NCBI GenBank assembly: GCA_001785735.1
Contig: MFUP01000008.1
Location: 1 to 46,086 of the forward strand
From: Candidatus Nomurabacteria bacterium RIFCSPLOWO2_01_FULL_33_24
GTDB taxonomy: Bacteria > Patescibacteriota > Minisyncoccia > Phycocordibacterales > MFUP01
DNA length: 46,086 nucleotides
Reading direction: 5' to 3'
Part shown: in pieces, positions 1-46,086 of the stretch
Numbering within the stretch: position 1 is the first letter of the stretch
How the letters are laid out: the number at the start of each line of letters is the position of its first letter
Translations under genes and position numbers: made by a program
The notes under the pieces: generated by a model
Databases searched by the model: none
Seen by the model: the letters and a program-made list of their open reading frames with translations, nothing else
Told to the model about the DNA's origin: nothing

Positions 1-150
1 GGAGGATTGCTCCAAATCTCTTCTGTGCACGAACATGAGCAAATAGCGGATGGTCAGCCGTAAGGCACATGACTCTCGCATACTGGGGTTTCAATTCGTA
101 CACATTGTTTCTTGTCGAAGAAGCAAATTAACAATGTAAGTTTTAAATAT
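1..150 (+). other. Leader of the IS110 fragment
   Basis: No gene is visible here. In IS110-group elements the non-coding stretch before the transposase can encode the bridge RNA. This stretch is more GC-balanced than the chromosome and could hold the tail of such an RNA, but I cannot fold or align it and the element's left end lies outside the window. Confidence 0.2.
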
Positions 151-531
151 ATGACAACAGCTCAAAAACAAAGTTGTATGTTTGTCGGTATCGATGTCCA
201 CAAGGACACTCATACAGCAGTCGGAATCTCTCCCTATGGAGAGAAATTGTTTGAAATCACGGTCGGTAATTACAAAGAAGATTTTGAAGCGCTCGACAAG
301 AAGGTGAAGGAACATTCTGGAGTTTTTTCACCATTCTTTGGGCTGGAAGATGTGCGAGGGTACGGAGAAAGACTGTCAGGATATTTGTACGATAAATATC
401 CTGTATATCATGTGCCGAGCATTTTGGTGGACAGACAGAGACAAAATGCAACACATCCAGAGAAAAATGATTCCCTGGATGCGCTAGGAGTCGCTAAAGT
501 CATGATACAAAATATGTTCCACCCTCACTAG
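151..531 (+). pseudogene. IS110-family transposase, N-terminal fragment
   Basis: The N-terminal part matches the RuvC-like DEDD domain of IS110 transposases: a GIDVHKDTH motif just after the start, then LEDVRGYG and a late KNDSLDALGVAK motif supplying the second and third acidic positions. IS110 transposases are normally about 330-400 aa and carry a C-terminal Transposase_20 domain with the catalytic serine. Here the frame stops at about 126 codons, directly after the DEDD domain, so recombination activity is not expected. ATG 151 was chosen; ATG 178, directly before the conserved VGIDVHK, is equally possible. Homology appears to end near 510, in the same place as the opposing zinc-ribbon gene, with which it overlaps tail to tail. 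Family call is firm; the cause of truncation (deletion, rearrangement or assembly join) is open. Confidence 0.85.
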
Positions 532-787
532 CCGACTCGTAAGTTATCCAAGTTAGTGCGGCACCAATAATTAACGTGATAACACCTACCGCTATATCAC
601 CATTACCAGAACTACTACTAGAGTTATCGTGGTCTGAAAAATCAAAGCTAGTTTTTCTATTGTGAGTTTCGTTTAGCGCACTATATTGGATACGGTCATC
701 TGGTATTTTTTCTGCTGTTGTGGCACCGCAATAACCACAAAATTTTTCATCATTATTTATTTGTTTTTTGCAGTTTCCGCAGATCAT
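500..787 (-). CDS. Zinc-ribbon membrane protein, probably C-terminally truncated
   Basis: The 95-aa product begins with a zinc ribbon (CGNC at 3-6, CGYC at 17-20), then a polar Ser/Gly-rich linker, then a hydrophobic segment from about residue 66 that runs into ESASEGGTYFV. That ending resembles the middle of a bacterial membrane family where a Ser/Ala-GGTY stretch links two transmembrane helices (recalled, not searched). Here the protein stops three residues later, exactly where the IS110 fragment on the other strand loses homology. It is the last gene of a leftward operon, 5 nt after the gene ending at 793. Probably the ancestral 3' end was replaced; function unknown. Confidence 0.65.
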   Translation of the reverse strand: MICGNCKKQINNDEKFCGYCGATTAEKIPDDRIQYSALNETHNRKTSFDFSDHDNSSSSSGNGDIAVGVITLIIGAALTWITYESASEGGTYFVS

Positions 788-792
788 ATTAT

Positions 793-1176
793 TTAAAAAA
801 ATTTCTTAAACTCCTTTTTCCATTGTGGCTTCTTTGCGAGCGCAATGTAAAGAAAAGTTATTTTGATTAACCTTACAACAACCACCCAAATAATTAGTGT
901 GAGAAGTGAATACCAAAATGCTTCTCCCGCTGTATCGGTGTACGAGCGAGTGTAATAATCGTAATTTGAGCTATTTTCGCTCCACACAAGAGGAACTACG
1001 AGCAAGAGAGGTAAATACAAAAATACATATGCTACTTTTGCTAACCGGTACCACCATTTTTCATCTGAAAGTGCAGTAGTTTTTTCCTCTTTTGCTCCGA
1101 GCGTGTTTGAATGGCCACACTTTGTGCAGAATTTGTGCCCATCTTTTAATTTATTTCCGCAATTTTCGCAAAACAT
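793..1176 (-). CDS. Zinc-ribbon protein with two membrane segments
   Basis: A 127-aa protein. An N-terminal zinc ribbon (CENC at 3-6, CTKC at 17-20) is followed by a charged linker and two hydrophobic stretches (about residues 46-65 and 86-112) separated by a Tyr/Ser/Asn-rich loop. The basic tail (KKPQWKKEFKKFF) would be cytoplasmic. It starts 2 nt after the stop of the upstream TPR gene and belongs to the same operon. The ribbon is of the double-CxxC type found at the N-terminus of many uncharacterised membrane proteins; whether it binds protein, nucleic acid or only metal cannot be told. Specific function unknown. Confidence 0.75.
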   Translation of the reverse strand: MFCENCGNKLKDGHKFCTKCGHSNTLGAKEEKTTALSDEKWWYRLAKVAYVFLYLPLLLVVPLVWSENSSNYDYYTRSYTDTAGEAFWYSLLTLIIWVVVVRLIKITFLYIALAKKPQWKKEFKKFF

Positions 1177-1178
1177 AA

Positions 1179-2069
1179 TTAGTAGGAATATAAGTAATCA
1201 TAAACTTCTTGTTCTACCTCAACCCCTCCGTCTATTGCTCGTTGAAAATAAAATCTTGCGTTGGCTTCGTCTTCTTTAATCGCATATGACCAACCAAGCC
1301 AATAAGCAATATAAGGGTCGCTACCTTGTGAGGAGAGCAAAGAAATTGTCCGATCATAGTTCTCGTTAAAGAAATGAGCTATCGCTAGATTCTGCGTCGC
1401 AATATTTTTTACATCAGAAGTACTAACATCAAACGCTTTTTGAGCATGAGTCAGTGCTTTTGGATAATTGACATAGTTGGGGGCGATGCTCTCTAAATCG
1501 AGATAGAATAAATTTAAAGCGTTGTTGATTTGAAAGTCGCTAGGACTTAATTCATACGCTTTGTTATAGCTTATTTGAGCGGCATTTGGTTTTCCTTCCA
1601 GCAAAGCAATTTCTCCAGAAACTAGGTAGTGGTCAAATGATCCTGCACTTGCATAAGTAAGAGCTTCCTTAAAGGATTGCAACGCTTGGGCATATTGTCC
1701 CTCACTGAAATAAACATAGCCAAGATTTTTTAGGGTATTTAATTTTGTGTCGGAACCAGTGGCTTCTTGGGAGGCCTGTTGAAATTGTCTAATTGCTTGC
1801 TCACTATCTCCAGAATCAAAATTGGATATTGCCTGATTGTTCTTCTCTATAGCTCCGTCGTCCATAGAGCCCCAGATACCCAACCCAACAATAGCGAGAA
1901 TTACGATTATTCCTATAATCTTTCCGACTGGCGACCCTTTTGGTTTGGGGGGAGAAGATTGAGAAAATATCGGCTCACCTTTTTCGGCAGATGTTGAAAA
2001 AGGTGCGCCACAGCTAGTGCAAAACTTCTGATCTCCCTCCGATTTTTCCCCGCATTTTTTACAAAACAT
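1179..2069 (-). CDS. Zinc-ribbon, membrane-anchored TPR protein
   Basis: A 296-aa protein with three parts: an N-terminal zinc ribbon (CKKC 3-6, CTSC 17-20), one transmembrane helix (about 49-67, GKIIGIIVILAIVGLGIWG), and a domain of tetratricopeptide-like helical repeats (for example LGYVYFSEGQYAQALQSFKEA and NAAQISYNKAYELSP). TPRs are protein-interaction scaffolds. With the ribbon on the N side of a single helix, the TPR domain probably lies outside the membrane, which is inference. It overlaps the upstream zinc-ribbon gene by 11 nt, so the two are probably translationally coupled. Confidence 0.8.
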   Translation of the reverse strand: MFCKKCGEKSEGDQKFCTSCGAPFSTSAEKGEPIFSQSSPPKPKGSPVGKIIGIIVILAIVGLGIWGSMDDGAIEKNNQAISNFDSGDSEQAIRQFQQASQEATGSDTKLNTLKNLGYVYFSEGQYAQALQSFKEALTYASAGSFDHYLVSGEIALLEGKPNAAQISYNKAYELSPSDFQINNALNLFYLDLESIAPNYVNYPKALTHAQKAFDVSTSDVKNIATQNLAIAHFFNENYDRTISLLSSQGSDPYIAYWLGWSYAIKEDEANARFYFQRAIDGGVEVEQEVYDYLYSY

Positions 2070-2625
2070 AAGTATCTATAAATGTCTTAAAATTAGTAAA
2101 TTCCTTTTTGCTCTTCTTAAGTCTGATCGCTTTTTCTCCATCACCTACGACAATGTATTTATCCTTCTCAAAGGATAAATGATTTTTTAGCTTATCCTTG
2201 GAGATTTCAACAAATATATATTCTCTGTAATTTTCAGATGTGAGGTTATTTTCTAAAAGCCAAGCGTTGCGAGCATTTTGACGCTTTTTCCGATCGCTTG
2301 AATTTCCAATAGCAGCTCCTATCGCCGCACCTATGATATTGAAAAGTACCAAGCCAATAATCAAACCCCATGTACCGCCACTTGTTTTTGGAAATTGGAG
2401 TATATAAAACTTATCTTTAGTTACTAAAATGTCGTGATACGGAAGTGAAGCAATCGCAAAATGTTTTGCTCTTATCCAATCTTGACCATAATATAAAATC
2501 TCTCCAGCAGAATTTTTTGGTTGCGATTTAACAGACGCTCCTTTTTCGTCTTTTGCGCTTGCTCCACAGTTTTGGCAGAAAACTGCGCCTTCTTCAATTT
2601 TTGTACCACAATTTGAACAATGCAT
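2059..2625 (-). CDS. Zinc-ribbon protein with glycine-rich membrane hairpin
   Basis: A 188-aa protein with an N-terminal zinc ribbon (CSNC 3-6, CQNC 17-20), a beta-rich segment (EILYYGQDWIRAKHF, DILVTKDKFYIL), a glycine-rich hydrophobic hairpin (about 85-106) and a second beta-rich, basic segment. The layout suggests a PH-like or GRAM-like fold interrupted by a membrane insertion, but that is only a guess from the strand pattern. It starts 4 nt after the stop of the XRE gene, so it is the first structural gene of the operon. Confidence 0.7.
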   Translation of the reverse strand: MHCSNCGTKIEEGAVFCQNCGASAKDEKGASVKSQPKNSAGEILYYGQDWIRAKHFAIASLPYHDILVTKDKFYILQFPKTSGGTWGLIIGLVLFNIIGAAIGAAIGNSSDRKKRQNARNAWLLENNLTSENYREYIFVEISKDKLKNHLSFEKDKYIVVGDGEKAIRLKKSKKEFTNFKTFIDTYVL

Positions 2626-2629
2626 ATTT

Positions 2630-2836
2630 TTAATTGATTAACTCATCAACGGAAACGCCGAACGCCTTGGCGACCTTTCGCAAGGTTTCAAGTGTTGGAT
2701 TCTTGTTTTCCCCTGATTCCATTTTAATAATCGTATTGTTGGCGACATCGGCCAATCTCGCCAATTTCTCTTGCGAAAGACCTTTTTGCTTTCGCAACTT
2801 TTCCACATTTTTTGCTAAATTTTCGTTCTTTGACAT
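2630..2836 (-). CDS. XRE-family helix-turn-helix regulator
   Basis: A 68-aa stand-alone HTH_3 (Cro/C1) domain: LRKQKGLSQEKLARLADVA holds helices 1-2 and NNTIIKMESGENKNPTLETL the recognition helix and following turn, ending in the typical AFGVSVDELIN. A longer frame extends upstream to 2980, but the conserved domain, a TATACT box 6 nt before ATG 2836, and a sensible small-regulator length favour this start. It leads the zinc-ribbon operon and probably controls it, an inference from position. Confidence 0.88.
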   Translation of the reverse strand: MSKNENLAKNVEKLRKQKGLSQEKLARLADVANNTIIKMESGENKNPTLETLRKVAKAFGVSVDELIN

Positions 2837-2842
2837 ATTATT

Positions 2843-2848
2843 AGTATA
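2843..2848 (-). promoter_or_regulatory. -10 box of the XRE/zinc-ribbon operon
   Basis: TATACT on the minus strand, 6 nt before ATG 2836, predicts a leaderless transcript for the operon. Confidence 0.6.
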
Positions 2849-3034
2849 GTAGTAACATTGAAATGGAAGTATATAAATCTTTTCAACTATTTCAATGTTA
2901 CATCTAAAAGGACAAAAAGTCAAAATTGTATGCCCGCCCGCCGAAAAAAATCGGGCGAAGCCCGAAAAGCAAAAGGGCAAAAAGGAAGGGGGTTGGGGGG
3001 AAGGAATTTTTGCCCTTTTACGAATTAGAATAGA

Positions 3035-3189
3035 GCGTTTCCGCTTTTCTCTGATTAAGAGAAAACCAAAACAGAAAATTTTTCATTTCCTATTAAAAGA
3101 AAAAAATGGGGGGCAGAAAAAAATAAAAAATGTAATGAAAAAATTTCTGTTTTGGTTTGCCGTAGCGGAGCGGAGGCAAGCGGAAACGC
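3035..3189. repeat. Nested long inverted repeat
   Basis: Two arm pairs lie in register. The outer pair is a perfect 12-bp match, 3035-3046 with 3178-3189 (gcgtttccgctt and its complement). The inner pair is 21 bp with one mismatch, 3063-3083 with 3138-3158 (core aaccaaaacagaaa). The bulges between arms can form small stems themselves. Together they would fold into one arm of about 150 nt. Confidence 0.7.
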
Positions 3190-3213
3190 ACCTCATTATT
3201 CTGGATTCTGTTC

Positions 3214-3283
3214 AAAAAAGGTTAGAATTTCAACCAAAAGGCACCGCAGGTGCGTAAAACTTCCGAAACTTCTGAAATTCTAA
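3214..3283 (-). terminator. Terminator region of tRNA-Ser
   Basis: Read on the minus strand just after the tRNA, a 10-bp stem (TTAGAATTTC with GAAATTCTAA, 3274-3283 and 3222-3231) closes over an inner GCACC-TGC-GGTGC hairpin (3241-3253). The outer stem is followed by CCTTTTTTG. This fits factor-independent termination of the tRNA transcript. Confidence 0.6.
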
Positions 3284-3288
3284 ATTTG

Positions 3289-3373
3289 CGGAGGGTATGG
3301 GATTTGAACCCATGAGGGGTTGCCCCCTACTCGCTTTCCAAGCGAGCGCACTAGACCACTATGCGAACCCTCC
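3289..3373 (-). tRNA. tRNA-Ser (anticodon GGA)
   Basis: On the minus strand a 7-bp acceptor stem GGAGGGT/ACCCTCC closes the molecule, with G as discriminator base. The anticodon arm CTCGC-TTGGAAA-GCGAG gives anticodon GGA (codons UCC/UCU). A long variable arm (GGGG...CCCC type) marks it as class II, and the T arm contains GGTTCAAATCC. CCA is not encoded. These are the standard identity features of bacterial tRNA-Ser. Confidence 0.95.
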
Positions 3374-3414
3374 AATAGATTAAAAATAACCTATTTTCTC
3401 CATATTTCCAAATG

Positions 3415-3445
3415 AAAAAGCTCCCGAACGGAAGCTTTTTTGTTT
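3415..3445. terminator. Hairpin with T-tracts on both sides
   Basis: aaaaagct...agcttttt with an inner cc/gg pair, followed by TTGTTTTTTT on the plus strand and by a shorter T-tract on the minus strand. It could stop plus-strand transcription coming from the 2837-3213 region, or leftward transcription running toward the tRNA. Confidence 0.5.
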
Positions 3446-3763
3446 TTTTATCTTCTTATCTTACATTTTTGAATCCCAATAAAGAATAATTTTTATTTCC
3501 TTGCCCCTTTGTGCTTTTTCCATGGCAAGTGTGTCTGGAACAAGATGAAGCTAATATTGAAATAAAAATTATGATTAAGAAAAAAACATTTTTTATCTTC
3601 ATGTATAATAATTTTTATTTTATTTTAATTAAAAAACCTCTCTTGTATGATACCACAGTACATATTAAAAGTCAAGAGTTAGAAAATAGTGAAAATAAAA
3701 GGGAAAATTGGTATAATAAAAACTATTATCTTTTAATTTATTGAATCCTCCAGAAAAACAAAA
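3446..3763. other. AT-rich leader region before the VKOR gene
   Basis: No credible gene; a 77-codon frame at 3511-3744 is Phe/Ile/Lys-rich without recognisable features. An extended -10 (TTGGTATAAT, hexamer at 3712-3717) lies about 46 nt before ATG 3764, so unlike most genes here this one would have a short leader. No Shine-Dalgarno sequence precedes the ATG. Confidence 0.5.
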
Positions 3764-4852
3764 ATGCGTTTTATCCCAACTAATATCATCTTGTATTTTT
3801 TTCTAGTAATTCTCGGAATGAGCGGAGTTGTTTTTGCCGTTATTTGGCCTCAAGCAATAGGTTTCTATATCTTTATTGCCTTTGCTGCCGTTGGAGGGCT
3901 TGGGGTTGCCGTTAATATTTATTACACCAAAAGAAGAAACAAACAACTTATTTGTCCTATTGGTTCTGATTGTAATGCTGTTATTAATAGTCAATACGCT
4001 AAGTTTCTAGGAATACCTCTAGAATATTGCGGAATGTTTTATTATGCGATTATTCTTATTTCTTATCTCTTTCTAATTTTTATTCCCCACATATTTTCTA
4101 ATAATTTATCGTCCGCTTTAATAATACTGACGGCTGGGGCTTTTCTTTTTTCTCTCTACCTCTTGTTTGTCCAAGCTTTTATTTTAAAGAAATGGTGTAT
4201 TTGGTGTCTTCTTTCTGCCATGCTTTCTATTGGAATTTTTATAGTTTCTTTGGCTAAGGTAGATTTTGCTGTGACTTTTTTTATGAAAGTGGAAACCATT
4301 ATTGAAATAATTCATACTCTTGGTTTTGTTATTGGAATGGGGGGGGCAACCATAACCCTCTTTCTTTTCTTTAAGTTTTTGCGTGATTTTAAGATTGATG
4401 AAACTGAATTAAAAATACTCCAAGGAATTTCAGAATTTGTCTGGCTCGGGTTGGTTCTTGTTTTAGTAAGCCAATTTATTTCTTATGTTGTTTATCCAAA
4501 TCTTTTAGCTTCGTCTGGTTTATTTTTAATTGAAACGCTAGCTCTTTTGGTGGTCGCTGTTACGGGAGCTATTTTACTAATAATTTTTGCTCCCTTGCTT
4601 TCCATCATTCCCTTTAGTAGTAGAGAGGATAAAAATAATAATCTTTCACCGCTTGAAACATTAAAAAAACCATTATTTGTTCTAGGAGCTATTACTGTCT
4701 CTTCTTGGTATTTTGCCTTTATTATGAATTATTTATCAGAATATAGTTTTTCAAATTTATTTCTAGTGTATCTAGTAGTTTTGATGATAGCCAGTTTTTT
4801 GTCTTTGCTCATAGAAAAAAATATTAACAAGAAGAATTTTGATATTTCCTAA
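3764..4852 (+). CDS. VKOR-family membrane thiol oxidoreductase with extended C-terminus
   Basis: A 362-aa polytopic membrane protein. The first half is a vitamin K epoxide reductase homologue: a loop with Cys64 and Cys70, then INSQYAKFLGIPLEYCG, and the redox CxxC at Cys145/Cys148 (WCIWC) in a later helix. Bacterial VKORs reoxidise periplasmic DsbA-like proteins by passing electrons to quinone. The second half (about 185-362) adds roughly five hydrophobic segments instead of the thioredoxin-like domain fused to many bacterial VKORs, and I do not recognise it. No DsbA-like partner is adjacent. A second, shorter VKOR lies at 38618. Family call is confident; the role of the extension is unknown. 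Confidence 0.9.
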   Translation: MRFIPTNIILYFFLVILGMSGVVFAVIWPQAIGFYIFIAFAAVGGLGVAVNIYYTKRRNKQLICPIGSDCNAVINSQYAKFLGIPLEYCGMFYYAIILISYLFLIFIPHIFSNNLSSALIILTAGAFLFSLYLLFVQAFILKKWCIWCLLSAMLSIGIFIVSLAKVDFAVTFFMKVETIIEIIHTLGFVIGMGGATITLFLFFKFLRDFKIDETELKILQGISEFVWLGLVLVLVSQFISYVVYPNLLASSGLFLIETLALLVVAVTGAILLIIFAPLLSIIPFSSREDKNNNLSPLETLKKPLFVLGAITVSSWYFAFIMNYLSEYSFSNLFLVYLVVLMIASFLSLLIEKNINKKNFDIS

Positions 4853-4952
4853 TAAATAAAAACACCGATCAAGATTTAAGGTTTTTTATTTGAGAATTAA
4901 TGCAAAGTATGTTAAAATAAAAGAAACATTGTTTATTTAAATATCAAAGCCA

Positions 4953-5465
4953 ATGAAAATTAAATATTTTTTAATTTTATTTTTACTAACTTCTGCTTGT
5001 ACTAAAAAAAGAAATGTTATAGATTGTATCCCAGGATGGGAAAAATGTTCTTATAAAAGTCAGTTTGAAGCTAGTAAAAAATTTAAATTTTACCACCTTA
5101 ACAAAGATCAAAAAGAAATTATTCAAGGATTAGGCATTCTCCCCTGCAGAACTAGTTATAAAATTTTTGTTTTCGAAGAAACAAAAAATAATTGGAGTGA
5201 AATAAAATTACCTCCAGAAATATTAGAATGCAAAATTATAATTAACAATATTAGTATTTTTGGATTCAAAATTATTTTTTCTTGTCTGGGTAAAAATTAT
5301 TATTATCACTATTGTTATAAGACAGGGAAATGGCAAAAAGAGAAAGAAGTTATAAAAAAACAAAAGATTAAAAAGGAAAGAAATATTCCGCAAAATTACC
5401 AGTATTATATAAAAAATAAACCCCGATTAACGGGGTTTTATTTATATAGTTTAGTAATTATCTAA
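4953..5465 (+). CDS. Small putative lipoprotein
   Basis: A 170-aa product starting with a lipoprotein signal peptide: MKIK, a hydrophobic core and the lipobox LTSAC with Cys16 as predicted lipidation site. The mature part is rich in Lys, Tyr and Cys (for example CIPGWEKC and CLGKNYYYHYC) and may be stabilised by disulfides, which would fit the neighbouring VKOR (inference). The reading frame passes straight through a strong hairpin (5418-5438) and stops about 25 nt behind it. The natural end may lie before the hairpin and have been lost by a frameshift. Family not recognised. Confidence 0.7.
   Translation: MKIKYFLILFLLTSACTKKRNVIDCIPGWEKCSYKSQFEASKKFKFYHLNKDQKEIIQGLGILPCRTSYKIFVFEETKNNWSEIKLPPEILECKIIINNISIFGFKIIFSCLGKNYYYHYCYKTGKWQKEKEVIKKQKIKKERNIPQNYQYYIKNKPRLTGFYLYSLVII
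5418..5441. terminator. Bidirectional terminator between convergent genes
   Basis: AAACCCCG-ATTAA-CGGGGTTT with TTTATTT behind it on the plus strand and an A-rich flank giving T's on the minus strand. It serves the lipoprotein gene and the leftward 90-aa gene. Confidence 0.8.
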
Positions 5466-5730
5466 TTTTACCATTATTTTTATAAGCTATTTTACGGACA
5501 AAGTTGTTCCCATCTCCATATTTTTCTGTAAATTTTTCTAACTCTTCTTGATTAATCCCCAGTTCTTCTAAAGGAATATTTTCTTTTTTGATAAAATCCT
5601 TGAGACTTGTTAATATTTGTAAATTGTTTCTGCTTCCGTTTTTCCTCAATTTGCCAATATTTCTTTTAGCTGTTCCCATTCTTTGATTCAATGCTTTTCT
5701 TTGTTTTAATTTCTTTTTTTCTTGACCCAT
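5458..5730 (-). CDS. Small basic protein, unknown
   Basis: A 90-aa protein with a very basic N-terminal half (MGQEKKKLKQRKALNQR, KRNIGKLRKNG) and an acidic, helical second half (IPLEELGINQEELEKFTEKYGDG). No known motif is recognised. The basic stretch could bind nucleic acid. Its stop overlaps the 3' end of the convergent lipoprotein gene by 8 nt, and both share the 5418-5441 terminator. It is preceded by an AT-rich region with TATA-like boxes but no clear single promoter. Confidence 0.6.
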   Translation of the reverse strand: MGQEKKKLKQRKALNQRMGTAKRNIGKLRKNGSRNNLQILTSLKDFIKKENIPLEELGINQEELEKFTEKYGDGNNFVRKIAYKNNGKIR

Positions 5731-5810
5731 ATATATTTTTTAAGTTCTAAAATATTTTCATTATTATCATAGTCTATTTACATTTTAAAGTCAATCAGGC
5801 TATTTTAGGT

Positions 5811-5816
5811 TATAAT
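5811..5816 (+). promoter_or_regulatory. -10 box for leaderless DUF2779 gene
   Basis: Perfect TATAAT, six nucleotides before ATG 5823. Confidence 0.65.
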
Positions 5817-5822
5817 AAAATA

Positions 5823-7322
5823 ATGACTATTTCTAAATCGGAATATATCATGTTTCTTAAACACCCGGCTTGGCTATGGTTAAAGAAACATGACAAAGAA
5901 AAAATTCCCGAACCCAACGCTATTCTTCAAGCATTATTTGATGACGGGAAACTTTTTGAAGAATATGCTGAAAAATTGTTTCCCCACGGGGTGAAATTAG
6001 GATTTACTGGTTATGGGGATTATCTTAGTCTTCCCAAGAGAACACAAGAGTTATTGGATAAAGGCGAAAAAACAATATTCCAAGGAAGATTTGAAGCCAA
6101 TGACATAACTTGTATTGTCGATGTGCTTGACAGGGTAAAAGATAATACTTTTGATCTCTATGAAATTAAATCAAGCACTAAAGCTAAAATAGATCACGAA
6201 CATGATCTTGCTTTTCAAGTTATTGTTCTTGAAAAAAGAGGATTGAAAATAAGAAATATTTCGGTTATTCATGTAAATAATGAGTACCAAAGAGACGGGA
6301 AGATTGATGTCAAACAACTCACTACCATCACAAATCTAAATGAAGAAGTGAGAGAAAAAATAGAAATTACTAAGGAAAAAATAAAAATGGCTCACGAAAT
6401 AGTAGCTCAAAAAGAAATGCCTGATCCCTCTCCGCGTTATGTTGGATTAGGAGCTTTAAAAGATTGGATGGAAATATATGAAATAATCAAAGGTAAACCA
6501 GAGAAATATAGCATTTATAATTTATGTTCCCCGGGAGTTAAGCGTCTTGGAGAATTAGAAGATTTGGGAGTCAAACTAATATCTGATATTCCAGATGATT
6601 TTAATCTTACTATTAAACAGCAAAGACAAACAATGGTCACCAAGAACGGATCCCGTCATCTTGAAAAAGAAAGTATTAAATCTTTTCTTAATGAGTTAAA
6701 ATACCCTCTTTATTTTTTGGATTACGAAACTTTTTCAGGAGTGATACCAGCCTTTGATGGGATCAGACCATATCAACAAATACCATTTCAATACTCTCTC
6801 CATATTTTAAGAAGCCCCGAAGCAGAATTAGAACATAAAGAATATTTACATACTGAAAATACTAATCCAATCAAACCACTAGTAGAACAATTAAAAAAAG
6901 ATATTGGAACAAAGGGGTCAATTTTGGTTTGGTATCAAGTTTTTGAAAAAGGACGAAACAAAGAAATGGGAGAGATGTTTCCAGTATATAAAGATTTTCT
7001 TACAGAGATAAATGAGAGAATTGTTGATTTAATGATTCCTTTTGCCGATGGTTGGTTTTGTGATAAGGAATTTTTTGGGAGCGCTTCCATTAAAAAAGTG
7101 CTTCCTGTAATTATTCCTAATTTATCTTATCAAGAGCTTGATATTCAAGAAGGAAATACGGCTCAACGAAAATGGATGGAGACAATAATTGATGGGAAAA
7201 ATAGTGATCTAAAAGAAAAAATTATGAATAATCTTATTGAATATTGTAAATTGGACACTTTAGCCATGTCAGAAATTTTTAAATATCTTCACAACTTGAT
7301 TGAGGAGGGAGGTATGATATAA
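5823..7322 (+). CDS. DUF2779 protein with PD-(D/E)XK nuclease-like N-terminal domain
   Basis: A 499-aa two-domain protein. The N-terminal half resembles RecB/Cas4-type PD-(D/E)XK nucleases: Asp100 in IVDVLD and Glu114-x-Lys116 in YEIKSST give the D...ExK signature. The C-terminal half is DUF2779, marked by FLDYETF (Asp300, Glu302, as in DEDD exonuclease motif I) and by PYQQIPFQYSLH. Such proteins are presumed to process DNA or RNA, but I know of no established substrate. A TATAAT box ends 6 nt before ATG 5823. No CRISPR repeats or cas genes lie nearby, so a CRISPR role is not supported. Family call is firm, activity inferred. Confidence 0.88.
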   Translation: MTISKSEYIMFLKHPAWLWLKKHDKEKIPEPNAILQALFDDGKLFEEYAEKLFPHGVKLGFTGYGDYLSLPKRTQELLDKGEKTIFQGRFEANDITCIVDVLDRVKDNTFDLYEIKSSTKAKIDHEHDLAFQVIVLEKRGLKIRNISVIHVNNEYQRDGKIDVKQLTTITNLNEEVREKIEITKEKIKMAHEIVAQKEMPDPSPRYVGLGALKDWMEIYEIIKGKPEKYSIYNLCSPGVKRLGELEDLGVKLISDIPDDFNLTIKQQRQTMVTKNGSRHLEKESIKSFLNELKYPLYFLDYETFSGVIPAFDGIRPYQQIPFQYSLHILRSPEAELEHKEYLHTENTNPIKPLVEQLKKDIGTKGSILVWYQVFEKGRNKEMGEMFPVYKDFLTEINERIVDLMIPFADGWFCDKEFFGSASIKKVLPVIIPNLSYQELDIQEGNTAQRKWMETIIDGKNSDLKEKIMNNLIEYCKLDTLAMSEIFKYLHNLIEEGGMI

Positions 7323-7340
7323 TTTCTTTATAAATAAACA

Positions 7341-7985
7341 ATGAGCGAAATGCAATCAGTAATTCAATCCCTTGGTGCCCTCCCCTATGGTGGCATTTTT
7401 GTTTTATTTACGGTGATCAATGCGCTAATTCCTTTTCCGGAAGAGTTATTGATTATTGGGCTTGGTTACTTAGGTCAAATGGGGGCAATTAATATTTTTA
7501 TTGCTACTCCCTTGGCAATTCTTGGTTTAATTATTAGTGATGTTATTATTTTTTCTTTGATTAAAAGTGGAAATAAATATATTATTCGTCTTTCTAATAA
7601 GTTATTTGGAAACTTTGATGAAAACCAAGAATTTGTTGATAAACATATCAGAAAAATTATATTCTTCTCCCGTTTTGTTTTCGGTTTTCGTTTTATTGGG
7701 TTATTTACTGCTGGTTTTAAAAAAGTTTCTTTTAGAACATTTATTTTTTATGATCTCTCGGCCATTATTATTCTAGTTCTCTCTTTGGTATTTATTGGTG
7801 TTTATTTTCAATCTCGGTTTGAAAAGATTTTTGCTGGAATTGAAACCATAAGACACATTGGTTTTTTGGCAATCACCACTATTTTGATATTATTTTTGGG
7901 TCGAATAATTAGGCGGAAGATTTTAAAGTTTATGATAATAACAAAAAATAATAATAAAAATAATAAAATTGATGAAAATAAATAA
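7341..7985 (+). CDS. DedA-family membrane protein
   Basis: A 214-aa inner-membrane protein of the DedA/SNARE-associated family, whose better-studied members flip lipids such as undecaprenyl phosphate or phosphatidylethanolamine. Visible marks are the acidic re-entrant motif INALIPFPEELLIIGLGYLG, the later FSRFVFGFRFIGLFTAGF arginine-containing motif, and several hydrophobic helices. The tail is Asn/Lys-rich. It starts 18 nt after the DUF2779 stop; a TATAAA box (7329-7334) 6 nt before the ATG suggests its own leaderless transcript. An inner frame at 7567-7776 is a shadow. Confidence 0.88.
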   Translation: MSEMQSVIQSLGALPYGGIFVLFTVINALIPFPEELLIIGLGYLGQMGAINIFIATPLAILGLIISDVIIFSLIKSGNKYIIRLSNKLFGNFDENQEFVDKHIRKIIFFSRFVFGFRFIGLFTAGFKKVSFRTFIFYDLSAIIILVLSLVFIGVYFQSRFEKIFAGIETIRHIGFLAITTILILFLGRIIRRKILKFMIITKNNNKNNKIDENK

Positions 7986-8006
7986 AAACCCCGCTGAGCG
8001 GGGTTT
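7986..8006. terminator. Terminator shared by dedA and the GNAT gene
   Basis: AAACCCCGC-TGA-GCGGGGTTT. The minus strand continues TTTTTATTT, so it is the better terminator for the leftward GNAT gene; plus-strand T's are few. Confidence 0.75.
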
Positions 8007-8016
8007 AAAATTAGTT

Positions 8017-8607
8017 CTACTTCAAATTATTTTCCTTTTGATATTTTTTCCAAAGCGGAAGCCAATCTTTCTTGTAAACAGCTAGCAAAACTTCATCACA
8101 ATAACTTCCTCTAACAAAAAATTGTTTTTTCCTTAACCCCTCAATTTGGTAACCGCATTTTTGATTATATTTTTGACTCCTTTTATTAAAATCATAAGCG
8201 GTTGAACAAATTTTTCTTAAATTAAGAGTATTGAAGGCATAATTTAATAAAATCATTTTAGCGTCAGTTCCATAACCTTTCCCCCAATATTCTTTTTCTC
8301 CAAGACAAGCTCCGGTAAAAGCTGTTTTACTAATCCAGTTAATTCTATGTAGGCCCATTAATCCTACTAAACGAGAATCTTCCCTTGTTTCTATTGAGAG
8401 GATAACATTATCGTTTTTACCCACCTGATTGTCAAACCAGTTTTCTTCGTCCCTTATTGTTTTAGGAAAGACTGAAGAAAGATAAAAACGAACCTCTGGG
8501 TCATTAAAAAAACGAGTAAATAATTCTAAATCTGTTTCTTTTCTAATAGGGCGAAGGATAACTTTATTTCCTTCTAGGAAAATAATTTTTTCTTTTTTTT
8601 CTTTCAT
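8017..8607 (-). CDS. GNAT-family N-acetyltransferase (RimJ/RimL type)
   Basis: A 196-aa acetyltransferase. It opens with a beta strand (NKVILRPIRKETDLELFTRFFNDPEVRFYL) typical of the RimJ/RimL subgroup. The acetyl-CoA-binding motif is visible as EYWGKGYGTDAKMILLNYAF, followed by LNLRKICSTAYDFNKRSQKYNQKCGYQIEG. Substrates in this subgroup include ribosomal-protein N-termini, amino acids and antibiotics; none can be assigned here. It lies downstream of the 35-aa ORF, behind that ORF's terminator. Confidence 0.88.
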   Translation of the reverse strand: MKEKKEKIIFLEGNKVILRPIRKETDLELFTRFFNDPEVRFYLSSVFPKTIRDEENWFDNQVGKNDNVILSIETREDSRLVGLMGLHRINWISKTAFTGACLGEKEYWGKGYGTDAKMILLNYAFNTLNLRKICSTAYDFNKRSQKYNQKCGYQIEGLRKKQFFVRGSYCDEVLLAVYKKDWLPLWKKYQKENNLK

Positions 8608-8633
8608 TTTTTAATTTTTAAATGAACAAAATA

Positions 8634-8667
8634 AAAACTGCCCAATCTTAGGGCAGTTTTTATTTTT
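8634..8667. terminator. Terminator after the 35-aa ORF
   Basis: A perfect 10-bp stem AAAACTGCCC/GGGCAGTTTT (8634-8643, 8651-8660), with T-rich flanks on both strands. On the minus strand it would end the transcript of the 35-aa ORF before the GNAT gene. Confidence 0.75.
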
Positions 8668-8682
8668 AAACCAAATAACTTG

Positions 8683-8790
8683 TTAATATCTTAAGGAGTT
8701 TTGAAAAACAAAAATTGCCCAAACATTTTGGAAAGGGGAGACTATCCCATTTAAGGCAGTTATTCTTTTTTCTAATCTTTGATTTTCCAT
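8683..8790 (-). CDS. 35-aa ORF, possible micro-protein
   Basis: A short frame MENQRLEKRITALNGIVSPF... with a charged helix followed by an aromatic, hydrophobic half (NVWAIFVFQNSLRY), so it could be amphipathic or membrane-associated. Support comes from its signals: a TATATA box 6 nt before the ATG (8797-8802), as at many genes here, and a strong hairpin terminator after the stop. It lies divergently from pheS. It could instead be a leader peptide or part of a non-coding transcript. Confidence 0.4.
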   Translation of the reverse strand: MENQRLEKRITALNGIVSPFQNVWAIFVFQNSLRY

Positions 8791-8867
8791 AATGCTTATA
8801 TAATAACAATATACAATAAATTTGTCAAGTTTGAGATTATTTAGTTTAAAAAAGCTTGGTTTTGTTA

Positions 8868-8873
8868 TATAAT
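8868..8873 (+). promoter_or_regulatory. -10 box of pheST
   Basis: TATAAT 8 nt before ATG 8882. An in-frame TTG at 8873 overlaps the box and is therefore unlikely to be the start. Confidence 0.65.
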
Positions 8874-8881
8874 TGATTAAT

Positions 8882-9613
8882 ATGGATAAAAATAAAGGAC
8901 ATCTCCACCCCCTAACAATTATTATCCAAGATATGGTGACTATTTTTTCAGAATTAGGTTTCTCAGTAGCCTTTGGTCCAGAAATTGAGTCAGAAGAAAA
9001 TAATTTTGATTTATTAAATATTCCCAAAGACCATCCTGCTCGGGATATGTGGGACACTTTTTTTATTAAAAATGAAGAACAGAAGGTGTTAAGAACTCAC
9101 ACCTCGCCGGTTCAAATTAGATACATGAGAGGAAAACAACCCCCTTTCAGAATTATTTCTCCAGGAAAGACTTTTCGTTACGAAGCCACCGACCTTACTC
9201 ATGAAGCCCAATTTTTTCAATTAGAAGGATTAATAATTGATAAAAAAACATCTCTCGCCGAATTAAAAGGAACTTTAAATTATTTTCTTAAAAAAATATT
9301 TAACAACGAAAATATAGAAACTAGGTTTAGACCAAGTTATTTTCCATTCGTTGAACCGGGTTTTGAAGTGGATATGTCTTGTTCTCAATGTGAAAAGAAA
9401 GGATGTTCTTTTTGTAAACAGACTGGCTGGATTGAACTTCTCGGGGCAGGAATGGTTCACCCTAATGTTTTAAAAAATGTTGGCCTTGATCCAAAAAAAT
9501 ATCAAGGTTTTGCTTTTGGAGTGGGGGTTGATCGGGTAGCAATGCTTAAATATAGGATTGATGATATCCGATTATTATATCAAGGAGATTTAAGATTAGT
9601 TAATCAATTTTAA
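8882..9613 (+). CDS. pheS: Phenylalanine-tRNA ligase alpha subunit, N-terminally minimal
   Basis: The catalytic subunit of PheRS, charging tRNA-Phe as an alpha2beta2 enzyme with PheT. The 243-aa protein starts at GHLHPLT, the beginning of the class II catalytic core. Visible are motif 2 around RIISPGKTFRYEATDLTHEAQFFQLEG, the PSYFPFVEPGFEVD stretch, a four-cysteine insertion (CSQCEKKGCSFCKQTGW) and motif 3 in FGVGVDRVAMLKY. The roughly 85-residue N-terminal coiled coil that usually contacts tRNA-Phe is absent. pheT follows after 1 nt, so they form one operon. Confidence 0.96.
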   Translation: MDKNKGHLHPLTIIIQDMVTIFSELGFSVAFGPEIESEENNFDLLNIPKDHPARDMWDTFFIKNEEQKVLRTHTSPVQIRYMRGKQPPFRIISPGKTFRYEATDLTHEAQFFQLEGLIIDKKTSLAELKGTLNYFLKKIFNNENIETRFRPSYFPFVEPGFEVDMSCSQCEKKGCSFCKQTGWIELLGAGMVHPNVLKNVGLDPKKYQGFAFGVGVDRVAMLKYRIDDIRLLYQGDLRLVNQF

Positions 9614-9614
9614 T

Positions 9615-11495
9615 ATGCGTTTTTCTTATAATTGGATTCAAAATTATTTTAGTGATAAGTTGCCTGAACCAAAAGAATTGGCAGAAATTTTGACAATGAA
9701 GTCTTTTGAGGTAGAAGAAATTATTTCTCGTTCGACAGGTCTAGGGCAAGCGAATGATGATTTTATTCTAGAGATAGATGTTTTACCAAACAGATCACAT
9801 GATTGCCTCTCCCACTATGGAATAGCCAGAGATATTTCAGTTATTTTAAACAAAAAATTAAAAGAAGACAAAACAGAAAAAAATTTAGAAAGATATAAAC
9901 TATCTAAAAGTGAATTTAAAGTTGAAGTTTTAGATAAAGATAAATGCCGAAGATATATTGGGACGGAAATTAAAAATATAAAAGTGGCTTCATCTCCAGC
10001 GTGGTTGAAAGAAAAATTAGAAATAGTTGGGCAAAGATCTATTAATAATATTGTTGATCTTGCTAATTATATAATGCTTTCATTTGGGCAACCCCTTCAT
10101 GTTTTTGATGCTGGTAAATTAAGGGGTAAAAAGATAGTTGTTCGGAGAGCTAAAAATGGAGAGAAAATGACTACTCTAGACGGAGAAGAAAAGGAGCTAA
10201 ACGACTCAGTGTTGGTTATTTCTGACGGAGATACTCCCTTAGCTATTGCGGGCATAAGGGGGGGGGTAGGGGCGGAAGTTGACGAAAACACAAGGAATAT
10301 TGTCGTGGAATCAGCTAATTTCGAGTCAGTTAATATCAGGAAAATCTCTCGGAAACTAAATCTCTTTACTGATGCTTCAAAAAGGTTTGAAAACGAAATT
10401 ACACCCGAATTAGCTCAATTAGGAATGGCTAAAGTAGTAGAATTAATTATAGATATTGCCGGAACCGAAAAAACTGAAATTATGGAAGCAATAGATATTT
10501 ATCCTAAACCAGTTTCAAATTGGCAAATAGAAATAACAACCGAGGAAATAAATAAATTACTTGGATCAAATATTTCTAAAACAGAAATAAAAAATATTTT
10601 TAGGAGATTTAATTTTGAATTTTCTGAAAAAAATAACAAGTTTGATATAAAAATTCCAAATTACCGGCTTGATTTAAAAATAAAAACAGATCTAATAGAA
10701 GAAATAGGGAGAATTTATGGTTATGAGAAAATAGAAGCTAAAATTCCTGAATCCATAAAAATTTCAGAAATAAATAAAGAGTTTTATTACACTACTAAAA
10801 TTAGAAATATTTTGGTTTCACATGGGTTTTCAGAAGTTTATACTTATTCTTTTGTGGAAAAAGGAGAAATTGAAATAAGAAATCCGCTCGCCTCTGATAA
10901 AAAATTTTTAAGAAGTAATTTAACAGAGAGATTAAATAAAAGTAATGAATTAAATAACAAAAATTTACCATTGATTGGATTAAAAAAAACTAAAATTTTT
11001 GAAATAGGAAAAGTTTTTAATAAAAATAAAGAATATCTATCTTTAGCCTTAATTGGAGATAAAAAAAAAGAAACAACAGAAAAACTCTCAGAACAATTTG
11101 GAAATAAATTTGGAATTGAAACTAATTTAACAGAGCTAATAGAAAAACTCCCAGACCCAAAATCTTATGATGATTTGAACTTAGAATTATCTGCCAAAGA
11201 AATTAAATATCAGAAAATATCTTCTTATCCATTTATTCAAAGAGATATTGCTCTTTGGGTTCCAGAGGATATTAAAATTGAAGAGACCCAAAAGTTAATA
11301 AAAGAAAACGCCGGAGAACTGTTAGTTGTTGGACCAAATCTTTTTGATGAATTTCATAAAAAGGAAAGAGTTTCTTATGCCTTTAATATGGTTTTTCAAT
11401 CTCTAGAGCGCACTCTAACTGATGAAGAAGTAGGCAAGATAATGAAAAACATAGAAGCCAAAATAGCTCAAAATAAAGGGTGGGAAGTAAGGTAA
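9615..11495 (+). CDS. pheT: Phenylalanine-tRNA ligase beta subunit, without the EMAPII-like domain
   Basis: Partner of PheS. The protein is 626 aa against about 790-800 aa in E. coli. After the B1 start (MRFSYNWIQNYF...TMKSFEVEEI) it goes directly to ILEIDVLPNRSHDCLSHYGIARD, so the tRNA-binding OB/EMAPII-like insertion of about 110 residues is missing. The B3/B4 editing region (NIVDLANYIMLSFGQPLHVFDA, GIRGG) and the B5 region are present. The C-terminus holds the FDX-ACB anticodon-binding domain (YPFIQRDIALWVPEDI...SLERTLTDEEV). The pair relies on a reduced set of tRNA contacts. Confidence 0.95.
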   Translation: MRFSYNWIQNYFSDKLPEPKELAEILTMKSFEVEEIISRSTGLGQANDDFILEIDVLPNRSHDCLSHYGIARDISVILNKKLKEDKTEKNLERYKLSKSEFKVEVLDKDKCRRYIGTEIKNIKVASSPAWLKEKLEIVGQRSINNIVDLANYIMLSFGQPLHVFDAGKLRGKKIVVRRAKNGEKMTTLDGEEKELNDSVLVISDGDTPLAIAGIRGGVGAEVDENTRNIVVESANFESVNIRKISRKLNLFTDASKRFENEITPELAQLGMAKVVELIIDIAGTEKTEIMEAIDIYPKPVSNWQIEITTEEINKLLGSNISKTEIKNIFRRFNFEFSEKNNKFDIKIPNYRLDLKIKTDLIEEIGRIYGYEKIEAKIPESIKISEINKEFYYTTKIRNILVSHGFSEVYTYSFVEKGEIEIRNPLASDKKFLRSNLTERLNKSNELNNKNLPLIGLKKTKIFEIGKVFNKNKEYLSLALIGDKKKETTEKLSEQFGNKFGIETNLTELIEKLPDPKSYDDLNLELSAKEIKYQKISSYPFIQRDIALWVPEDIKIEETQKLIKENAGELLVVGPNLFDEFHKKERVSYAFNMVFQSLERTLTDEEVGKIMKNIEAKIAQNKGWEVR

Positions 11496-11527
11496 ATTAG
11501 GGATAAAAGTTATACACAATTTTGGAG

Positions 11528-11556
11528 AAAATCCTTGTTTTTAAAGGATTTTTTTA
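11528..11556 (+). terminator. pheST terminator
   Basis: A 9-bp stem AAAATCCTT/AAGGATTTT (11528-11536, 11544-11552) followed by a T run. It ends just before the gyrB -10 box. Confidence 0.75.
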
Positions 11557-11557
11557 G

Positions 11558-11563
11558 TAAAAT
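11558..11563 (+). promoter_or_regulatory. -10 box of gyrB
   Basis: TAAAAT 6 nt before ATG 11570; the upstream promoter part overlaps the pheST terminator. Confidence 0.55.
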
Positions 11564-11569
11564 AGAGTT

Positions 11570-13552
11570 ATGAAAAAGGAAGAGGAGAAAGGGAAAAAAA
11601 CCAAAGACAGAGGGTCTTATACAGCCAAAGATATATCTGTTTTGGAGGGGCTAGAACCGGTTAGAAAAAGACCGGGAATGTATATCGGGGGAACCGGAGA
11701 AGAAGGTCTTCATCATTTAATTTGGGAGATTTTTGATAATGCTCGAGACGAAGCGATGGTTGGTTTTTGTGATACTGTGGAAATTGTTCTTTTACCAAAT
11801 AATCGAGTTCGCATTACTGATAATGGCCGAGGAATCCCAGTTGATATTCATCAAGGAACAAAAGTTTCCGCCCTAGAAACAATCATGACTACTCTTCATG
11901 CCGGAGGAAAATTTGGACAGGGAAGTTATCAATTTTCTGGAGGACTTCACGGAGTTGGAGCATCTGTCGTGAATGCTCTTTCTTCTTTTACCAAAGCGGA
12001 AGTTCATCGTGATGGAGGGGAATATATGCAAGAATATGCTAAAGGAAAGATAAAAAATAAAGTAAAAAAAATTAAAGCCTCAAAGAATATAGGAACTATT
12101 ATTACTTTTGTTCCAGATAAAGAAATTTTTGGTGATCTTAAATTTGATTTTGATAAAGTTGTTAATCACTTACGACAACAATCTTATTTAGTCAAAGGAT
12201 TTAGAATAGTGATTATTGATGCTAGAGAAGTTGAAGAAAAAATTGATGATAGCAATGTGTTTTTTTTCAAAGAACTTAGTTTAGAAGTTCCTTCAATCAC
12301 TTTTTATTTTGAAGGAGGATTGGTTTCTCTCGTTCAGTTTTATAATAAATTTCAAAAACCAATCCATGATAAAATTTTTCATGTTGAGAAAGAAACAGAA
12401 GGAGTAATCGTTGAAGTATCTTTGCAATATGTTGATGATATCAGTTCTCGAATTGTCGCTTTTGCTAACAATACCTATAATCCCGAAGGAGGAACTCATA
12501 TTACTGGATTTAAAACTTCTTTAACTAGATTTTTAAATAGTTACAGTAAAAAGAATAATCTTCTGAAAGAATCGGAGGGAAATTTCACCGGAGAAGATGT
12601 TTTGGAAGGGTTAACAGCTGTTGTCTCGGTTAAATTACAAGAAATTCAATTTGAAGGACAAACTAAGAGTAAGTTGGGAAGTCCTGAAGCGAGGGGAGCC
12701 GTGGAAACTGTTTTTGGTGATGCTTTTTCCGCTTTTCTTGAAGAGAACCCCGAAGTGGCCAAAGGAGTAGTTAATAAAGTATTTTTGGCCCTTAAGGCAC
12801 GAAAAGCAGCCAAGGCAGCTAAAGATAGTATCTTGCGAAAGGGAGCTATGGAAGGTCTAACTCTCCCGGGAAAATTAGCTGATTGTCAGACAAGAGACGC
12901 CAAACAAGCTGAAATTTTTATTGTTGAAGGTGACTCTGCCGGTGGTTCTGCCAAAATGGGAAGAGACCGAAAGACCCAAGCCATTTTACCTCTAAAAGGG
13001 AAAATTTTAAATGTAGAAAGAGCTCGAATCGATAAAATGATGGCTTTTGTTGAAATAAAAGCTCTCATTATCGCTTTAGGAACTTCAATTGGAGATACTT
13101 TTAATATAGAAAAAATCAGATATCACAAAATTATTATTGCCACTGATGCCGATGTTGATGGTGCCCACATTACAACTTTGCTCCTAACTCTCTTTTATAG
13201 ATACTTCAGACAAATTATTGAAGTTGGTTATCTTTATATTGCTCAACCCCCTCTTTATAAAATAAAAAAAGGGAAAGATGTTTCTTATGTTTATACTGAA
13301 GAAGAAAAAGATAAAATTACCAGAGGAGATGAAGAAGGTTTTACAATTCAACGTTATAAAGGGTTAGGAGAAATGAATCCTGATGAACTTTGGGAAACAA
13401 CGATGGATCCAGAAGTTAGGATTTTAAAACAAGTAAATATTGAAGATGCTCAAATGGCTGATAAAGTTTTCGATACCTTAATGGGGTCGGATGTTTTGCC
13501 TCGTAAAATATTTATTCAAACTCATGCCAAAATGGCTGAGATTGATATATGA
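11570..13552 (+). CDS. gyrB: DNA gyrase subunit B
   Basis: The ATPase and TOPRIM subunit of a type IIA topoisomerase. The 660-aa protein has a GHKL ATPase domain (EPVRKRPGMYIGGT, EIFDNARDEA, RITDNGRGIP, GGLHGVGASVVNAL), a transducer domain, and a TOPRIM domain with VEGDSAGGSAKMGRDR (Glu453) and DADVDG (Asp526, 528, 530). The end, KGLGEMNPDELWETTMDPE, is the usual GyrB C-terminus. Length and the SAGGSAKxGRDR motif favour GyrB over ParE, but single-enzyme lineages blur the two. The stop codon lies inside the -10 box of the next small gene. No gyrA is adjacent. Confidence 0.94.
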   Translation: MKKEEEKGKKTKDRGSYTAKDISVLEGLEPVRKRPGMYIGGTGEEGLHHLIWEIFDNARDEAMVGFCDTVEIVLLPNNRVRITDNGRGIPVDIHQGTKVSALETIMTTLHAGGKFGQGSYQFSGGLHGVGASVVNALSSFTKAEVHRDGGEYMQEYAKGKIKNKVKKIKASKNIGTIITFVPDKEIFGDLKFDFDKVVNHLRQQSYLVKGFRIVIIDAREVEEKIDDSNVFFFKELSLEVPSITFYFEGGLVSLVQFYNKFQKPIHDKIFHVEKETEGVIVEVSLQYVDDISSRIVAFANNTYNPEGGTHITGFKTSLTRFLNSYSKKNNLLKESEGNFTGEDVLEGLTAVVSVKLQEIQFEGQTKSKLGSPEARGAVETVFGDAFSAFLEENPEVAKGVVNKVFLALKARKAAKAAKDSILRKGAMEGLTLPGKLADCQTRDAKQAEIFIVEGDSAGGSAKMGRDRKTQAILPLKGKILNVERARIDKMMAFVEIKALIIALGTSIGDTFNIEKIRYHKIIIATDADVDGAHITTLLLTLFYRYFRQIIEVGYLYIAQPPLYKIKKGKDVSYVYTEEEKDKITRGDEEGFTIQRYKGLGEMNPDELWETTMDPEVRILKQVNIEDAQMADKVFDTLMGSDVLPRKIFIQTHAKMAEIDI

Positions 13553-13553
13553 T
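13548..13553 (+). promoter_or_regulatory. -10 box overlapping the gyrB stop
   Basis: TATGAT, 6 nt before ATG 13560; it contains the gyrB TGA stop. Confidence 0.45.
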
Positions 13554-13559
13554 AGAAAT

Positions 13560-13673
13560 ATGATAATTGTTAGAATAATAATCGCTATCATAATTATTTG
13601 GCTTCTAGCAAAAATTTTTCCCCTAGGTCAAATATTTAATGATATTGTCAATTTCATCGGAGGTTTATTTTAA
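13560..13673 (+). CDS. 37-aa single-span membrane peptide
   Basis: A short hydrophobic product: MIIVRIIIAIIIIWLLAKIF forms a transmembrane helix and is followed by PLGQIFNDIVNFIGGLF, probably a second amphipathic or membrane-lying part. A frame begins further upstream inside gyrB, but ATG 13560 has a TATGAT box 6 nt before it. A hairpin terminator (13688-13713) follows. The family is not recognised; it could be a small membrane regulator or a toxin-like peptide. Confidence 0.55.
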   Translation: MIIVRIIIAIIIIWLLAKIFPLGQIFNDIVNFIGGLF

Positions 13674-13687
13674 ATAAATCCAAAAAA

Positions 13688-13720
13688 AAACTTCTATTGG
13701 GGAAAAGAAGTTTCTTTATC
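13688..13720 (+). terminator. Terminator after the 37-aa gene
   Basis: An 8-bp stem AAACTTCT/AGAAGTTT followed by TCTTTAT. Its A-rich left flank could also work for thrS on the minus strand. Confidence 0.55.
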
Positions 13721-13765
13721 TTGAAATAGGTATTTAAGCGAGAATGTTGTCTCAATCGGTGTTTT

Positions 13766-15505
13766 TTATCTTCTCTCTTTTATTTCTCCTTTTATTTTCT
13801 TAATAAATTCTTCCGTTTTTATTTCTTTTAATTTTTGATCATTCCTTCCTTCCACGGTAATAGTTTTATTTTTTATTTCTTCTTCTCCGACAATAATTAA
13901 GTAGGGGATTCTTTGTGTCTTGGCATTTCTGATTTTTTTCCCTAGACTTTCATTTTCATTATGAAGTTCTACTCGAAGATCTTCTTTTTTAAATTGACTG
14001 TATATTTGCTCGGCGTAACTATTTTGTTTTTCTGAAATTGGGAGAATGGCTATTTGAACAGGGGACAACCAAACTGGAAACGCTCCGACATAGTGTTCAA
14101 GTAAAATCATGATAAATCTCTCCGGGGAACCGATTATTGCCCTATGTAACATCACGGGACTTTTTTCTTTTCCATCTTTATCCGTATAAACAAGACTAAA
14201 TTTTTGAGGCGTCACAAAATCAATCTGAATAGTTGAAAGTTGCCACTCTCTCCCAAGAGCATCGGTGGCAATTAAATCCATTTTTGGGGCATAAAAAGCG
14301 GCTTCTCCCGGACCGTCAAAATATTCAATATTATTTCTTTGCATAATTTCTTCAGTCCATTTTTCAACCCTGTCCCAAACTTTTGGATCACCTGAATATT
14401 TTTCAGGGCGCCTAAGATCTCTTGTTGAAAGTCTATATTTATATTTTAAACCAAATGTTTTCATTACTTCTTTAATCATATTCAACATATTATCTATTTC
14501 TTTATTAACCTGATCTTCTCTGCAGAAAATATGACAATCATCTTGTGAAAAAGATCTAACTCTAGCCAAACCGCTCAATTCCCCCGGTTTTTCATCCCTG
14601 TAAAGCATGGCAAAGTCTGTATATCGTAAAGGTAAATCTCGATAACTTCTCATTTTGCCAGCATAAATTTGAGTATGTTGAGGGCAATTCATCGGTTTAA
14701 GATAAAACTCCTCTTTTGAATAATTAGAAATTACTTTGAACATTCCATCTTTGTATTTATCATAATGACCAGATGTTTTAAAAAGATCCGCTTTGGCAAT
14801 TTGTGGTGTCCAAACTTGAGTACAATCAGATTTTAATTGCAAAGATTCAATATAATCATTAAGTAATCTTCTTATAAGGGCGCCTTTTGGAGTATATAGA
14901 GGCAAACCACTACCAATTAGTTCTGAAAAAGTAAACAAATCCAGTTCCTTGCCCAATTTGCGATGATCTCTTTTTTCGGCTTCTTTTATCATCTTTTCAT
15001 ATTCTTCCAATTCCTTTTTTGTTTTGAAAGCTAATCCGTAAACGCGCGTAAGCATCGGATTTTTTTCGTCGCCGCGCCAATAGGCGCCGGCTATTCTATC
15101 CAATTTCCAACTGCCAAATGGCACCTTTGACATATTATCTATATGCCCGCCACGGCACAAGTCCTCAAAATCGCCGGATTTATAAAAAGTAATCGGCTCG
15201 CCGTTCTTTTCAATTTCTTCTATTAGTTCTAATTTATACGAATTATTTTTGAAAAATTCTTTGGCTTCGGCGGGTTTAATTTCATGTCTTTCAAATTTGT
15301 TCCAAGTTGGCAGAATTTTTTTCATCATAGCTTCAATTTTAGGTAAATCGTCCTCGCTGATTTTTAGGTTGTCAAAATCGTAATAAAAACCGTCGTCCAC
15401 GGCCGGTCCGAGAGTGGGCTGAGCGTTCGGATAAAGCTCTAAAACCGCCGCCGCCAGCAGATGTGTCAAAGAATGTCTTTTGTTTTCTAAATTATCTTTT
15501 GTCAT
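13766..15505 (-). CDS. thrS: Threonine-tRNA ligase without TGS domain
   Basis: A class II synthetase charging tRNA-Thr, 579 aa against about 640 in E. coli. It begins directly at the editing (SAD) domain: HSLTHLL supplies the HxxxH pair and DLCRGGHIDN the Cys/His motif. The N-terminal TGS domain of typical bacterial ThrRS is therefore missing while editing is kept. The catalytic core shows KPMNCPQHTQIY (zinc cysteine), the RVRSFSQDDCHIFC motif-2 region and LHRAIIGSPERFIMILLEHY (motif 3). The anticodon-binding domain lies at the end. A TATGAT box (15514-15519) ends 8 nt before the ATG. It is divergent from rpmF. Confidence 0.95.
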   Translation of the reverse strand: MTKDNLENKRHSLTHLLAAAVLELYPNAQPTLGPAVDDGFYYDFDNLKISEDDLPKIEAMMKKILPTWNKFERHEIKPAEAKEFFKNNSYKLELIEEIEKNGEPITFYKSGDFEDLCRGGHIDNMSKVPFGSWKLDRIAGAYWRGDEKNPMLTRVYGLAFKTKKELEEYEKMIKEAEKRDHRKLGKELDLFTFSELIGSGLPLYTPKGALIRRLLNDYIESLQLKSDCTQVWTPQIAKADLFKTSGHYDKYKDGMFKVISNYSKEEFYLKPMNCPQHTQIYAGKMRSYRDLPLRYTDFAMLYRDEKPGELSGLARVRSFSQDDCHIFCREDQVNKEIDNMLNMIKEVMKTFGLKYKYRLSTRDLRRPEKYSGDPKVWDRVEKWTEEIMQRNNIEYFDGPGEAAFYAPKMDLIATDALGREWQLSTIQIDFVTPQKFSLVYTDKDGKEKSPVMLHRAIIGSPERFIMILLEHYVGAFPVWLSPVQIAILPISEKQNSYAEQIYSQFKKEDLRVELHNENESLGKKIRNAKTQRIPYLIIVGEEEIKNKTITVEGRNDQKLKEIKTEEFIKKIKGEIKERR

Positions 15506-15513
15506 ATTTATTT

Positions 15514-15519
15514 ATCATA
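15514..15519 (-). promoter_or_regulatory. -10 box of thrS
   Basis: TATGAT on the minus strand, 8 nt before ATG 15505. Confidence 0.5.
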
Positions 15520-15571
15520 TCACTTTAAATTAATAATTTAAAGGTTTTATTGCTTTTTTAACTGAAATAAG

Positions 15572-15577
15572 TATACT
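15572..15577 (+). promoter_or_regulatory. -10 box of rpmF
   Basis: TATACT 6 nt before ATG 15584, with a TTGCTT -35-like box 16 nt upstream of it (15550-15555). Confidence 0.6.
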
Positions 15578-15583
15578 AATTAT

Positions 15584-15811
15584 ATGTCAGTTAGAATGCG
15601 ACACACAAGAGCTCATACTAAAAACAGACGATCCCATCATGCCTTAAAGGGACCGGCTGTTTCCAAGTGTAGTAATTGTAGCGAATCTCATATTCGTCAC
15701 AAAGCTTGTTTGAAATGTGGTTCGTATCGAGGCCGACAAGTTATTGATGTTGTTAAAAAATTAAAAAAGAAACAACAAAGAATAAAAGAAAAAGAAAAAC
15801 AACAACAATAA
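15584..15811 (+). CDS. rpmF: 50S ribosomal protein L32
   Basis: A 75-aa L32 of the zinc-binding type: CSNC and CLKC (SKCSNCSESHIRHKACLKCG) flank the ribbon, and the N-terminus MRHTRAHTKNRRSHHALKGP contacts 23S rRNA in the family. The usual length is about 57-60 aa; here a Lys/Gln-rich tail (KKKQQRIKEKEKQQQ) extends it. It starts a rightward run with nusB-Nudix, rnc and smc. Confidence 0.95.
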   Translation: MSVRMRHTRAHTKNRRSHHALKGPAVSKCSNCSESHIRHKACLKCGSYRGRQVIDVVKKLKKKQQRIKEKEKQQQ

Positions 15812-15832
15812 TAATAACCATTGATACTAACT

Positions 15833-16723
15833 ATGGCTAATAGGCACCTTTCAAGATCAATTGTTCTCCAAACTCTTTTTGAGTTGGATTTTGATGTTCA
15901 AAACCAAAAAAGTCCTCTTTCTATTTTAAACAGAAACACTAAAGATTTTGGTCCTGGGTTGGAAGATTCTTCTTTTATGGAGACGCTTCTCTTGGGTGTT
16001 TTAGAGAAAAAAAAATCTATTGACGAAATAATAGAAAAAGCTGCTCCCGAGTGGCCTCTTAATAAAATTTCAGGAGTTGACAGAAATGTTTTGCGTTTAG
16101 GATTATATGAACTTTTATTTAGTGATCATGATCAAGTTCCTCCAAAAGTAGCTATTAATGAATCAATTGAACTAGCTAAAAGTTTCGGAGGAGAAAGCAG
16201 TAGCAAATTTATTAATGGGGTTTTGGGAACTGTTTATAAAGAAATTGGGGAACCCGGAAAAGATCAGATAAGTAAAAAGAAAAAAGATGAACCAGTTGAT
16301 ATTTCTAAATTACCAATAAAAAGATTGGGAGGAGCAGTTATTTATACCAGAGACGGAGATGAAATAAAATTAGCCCTAGTCCACGATGTTTTTGGTTACT
16401 GGACTTTATCTAAGGGTGGAATTGAAGAAAAAGAAACAGATGAAGATGGAACAAAAAGAGCTATAAAAGAAGAAATTGGTCTTGATGTTAATATAAAAAC
16501 TAAACTTGGAGAAAATGAATACATTGCTTCTCATCCAGAAGAAGGAAAAATAAGAAAACAAGTAACTTATTTTATGGCCGAGTCAGTTTTTCAAGAATTA
16601 CAATTAGCAGAATCCGGAGGACTAGATGGTGCCAGATGGTTTAATTTAGAAGAAATAGGTGATCTTAAAATTTATGACGATATTCTTCCGCTTATTGCCA
16701 AGACTGTTGAAAAAATTACATGA
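15833..16723 (+). CDS. nusB: NusB antitermination factor fused to a Nudix hydrolase domain
   Basis: A 296-aa fusion. Residues 1-140 are NusB (RSIVLQTLFELDF, the ISGVDRNVLRLGLYELLF core, PPKVAINESIELAKSFGGESSSKFINGVLG), an rRNA antitermination and ribosome-assembly factor. A charged linker (KDQISKKKKDEP) leads to a Nudix fold (about 160-296) with a Nudix box at 195-217: GGIEEKE then RAIKEEIGL. The canonical REUxEE has become RAIKEE, so the first glutamate of the helix is Ala. Fusion into one frame is direct from the sequence; the Nudix substrate is unknown. ATG 15833 was preferred over TTG 15821 because it matches the NusB start. rnc overlaps its stop. Confidence 0.9.
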   Translation: MANRHLSRSIVLQTLFELDFDVQNQKSPLSILNRNTKDFGPGLEDSSFMETLLLGVLEKKKSIDEIIEKAAPEWPLNKISGVDRNVLRLGLYELLFSDHDQVPPKVAINESIELAKSFGGESSSKFINGVLGTVYKEIGEPGKDQISKKKKDEPVDISKLPIKRLGGAVIYTRDGDEIKLALVHDVFGYWTLSKGGIEEKETDEDGTKRAIKEEIGLDVNIKTKLGENEYIASHPEEGKIRKQVTYFMAESVFQELQLAESGGLDGARWFNLEEIGDLKIYDDILPLIAKTVEKIT

Positions 16724-17412
16724 TTAATTTTACTCAATTTGAAAAAAGAACTGGAATTACTTTTAAAAATAAAAACTTGCTAAAGCAGGCTTTTGTCCAT
16801 CGTTCTTATTTAAATGAAAATCCAAAATTAAAAATCTCTCACAACGAACGTCTTGAGTTTTTAGGTGATGCCGTCTTAGAATTAGTAGTAACTGATTTTC
16901 TTTTTAATAAATATTCCAACAAAGCTGAGGGAGAACTAACTTCTCTTAGATCAGCCCTAGTTAATACTATTACAATTTCTCAAGTGGCTACAGAATTAAA
17001 AATGAATGACTTTTTACTTTTATCAAAAGGGGAAACAAAAGATGCCGGAAAAGCTCGTCAATACATATTAGCTAATACTTTTGAGGCTTTTATTGGGGCA
17101 GTTTATTTGGATCAAGGATATCAACCAGCCCAAAAATTTATAAAGTTTAATCTTTTGGGCCGGACAAATGAGATAGTTTCAAAAGGATTATGGAGAGATG
17201 CTAAAAGTTTAATTCAAGAAAAGGCCCAAGAATATATAGGAATTACTCCTTTTTACCAAGTAATAGACGAAGAGGGACCAGATCATAACAAAAAATTTAC
17301 AGTTGGTATTTATTTTGACAAAGAACTTATGGCTGAAGGCAGGGGAGATTCAAAACAAGAAGCCGAACAACAAGCTGCTCAACTAGCCTTGAAAGTAAAA
17401 AATTGGGAGTAA
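16720..17412 (+). CDS. rnc: Ribonuclease III
   Basis: A double-strand-specific endoribonuclease maturing rRNA and mRNAs. The 230-aa protein has the RNase III signature HNERLEFLGDAVLELVVTD with its metal-binding acidic residues, the second acidic region near NTFEAFIGAVYLD, and a C-terminal dsRNA-binding domain (AKSLIQEKAQEYIGITPFYQV...GRGDSKQEAEQQAAQLAL). Full family length. Its ATG overlaps the nusB stop by 4 nt and smc starts 1 nt after its stop, so this is one operon. Confidence 0.96.
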   Translation: MINFTQFEKRTGITFKNKNLLKQAFVHRSYLNENPKLKISHNERLEFLGDAVLELVVTDFLFNKYSNKAEGELTSLRSALVNTITISQVATELKMNDFLLLSKGETKDAGKARQYILANTFEAFIGAVYLDQGYQPAQKFIKFNLLGRTNEIVSKGLWRDAKSLIQEKAQEYIGITPFYQVIDEEGPDHNKKFTVGIYFDKELMAEGRGDSKQEAEQQAAQLALKVKNWE

Positions 17413-17413
17413 T

Positions 17414-19657
17414 ATGAAATTAAAAAGTATAGAACTTCTAGGGTTTAAATCTTTTGCTAAAAAAACAGTTATCAAATTTGATAACCCCATTGTCTCAATT
17501 GTTGGTCCTAATGGTTCTGGAAAATCAAATATTGCCGAAGGAATTAGTTTTGTTTTAGGAGAACAATCAATAAAATCTCTTCGAGGGAAATCAGGAGCTG
17601 ATCTTATTTTTAAGGGCTCAAAAAATTTAAGTCATTTTAATAAAGCCTCTGTCTCAGTTGTTTTTGATAATAAAGATAAAAAATTTACTCTAGCTAGTGC
17701 GGATTCTAAAAAAGAAATAAAACTAGATTATAACCAAATTACTATTAGTCGAGAAGTTTATCGTGATGGAATAAATCGTTATTTAATCAATGGGAGCGAA
17801 GTTCGTCTAAAAGATATTTTATCTGTTTTAGCTTCGGTTAATGTCGGAAGTTCTGGACACCAGATTATTTCACAAGGAGAAGCTGATCGAATTTTAAATT
17901 CCTCATTAAAAGATCGTCGAGAGATGATAGAAGATTCACTAGGTCTTAAAGTTTACCAATATCGTTTAAAAGAAAGCGAAAGAAAACTGGAGAAAACAAA
18001 AAACAATATTAAGGAAGCTCAATCATTACGTCGGGAAATTGCTCCTTATATAAATTTCTTAAAAAAACAAGTTGAGAAAGTGGAAAAAACTGAAAAAATG
18101 AGAACAGAACTAGAATTACTTTATAAAGAATATTTTAAAAAAGAAGAAAATTATATTGAGAAAGAAAAAAACATATTGAACCAAGAAAAAAAAATTATTA
18201 ACCAGAAATTAGAAAAAATAACCAAAGCTCTTGAAGAAACAAAAAAAGAAGAGAAAAATAATTTTATCCCCGAGCAAGAACAACTACAACCAACAGAAGA
18301 AAAAATTCAAAAAATCCGTATTTTAAAAGATGAATTATCAAGAAAACTTGGAAGAATTGAAGGAAGGCTAGAGATTAATTCTAAAAATCTTGTTGTTTTG
18401 CCAGTATCTATGGAAGAAATTGATGTTTTTATTTCTGATTTACAAGATTATCTCGATCAAGCTTTATTAGGAAATGAACTCCAGGAAGTGTTTGATATTT
18501 TGGAAAGAATAAAAGTTTTAGTTGATCAGTTTAACCCGTCTCTTAAGGATGAAAAACCAACTAATTATAAAAATGATGAATTAATTAAAACTAAAAATGA
18601 TATTTTAAAGGAATTAAGCGCCTTAGAAGCTGAAGAAAAAAAATTTTACCAATTAATAAAAGAATTTAGAACGACAATAGATAGAAAAAGGATGGATGAA
18701 AGGGAAGAAGAAAAAGAGCAATTTAAATTAAAAATAGAAGAAAAAGATATCAAATCTCAAGATAATTTAATAAGTATTCAAGAGGACAATTTATATAAAA
18801 CAGAAGTTAATTTCAAAGAAGAGATAAGAGAAGCAGAGGTATTAATTGGTCCAGTTATTTTTTCTTATAAAAAATTTAAACTCTTGATTGAATCTGAAAA
18901 TGAAAGCAGAGAAATTCAAGAAATTAGAAGAAAAAAAATAGAAAGGATTAAAATAAGATTAGAAGATATTGGAAGTATTGGAAGTAGTGAAGTAATAAAA
19001 GAATATCAAGAAGTAGCCGAAAGGGATGAATTCTTATCAAAAGAAATTGAGGATTTGAATAAAAGTGTTGAATCTTTGAAAATTTTAATAAAAGAATTGA
19101 AAGAAAAAATAGATGGAGAATTTAAAGAGGGGATTGATAAAATAAATAAACAATTCCAGAAATTCTTTGAGTTAATGTTTGGAGGAGGAAAAGCAAGTTT
19201 GTCAGTTATTAATGCCTCAAATAGAAAAAAAAAACAACAAGACGAAGAAGATATAGAGTTTAAAAATATTCCAACTTTAATTGAAGAAGAAGGGGAAATA
19301 GAACAAGGAATTGATATTAATGTTTCTCTTCCTCGAAAAAAATCAAAGGATCTCCATATGTTTTCTGGCGGGGAGCGCTCTTTAACTTCTATTGCTTTAT
19401 TATTTGCAATTTCACAAGTTAACCCTCCGCCATTCTTGATTTTGGATGAAACAGACGCTGCTCTTGACGAAGCTAACTCTAGAAAATATGGAGATATGGT
19501 GGAAAATTTATCTAAACATTCTCAACTTATTCTGATTACCCATAATCGAGAAACAATGTCTCGATCTCATGTTTTATATGGGGTAACTATTGGAATAGAC
19601 GGAGCCTCTAAACTTCTTTCAGTTAATCTCTCTCAAGCCGTTCAAATAGCGAAATAA
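17414..19657 (+). CDS. smc: Short SMC-type chromosome segregation ATPase, no visible hinge
   Basis: An SMC-family ATPase. The N-terminal head has Walker A GPNGSGKS (31-38) and DLIFKGSKNLSHFNKASVSVVFDN, typical of true SMC. The C-terminal head has signature motif FSGGE (650-654), Walker B LILDETDAALD and the LITHNRETM H-loop. Between the heads lie only about 480 residues of charged coiled coil. Usual bacterial SMCs have about 1150-1200 aa with a 150-aa hinge; here the protein is 747 aa and I see no hinge-like globular sequence. Residues around 520-590 match the second coiled coil directly before the C-terminal head. The arms therefore appear to have been shortened with loss of the hinge. Confidence 0.88.
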   Translation: MKLKSIELLGFKSFAKKTVIKFDNPIVSIVGPNGSGKSNIAEGISFVLGEQSIKSLRGKSGADLIFKGSKNLSHFNKASVSVVFDNKDKKFTLASADSKKEIKLDYNQITISREVYRDGINRYLINGSEVRLKDILSVLASVNVGSSGHQIISQGEADRILNSSLKDRREMIEDSLGLKVYQYRLKESERKLEKTKNNIKEAQSLRREIAPYINFLKKQVEKVEKTEKMRTELELLYKEYFKKEENYIEKEKNILNQEKKIINQKLEKITKALEETKKEEKNNFIPEQEQLQPTEEKIQKIRILKDELSRKLGRIEGRLEINSKNLVVLPVSMEEIDVFISDLQDYLDQALLGNELQEVFDILERIKVLVDQFNPSLKDEKPTNYKNDELIKTKNDILKELSALEAEEKKFYQLIKEFRTTIDRKRMDEREEEKEQFKLKIEEKDIKSQDNLISIQEDNLYKTEVNFKEEIREAEVLIGPVIFSYKKFKLLIESENESREIQEIRRKKIERIKIRLEDIGSIGSSEVIKEYQEVAERDEFLSKEIEDLNKSVESLKILIKELKEKIDGEFKEGIDKINKQFQKFFELMFGGGKASLSVINASNRKKKQQDEEDIEFKNIPTLIEEEGEIEQGIDINVSLPRKKSKDLHMFSGGERSLTSIALLFAISQVNPPPFLILDETDAALDEANSRKYGDMVENLSKHSQLILITHNRETMSRSHVLYGVTIGIDGASKLLSVNLSQAVQIAK

Positions 19658-19669
19658 ATTTAAATAATT

Positions 19670-22504
19670 TTATTCGATAGTAATAATCGGCGGGGAGATT
19701 TCTCCGTTTTTAGATATAATAACGGAATTTTGGGCGAAGTCTTCTTTCGAGAGGTTATTAATTTGCGAAATAGCTTCGTCTGTTTTGCTAATTTTAGGAT
19801 GACCATCAGAATCAATTTTAATGGGAATTATTTTCCCATTATTCCATTCGCCATTGTTTTTTAAAGATATCATTAACATCGCTGATGTTTCTAATGATTT
19901 ATCCCATCTAGAACTCTTGTCTCCAGCAAAATTGCCTAGTGAATAAGCAATAAGTTTTCCATTATAAAATTCCATCCCTCTTAAAATATGAGGACCAGAG
20001 CCAACTACTAAATCAGCTCCCGAATCAACAGCCACCCGGGCAGCTTTTCTCAAATTACCTCTGTCTTCATCCAAATAAAACTCATTACTATCAGGGATAT
20101 TTCCTTTATCTACCCCCTCCGCTCCCCCATGGAAGAGAGCGATTACTAAGTCAGCTTGTTTCTTGGCTTGTTTTATTAAATTTTCTATCTCATTATAATC
20201 TAATAATGAAGCGGATCTTGGACTTGTGGAAAATCCAACAATAGCAATGTCAAAATTGTCAATTTTTTTTGTGATAATATTTTTATCTCTTACAGAACTT
20301 AGGCCAGATCTATCTAAAACACTGATAGTATTTAAATAACCATCTTGCCCATAATCAAAATTATGATTATTAGATAGATTTATAACATCAAAGCCAGCTT
20401 GACTTAACTCATTAGCAAAAGAGGGAGATCCACGAAAAGTAAAACAAGTCTCTTTATTGAAATACTCATAGTCACATTTTGATGTGCCATTGTCGGTCAA
20501 GACTCCTTCAAGATTTCCAATCATGATATCTGGCTCTTTTAATACACTTTTTACATCACTAAAAATATCTTCTCCTAATTGGGTCTCCTTATTTGGAAAT
20601 GGAAAAATATCTCCCACCCAACCAATCTCAATACTTATTTCTCCCTTTTTATCATTGATTGTATTTTTTAAGAATAAATTAACAACATCTTCTGGGGGTG
20701 TTATTATCTCTGAACTTGTTAAACTAGGTTGATAAAATTGATTTAATTGAACAGTTTTTTTGATAATTTGTTTTATTTTTTTTTCTTCAATCTCTATTTC
20801 CAACATTAATCCTTTCATTGTTTTATCAGAGAAATATTGATCAAAAATAAAATTACCTAAACTATAAGCAATTATTCCACCATTATAAAATTCAGTTGCT
20901 TGTTCAACATGGGGATGATGGCCGATTATAATTTTAGCTCCGGAATCAATTGCTAAATGAGCTAATTTTTCTTGACGTTCATTATATTCAACATATTCAT
21001 CCCCAAAATGAAATGTTACCACTAATAAGTCTACCTGCTGACTTGCCCCCCTTATTGTCTCAGTAAAATCAAGACTGCGAGTTAAAAGAATTCCTGGTTT
21101 TTCTCCTTCAACCTTCATCCAATCAGGACCAACATCTGAAAAACCAAGAAAACCGATTTTTAAATCATTAACATTAATAATTTTTGGTCTTTTGGCTTCG
21201 GTTTCATTTAAACCACCACCAACGGCTAAAATATTACTCTCCTCAAATCTGGCTAATGTATCTTCAAAAGCCTCTTGTCCCCAATCGCCAGCATGATTAT
21301 TAGCTACTGACAACACATCAAAACCAGCCTTATCTAAAGTTGAAATTGTTTCTGGATTCATTCGAAAAGAATAAAGATTTCCCAAATCTTTTCCTTTATC
21401 GGAAACAGGTCCTTCCAAATTACCAAAAAGAATATCAGCCTTTTTCAAATATTCCATATTTTCAAACAAAAACATTTGGTTATCAAGAAAGTTTTTTTGG
21501 ATGGACATTTTTACTCCTCTATCCATCATAATGTCTCCGACAAACATAAGACTAGCTTTGCCACTTCTGTTTTCGTCAGCTTCTAAAATATTTTCTTTTA
21601 AAACTACAAGGCTAACCCCGTCATCTCCCCGTTCACCGTAATAAATATTATCTTTTAAATAAGAAAGAATAGTTTCAACATCTTTTATTCGATTAGTACT
21701 TTGGAGTAAAATAAGAGCAATTTCCCTATCTTTTTCTGAGGGCATTTCAAAAATAGATACTAAGGTTCTTTGAGCGGCGCTAGTATATCCAGTTTTTCCT
21801 CCAAGAAAATCCTTTTTTTGAGCAAGTCCATTAATATTTATCCAATTATCATTGCCAACTTTTACCGTAGTATTATTAGTTATTTCAAATATATAGTTTT
21901 CGTTTTTTCTGAGATAACGGGCAAATTTAAATAAATCAGAGGCAGTAGAAATGTTAGAACTAGATAAACCACTCGGGTCTTTAAAGGCGGTATTAAAAAG
22001 ACCAAGGGAGGCCGCTTTTTGATTCATTTTTATTATAAAGTTGTCTCTTCCTTCGTTTCTTGCTATTTTTTCAGCGGTAGAATTACTTGATTTTAAGAGT
22101 AGGGGATAAAGTAATTCATTGTCTTTGTCTGACAAAGAGGCTGTCATTAATTTTGAGACAGAAGCGATTGGAAAAGTTTCATTAATATTTTTACTTAAAA
22201 TAATTTCACCAGTTTCTAAATCCCCAACTAAATAAACAAGAGCGCTAACCTCAAGCGATTTATCGGGGTCTTTGGCAAAATAATCTAAGGGTGGTTCTGT
22301 TTTTTTGCTTGCTTGGGGGGGAGAAATTTGATCTTTTAAAATATCTTTTTTGACCAAGTTTTGTTTTAGTTCATTTATTTTTGAATCAGCAAATGAATAA
22401 ACAGTATTTCCTCCCTTGGCTAATAAAAAAACAATTAAAATTCCAATTATTATAGCCAAGATCACCCAAACCCCATGATGAATTATTTTTTTAGTTATTT
22501 GCAT
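19670..22504 (-). CDS. Membrane-anchored D,D-carboxypeptidase-like / double CapA fusion
   Basis: A 944-aa protein with an N-terminal transmembrane helix, then a penicillin-binding S11 domain (about 75-290) with SVSK (SxxK, Ser115), SSN (SxN, Ser139) and KTG (237-239). Two consecutive CapA/PGA_cap metallophosphoesterase-like domains follow, each with its own GD[IM] start (FVGDIMM; WVGDIFP), GNLEG and LSNNH or VANNHAGDWG motifs. S11 enzymes trim peptidoglycan; CapA proteins belong to polyglutamate capsule synthesis. The SxxK-SxN distance is only 24 residues against about 60-65 in typical enzymes. ATG 22504 was chosen over TTG 22513; a TATAAT box lies inside the RNase R 3' end. Confidence 0.88.
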   Translation of the reverse strand: MQITKKIIHHGVWVILAIIIGILIVFLLAKGGNTVYSFADSKINELKQNLVKKDILKDQISPPQASKKTEPPLDYFAKDPDKSLEVSALVYLVGDLETGEIILSKNINETFPIASVSKLMTASLSDKDNELLYPLLLKSSNSTAEKIARNEGRDNFIIKMNQKAASLGLFNTAFKDPSGLSSSNISTASDLFKFARYLRKNENYIFEITNNTTVKVGNDNWININGLAQKKDFLGGKTGYTSAAQRTLVSIFEMPSEKDREIALILLQSTNRIKDVETILSYLKDNIYYGERGDDGVSLVVLKENILEADENRSGKASLMFVGDIMMDRGVKMSIQKNFLDNQMFLFENMEYLKKADILFGNLEGPVSDKGKDLGNLYSFRMNPETISTLDKAGFDVLSVANNHAGDWGQEAFEDTLARFEESNILAVGGGLNETEAKRPKIINVNDLKIGFLGFSDVGPDWMKVEGEKPGILLTRSLDFTETIRGASQQVDLLVVTFHFGDEYVEYNERQEKLAHLAIDSGAKIIIGHHPHVEQATEFYNGGIIAYSLGNFIFDQYFSDKTMKGLMLEIEIEEKKIKQIIKKTVQLNQFYQPSLTSSEIITPPEDVVNLFLKNTINDKKGEISIEIGWVGDIFPFPNKETQLGEDIFSDVKSVLKEPDIMIGNLEGVLTDNGTSKCDYEYFNKETCFTFRGSPSFANELSQAGFDVINLSNNHNFDYGQDGYLNTISVLDRSGLSSVRDKNIITKKIDNFDIAIVGFSTSPRSASLLDYNEIENLIKQAKKQADLVIALFHGGAEGVDKGNIPDSNEFYLDEDRGNLRKAARVAVDSGADLVVGSGPHILRGMEFYNGKLIAYSLGNFAGDKSSRWDKSLETSAMLMISLKNNGEWNNGKIIPIKIDSDGHPKISKTDEAISQINNLSKEDFAQNSVIISKNGEISPPIITIE

Positions 22505-22505
22505 A

Positions 22506-24404
22506 CTAAACAAAATTATAATCTATAATTCTTCTTTTTAAATCAGTAGCGATAACTTTTATTTTTACCTGACTGCCGATTTTATATTTTTTTTCATCAA
22601 TATTTCTTAATTTTACCATTCCTTCGCACTTGGTTTCTTTTTCTTCAACATAAATACCCCAGTTAGTAATACTAGTAATAACTCCATTAAATACTTTACC
22701 AAGATGATAGGACATATATTCAACTTGCTTGTATTTTATCGAAGCCCATTGAGCTTCTTGAGCCTCTTTTTCTCTTTCTGATGAGATATTAGATATTTTT
22801 TCATAATATTTCCAATCTTCTTTATTTAGTCTTTTTCCTTCTAAATAATTATTTAATAATCGATGAACAATTATATCTGGATAACGACGAATAGGAGAAG
22901 TAAAGTGGGTATAATGATTAAAAGCCAATCCATAATGACCGATATTTTTAGTTGAGTAAATCGCTTTTGCCATTGAGCGAATAATAATTGTTTGGATAGC
23001 GTCAGCCTCTGGTTTATTATTTAAGCTTTTAAGAATATTGTTTATTTCTTTTGAAGGAATCATTCCGTTTATCATTTTAAACTTATACCCAAATCCTCTT
23101 AAAAAATCAGCCAATTCATTCATTTTTTCCTTGTTGGGTTTATCATGGATACGGTAAACAAAAAGATTTTTTTGGTTTTTTTTATCAACAAAACATTCAG
23201 CTACTTTTCTATTAGCTAAAAGCATAAATTCCTCAATTAACTTATTAGTATCGCCACGGACTTTTTTCTCAATTTTTATAGGGACTCCTTTTTTATCAAG
23301 AGTAAATCCTACTTCTTCTTTATCAAGATCAATTGATCCTTCGTTAAATCTTTTTTCCCTTAATTTTTTTGCTAATTTATTAATAATATCTAACTCTCTG
23401 TAAAACTTTCCGATTTTTTCATTTAAATTTTTCTGAGCTTCTTTATAAGTAAATCTTTTTTGAGAATGAATTATTGTTTTTCCAAACCACTTTTCTAAAA
23501 TATTCCCAGTACTATCTAAAATAAAAACAGCCCCGAAAGTTAATCGGTCTTCGTTTGGTTTTAAACTACAAAGATCATTAGATAACACCTCAGGAAGCAT
23601 CGGGATAGTTCTGTCAACCAAATAAACAGAAGTGGCTCTTTTTAGAGCCTCTTTATCTAAAACTGAATCTGCTTTGACATAATAAGAAACATCGGCAATG
23701 TGAATTCCTATTTCATATTTATTCTTCTCCAATTCTTTGAAAGAAAGAGCATCATCAAAGTCTTTTGCGTCATCCGGGTCAATAGTGAAGGTTAATGTTT
23801 TTCTAAAATCTTTTCGTTTTCCTATTTCTATTTCAGTTTGTGAAGTATTTTGAGATTGTTGAAAGATTAAGTTTACTGATTCTTCCACTGGAATAGGGAA
23901 TTGTTCAGAAAATCCTTTTTCTAAAGCAATTGCTTGCATCTCTGCCTCGTTTTCTTGTGGTTTCCCTAAAATTTTTATTATTTCTCCAATAGGATATCTA
24001 TTTGGTTTCCAATCAACTATTTTTCCAAAAATCAAATCACCAATTTTTCCTTTTTTCAATTTATCTACAGGAATAAAAATATTGGCGTACATTTTTTGGT
24101 TATTAGGAATTAAAAAGAAATTACCATTCTTTTTTTCTAAAACACCAGCAAAACCAACATTGGATCTTTTTGTTATTTCTATTATTTCGCCACTTTTTCT
24201 TCGCCCTCCTTTTTTAGAATGAAGTAAAATTTTTACTTTATCTTTATGAAGAGCGGTATTTAAAAGATTAGGAGCTATTTCTATATCATCTTCTAATTGA
24301 TCAACCTCAACATAACCCACCCCCTTAGAAGTCAAAAAAAGTGTTCCCTCGAGATATTTTGATTCCCTAATTGTTTTCCTTTTGGGTCTTGTTTTTCTCT
24401 TCAT
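22506..24404 (-). CDS. rnr: RNase R / RNase II-family 3'-5' exoribonuclease
   Basis: A processive 3'-5' exoribonuclease, 632 aa. After a basic N-terminus (KRKTRPKRKTIRESKY) and cold-shock-type RNA-binding domains comes the RNB catalytic domain with FTIDPDDAKDFDDALS, whose aspartates hold the catalytic metal, and FTSPIRRYPDIIVHRLL. A C-terminal S1 domain follows (GVITSITNWGIYVEEKETKCEGMV). Size lies between E. coli RNase II (644) and RNase R (813); the basic N-terminus favours RNase R. ATG 24404 was chosen because a TATATT box (24411-24416) lies 6 nt upstream; the longer frame from TTG 24422 would overlap it. Confidence 0.92.
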   Translation of the reverse strand: MKRKTRPKRKTIRESKYLEGTLFLTSKGVGYVEVDQLEDDIEIAPNLLNTALHKDKVKILLHSKKGGRRKSGEIIEITKRSNVGFAGVLEKKNGNFFLIPNNQKMYANIFIPVDKLKKGKIGDLIFGKIVDWKPNRYPIGEIIKILGKPQENEAEMQAIALEKGFSEQFPIPVEESVNLIFQQSQNTSQTEIEIGKRKDFRKTLTFTIDPDDAKDFDDALSFKELEKNKYEIGIHIADVSYYVKADSVLDKEALKRATSVYLVDRTIPMLPEVLSNDLCSLKPNEDRLTFGAVFILDSTGNILEKWFGKTIIHSQKRFTYKEAQKNLNEKIGKFYRELDIINKLAKKLREKRFNEGSIDLDKEEVGFTLDKKGVPIKIEKKVRGDTNKLIEEFMLLANRKVAECFVDKKNQKNLFVYRIHDKPNKEKMNELADFLRGFGYKFKMINGMIPSKEINNILKSLNNKPEADAIQTIIIRSMAKAIYSTKNIGHYGLAFNHYTHFTSPIRRYPDIIVHRLLNNYLEGKRLNKEDWKYYEKISNISSEREKEAQEAQWASIKYKQVEYMSYHLGKVFNGVITSITNWGIYVEEKETKCEGMVKLRNIDEKKYKIGSQVKIKVIATDLKRRIIDYNFV

Positions 24405-24410
24405 TACTTG

Positions 24411-24416
24411 AATATA
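24411..24416 (-). promoter_or_regulatory. -10 box of RNase R gene
   Basis: TATATT on the minus strand, 6 nt before ATG 24404. Confidence 0.5.
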
Positions 24417-24487
24417 GCACAAAAAACTCTATTTTATCGATATGTTGACTATTATTTTTAGGAAAGAATTGTTTTTTAGTAATGAAG

Positions 24488-24516
24488 TTGATATTTTAGT
24501 AGAGATTTGGTAGTAT
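24488..24516 (+). promoter_or_regulatory. rpsP promoter
   Basis: TTGATA, 17 nt spacer, TAGTAT, then 7 nt to ATG 24524. An earlier in-frame ATG at 24515 lies in the -10 box and is unlikely to be the start. Confidence 0.65.
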
Positions 24517-24523
24517 GATTTCT

Positions 24524-24874
24524 ATGTTAAAGATTAGATTACAAAGAATAGGAAAAATAAACCAAGCTCATTTTCGGGTGGTGGTGGCTGATTCCAAAAT
24601 TGGGCCAAAAAGCGGGAAGTTTTTAGAGATCCTTGGTTTTTATAATCCAAAAACAAAAGACCTTAATTTAAAAGAAGACAGAATTAAACATTGGATGTCT
24701 CATGGAGCTCAGGTTTCTGACACAGTTCATAATTTTTTAATTGATAAAAAAATTATTCAAGGAAAGAAAATAAATGTTCTTCCTAGAAAAAGTTCTACCC
24801 TGAAGAAAAAAGAAATAAAAGCTGGACCCAAAGTAGAAACTCCAGCACCCAAAGGGGCCGAAAAAAACAAGTAA
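24524..24874 (+). CDS. rpsP: 30S ribosomal protein S16
   Basis: A small-subunit assembly protein of 116 aa. The start MLKIRLQRIGKINQAHFRVVVADSK matches the family's MVKIRL opening, and FLEILGFYNPKTKDLNLKEDRIKHWMSHGAQVSDTV is the conserved core. A Lys/Pro-rich tail (KAGPKVETPAPKGAEKNK) extends it beyond the usual 80-90 aa. khpA follows, but with its own promoter. In many bacteria rpsP, khpA, rimM and trmD cluster; here trmD lies about 1.5 kb further on. Confidence 0.96.
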   Translation: MLKIRLQRIGKINQAHFRVVVADSKIGPKSGKFLEILGFYNPKTKDLNLKEDRIKHWMSHGAQVSDTVHNFLIDKKIIQGKKINVLPRKSSTLKKKEIKAGPKVETPAPKGAEKNK

Positions 24875-24877
24875 GGA

Positions 24878-24906
24878 TTGACTTTTAAAAAAGAATAGAA
24901 TATAAT
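24878..24906 (+). promoter_or_regulatory. Consensus promoter of khpA
   Basis: TTGACT, 17-nt spacer, TATAAT, starting 4 nt after the rpsP stop. Predicted transcription start near 24913 gives a leader of about 50-65 nt, so this gene is not leaderless. Confidence 0.8.
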
Positions 24907-24961
24907 ATACAATAGCTGTACTATTATAAAGTCGAGATAGTGCACTTAATTAAAAGATAAG

Positions 24962-25291
24962 TTGGATGATAGAAAAATGGAGCTAGATCAAGAATTTCTT
25001 GAGTACGTTGTTAAGTCTCTAGTCGACAATCCAAAGAATGTCAAAGTTAACCGAAAGGTTGATGAAATGGGCGTTCTAATGACTCTCGATGTTCATGTAG
25101 ATGACATGGGGAAAATAATTGGGCGACAGGGAAATACAGCCAAAGCTATCCGAACCCTCTTGCGAGTAATTGGAATGAAAAACAATGCTCGAGTTAATCT
25201 GAAGATTAATGAGCCTGAGGGATCCTTAAAACCAGCGGCTGCTAATCCAGCTGAGGCGGTTGATGAAGCGATGGAAGAGCTTAAAAAATAA
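24962..25291 (+). CDS. khpA: KH-domain RNA-binding protein KhpA
   Basis: A single-KH RNA chaperone, known in Firmicutes to act with KhpB on small RNAs and cell elongation. The 109-aa product shows LVDNPKNVKVNRKVDEMGVLMTLDVHVDDMGKIIGRQGNTAKAIRTLL with the GxxG loop as GRQG. The C-terminal tail is acidic (PAEAVDEAMEELKK). The start is uncertain: TTG 24962 gives the stated frame, and ATG 24977 would shorten it by five residues. A strong terminator follows. Confidence 0.92.
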   Translation: MDDRKMELDQEFLEYVVKSLVDNPKNVKVNRKVDEMGVLMTLDVHVDDMGKIIGRQGNTAKAIRTLLRVIGMKNNARVNLKINEPEGSLKPAAANPAEAVDEAMEELKK

Positions 25292-25307
25292 ACTCAAATA
25301 TTATAAC

Positions 25308-25335
25308 AAAAACCCCCGCTTTGGCGGGGGTTTTT
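25308..25335 (+). terminator. khpA terminator
   Basis: A perfect 12-bp stem AAAAACCCCCGC / GCGGGGGTTTTT with loop TTTG; the T run is part of the stem. Confidence 0.9.
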
Positions 25336-25383
25336 GTTAAACAACACCAAAAGTGCTGGCTGGGGAATTATAAACACCGGCTC

Positions 25384-25416
25384 TTGACGCGGAGAGAGAG
25401 AGAGAGAGAGTACTAT
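25384..25416 (+). promoter_or_regulatory. Promoter-like boxes separated by a (GA)n tract
   Basis: TTGACG (25384-25389) and TACTAT (25411-25416) are separated by 21 nt, of which 25392-25410 is a pure GA repeat (nine units plus G). The spacing is 4 nt too long for an optimal promoter. Loss of two units would give 17 nt. Confidence 0.45.
25392..25410. repeat. (GA)9 dinucleotide microsatellite
   Basis: The longest pure dinucleotide repeat noticed in the window, prone to slippage. Confidence 0.95.
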
Positions 25417-25452
25417 AAGAATATTATTAACTTTAATTATTAATTTAATGAT

Positions 25453-25617
25453 ATGAATGATAAATTTAAAGACCCAGTTTACTTTTCAGAGTTTATACAA
25501 CGACTTAAGGCGGGAAATACATCATCGGAAGAGGACATACAGTTTGAGCAAGCTTTGAAAGAAATGTCGGAAACAATTGAAAGAATTTCATCTCTAGCCA
25601 GAGATATTAAAAGTTAA
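25453..25617 (+). CDS. 54-aa acidic small protein
   Basis: A short frame MNDKFKDPVYFSEFIQRLKA... followed by a helical, acidic second half (SSEEDIQFEQALKEMSETIERI). It looks like a coding small helical protein, with no recognised family. It lies 37 nt after the (GA)n promoter-like site and 18 nt before the next gene, so the two probably share a transcript. Confidence 0.5.
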   Translation: MNDKFKDPVYFSEFIQRLKAGNTSSEEDIQFEQALKEMSETIERISSLARDIKS

Positions 25618-25635
25618 CAGTAAGAAATAAATTTT

Positions 25636-25992
25636 ATGACAAATAATTTTGAAAGAACACCATCCCTAAACGGGAAAAACGAGAAAGAAGCCACGGTGGA
25701 AAAATTAAAAAAAGAGTTGGAAGGGTTGTCTAGACAATACAAAAATTTTAAAAGAGGTATGGTTTTCAATTTAAAAGAGGCCATACCCCTATACCCATTA
25801 CTGGAGTCATTCTCTGACGAAGATTTGAACCAAGATTGGAGAGGCAAAATTACCTCTGGCGTTATTGGTTTAGCCGGAGCTAATATCATACCTGGTTTGT
25901 TTGAGTCCTGTCAAACGGGGGTTGATATGATTAAAACATATAAAGAAATATTAGATAAAAAAAGAGAGCTTAAGCAAAAAGAAAATATTTAA
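25636..25992 (+). CDS. 118-aa hypothetical protein
   Basis: It begins with a charged coiled-coil-like helix (EKEATVEKLKKELEGLSRQYKNFKRG), continues with LKEAIPLYPLLESFSDEDLNQDWRGKI, and has a moderately hydrophobic stretch (TSGVIGLAGANIIPGLFESCQTGVDMI) before a Lys-rich tail. No domain recognised. Probably co-transcribed with the 54-aa ORF upstream. Confidence 0.6.
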   Translation: MTNNFERTPSLNGKNEKEATVEKLKKELEGLSRQYKNFKRGMVFNLKEAIPLYPLLESFSDEDLNQDWRGKITSGVIGLAGANIIPGLFESCQTGVDMIKTYKEILDKKRELKQKENI

Positions 25993-26082
25993 AAATGCAC
26001 CAGATCTTTAGATAAAATGAACATTTCCCGTTTTGACCGGAGTAAGTATGTGAATAAGAAAAAAAATCTGTAATTTTTAAAT

Positions 26083-26109
26083 AATTCAGACAATTCAGAC
26101 AATTCAGAT
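26083..26109. repeat. Three tandem 9-bp repeats
   Basis: AATTCAGAC, AATTCAGAC, AATTCAGAT in direct tandem, in the gene-free interval before the palindrome. Confidence 0.85.
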
Positions 26110-26125
26110 AATCAAGCAATTGAGT

Positions 26126-26167
26126 AAAATGACACAAGTTCTGCCTAGGCAGAACTTGTGTCATTTT
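26126..26167. repeat. 42-bp perfect palindrome before the PaaX-like gene
   Basis: A perfect self-complement centred on TGCCTAGGCA, with outer arms AAAATGACACAAGTT. It lies directly upstream of the -10 box of the PaaX-like gene. It may be an operator, a terminator of the preceding gene (TTTTT follows), or both. It shares the TGACACA arm with the hairpin at 26683-26720. Confidence 0.85.
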
Positions 26168-26178
26168 TGGTTTCAGTA

Positions 26179-26184
26179 TAAAAT
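26179..26184 (+). promoter_or_regulatory. -10 box of the PaaX-like gene
   Basis: TAAAAT, 6 nt before ATG 26191; the upstream promoter half falls inside the 42-bp palindrome. Confidence 0.5.
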
Positions 26185-26190
26185 TACATT

Positions 26191-26670
26191 ATGTCCATAG
26201 TTGGAGAGATTTTAAGAGAGCTTTGGGATAAGGAAATAAAATATAAAGGTATGTCCGTTAATCTTTTCGGTATTCCTCGTTTGGGAATTTATTCAAAAAG
26301 AACCCTACGTTCCACCGTTGACCGTTTGTTTAAGGATAAGTTAGTCAGAAAAGAATTGAACGGTTTTATCATAACCATTAATGGGAAAAAATATTTAAAG
26401 AAAAAAGAAGATTCACTTAAGTCTTTTTCAAAACTTCCCATAAAAGATTCATCTAAAAATCTTTTAGTAATGTTTGACGTGCCGGTGGCTCAAAAAGCCG
26501 AAAGGGAATGGCTTCGTTTTCATTTGAAAAAATTTGGTTATATTATGATTCAAAAAAGCGTATGGGTTGGACCGTCGCCCTTACCCACAGACTTTCTTTT
26601 GTACTTGAAAGAAATAAAACTCAAAAATTACATTAAAACCTTTAAACTTACCAACCCATATAAAAAATGA
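26191..26670 (+). CDS. PaaX-like regulator with Cas2-type C-terminal fold
   Basis: A 159-aa protein. The N-terminal part (about 1-85) looks like a winged helix (GIPRLGIYSKRTLRSTVDRLFKDKLVRKELNGFIITINGKKYL). The C-terminal part NLLVMFDVPVAQKAEREWLRFHLKKFGYIMIQKSVWVGP has the beta-alpha-beta start shared by PaaX C-terminal domains and Cas2. Such proteins are often labelled Cas2 in CPR genomes, but there is no CRISPR array here and the fused wing points to a regulator. Palindromes with TGACACA arms flank the gene on both sides. It is probably autoregulated, which is inference. Confidence 0.75.
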   Translation: MSIVGEILRELWDKEIKYKGMSVNLFGIPRLGIYSKRTLRSTVDRLFKDKLVRKELNGFIITINGKKYLKKKEDSLKSFSKLPIKDSSKNLLVMFDVPVAQKAEREWLRFHLKKFGYIMIQKSVWVGPSPLPTDFLLYLKEIKLKNYIKTFKLTNPYKK

Positions 26671-26693
26671 CACATTATAAAAAATGACACATT
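26661..26693. repeat. 16-bp direct repeat over the stop codon
   Basis: TAAAAAATGACACATT occurs at 26661-26676 and again at 26678-26693. The first copy holds the TGA stop of the PaaX-like gene; the second runs into the hairpin at 26683. Confidence 0.9.
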
Positions 26694-26728
26694 CTCTGCC
26701 ATAGCGGAGAATGTGTCATTGTGGTTTT
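26683..26728 (+). terminator. TGACACA hairpin with T-tract before trmD
   Basis: A 14-bp perfect arm AATGACACATTCTC/GAGAATGTGTCATT, extended by a wobble pair and G-C pairs around loop CATA, followed by GTGGTTTTTT. It is a plausible terminator of the PaaX-like gene, and its end lies 15 nt before the trmD -10 box. Confidence 0.7.
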
Positions 26729-26742
26729 TTATTATTTTAGAT

Positions 26743-26748
26743 TATAGT
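26743..26748 (+). promoter_or_regulatory. -10 box of trmD
   Basis: TATAGT, 6 nt before ATG 26755. Confidence 0.5.
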
Positions 26749-26754
26749 ATTTAT

Positions 26755-27417
26755 ATGACTTTTCATATTATTACAATTTTTCCAGAAATGTTTGATTCCT
26801 ATTTTAAGGAGTCTATTCTTGGTCGAGCTATTAAACAAAAAATAATAAAAATAAAATTTTATAATCCAAGAGACTTTATCCCTCGACCTCACTCGGGACA
26901 AGCCAAACACAAACAAATAGACGACAAACCTTATGGTGGCGGTCCGGGAATGGTAATGATGGCTGAACCAATAATTCGAGCGGTCGCTCATATAAAATCA
27001 AGAATCAAAAATCAAGATTCAAGAATCATGATTTTATCTCCAAACGGAAAAAAATTTACCAATAAATATGCAATTACCCTAGCAAAAAAACATCAGCATC
27101 TAGTTTTGATATCTGGTCGTTATGAAGGAATAGATGCTCGGGTTAAAAAAGTTTTAAGAGCTCAAGAAATATCAATCGGGGATTATGTATTAACAGGAGG
27201 AGAATTACCAGCAATGGTTATAATTGATATTATCACTCGTCAGATCAAAGGTGTTTTAGGAAAAAATGAGTCAGTAGAAGAAAATCGTATTTCTAGCCCC
27301 GAGATTTATACTCGTCCAGAAATTATTAAATACAAAAATAAGAATTATAAAGTTCCCAAAATTTTACTCTCTGGTCACCATAAAAATATAGAAAATTGGA
27401 AGAAAAAAAGGACCTAA
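26755..27417 (+). CDS. trmD: tRNA (guanine37-N1)-methyltransferase
   Basis: A SPOUT-class enzyme making m1G37 in tRNAs, which protects against +1 frameshifting. The 220-aa protein starts MTFHIITIFPEMFDSYF, as in the family. It contains the DDKPYGGGPGMVMM loop and the trefoil-knot S-adenosylmethionine site (LISGRYEGIDARV, ISIGDYVLTGGELPAMV). The longer frame from 26713 would overlap the terminator and was rejected. It is slightly shorter than E. coli TrmD (255 aa). Confidence 0.96.
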   Translation: MTFHIITIFPEMFDSYFKESILGRAIKQKIIKIKFYNPRDFIPRPHSGQAKHKQIDDKPYGGGPGMVMMAEPIIRAVAHIKSRIKNQDSRIMILSPNGKKFTNKYAITLAKKHQHLVLISGRYEGIDARVKKVLRAQEISIGDYVLTGGELPAMVIIDIITRQIKGVLGKNESVEENRISSPEIYTRPEIIKYKNKNYKVPKILLSGHHKNIENWKKKRT

Positions 27418-27436
27418 CTATGATTAAGCTAGGTCC
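27403..27436 (-). terminator. Terminator of the MYG1-like gene
   Basis: On the minus strand GGACCTA...TAGGTCC is followed by TTTTTTT. It overlaps the last codons of convergent trmD. Confidence 0.75.
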
Positions 27437-27454
27437 CCAATGGAGTTTTTAGTC

Positions 27455-28456
27455 CTATTTATTTTCCCGTTCTTGACGGAGAACCTTGAAAGTCTTTCTT
27501 TTTTTGTATACAAGACTTTCAGTAAGACATCTCAAAATTTTTTTTATCTCTAGCTTAGTCGGGGGAGCGGTCGCTGTTTTGCTCCCGTTCAGAAAGAACT
27601 GCCCTTCTTCGTGGTAGAACCAATTACTTGCTCCTTTTACGTATCCCGGGGCTTTTAGTTCCTCCCAGTTACTGGTGATGACTTTTTTGTTTGCCACCTG
27701 TTCGGCAAACCGAATTTTTGCAAAGGCGCACGCTAGAGAGATTTTAGGAATGCCTATTTTTTTATTTATATAAATTTGGACATTTCCACTCTCTCCTTTT
27801 TGAACAATGATTCCTACTCCTTTGCTCAACCCCACTTTTGACAACATAATATTGTCTCCATAAACCAAGGCAATTGAAATCATCTTTTGTTCATTAAAAT
27901 TACTCACTAGAGTAATTTTAAAGATTTCCGACTTTTTTTCAAACTCTTCTTCTGCCTCAAGAAACATCAGTTGCTTCCGGTATTTAACTTCTAGTGGTTC
28001 CATGGCCCACCTCACTACTTCCTGATGATCTTCTTTTTCGTGAAGATCAAAGTAGTCTTTTATTAGGTTTGCAAATTCCCATGGGTGAGCGCCGGCTTTT
28101 TTATCATTTTGAAAAACATATTTTAAAATATAGTTAAGAGCAGGATCATCATCTGCTTCTAAATATTGAGCAACCAAGGTTGCGCAACACTCTTTTTCTG
28201 TTTTTTTCTGATGGTCATCGAATTTCCCCCCTCCAATCCCAAGAAAAAGATAACCCTTTTTCTCCAACTCCTCAAACGAGGTACCGTTTGGTCCTATATG
28301 CCGGTCGGGATGAAAAAGAATTTTAGCCTTTTTGATTCCGGGGAATTCCTCCGTTCCCCATTTTTTTAAGATCCACAGAGCCGCTACCTCATCTAGGTGC
28401 GGATTATTATGTGTTACCACATATTCAATTCCAATAGGGATTTGTTTCTGTAACAT
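27455..28456 (-). CDS. MYG1-like (DHH-superfamily-type) protein, putative
   Basis: A 333-aa soluble protein. The N-terminus VVTHNNPHLDEVAALWIL and the later FLGIGGGKFDDHQ resemble the metal-binding THNxxHxDE and GG..(D)HH motifs of the MYG1/UPF0160 group in the DHH phosphoesterase-like superfamily. MYG1 proteins are 3'-5' RNA exonucleases in eukaryotes; bacterial roles are unclear. The second His of the HH pair is Gln in DDHQ. It is the only gene here with a clear AGGAGG site and a full TTGACA-N18-TATAAT promoter, both set apart from the surrounding leaderless genes. Codon and base use also look less AT-biased than in neighbours. Confidence 0.65.
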   Translation of the reverse strand: MLQKQIPIGIEYVVTHNNPHLDEVAALWILKKWGTEEFPGIKKAKILFHPDRHIGPNGTSFEELEKKGYLFLGIGGGKFDDHQKKTEKECCATLVAQYLEADDDPALNYILKYVFQNDKKAGAHPWEFANLIKDYFDLHEKEDHQEVVRWAMEPLEVKYRKQLMFLEAEEEFEKKSEIFKITLVSNFNEQKMISIALVYGDNIMLSKVGLSKGVGIIVQKGESGNVQIYINKKIGIPKISLACAFAKIRFAEQVANKKVITSNWEELKAPGYVKGASNWFYHEEGQFFLNGSKTATAPPTKLEIKKILRCLTESLVYKKRKTFKVLRQERENK

Positions 28457-28462
28457 TTAAAT

Positions 28463-28468
28463 CCTCCT
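28463..28468 (-). promoter_or_regulatory. Shine-Dalgarno site AGGAGG
   Basis: A full AGGAGG six nucleotides before ATG 28456 on the minus strand. Almost all other starts lack such a site. Confidence 0.85.
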
Positions 28469-28524
28469 TTGTTTGTATTCCGCTTTGCGCAGAATGGTTA
28501 TAAAATGTGTTAAAGAACTTCCTA

Positions 28525-28554
28525 ATTATACCATACCTAATACTAATTTGTCAA
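28525..28554 (-). promoter_or_regulatory. Consensus promoter of the MYG1-like gene
   Basis: TTGACA, 18-nt spacer, TATAAT on the minus strand. It predicts a leader of about 60 nt with an imperfect hairpin before the ribosome site. Confidence 0.85.
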
Positions 28555-28598
28555 TCCTTTTGCCAATATCTTATTTAGATTTTATCTTTAAAATAGGC

Positions 28599-28604
28599 TA
28601 TAAT
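28599..28604 (+). promoter_or_regulatory. -10 box of the VirD4-like gene
   Basis: TATAAT 7 nt before ATG 28612. Confidence 0.6.
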
Positions 28605-28611
28605 TCCTAAT

Positions 28612-30585
28612 ATGTTGGGTGACCCAGAAAAAATTACTTATTTTGCTGAAACTGATTATCGCAATAACAAAGTTCCCTTTGGGATTAAGGCCAAAGATCG
28701 TACTCGACATGTCTATGTAATTGGAAAAACAGGAATGGGAAAATCTACTCTTTTAGAGAATATGGCCATTCAGGATATCATCGAAGGAGAAGGAATGGCT
28801 TTTATTGATCCTCATGGGGGAACTGCCGAAAAATTACTTGATTATATTCCCGAACATAGAATAAAAGATGTCATTTATTTTGCTCCTTTTGATATGGATT
28901 ACCCAGTTTCTTTTAATGTGATGGAAGATGTCGGAATAGATAAACGCCATTTAGTAGCTAGCGGATTAATGAGTGCTTTTAAAAAAATTTGGGTGGATGC
29001 TTGGTCAGCTCGAATGGAATATATTTTGAATAATATTTTATTGGCTTTACTTGAATACCCAAATGCAACTCTTTTAGGAGTGAACCGGATGTTAGCTGAT
29101 AAAAATTATCGTAAAAAAGTAGTTAATAACATTTCTGATCCATCAGTTAAAGCTTTTTGGGTAGACGAATTTGCTAAATATGGAGATCGTTATATGCAAG
29201 AAGCCGGAGCCGCTATACAAAATAAAATTGGTCAATTTGTTTCTAATCCCCTTATTCGTAATATTATTGGTCAACCAAAATCAACTTTTGATATTAGAGA
29301 AGTAATGGACAAAAGAAAGATTTTGATAATGAATCTTTCTAAGGGAAAAATTGGCGAGCAGAATTCAAATTTATTAGGAGGAATGTTGATTACAAAAATT
29401 TATCTTGGAGCCATGTCTCGAGCGGATGTTTCGGCTGGAGCCTTAGAAAGACTTCCAAATTTTTATTTTTATGTGGATGAATTTCAGTCTTTTGCTAATG
29501 AATCTTTTGCTGATATTTTATCCGAGGCTCGAAAATATAAACTTAATTTAACTATTGCCCATCAATACATAGAACAAATGCCGGAAGAAGTTCGAGCCGC
29601 TGTTTTTGGCAACGTGGGGACAATGATTATTTTTAGAGTTGGTTCTTTTGATGCGGAAATCTTTGAAAAAGAATTCTCTCCTTATTTTTTTATAGATGAT
29701 ATTGTTAATCTTGGATTTGCTCAGATTTATTTAAAACTTCTAATCAATGGCATTGGTTCTAAGCCGTTTTCAGCTGTTACTATTCCCCCTATTAAAGAAC
29801 CGCCAATTAATTTTAAAGAGCAAATCATTCTTAATTCAAGAAAAGCATACTCGCGCCAACGTGCCTTTGTGGAGGAAGAAATAAAATCTTGGCATGATAC
29901 TATCGAAGAAGAAAAAGATGAAAGATCTTTATTAAATAAAGATTTCAAAAAAAAAGAATTTAATTCAACAACAAAATTACCCACTCCTAATTATAGACCG
30001 CGACAAAACGATACGAAATTCCAAAGATCCCAAACACCTCTAAGATATGAAAAATCTCAATCGTTACTAACAAACCAAAGATCTGAAAAATCTCAAACAG
30101 AAATAAAAAATAACCCCCCGATTACCACCTGGAAACCTGATAAGAATATTCAAACTCAAACAACAATAAATCATCCAAAAAAACAAAGATCTCAAATGCA
30201 AAAAATAGAACCATCATCCCCCAAACTTAAAGAACTACTCAATAAACTCGAAGGGGGGACTAACCCCGACTCTAATTTTAAAAATAGAGAGTTTTTAACT
30301 GACGAAAAAGTTAAGATAGAAAAAAATGAAAATTACGGAAAAACAGTCCCTCTTTCTCAACTAAAAGAAAAAGTTCCTCAAAAAGATCCTTCTGCTCAAA
30401 ATTTATCACAATTAAAAGAGGTTCTTAACAAAGCTCTTGAGAATAGAGAAAACAAAAAAAATTCTATTCCCCCTTCACAAAATCAAAGATTGTCGATTTC
30501 AACGGAATCACAAATTGGAACAGAGAAAAAACTTAACCCTCCTAAAGAAGTGCCTGAAGATGTTTTAAAAAAGATTTTAGAATAA
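28612..30585 (+). CDS. VirD4/HerA-type P-loop ATPase with disordered tail
   Basis: A 657-aa AAA-like ATPase of the VirD4/TraG/HerA group, which move DNA or protein through type IV secretion or pilus-like systems. Walker A is GKTGMGKST (38-46), Walker B FYVDEFQS (Asp289, Glu290), and ARKYKLNLTIAHQYIEQMP is the sensor region typical of TraM-recognition domains. No N-terminal transmembrane helices are present, so it is cytoplasmic unless recruited. From about residue 430 the protein becomes a low-complexity Lys/Gln/Pro/Ser tail with repeated RSEKSQ-like pieces and ends PEDVLKKILE. No relaxase or mating-channel gene is adjacent. The Lamin-tail protein follows after 9 nt. Confidence 0.88.
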   Translation: MLGDPEKITYFAETDYRNNKVPFGIKAKDRTRHVYVIGKTGMGKSTLLENMAIQDIIEGEGMAFIDPHGGTAEKLLDYIPEHRIKDVIYFAPFDMDYPVSFNVMEDVGIDKRHLVASGLMSAFKKIWVDAWSARMEYILNNILLALLEYPNATLLGVNRMLADKNYRKKVVNNISDPSVKAFWVDEFAKYGDRYMQEAGAAIQNKIGQFVSNPLIRNIIGQPKSTFDIREVMDKRKILIMNLSKGKIGEQNSNLLGGMLITKIYLGAMSRADVSAGALERLPNFYFYVDEFQSFANESFADILSEARKYKLNLTIAHQYIEQMPEEVRAAVFGNVGTMIIFRVGSFDAEIFEKEFSPYFFIDDIVNLGFAQIYLKLLINGIGSKPFSAVTIPPIKEPPINFKEQIILNSRKAYSRQRAFVEEEIKSWHDTIEEEKDERSLLNKDFKKKEFNSTTKLPTPNYRPRQNDTKFQRSQTPLRYEKSQSLLTNQRSEKSQTEIKNNPPITTWKPDKNIQTQTTINHPKKQRSQMQKIEPSSPKLKELLNKLEGGTNPDSNFKNREFLTDEKVKIEKNENYGKTVPLSQLKEKVPQKDPSAQNLSQLKEVLNKALENRENKKNSIPPSQNQRLSISTESQIGTEKKLNPPKEVPEDVLKKILE

Positions 30586-30594
30586 GTTAAAATA

Positions 30595-32031
30595 ATGAAA
30601 AATTTAATAAAAGTTTTTTTTGTTCTAATCATTATCTTATTTACTCATAATATTTTTGCTCAAGTAATTATTAATGAGATTGCTTGGATGGGGAACAGTA
30701 ATTCTTCTTCGGATGAGTGGATTGAATTGTATAATTTGGGCGGAAGTGATATTGATTTAACTAATTGGACCCTTGAAGCAACGGATGATTCTCCCAGTAT
30801 CACCCTCTCAGGATTTCTTCCCTCTTTTAATTTTTTTCTTTTAGAAAGAACTGACGATAGTTCTGCCCCAACCATTTCTGCTGATTTTATTTATACAGGA
30901 GCTCTTTCTAATGATGGAGAACATTTAATTTTAAAAAATGATTTAGGAGAAATTATTAATCAAATAGATGCTTCCACCGGTTGGTTGGCTGGCGATAATG
31001 CAACCAAAGAGACAATGCAATGGGATGGGGCTGTTTGGCAGACCGGAGAAGCTACCCCAAGAGCGACAAATATAGGCAGTTCTTCTAATCATGGAGGAGA
31101 AAGTGGTGGTAGCAGTAGTAAAGAATTGATTATTATAGATGAAAACATTCCTGTTTTCTCTTTACCCACCAAAATGTCAACAAAAATAATTGCTCCCGAA
31201 TCAATGATCGCTGAAGCCCCTTATATTTTTAGTAGTAAAACTTTGAATTCTGGAGGAGAAATTTTAATTAAAGGAAAATATACATGGAATTTTGGAAATG
31301 GAGAAATAAGGGAAGATCAAGAAAATAAAGATTTTGAATATACTTATTCGCATCCCGGGGAATACGTTGTTATTTTAGAGTATCGCAAGAATTTTTATAA
31401 TTTAAATCCTGATGTTACTGATCGGATAGTAATTGAAGTTATCCCAGCTGATTTGTCTATTTCAAATGTTTTTGAAGATGGTTCCATTGAACTTTTTAAT
31501 GAATCAGATAATGAAATTAATATTGGAAAATGGTCACTTAAATCTAATGACAATTATTTTAATATTCCCAAAAATACATTTATTCTATCTGGAAAAAAAC
31601 TCGTTTTCTCTCCCTCAGTGACTGGTTTTACAAATATCGCTTTAAATCAAATGGCCCTAATTTACCCTAATCAAAAAATTGCTTCTGATTACAAAAAAGA
31701 ACCAGAACCAAAGAAAATTCCTCAAAAGATAGTTTACGAAAATTCAGTGGCTAAAACATTTGTTCAAGAAGAAATAGATCAAATTAAAGAAGAAAATAAT
31801 ATTTTAGTAGAGAATAAAACCAATCTGGATTCTAATTTGTCTGAAATACCCCTTGAAGCAAGTATTATAAAAACTTTACCTGAGAACAGGGTTAATAACA
31901 AAAAAAGTAATTCTTATATTTGGTTTCTAGTTTTAATTGGTCTAGTCAGTTTGGCTGTCCTTTCCATTTTTTTTATCAGGAATAGTGGAAAGAGGACTAA
32001 TAATTTCGATAGTTTCAAAATCATCGATTAA
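30595..32031 (+). CDS. Secreted, membrane-anchored Lamin-tail domain protein
   Basis: A 478-aa surface protein. A signal peptide (MKNLIKVFFVLIIILFTHNIFA) precedes an Ig-fold Lamin-tail domain (VIINEIAWMGNSNSSSDEWIELYNL...LTNWTLEA), a Ser/Gly linker, a PKD-like region (YTWNFGNGEI...YTYSHPGEYVVILEY) and a second shorter Lamin-tail-like part (SIELFNESDNEINIGKWSL). A C-terminal helix (WFLVLIGLVSLAVLSIFF) anchors it. LTD domains in CPR genomes occur in cell-surface and competence-associated proteins. Its last 90 nt overlap the convergent DUF5667 gene. Confidence 0.85.
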   Translation: MKNLIKVFFVLIIILFTHNIFAQVIINEIAWMGNSNSSSDEWIELYNLGGSDIDLTNWTLEATDDSPSITLSGFLPSFNFFLLERTDDSSAPTISADFIYTGALSNDGEHLILKNDLGEIINQIDASTGWLAGDNATKETMQWDGAVWQTGEATPRATNIGSSSNHGGESGGSSSKELIIIDENIPVFSLPTKMSTKIIAPESMIAEAPYIFSSKTLNSGGEILIKGKYTWNFGNGEIREDQENKDFEYTYSHPGEYVVILEYRKNFYNLNPDVTDRIVIEVIPADLSISNVFEDGSIELFNESDNEINIGKWSLKSNDNYFNIPKNTFILSGKKLVFSPSVTGFTNIALNQMALIYPNQKIASDYKKEPEPKKIPQKIVYENSVAKTFVQEEIDQIKEENNILVENKTNLDSNLSEIPLEASIIKTLPENRVNNKKSNSYIWFLVLIGLVSLAVLSIFFIRNSGKRTNNFDSFKIID

Positions 32032-33147
32032 AGTTTCTTCTTTTATTGTTACAGGAGTTAATTCCTCTAGCTCTTGTAAATCTTTTTTAATAACTTCTCC
32101 GACATCATTAATTATATTTTCTAACGAATTTGATAATCCCTCACTGGTTCTTATTTCATCTTTTAGAGACAAAAGAAGACTTAACTCGTCAGCCTTTTGA
32201 TTTATTTTCTGCAAGACAAGAAATGTTTCTGCATCATTATCTTTAACCTCAGGTTCCTTGTCAACTTTTCCTTTAAGTTCTTGAATCTTAGCTAGTTTTT
32301 CATCTATATCATTAGCAAATGTTTTTGAGGCAGGTATTTTTAGATTGTCTACCACAAATTGCAACTCATTAACTTTTTTTTCTGCTTCTTTAATTTTTTT
32401 CTGAATATTGATTTCCCCATCAGTATCTATCCCTCCTTCTTCAGCTATTAGTTTTTTACTTTCATTTTTATTTTCCGATGATTTAATTGTCTTTTCATAA
32501 GTCTTAGAAAGAATATCATCTATATTTTTTTCGCTCTTCGTTTCTTCTTTTATAGCCAATAAAACTGTCGTATGAACTCCAAGGGAAGTTTCTAACTGTG
32601 AATGTATCTCTACTGCTAATTTAGGATTTTTTACCTCAATTTTTTTAGTTTCTTTATCTATTTTATCCGCATGTTTATCTAACTGATTATTTATTTTTTC
32701 ACTGGCACTGGAGGTCATTTTATCTTTCAACACTAGTTCGGCTGCTTCTTGAAGACGTCTTTCAGTTCTTTCTATCTCCCAGATTGCTTTTTCTTTTGAT
32801 CCTGAAATAAAAATACCTCTTATTTCTTCGTTAATTTCTACTTTTATAGGGTAAAGGGCATCTCCGGGAAGAGATTGTTCAGCCGCATAAGAAAAACTGC
32901 CACCAGTCAAAAGAGTGATTACAAGACTAGTCACCATAATAATTCGCATAGGTTTTTTTATTAAAGAAAAGTTAAATAATTTTGAAGAAATAAAATATGG
33001 TGATTTAATAAAAAAAGGAGAATTAATTGGAGCTGGATTTTTTTCCATAAATGACAAAAGCCTCCCTTTAATAAGAGTTTTTTCATCTTCTTGAAGAACA
33101 ACTTTCTTTATCTTTTCTATAATTTTTTTAAAAATATCATTTCTCAT
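31942..33147 (-). CDS. DUF5667 membrane protein, probable anti-sigma partner
   Basis: A 401-aa protein with a basic N-terminal cytoplasmic region, a transmembrane segment (about 67-88, MRIIMVTSLVITLLTGGSFSYA) and a DUF5667 extracytoplasmic part starting EQSLPGDALYPIKVEINEEIR. Long charged helical stretches follow. In CPR and Chloroflexi this domain is commonly encoded after ECF sigma factors and is presumed to hold or sense for them. Here it overlaps the sigma gene by 11 nt, supporting a sigma/anti-sigma pair. The 3' end overlaps the Lamin-tail gene on the other strand. Confidence 0.82.
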   Translation of the reverse strand: MRNDIFKKIIEKIKKVVLQEDEKTLIKGRLLSFMEKNPAPINSPFFIKSPYFISSKLFNFSLIKKPMRIIMVTSLVITLLTGGSFSYAAEQSLPGDALYPIKVEINEEIRGIFISGSKEKAIWEIERTERRLQEAAELVLKDKMTSSASEKINNQLDKHADKIDKETKKIEVKNPKLAVEIHSQLETSLGVHTTVLLAIKEETKSEKNIDDILSKTYEKTIKSSENKNESKKLIAEEGGIDTDGEINIQKKIKEAEKKVNELQFVVDNLKIPASKTFANDIDEKLAKIQELKGKVDKEPEVKDNDAETFLVLQKINQKADELSLLLSLKDEIRTSEGLSNSLENIINDVGEVIKKDLQELEELTPVTIKEETLIDDFETIEIISPLSTIPDKKNGKDSQTD

Positions 33148-33652
33148 ATTCTCTTAAAATACTTTTTATATCCTTTAATCCTCGATGGAGACGAACAGAT
33201 ACATTGTTTTCTGTCTCTTTTATAATTTTAGCGATTTCTTTTATAGAAAAGTCATCAACATAATGCATAATAATGACTTCCCTATATTTATCGTCAATTT
33301 GGTCTAAGACCTTAATAACTTTTTTTCCATCAATTACTTCTTCAGTTTTTTCTTTTTCATCAAATCCATAATCAAATCCATATTCTACCATCTCATCCAA
33401 GGAAAAATTTTTTTTCTTTCGTGATTGATCAATAATCAAATTATTAGCTACTTTATACAAAAAAGCTCTAATATTTTCGATCTCCCTCTTTTCTCCCCCA
33501 GAGAGATATTCCCAAGTTTTCATAAATGTTTCTTGAGTAATATCTAAAGATAAATCTCGATTTCTGGTTTTAAAGAGACAAAATCGAAAAATAGCATCTG
33601 AATATTCATCATAGGCCCTTAAAAATTCACTATTTTGTTTATTTACTTTCAT
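33137..33652 (-). CDS. ECF-type RNA polymerase sigma factor
   Basis: A 171-aa two-domain sigma-70 factor. Sigma region 2 is visible as AYDEYSDAIFRFCLFKTRNRD...DITQETFMKTWEYL with the -10-binding helix, and region 4 as LDQIDDKYREVIIMHYVDDFSIKEIAKIIKETENNVSVRLHRGLKDIK. There are no regions 1 or 3, typical of extracytoplasmic-function sigma factors. It forms one unit with the DUF5667 gene. A CATAAT element ends 2 nt before the ATG, so its transcription start is unclear. Confidence 0.93.
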   Translation of the reverse strand: MKVNKQNSEFLRAYDEYSDAIFRFCLFKTRNRDLSLDITQETFMKTWEYLSGGEKREIENIRAFLYKVANNLIIDQSRKKKNFSLDEMVEYGFDYGFDEKEKTEEVIDGKKVIKVLDQIDDKYREVIIMHYVDDFSIKEIAKIIKETENNVSVRLHRGLKDIKSILREYEK

Positions 33653-33728
33653 CTATTATGACGATCCAATAAGGCATTTATTACACAGTTTTACCTTATG
33701 ATATAAGCCATTTTAGCTTAAATTGTAG

Positions 33729-33734
33729 TAAAAT
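33729..33734 (+). promoter_or_regulatory. -10 box of the P-type ATPase gene
   Basis: TAAAAT 6 nt before ATG 33741 (3 nt before the alternative ATG 33738). Confidence 0.5.
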
Positions 33735-33740
33735 GGAATG

Positions 33741-36383
33741 ATGGAACTTATTTGGCATACCAAGAGCTACAAAGAAATAATCCAAGAATTATCTTCTAGG
33801 GAAAGTGGTCTGAACAACTCTGAGGTTCAAAAACGTTTAAAAGAATACGGATCTAATGAATTACCTGATCCGAAAGTTGATAGTTTTTTTTCTATATTTT
33901 TAAAACAATTTCAGAGTCCTCTTATTTATATTTTATTTTTAGCCAGTCTAATAATTTTTTTGATGGGGGAGCTGACAGATGGGTTTATTATTCTCTTTGT
34001 TCTTTTCTTTAATGCTCTAATAGGAACCATCCAAGAAGGAAAAGCTCAAAACACTCTTTTGTTACTAAAAGAGTTTTCCGAAACTAATACTTTAATTTTA
34101 CGCGAAGAAAAAGAAATAATCATTTCATCAAAAGAAATTGTTCCAGGAGATATTATTATTTTACAAGATGGAAATAAAATTCCTGCCGATGCTAGGATTA
34201 TTGATTCCCACTATTTAATTCTTGACCAATCTACTTTAACCGGAGAGTCTGTCCCAGTTCACAAAGTTAATCTTAAATCATTAAATAAAAAATTAAGCCC
34301 AGCCGACCAAAATAATATGGTATTTAAAGGAACTCATATTGTGGCCGGAAACGGGAAAGCCATTGTGGTTGCCACCGGACTTAATACTATTCTAGGGAAA
34401 ATTTCAAAAAAAATTGAAACAATAAATACTGAGATACCGCTTAAAAGAAATATTGAGAATATCGCCAAAATAATCATTACCCTAGTTGGAATAATAAGTT
34501 TATTATTATTTATAATAGGGATCTGGTCAGGAAATAATATTAGAGAAATGTTCAAGATTGTTGTTTCTCTTTCTGTTTCAGTTATCCCTGAGGGATTACC
34601 AATTGTTATTACTCTAATTTTAACCAGAGGTGTTTTTAAAATGAGTAAACAAAATGTTTTAGTAAAAAGGCTTCAAGCAGTAGAGTCTTTGGGAGAAGCG
34701 GAAATAATTGCTGTTGATAAGACTGGAACCATTACTAAAAATGAAATGATTATCCAGAAAATATATACTAATAATAAACTTTTTGAAGTTGGGGGTATCG
34801 GTTATGAGCCCAAAGGAAAAATTTCTTTTAATGGAAAAATAATTAATCCTCGAAATTATCCTGAACTCATGATGATGGGGAAATTAGCCCTTTTTTGCGC
34901 TAATGCTCGTGTTTTTTATTCTGAAGAAAAAGATCAATGGTTAGTCAGCGGAGAACCAACCGAAGCCTCTTTGTTGGTTTTAGGACATAAAATTGGTTTT
35001 AATAAAAGTAAATTAGAAGAAAAATATCCTTTAATAATAGATATTCCTTTTAGTCATGCTAATAAATATCATGGAACTACTCATTTGATTGATAATAAAG
35101 GACTTTTAAAGATAGTTGGAGCTCCAGAAACAGTTTTATCCCTTTGTTATAAGTTATCACTTGAAGAAAAAAAAATAATTGAATCGATGATCAGAAAAAT
35201 GTCTAAGCAAGGACTTCGTGTTTTAGCAGTAGGGATAAATGAAAATGTTTCTTTTGAATATAAAGAAGCAGATACAAAAAAATTAACTTTCATTGGTCTT
35301 TTCGGGATGAAAGATGGCTTGCGTCCAGAAGTAATTGAAGCAGTTAAAAAAACAAAATTAGCCGGGGTAAAAGTGATAATGATTACCGGTGATCACAAAA
35401 TTACCGCTCAGGCAGTTGCTCGAGAGGCAGGCATTTTTATAGAAGGAGATAGTATCCTAACAGGTAAAGACATTGATGAATTATCTGACGAGGAATTTAA
35501 ATTTGAACTAGAAAAAACCACTGTTTTTGCTAGGGTTAGTCCAGAGCATAAATTAAAAATTATTAAAGCTTATAAAGATAATGGAAAGATTATTGCTATG
35601 ACAGGTGATGGAGTTAATGATGCCCCGTCTTTAGTAGCTGCTGATTTAGGAGTGGCTATGGGAAAGATTGGAACAGAAGTAGCTAAAGAAGCTTCAGACC
35701 TTGTTCTTTTAGATGATAATTTTGGCAGTATTGTCGATGCTATTAAAGAGGGAAGGAATATTTATAAAAATATCAAGAGAGTCATCCTGTATCTTTTTTC
35801 TACTGGAATTGGAGAAATAATGGTTATCACAGTGGCTATTATATTAAAATTACCATTACCTCTTTTAGCAGCCCAAATTATTTGGTTAAATTTAGTGACA
35901 GATAGTTTTCCAATTTTAGCCATGTCTTTTGATTCAAAAGGGGGTCAAAGTTTTTATCATGAAAAATTTAGCCACCGAAAAAAAATTATCGACTCTTTAA
36001 TGATTCAAAGAATGATTATAATGGCTACCCCCATGGTTATTGGGACTTTAATTTTATTCAAATATTATTTACAAATTGATTCAATTAAAGCCTTAACAGT
36101 TTCTTTAACAGTTCTAGCTGCTTTTCAATGGCTTAATGCTTGGAATTGTATTTCCAAGACACAATCTTTGTTTAAGGAAAAAATTCTTCAACATAAATTT
36201 CTTATTGGAGCGACCCTATTAGTTATCGGACTTCAATTATTAGCTGTTTACACTCCTTTTTTCCAAAAAATATTACACACAACCCCCTTATCATTTATAG
36301 ATTGGCTTTTGATTATTGTAGTTGGATTTTCTGTTGTTATTTTTGAAGAAATTCGCAAATGGCTTTACCAAATTTTTGATTAA
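33741..36383 (+). CDS. P-type ATPase, Ca2+-like (P2 type)
   Basis: An 880-aa cation pump. The N-terminal cation-ATPase domain (SGLNNSEVQKRLKEYGSNELP) is followed by the actuator motif LTGESVPV, phosphorylation motif DKTGTIT (Asp326), hinge MTGDGVNDAPS and about ten transmembrane helices. TM4 has SVIPEGLPIVIT, TM5 STGIGEIMVI and TM6 IWLNLVTDSFP; PEGLP plus Asn and Asp in TM6 are the Ca2+-site residues of SERCA/PMR1-like pumps. Ca2+ export is therefore likely, with Mn2+ or another cation as alternative. ATG 33741 fits the -10 box spacing. It stands alone, divergent from the sigma factor. Confidence 0.93.
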   Translation: MELIWHTKSYKEIIQELSSRESGLNNSEVQKRLKEYGSNELPDPKVDSFFSIFLKQFQSPLIYILFLASLIIFLMGELTDGFIILFVLFFNALIGTIQEGKAQNTLLLLKEFSETNTLILREEKEIIISSKEIVPGDIIILQDGNKIPADARIIDSHYLILDQSTLTGESVPVHKVNLKSLNKKLSPADQNNMVFKGTHIVAGNGKAIVVATGLNTILGKISKKIETINTEIPLKRNIENIAKIIITLVGIISLLLFIIGIWSGNNIREMFKIVVSLSVSVIPEGLPIVITLILTRGVFKMSKQNVLVKRLQAVESLGEAEIIAVDKTGTITKNEMIIQKIYTNNKLFEVGGIGYEPKGKISFNGKIINPRNYPELMMMGKLALFCANARVFYSEEKDQWLVSGEPTEASLLVLGHKIGFNKSKLEEKYPLIIDIPFSHANKYHGTTHLIDNKGLLKIVGAPETVLSLCYKLSLEEKKIIESMIRKMSKQGLRVLAVGINENVSFEYKEADTKKLTFIGLFGMKDGLRPEVIEAVKKTKLAGVKVIMITGDHKITAQAVAREAGIFIEGDSILTGKDIDELSDEEFKFELEKTTVFARVSPEHKLKIIKAYKDNGKIIAMTGDGVNDAPSLVAADLGVAMGKIGTEVAKEASDLVLLDDNFGSIVDAIKEGRNIYKNIKRVILYLFSTGIGEIMVITVAIILKLPLPLLAAQIIWLNLVTDSFPILAMSFDSKGGQSFYHEKFSHRKKIIDSLMIQRMIIMATPMVIGTLILFKYYLQIDSIKALTVSLTVLAAFQWLNAWNCISKTQSLFKEKILQHKFLIGATLLVIGLQLLAVYTPFFQKILHTTPLSFIDWLLIIVVGFSVVIFEEIRKWLYQIFD

Positions 36384-36454
36384 TTGAAATATTTTTAATA
36401 GCTTGCTATTCTGATTATATTGTGGTATTTTAAGTAATATATTATTTTGTTCAT

Positions 36455-36460
36455 TAAAAT
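36455..36460 (+). promoter_or_regulatory. -10 box of the five-module gene
   Basis: TAAAAT 8 nt before ATG 36469. Confidence 0.5.
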
Positions 36461-36468
36461 TAATATTT

Positions 36469-38550
36469 ATGGTAAAAACAGGTATTGTTAACAAGGCAGT
36501 TAAAAAAAGATTAACTTTTCATGAAGCCAAAGAGGCTCTCAAAAATATTAAAAATATTTTAACAAAGGAACAATTTTTATTTTCAGGAGCGATCCTTCAA
36601 GAATCTAAGGCCTCCGGTTTTTATGGAGTTGTTTCTTTTAATTGTAAATCTACCTCAAAAAAAGCTCATGAATTTTTAATTTTTATGGGTTTTCCAAAAT
36701 CAAAAACTAGCTGTTCAAAAGGAAAAATAAGGTTGTTTCAATTAATTCCTGACAAAATTATCCACCCGAAAAAGAAACAATCAGACCAGTTTCTAAAAGG
36801 AAAAACTTTTCTTCAAACAAAGATAACTGAAGTAGAAGAGAAAAAAGAAGTTCCGTCACCAAAAAACAAAAGAGAAAAAATTCCAGCTGACTCTAAAACT
36901 TTTGAATATGCCAAAATGGTTGAAAACTTAATTGGGAATATATTTAAAAAATATAGCATCCCAATCATTTGGAGTAGTAACGTAACTCAAAAAGATTCAA
37001 AAACCACTGACAGCAAAAAATTCAGATTTTCTAAAAAGAGCCTGGTAGTCAGAGCAAAAAAAGCTTTAAGAAGGGCGGGATTTGATGATATTAGTGTCGC
37101 TGACAATAGTCAGCCAGCTACTAGTTTAAAAGAGGAAATTCACGAAATAGAAGTGTTGCTTATTATGCCAACAGAAAAGGGAGAAAAAAATAATTTAACT
37201 CCCGATCTTGAAATAGTTGAGATGGATGAAAAAAAAGAACAAATTTTTTCTCCTAGCGAATATTCACCAAAAAAAATTCTTCAGATTACTGGAAAAATGA
37301 GAGCAATGCAAATTTTAGATATCATTGAAAATAAACTCAATATTAAGAGTTTTGGGGAAAGTATTAATTCTTATTTGTCAGGAAAATTAGTATCTTATAA
37401 GACTGGATATATTAGGTTGAAATTTAAAATTGTTAACCCCAATGATTTTAGTGTTCAAAGTGTATTTGAGTTTTTTAGGCAACAGAAATTTGGAGCTTTT
37501 ATCAAAAATGATTTTCTCTATATTTCTTTGTGGGAAGGGCCATATTTAATCATCAATAGTCCAAACAAATTAAAAAAGGAAATTAATATGGAAAAAAAAG
37601 AAAATCCCATTATTCCCTCGCTGTATGAAGCCAGAAAAATGATTCGTGATATTGTTCGGAAAAGTACTTTTCGTTTCAATCTTGCTTTTCCGGTTTTTGA
37701 TTTTTCCAAGAACAACAAGAAAGATATTGGAATAGCAATGAAGTTTTCTAACAGAGAGGAGTTAGAACAGGTAAAAACTCTTTTTGACGAGAATCTTTTT
37801 AAGGTAATCTCGAATTCAGAAAGTTTATTGCTAAAAGTCTTGTGGTTATTTGAGGTTAATCTTCCCAAAATTCCTCAAGAAAAAAAAGGATATCCTTTAA
37901 AAGATGAAATTATCCGAGGAAAAAACTCAAATGAATTGATAACAATATTGAAAGATATTGTGAATAAAGAAAGAATTAAACTTTCTCGTCCTATTAGAAT
38001 TTTTTCAAGAGGGATAAAAATGAGAACCTTCAGAACAGGATCTGCTTACAGATTGAAAAATATATTAATAAAAAAAGGTTTTGATGCCAGAATAGCCAAA
38101 ACTAAAGGAATCATAGGAAAAGAATTGATTGTTAATATAATTTTACCAACTACAATGACGACTACCAGGCAAAGAGGGAAAGCTGTAATTATCCCAATCA
38201 AATCTCAAAAAAAGGATAAAAAAGCAAGAAAAAAAAGGAACTCCCCCCGGACTGAATCTGTTTTGGTTAAATCAATTAAAGAAGCAATCAAAAACGACCG
38301 CGAGCTTCAGGAAGAGATTTTAACAATTATAGATCAAGATTTAATTGAGAAAATTTCGCCGCCACCATTGGTTCCGGATCCAATGGTTTTTTTAAAAAAT
38401 ATCTTTAAAAAGGCAAAGGAAAATAATTTTTTTATCTCGTTTGAGTTAGGGGTAATTAAATTCCTTAAAAGTTCCGGAATAGTGACTTCTGAAGTTACTG
38501 GTCCAGAATTAGAAAACTTTCTAAAGGAAGTTACAAAGATGTCTTATTAA
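36469..38550 (+). CDS. 693-aa protein with five degenerate repeats, unrecognised
   Basis: A highly basic soluble protein with no signal peptide or membrane span. I see five segments of about 75-90 residues (about 17-93, 145-234, 275-356, 386-463, 487-560) with one pattern: a helix (EALKNIKNIL; KMVENLIGNI; QILDIIENKL; RKMIRDIVRK; ITILKDIVNK), a strand with basic or aromatic residues, a second helix often ending in xxGF or xxF (LIFMGF; LRRAGF; FRQQKF; LFDENLF; LIKKGF), and a final hydrophobic strand. Lys-rich linkers join them, and a helical tail (about 635-690) follows. The basic character suggests nucleic-acid or ribosome binding. No family is recognised. Confidence 0.75.
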   Translation: MVKTGIVNKAVKKRLTFHEAKEALKNIKNILTKEQFLFSGAILQESKASGFYGVVSFNCKSTSKKAHEFLIFMGFPKSKTSCSKGKIRLFQLIPDKIIHPKKKQSDQFLKGKTFLQTKITEVEEKKEVPSPKNKREKIPADSKTFEYAKMVENLIGNIFKKYSIPIIWSSNVTQKDSKTTDSKKFRFSKKSLVVRAKKALRRAGFDDISVADNSQPATSLKEEIHEIEVLLIMPTEKGEKNNLTPDLEIVEMDEKKEQIFSPSEYSPKKILQITGKMRAMQILDIIENKLNIKSFGESINSYLSGKLVSYKTGYIRLKFKIVNPNDFSVQSVFEFFRQQKFGAFIKNDFLYISLWEGPYLIINSPNKLKKEINMEKKENPIIPSLYEARKMIRDIVRKSTFRFNLAFPVFDFSKNNKKDIGIAMKFSNREELEQVKTLFDENLFKVISNSESLLLKVLWLFEVNLPKIPQEKKGYPLKDEIIRGKNSNELITILKDIVNKERIKLSRPIRIFSRGIKMRTFRTGSAYRLKNILIKKGFDARIAKTKGIIGKELIVNIILPTTMTTTRQRGKAVIIPIKSQKKDKKARKKRNSPRTESVLVKSIKEAIKNDRELQEEILTIIDQDLIEKISPPPLVPDPMVFLKNIFKKAKENNFFISFELGVIKFLKSSGIVTSEVTGPELENFLKEVTKMSY

Positions 38551-38555
38551 AAGAC

Positions 38556-38583
38556 AAGGCGCCCAATTCGGGTGCCTTTTTAT
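38556..38583 (+). terminator. Terminator of the five-module gene
   Basis: AAGGCGCCC-AATTC-GGGTGCCTT (one G-T wobble) followed by TTTTATTT. Confidence 0.8.
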
Positions 38584-38605
38584 TTCTAATGAAGATATTT
38601 TGTGA

Positions 38606-38611
38606 TAAAAT
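38606..38611 (+). promoter_or_regulatory. -10 box of the second VKOR gene
   Basis: TAAAAT 6 nt before ATG 38618. Confidence 0.55.
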
Positions 38612-38617
38612 CAAACC

Positions 38618-39166
38618 ATGGAAAGACAAGAAGCAACCCAAAGAAATATCCAAGAAAAATCAAAATTAAAAGGAAGAACTTTATTTATCATTTTGGCGGT
38701 TCTGGGGGCGGTAATAATGGGATATTTAATTTCTCTCCATTATACTAATCAAGCCAATTCTATCTGTGAATTTGGAGAGAAATTATCCTGTGATTTGGTT
38801 AATAAAAGTCATTACTCGGAAATATTAGGAATCCCTTTTTCTGTTTTGGGTTTTGTTTATTTTTTGGGAACTCTGGGGGCGGGGATTGGCTGGTATAACA
38901 GATTTACTCTCAAAAAAGTTATTTTCTTTTCAATTTTATTTCTCGGCCCCGCTCTCTATCTAACGGGAACTGAAATTTTTCTCATAAAAAGTTTTTGTCT
39001 TTTTTGTGAAATATCAAAAATTTTAATGATTAGCATTGTCATTAATTCCTACCTGGCCTTGAAACCAGAAAAATTTGATCATAAAGAACTAGTAGTTGGA
39101 ATGGTAATAGCGATATTTTTAGGAGGAGCTACTTACCTTCTTCATTCAATTACTTTGTTGAATTAA
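38618..39166 (+). CDS. VKOR-family protein, short form
   Basis: A 182-aa membrane oxidoreductase, the plain four- to five-helix VKOR core without fusion. The loop cysteines are Cys50 and Cys58 (SICEFGEKLSCDLVNKSHYSEILGIP) and the redox motif is CLFC (Cys127, Cys130). The N-terminal 20 residues are charged and cytoplasmic. It presumably supports disulfide formation in exported proteins together with an unlinked thioredoxin-like partner. It has the same core as the protein at 3764, but lacks that protein's long membrane extension. Its 3' end overlaps the convergent glycosylase gene by 17 nt. Confidence 0.92.
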   Translation: MERQEATQRNIQEKSKLKGRTLFIILAVLGAVIMGYLISLHYTNQANSICEFGEKLSCDLVNKSHYSEILGIPFSVLGFVYFLGTLGAGIGWYNRFTLKKVIFFSILFLGPALYLTGTEIFLIKSFCLFCEISKILMISIVINSYLALKPEKFDHKELVVGMVIAIFLGGATYLLHSITLLN

Positions 39167-39728
39167 TTTTTTCTAATACTCTGGGGAGTTTTTTAAAGTC
39201 CTCGATAAGCACTTCTCTCATTGAGCCGTTATAAAGGGCAGCCGCTGGATGGTAAAGAGCCAGAAAAGTGTCTCCAATTTTTGTTTTCTTTTTTAAAATT
39301 TTTCCATGAACCTCGGAAATTTTTTCATTAGGAAAAAAGTTTTGAAGAGAATGTCGCCCAAGAAAAACAATCAACTTTGGATTAATAATTTTTATTTCTT
39401 CTTCTAGCCATTCAACACAAGACTCTTTTTCTTCAGGTAAGGGATCGCGATTATTAGGTGGGCGATATTTAACCACGTTGGTAATATAAATATCTTCCCG
39501 TTTCATTTTTATATCCTCCAGCATTTCGTTTAAAAATTTTCCGGCCGCTCCCACAAACGGTTTTCCTTGAAGATCTTCTTCTTTTCCGGGGGCTTCACCA
39601 ATAAAAATAATTTCTGAATCAGGGTTACCATGTCCGGGAACCCCCTGAGTAGCTTCTTCTTTTAATTGGCACTTACATTTTTTTAGCCATTTTTCATGAA
39701 CTTTTTCCAATTTTTCTTGTTTGGTCAT
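39150..39728 (-). CDS. Uracil-DNA glycosylase, family 4 type, altered Fe-S ligands
   Basis: A base-excision repair enzyme of 192 aa. Family-4 motifs are clear: GEAPGKEEDLQGKPFVGAAGK (44-64), NVVKYRPPNNRDP and the catalytic-side YHPAAAL (His160). Family 4 enzymes carry a 4Fe-4S cluster held by four Cys. Here the first pair is C-x-C (18, 20) rather than CxxC, the third position in K[C]RPPxNR is Tyr88, and Cys104 is kept. The cluster may be absent or bound differently. ATG 39728 was chosen over 39794 because a TAAAAT box (39736-39741) lies 7 nt upstream, inside the end of the preceding TPR gene. Confidence 0.88.
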   Translation of the reverse strand: MTKQEKLEKVHEKWLKKCKCQLKEEATQGVPGHGNPDSEIIFIGEAPGKEEDLQGKPFVGAAGKFLNEMLEDIKMKREDIYITNVVKYRPPNNRDPLPEEKESCVEWLEEEIKIINPKLIVFLGRHSLQNFFPNEKISEVHGKILKKKTKIGDTFLALYHPAAALYNGSMREVLIEDFKKLPRVLEKINSTK

Positions 39729-39735
39729 ATTATGG

Positions 39736-39741
39736 ATTTTA
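39736..39741 (-). promoter_or_regulatory. -10 box of the glycosylase gene
   Basis: TAAAAT on the minus strand 7 nt before ATG 39728; it lies between the TPR gene's stop (39751) and the start. Confidence 0.5.
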
Positions 39742-39750
39742 ATATATCTT

Positions 39751-41139
39751 TTAATAATCTTTGTAACAATTATTTTTTGCCAGAAACATTTCATAGTTTA
39801 ATTCTATTCCATGTTCACCACTTATTTCTACACAATTATTTTCTTTTTCTTCTATTAGGCAGAAGTTTTTGAACATTTCATGATATAAATTTTCTTGAAT
39901 ATCGGCAAGACAAGCATTTAGTGATTCATTTTTTTTCCTTAATTGGGCTTCCATTTCTGTTAAGTTAAAATATTTCTCAAGTCTTTTATTTTCATCTTTT
40001 ATAAATTCCAAGGTTTCTTTTAATGATTTTGACTTTGGGTGTAGCTCTAGAGCTTTTTTAAGGATGGCTATTGATTCTTGGTATTCTGCCATATACCACC
40101 GCGCTTTAGCTAATGGCCCATAACAAAAAGATTCTGGGCTTATCTTAATACATGTTTTTGCGGCCTCTATCGCCAAGTTATATTTTCCTAGATCAATATA
40201 GATATAAGATAAATGTCCATAAGCATAATTTGTTGGATCATATTTTATTGATTTTAATATATTTTCTAGAGCTTCATCTTGTTTCCCCATATAACTATAT
40301 CCATTTGCTATCCAATATAGAGCATAAGCCTCTTCCTTTTTATTATTGGCGACTAATAATGCCTCACTGGCTTTATTTTTCACTTGTTCACCAACATTAA
40401 AAAAGTAAGTTCTATTTTTTATAGAACCACTTAATTCGCCGGATCCAGCTTCTGATAATAAATGAAACAATCCTCTAGACTCAAGTATTTTAGCCTCATA
40501 GTTTGATCTTAGATTATTTAAACTTATTATTCCACCAAACAAAGCCAGAATTACGAAGAAAATAATAAGAACTTTATAACCAATATTTTTATTGAAAATA
40601 AATAAAAGAAAAGAAGATATTAAAAATAAAATACTAATTATAAATATTGTTTCTATAAAATCATAATAAACAAAATCAGTTTCAATGGCCTTTATTATAT
40701 CAAAAGTGTCTGAAAAGATAGGAAACTGAATTATTGGTCGTATGGGTGTAAAAGCGATAATCAGAGAAGAAATTAAATATGTGTGAAATACGTAAATCTG
40801 TTTTTTATTAAACTTTAAGTTTTTCAAAAAACTCAAAGTTGTTTCTATTGTTTGGTGAATATAATAATAAATACGTTTAGCGATAGAATAACCCACCACA
40901 AATGTTATTGTATAAATTCCAGCATTTTTTAGAATATCTAGTAATAATTTAAAATTGAATTTACTTATCTCGCTTACTACTATATTTTTCCAAACAGAAA
41001 TCAATATTGTGAAGACAACGATAATAAATACTAATATTGCCTCTATTGTCACAGCTTCTTTTAGACTGATATTTGGGCGAAGATTATTAGATTCTTCTAT
41101 TTTTTTAGTTATTCTTTTTTCATTTTCTCCTTTGATCAT
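39751..41139 (-). CDS. Membrane protein with C-terminal TPR domain
   Basis: A 462-aa protein. The first half has about five transmembrane segments (for example IEAILVFIIVVFTILISVW, GIYTITFVVGYSIA and VLIIFFVILALFGGIISL). The second half is a TPR solenoid of at least three units (AYALYWIANGYSYMGKQDEAL, YGHLSYIYIDLGKYNLAIEAA, AYQESIAILKKAL-like), ending in a Cys-containing acidic tail. It may scaffold a membrane complex; no specific family is recognised. A TATAAT box (41146-41151) ends 6 nt before the ATG and adjoins the divergent promoter of the Cys-rich gene. Confidence 0.8.
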   Translation of the reverse strand: MIKGENEKRITKKIEESNNLRPNISLKEAVTIEAILVFIIVVFTILISVWKNIVVSEISKFNFKLLLDILKNAGIYTITFVVGYSIAKRIYYYIHQTIETTLSFLKNLKFNKKQIYVFHTYLISSLIIAFTPIRPIIQFPIFSDTFDIIKAIETDFVYYDFIETIFIISILFLISSFLLFIFNKNIGYKVLIIFFVILALFGGIISLNNLRSNYEAKILESRGLFHLLSEAGSGELSGSIKNRTYFFNVGEQVKNKASEALLVANNKKEEAYALYWIANGYSYMGKQDEALENILKSIKYDPTNYAYGHLSYIYIDLGKYNLAIEAAKTCIKISPESFCYGPLAKARWYMAEYQESIAILKKALELHPKSKSLKETLEFIKDENKRLEKYFNLTEMEAQLRKKNESLNACLADIQENLYHEMFKNFCLIEEKENNCVEISGEHGIELNYEMFLAKNNCYKDY

Positions 41140-41145
41140 AATTTA

Positions 41146-41160
41146 ATTATATTATATAAT
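41146..41160. promoter_or_regulatory. Back-to-back -10 boxes
   Basis: TATAAT on the minus strand (41146-41151, 6 nt from ATG 41139) and TATAAT on the plus strand (41155-41160, 8 nt from ATG 41169), only 3 nt apart. The two polymerase sites would overlap, so the genes may compete for transcription. Confidence 0.6.
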
Positions 41161-41168
41161 AGGATTAT

Positions 41169-41396
41169 ATGAATCATTATGTTTGTACAGGAGGATGTGA
41201 TGAGGTCTCGGATAATCAAGGAGTTTGTCAAAATAAAAATTGTTTAAAAAACGGGCAACCCCTTCATAAGTGTGATTGTTCCGATAAAACCCATCATGGT
41301 CTTATTACTATTTGCCAAAAATGTGGCACTCTCTGTCGCACTAAAGGTGGTTGCGAGGTTGAATCTTTTAAATCTGAATTAGGATTAGGAGAATAA
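41169..41396 (+). CDS. Cysteine-rich mini-protein, probable metal binder
   Basis: A 75-aa protein with ten Cys and several His: YVCTGGC, GVCQNKNC, HKCDCSDKTHHG, ICQKCGTLC and GGCEVES. The spacing suggests one or two zinc or other metal sites. It has no signal peptide, so it is cytoplasmic. Small proteins with a similar YVCxGxC...HxCxCxDxxH layout are, as I recall, common in CPR genomes, but no function is known to me. The next gene starts 1 nt after its stop, so they are co-transcribed. Confidence 0.75.
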   Translation: MNHYVCTGGCDEVSDNQGVCQNKNCLKNGQPLHKCDCSDKTHHGLITICQKCGTLCRTKGGCEVESFKSELGLGE

Positions 41397-41397
41397 T

Positions 41398-41619
41398 ATG
41401 TTTAAAAAATTTTTAATGAAACAAATGCTGAAACAACAGATGAAAAATGTTCCTAAAGATCAGCAGGAAAAAATATTAAAATTAGTTTCCGAGAACCCGG
41501 AGCTTTTTCAGAAAATAGGGAGTGAAGTCCAAGAGAAAATGAAACAAGGAAAAGATCAGATGACGGCTACCATAGAAGTAATGAAAGCTCATCAGGATGA
41601 ACTTAAGGGAATAATGTAA
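41398..41619 (+). CDS. 73-aa helical small protein
   Basis: A Lys/Met/Gln-rich, probably all-helical protein (MFKKFLMKQMLKQQMKNVP, KILKLVSENPELFQKIGSEVQEKMKQG). No known domain. It is translationally coupled to the Cys-rich gene (1 nt gap) and is followed by a strong terminator, so the two form a two-gene operon and may act together. Confidence 0.7.
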   Translation: MFKKFLMKQMLKQQMKNVPKDQQEKILKLVSENPELFQKIGSEVQEKMKQGKDQMTATIEVMKAHQDELKGIM

Positions 41620-41636
41620 ACTTCTTCAACTTTTTT

Positions 41637-41668
41637 AAAATGCCACACCAAAAAAGTGTGGCATTTTT
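41637..41668 (+). terminator. Terminator of the Cys-rich operon
   Basis: A 12-bp stem AAAATGCCACAC/GTGTGGCATTTT around an A-rich loop, followed by further T. Confidence 0.9.
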
Positions 41669-41862
41669 CTGCTCCTTTTTATTTGAAAATAACTATATTT
41701 CTGATATATTCTTACCATATCTCTCAAAATTGAAATTGTCAAGGTGTAAAAAATAATTTTTATTTTGATAAAACTAAAGCAATTCTTTTTACTCTTACAA
41801 TAAAAATTTCACCAAATAAACATTCTCACTATAAATATAAATTGAAATAACAAGGGTTTCGT

Positions 41863-41890
41863 TTTACACTTTTATGTGTTAAAATATATG
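41863..41890 (+). promoter_or_regulatory. Promoter of the giant gene
   Basis: TTTACA, 16-nt spacer, TATATG, then 8 nt to ATG 41899. This again gives a leaderless start. Confidence 0.5.
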
Positions 41891-41898
41891 GGTTATTT

Positions 41899-44800
41899 AT
41901 GAAAATTAAGACAGAAAACCAAACATTAGAACCCAAAGAACAAGTTTCTCAATTTGAAGTGAATTTAAATTCAGAAAATAAAGAAGAAGAAGAAAAGGAT
42001 GTATTAGAAAAAGAAATTGAAAGAGAGATTGATCCAATTTTAGAAGTGCTTTGTCCAGAAGGGGAAGATTTTGATGTTTATAGAGAAAAAATACTTAACG
42101 AATTGTTTAATGACGCAGAAAAAATAAAAGTTATTCAGAATAAATTATATCAGAACTCAAAAGATTTTGTTGCCAATGCCAAACATATCTTAACCTCGCG
42201 ACTTCGCGCTGTTCTGGAGGATATTAATAAAAGTGTCGCCCATAATATGTCTATCGAAGATCAGGAAAAGAAAGATAATGCCATAAGAGCAAAAGCCGGA
42301 TTGCTTATTTCTGGGGAGGAGCTACCTGAATTTGCAAGACAACATTATGGATTGAGCTATTTAGACTCAAAACCCGAAAAGCTTATCAAAAAAAATATTG
42401 AAAAGTATATGGCTGAGTATAATACTAAAAAAATTGAAATAATTTTAGATAATCTGCATTCTTCTTATAAAATACCTAAAGAAAAAGATTTGCCAAATAA
42501 TATATTGCCAAGGTTAAATAATAGTTTTAATTACCAAGAGAAAATACAGGAAGAAGTGCTTCGTGGAAAGTTGCCATATTCAATTTTTTCTGGAAATCAA
42601 AATTTTTCTGGTTATACTCAAGATTTTGAAAAAAATGAGCTATTCAAAAAATTTATTCCAAAACTTCATTATAATCGAGATGTCATTAAGAGAATACGGT
42701 CAAATCAAACTTTTTTTGCTATAGCGATTAAAGAAAATACCCCTGAAGCCCAAATGATACAAAAGGTACTAGATATGGAAAACGACTATGAGGTAAATGA
42801 CTTACTAGGTGAAGAAATGAGCGATGAAGAGGTTTTAAGAACTTCAAATTTTGTTAAAGAAAAGGAAAAAGAAAATATTTTTTCACTTGATTATCATTCT
42901 CAGAGAATTCTTTTTAGGATTTTTACTGTAGAAGATTTTAAATATTTAATAAATGAAAAGAATACAGATTTGAATTATCTTTTTCCTGAAAATTTACCCA
43001 TTGAAAGTAAACCAGAGATTCGAAAATATTTTAAGGAATTATGGAAAAGTCATATTTCAGAGTTGAATTTTAATAGCTCAAACAATTCATATAATACAAG
43101 TGAAAACATGAAGAAAGTTTATTCGTGTTTTAGTTTGGATGATTTTGAAGAATTTTTTCTTAAAAACATTCCAATAAACACAGATTTAGTCAACACAGAA
43201 ATGCTGACAGGATTACTTAATTCCCCAAATATTACTGCATCCAAAAAACTCAGATCTGCATTAGAGACAAAACTAGCGAATGACTTAAATAGAAAATATA
43301 TTTCCAGCACAAATGAAACTCTTATAGAAGAAGGAGCATTTCGGAAAGAATTTTTAGAACAGCCAGGAATAAAAGAAAAAGGTTTTGAAATGTTAAAAAC
43401 AAAACTTAAAGGAGGAAACTTGGATGATTCTATAAAAATATTAACACTACTTCCTGTAGAGAAGGCCAGCCTTGATTCAGAAGAAATCAGAGAACTAGCA
43501 ATAGAAGGAATTACAAAATTGAAATTAGATGGTTGGCATGACCTTAACTCTTCATATCTCGAAAACCATTATTCAAAAGTGAGAAAAATATCAGAATATA
43601 TTAAAATCCCAGAATATTTTTTAAAATCAGAAGAAGTAATAAACAATATTAAAACTTCTAAAATTGAGAGTATTAAGATTGTGGGGAAAAAAATAATTAG
43701 GCAAGTTTTTAATTCTTCAGAGCCGGAGGTTATTTATGAAAAAATACTTGAGCGTTTAGAAGAGATAAAAGATTATAAAAAAATAATTACAAACGAAGAT
43801 TGGCTTATCCTGTATCTTTCCAAATTTGAAGAACATGGAACTTTAGAAGAAAAAAAAGAGTTCGCAACTTTTATAGAAAAGATTTCAGAAAATGTGCCTC
43901 ATGATTTTGCGTGGAAAAACTTCAAGTATCTTTATGAAAAATTTAGTGTGTTATCCAGCGTTGAAATGGAAAGACAAAGAATTTTCATTCAGAAACTTGT
44001 ACCACACCTTTCCTCTGTTTTTTTAAAAAACATTTCATTTCCTAAAGCATTTGAACAGTTTTTATCATATACATCAGAACAACAAGATCAATTATTTAAT
44101 GTATTAAAAGAAAATCCTTCTTTTAATACTATTGATTTCTTAAAAAATAATTGGATGGAAAATCTTATAATTTATGTGAATGATGTTGAAGAAGCAGAGA
44201 ATTTAATATCAAAAGATGAAGAGAGAAAGAAAAAAGTTATAGAATTATTTTTAGGTGAATATAAGAATATTGCTCTTGATGGTATGAGTGGAGAATGGAA
44301 GAATTTTTTAAAAAGTAAAGATAAATTTTTCCCCCCAGGTATTTTTTTGATAAGTAAATTAATTAAGAATGTTGGTGGAGCGGGCAATTTAAAACACGTT
44401 GAATCACTTGGAAATCTTATATATCAGATGAATATTATTTTACAAAATCCCAAAACGACAGAAAAGACAAAGAATGAGATAAGAAGCTTATTATCAGAAC
44501 AAGAAAAAAAGTTTGAAAAAGAAAAATGGTCGCAAGATGACTGTTCAGAATTTTATAATCTCTCTCGGGATATTATGGAAGCGGCTCCGAGCTTATATAC
44601 TGCTTTTTCTCCAATATTTAAGCAAATGTCTCCAAAAGATATGAAAACTTTTATGAAAGAAGTTTTTCCATTTTATCAAGCGCAATTGGTAATTATTCAG
44701 GAAATTAGTGATGATGATGTTAAATATAAACCTAAAGAGCTTGTCAATGTTCGACAATCTTTAAAAGATATAGCAGAAAAAATGAAGCAATCTTTTGAAG

Positions 44801-46086
44801 ATAGGAAAAATATTTTTAATGAAGAAAGATCTCGACTTTTAGAAATTGTAAAAAGTGGTTTTAAGGATCGTTTTGGTCTTATTAAAATTCCAGAAGAATT
44901 TAGTAAAGATAATTTACGATCTATTCAAAATTGTATTCGATATATTGGCAATATTAGTGAGCGAAACATTAAAAGAGAAACAGTTATTGCATTTTATCTT
45001 GGCCTCGAACTTAATGATGAATGGGATGCATTTCGTCAAGGGAAAGAAATAAAACTTGAAGATTATTTTTCAGGGAAACAACTTGATTTAATTAGACCAT
45101 TAGTAGAGGAAAAAATGAAAGGCTATAAAATACTTGAAGAAACTTTAAGTATTTCAAAAGAACAGATGCCAAGATTTCAAGAAATACTGCAAGAAGATAC
45201 CATTAGTAATATGATGGGAAATATCCAAACCATTGATGTTAAATTAGGAAATGCAAAACGAAACATTGAAGAACTGGCTGATCTGGACATCTATCCCAAT
45301 CAGCAGGATAAAGATATCCTTGCCCTTCTTTTGAAAGAAGGAAAAATTGTCGGAGGAGTGTTGGCAAAAACATTTAGTAAAGTATCTGGCAAAAAAATAG
45401 AAATGACCCAAGTCGAAAAAGTGATCCAAATAGAGATAGCAAAAATATTTGGAGTAAGTCTATGGAATGCGGAGCAAGTGAAGAGAATACAAGATGCAAT
45501 TCAACCGTTTAGTTTGATTGCCAATATGATAAATAAAATGGAGGAAGAAAAAGTAGATGAAAATATAGAAGAGCTTCAAAAAAGACTCATTCCCCCTAAT
45601 AAAATTATAGAGATATTTAATCATCTTGGTGAAGAATTTAAACAAGAATCTGGCGCTATGGCATTATCTAAGGATATTACTTATCTTGAAAATTTGATAG
45701 TAAAAGATGATAAGAAAATAACCCCAGAAGAAAAAGCGGAAGTCCAATCTTACTTAGATGCGATAAAAGAAAAAATGAAAGATCTTGAAAATATACTTGA
45801 TAAAGTGAGAGAATATTTTAATAAAATAAAAAAAAGTGCTCATTTAGAAAATCATGAACTTTTAAAGAATCGTTTAGCTGATATTGAGAAGATTATCTAT
45901 TCGACAGATTCTAATGCAATGATTGTAAGTCATATGACAAAAAATTTGAATTTGATTATTGAAAATATGCGTGCCTGTCTTGGGTGTATGAGAAAAGAAA
46001 CAAACAATGACACAAATCTTGCTTTTAGCGATTATAATAAATTTTACATGATGAATCAGGGAGAGAAAGAAAAGGGTAGTATTTCA
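41899..46086 (+). CDS. Giant helical protein, partial (at least 1396 aa), unrecognised
   Basis: A single uninterrupted frame of 1396 codons from ATG 41899 to the window edge, so the 3' end is missing. There is no signal peptide or membrane span. The N-terminus is acidic and low-complexity (SENKEEEEKDVLEKEIERE). The rest is Lys/Glu/Ile/Leu/Phe-rich and looks like long helical bundles, with a few Cys and Trp. Near the edge the character changes: MRACLGCMRKETNN (Cys1360, Cys1363) followed by DTNLAFSDYNKFYMMNQGEK looks like the start of a compact domain. Size and uniform composition suggest a cytoplasmic scaffold or an effector-like protein. It has its own promoter, and no family is recognised. 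Confidence 0.85.
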   Translation, partial: MKIKTENQTLEPKEQVSQFEVNLNSENKEEEEKDVLEKEIEREIDPILEVLCPEGEDFDVYREKILNELFNDAEKIKVIQNKLYQNSKDFVANAKHILTSRLRAVLEDINKSVAHNMSIEDQEKKDNAIRAKAGLLISGEELPEFARQHYGLSYLDSKPEKLIKKNIEKYMAEYNTKKIEIILDNLHSSYKIPKEKDLPNNILPRLNNSFNYQEKIQEEVLRGKLPYSIFSGNQNFSGYTQDFEKNELFKKFIPKLHYNRDVIKRIRSNQTFFAIAIKENTPEAQMIQKVLDMENDYEVNDLLGEEMSDEEVLRTSNFVKEKEKENIFSLDYHSQRILFRIFTVEDFKYLINEKNTDLNYLFPENLPIESKPEIRKYFKELWKSHISELNFNSSNNSYNTSENMKKVYSCFSLDDFEEFFLKNIPINTDLVNTEMLTGLLNSPNITASKKLRSALETKLANDLNRKYISSTNETLIEEGAFRKEFLEQPGIKEKGFEMLKTKLKGGNLDDSIKILTLLPVEKASLDSEEIRELAIEGITKLKLDGWHDLNSSYLENHYSKVRKISEYIKIPEYFLKSEEVINNIKTSKIESIKIVGKKIIRQVFNSSEPEVIYEKILERLEEIKDYKKIITNEDWLILYLSKFEEHGTLEEKKEFATFIEKISENVPHDFAWKNFKYLYEKFSVLSSVEMERQRIFIQKLVPHLSSVFLKNISFPKAFEQFLSYTSEQQDQLFNVLKENPSFNTIDFLKNNWMENLIIYVNDVEEAENLISKDEERKKKVIELFLGEYKNIALDGMSGEWKNFLKSKDKFFPPGIFLISKLIKNVGGAGNLKHVESLGNLIYQMNIILQNPKTTEKTKNEIRSLLSEQEKKFEKEKWSQDDCSEFYNLSRDIMEAAPSLYTAFSPIFKQMSPKDMKTFMKEVFPFYQAQLVIIQEISDDDVKYKPKELVNVRQSLKDIAEKMKQSFEDRKNIFNEERSRLLEIVKSGFKDRFGLIKIPEEFSKDNLRSIQNCIRYIGNISERNIKRETVIAFYLGLELNDEWDAFRQGKEIKLEDYFSGKQLDLIRPLVEEKMKGYKILEETLSISKEQMPRFQEILQEDTISNMMGNIQTIDVKLGNAKRNIEELADLDIYPNQQDKDILALLLKEGKIVGGVLAKTFSKVSGKKIEMTQVEKVIQIEIAKIFGVSLWNAEQVKRIQDAIQPFSLIANMINKMEEEKVDENIEELQKRLIPPNKIIEIFNHLGEEFKQESGAMALSKDITYLENLIVKDDKKITPEEKAEVQSYLDAIKEKMKDLENILDKVREYFNKIKKSAHLENHELLKNRLADIEKIIYSTDSNAMIVSHMTKNLNLIIENMRACLGCMRKETNNDTNLAFSDYNKFYMMNQGEKEKGSIS

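Follow-up and report, generated by a model that had tools for sequence, protein, structure and literature searches.

The 46,086-nucleotide contig MFUP01000008.1 of Candidatus Nomurabacteria bacterium RIFCSPLOWO2_01_FULL_33_24 (GCA_001785735.1), the whole of which was analysed and is referred to here as the window, stems from a genome assembly of 398 kb in 16 contigs that is 67% complete. The GyrB encoded by this genome is nearest, at 65–73% identity, to records of Nomurabacteria, Taylorbacteria and other Paceibacterota, which places it among Patescibacteria of that kind. Positions 36469–38550 of the forward strand hold a gene which starts with ATG, terminates at TAA and encodes a protein of 693 aa that matches neither Pfam nor any other family. 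This reading frame has a codon score of 0.044, within the range obtained for the other genes of the window; the two alternative frames score −0.099 and −0.013. By codon preference this is a genuine gene, which confirms the original prediction of a 693-aa basic protein (pI 9.91) at this position. The reading frame begins 85 bases after the end of an upstream gene for a P-type cation ATPase, while its stop codon is directly followed by a hairpin resembling an intrinsic terminator (38556–38578, +; nine pairs, six of them G-C) and then by a run of T residues. Past this hairpin a VKOR-domain gene adjoins the locus; two VKOR-domain genes are present in this single 46-kb contig, at 3764–4852 and 38618–39166 (+). 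The neighbouring ATPase and VKOR genes do not give any pointer to a role in RNA or DNA transactions, or to another function, for the 693-aa protein.

Several further features were noted elsewhere in the window. At 15821–16723 (+) NusB and NUDIX domains occur in one frame of 300 aa, an apparent fusion, and genes for RNase III and an SMC-like protein follow directly. In a 499-aa protein encoded at 5823–7322 (+), DUF2779 occurs together with a Cas4-like nuclease region, and the 947-aa frame at 19670–22513 (−) contains two PGA_cap stretches in addition to a region resembling D-alanyl-D-alanine carboxypeptidase (S11). The open frame at 41899–46086 (+) continues beyond the end of the contig and spans at least 1396 aa, and its large product is without family assignment, the best Pfam match (E 0.007, below the cut-off) not being credible.

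The 693-aa protein carries a net charge of +8.1 per 100 residues, ranking third among the 25 window proteins that were compared. Higher values are found only for a tRNA (guanine-1)-methyltransferase and for the PaaX/Cas2-like protein encoded at 26191–26670 (+), which is small and very basic (pI 10.1) and matches the Cas2-like central domain of PaaX as well as Cas2. A transmembrane segment or signal anchor was not found in the 693-aa protein since the mean hydropathy of its 19-residue windows does not exceed 1.38.

The original prediction divided the protein into five copies of a degenerate module, all encoded on the forward strand. Module 1 comprises residues 17–94 (36517–36750), module 2 residues 145–234 (36901–37170), where the loop preceding the last strand is longer, module 3 residues 274–357 (37288–37539), module 4 residues 383–466 (37615–37866) and module 5, the best-defined copy, residues 485–561 (37921–38151). 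A basic linker with a net charge of +11 in 36 residues (residues 562–597; 38152–38259) and a C-terminal region that is predicted to be helical in a low-confidence model (residues 598–693; 38260–38547) complete the protein, and profile tests did not recover a sixth module in this C-terminal region. The charge is unevenly distributed: modules 1 to 4 have net charges of +8, +5, +5 and +3, respectively, and module 5 has +14 in 77 residues, while the N-terminal extension carries +5 and the helical C-terminus −2. Over the 113 residues formed by module 5 and its basic tail the net charge thus totals +25, and over the 144 that comprise the N-terminal extension, module 1 and its following linker it totals +19.

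Searches for relatives did not identify any. The whole protein matched nothing in Pfam (at E≤1), NCBIfam or PADLOC, PHROGs returned sub-threshold noise only, and PDB sequences, phages, plasmids, viral contigs and a scan of GTDB contigs were likewise devoid of matches. Searches of the tblastn type covered three sets with some overlap, namely the 60 closest relatives, 397 genomes at the level of the order and 380 at that of the phylum, and did not reveal a true relative, the only matches having E values of 0.003–0.08. The proteins behind these weak matches were three GreA proteins, a histidine kinase, a penicillin-binding protein, three frames unlikely to be genes and, in the phylum set, an HNH-like protein, and all were dismissed as chance. 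A profile of four modules produced chance matches only in 286 genomes of the class, these falling in unrelated proteins including a topoisomerase and permease-like and adhesin-like proteins, while a five-module profile found nothing else in the organism's own genome at E≤10. Profile matches in PHROG, Pfam and PDB at E 0.007–3 were short or single-member and were not considered credible. No syntenic relative was found beside the P-type ATPase or VKOR genes of other genomes, and no description of such an arrangement was found in the literature. The protein is therefore an orphan within the collections searched, which include several hundred Patescibacteria genomes. The claim that it belongs to no named family was borne out in that no family match emerged, for the whole protein to a known single-domain family or otherwise, although the fold predicted below is not wholly unknown.

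Direct comparison of the modules yields weak similarity, with pairwise z values of about 0–3.5, a best score for modules 4 and 5 that was reached by 3 of 1000 shuffles, and identities to module 5 of 24–27% in the alignment, in agreement with the low repeat identity originally noted. A leave-one-out test was therefore employed, in which a profile built from the remaining modules was asked to recover the omitted one. With hhalign, modules 1, 2, 4 and 5 each scored above all shuffles (0/200 as high) and aligned in full register over 53–62 columns. To provide a control with the helix and strand patterning of real proteins, 223 segments, each 90 residues long, were drawn from 24 other window proteins; scores as high as those of modules 1, 2, 4 and 5 were obtained by four, two, none and six of these segments, respectively. 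HMMER, applied with the rest of the protein masked, recovered the predicted place of module 2 (1/999), module 4 (21/999) and module 5 (11/999), while module 1 was weaker and, in a hand-aligned version, gave a top match that was out of register. The module limits were first set by eye in the original prediction, a choice for which the repeat tests do not fully compensate, and these tests are mutually dependent; taken together, the profile comparisons make it well supported that modules 1, 2, 4 and 5 are homologous copies of one module. Module 3 failed every sequence test (52/200 shuffles and 54/223 real segments scored as high with hhalign, and HMMER was also negative). In the low-confidence full-length model it does present the element order of the other modules, with a helix at 279–290, strands at 303–311 and 314–321, a second helix at 329–338 and strands at 342–346 and 349–353. 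Of the five copies originally proposed, four have thus been upheld by their sequences, while the fifth is plausible only, because module 3 is a candidate on the strength of its predicted helix and strand order, without support from its sequence.

AlphaFold2 applied to the whole protein on its own gave a model with a pLDDT of 36.2 and a pTM of 0.23, which served only for hints of secondary structure. When module 5 was predicted from an alignment supplied by modules 1, 2 and 4, a pLDDT of 85.9 and a pTM of 0.71 were reached; the internal alignment alone thereby lifts the prediction from a pLDDT of 36 (whole protein) to 85.9 (module 5), even if module 5's own sequence may account for part of this confidence. 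The model follows the order alpha-beta-beta-alpha-beta-beta (helix 3–16, strands 26–28 and 31–36, helix 39–51, strands 55–62 and 67–74), and so reproduces the succession of helix, strand, second helix ending near GF or F and final strand that had been read from the sequence. As modelled on module 5 alone, the module would be an (alpha-beta-beta)2 unit, each helix being followed by two strands, in a permuted ferredoxin-like layout, and modules 1–4 probably share this fold.

Based on these findings, the protein is most likely a lineage-specific, cytosolic tandem array of permuted ferredoxin-like modules that would bind nucleic acid or a ribonucleoprotein, for example the ribosome, in a multivalent manner, a reading to which we assign a probability of roughly 0.45. 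The array architecture is well supported. The binding activity is suggested by charge, and charge alone is weak evidence of nucleic-acid binding; we infer a soluble array that holds nucleic acid or ribonucleoprotein because the net charge is high and a membrane segment is lacking. Repeated duplication of a single module of approximately 80 residues, with a two-layer (alpha-beta-beta)2 fold, would have built the array, charged linkers would join the modules and the helical C-terminal region would close it. The tandem modules of this soluble protein could then grip an extended ligand, nucleic acid or ribonucleoprotein, at multiple points, the main electrostatic contacts being made by module 5 with its tail and by the N-terminal extension, module 1 and the ensuing linker, while the less basic modules 2–4 may space the array, contribute weaker contacts or pack on one another. 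Serial small alpha/beta modules on flexible linkers that afford multivalent binding are likewise a feature of RRM arrays, but the orphan shows neither their conserved RNP motifs nor their beta-alpha-beta-beta-alpha-beta order.

Inspection of the alignment revealed that basic residues are not kept at equivalent strand positions across the modules: the second strand is basic in module 2 and in module 5, where K517 and R519 lie, but not in modules 1 or 4. Because the basic residues are not fixed in this way, a serious rival is that the protein is a scaffold, the modules of which stack through their sheets or engage other proteins, with the basic charge being incidental. The last strand of the module, judging by the sequence and the model of module 5, is hydrophobic on both faces, which would suit packing of protein against protein, and the domain of GspL, which has the same permutation, dimerises via hydrophobic contacts (PMC6233222). 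The modest net charges of modules 3 and 4 also agree with a scaffold, but a simple scaffold would not call for nearly so much positive charge as module 5 and its tail carry, and we regard this explanation as possible, if rather unlikely.

It is more doubtful that the modules do not constitute a true repeat and that their similarity arises from generic helix and strand patterning together with composition. The low identities and weak pairwise scores are compatible with such an origin, as are the failure of module 3, the few unrelated real segments that score equally high and the capacity of AlphaFold2 to predict a small domain with clear patterning from sparse input. That four modules pass the leave-one-out test against both shuffles and real alpha/beta segments, in register over 53–62 columns, argues against it and renders it quite unlikely.

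The fold of module 5 introduces two further possibilities, since Foldseek, although it found no PDB match below 1e-3, returned domains of two known kinds, while viral structure models provided no named match. The weaker group consists of LAGLIDADG-type structures, namely a LAGLIDADG-associated intein (7qsu; probability 0.98, TMq 0.65), bI3 maturase, I-AniI and WhiA (3hyi; probability 0.75), with the PDB entries 7qsu, 2ab5, 3eh8 and 3hyi, the LAGLIDADG matches all having E values of 0.18 or worse. The modules might accordingly be degenerate LAGLIDADG domains, and the protein a domesticated, DNA-binding relative of the homing endonucleases. The model of module 5 has the alpha-beta-beta-alpha-beta-beta order of the LAGLIDADG core and of the N-terminal domain of WhiA, and WhiA itself shows that a member can be degenerate and no longer cleave (PMC3781837). 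Unlike these proteins, the orphan lacks a recognised HTH domain and a catalytic acid: neither a LAGLIDADG-like motif nor a conserved acidic residue was observed at the end of helix 1 in any of the modules, all of which were inspected, a Pfam scan of the single modules at E≤10 did not return LAGLIDADG, and every fold match to this group has an E value above 0.1. Up to five modules are present in the orphan, compared to one or two in LAGLIDADG proteins and WhiA. A LAGLIDADG protein with as many as five domains is not known to us. Membership was consequently rejected on motif and profile, the fold topology apparently being shared, and descent from this group is judged improbable.

It is scarcely credible that the orphan is a divergent relative of the pilus and secretion platform proteins GspL, GspM, PilN and PilO, for although the top PDB matches are the ferredoxin-like domains of XcpY (6ghu, E 0.012; 5n7l) and PulL (5hl8, E 0.025, TM 0.66), it has no transmembrane segment, its single modules do not match GspL, PilN, PilO or GspM in Pfam at E≤10, no pilus or secretion genes adjoin it, and a repeated array and basic charge fit such a role poorly. 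The likeness, which concerns the module 5 model only, lies in the (alpha-beta-beta)2 layout, described for GspL as a rare permutation of the ferredoxin fold (PMC6233222), in a similar length (78–81 residues) and in TM scores of 0.60–0.66, at sequence identities of 9–11%. The GspL, XcpY and PulL proteins carry this domain singly, behind a transmembrane helix and within a secretion machine, the helix of the platform proteins positioning the domain in the periplasm, whereas the orphan is a cytosolic tandem array; membership of the platform families was rejected because the membrane anchor and the family profile are absent, while the fold topology is shared. The orphan can be classified only as a tandem array of the permuted ferredoxin-like module.

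Regarding its wider meaning, the permuted ferredoxin-like module occurs elsewhere in homing endonucleases and in secretion and pilus proteins that are anchored in the membrane. That it has here been multiplied into a cytosolic, five-module array binding nucleic acid or ribosomes, representing a lineage-specific family in a reduced genome of the Paceibacteria type, is an unlikely proposition when taken in full. In terms of method, the use of the internal repeats of one orphan as its own alignment yielded a confident fold where prediction from a single sequence had failed. Orphans restricted to one lineage are not surprising in themselves among Patescibacteria. This genome, from a group of ultra-small organisms, retains a 2-kb gene without a match in the databases searched, even though most dispensable genes are lost from genomes of this kind. 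Should the array bind RNA, DNA or ribosomes, it would represent a new architecture for this task, derived from a fold that is rare in its permuted form.
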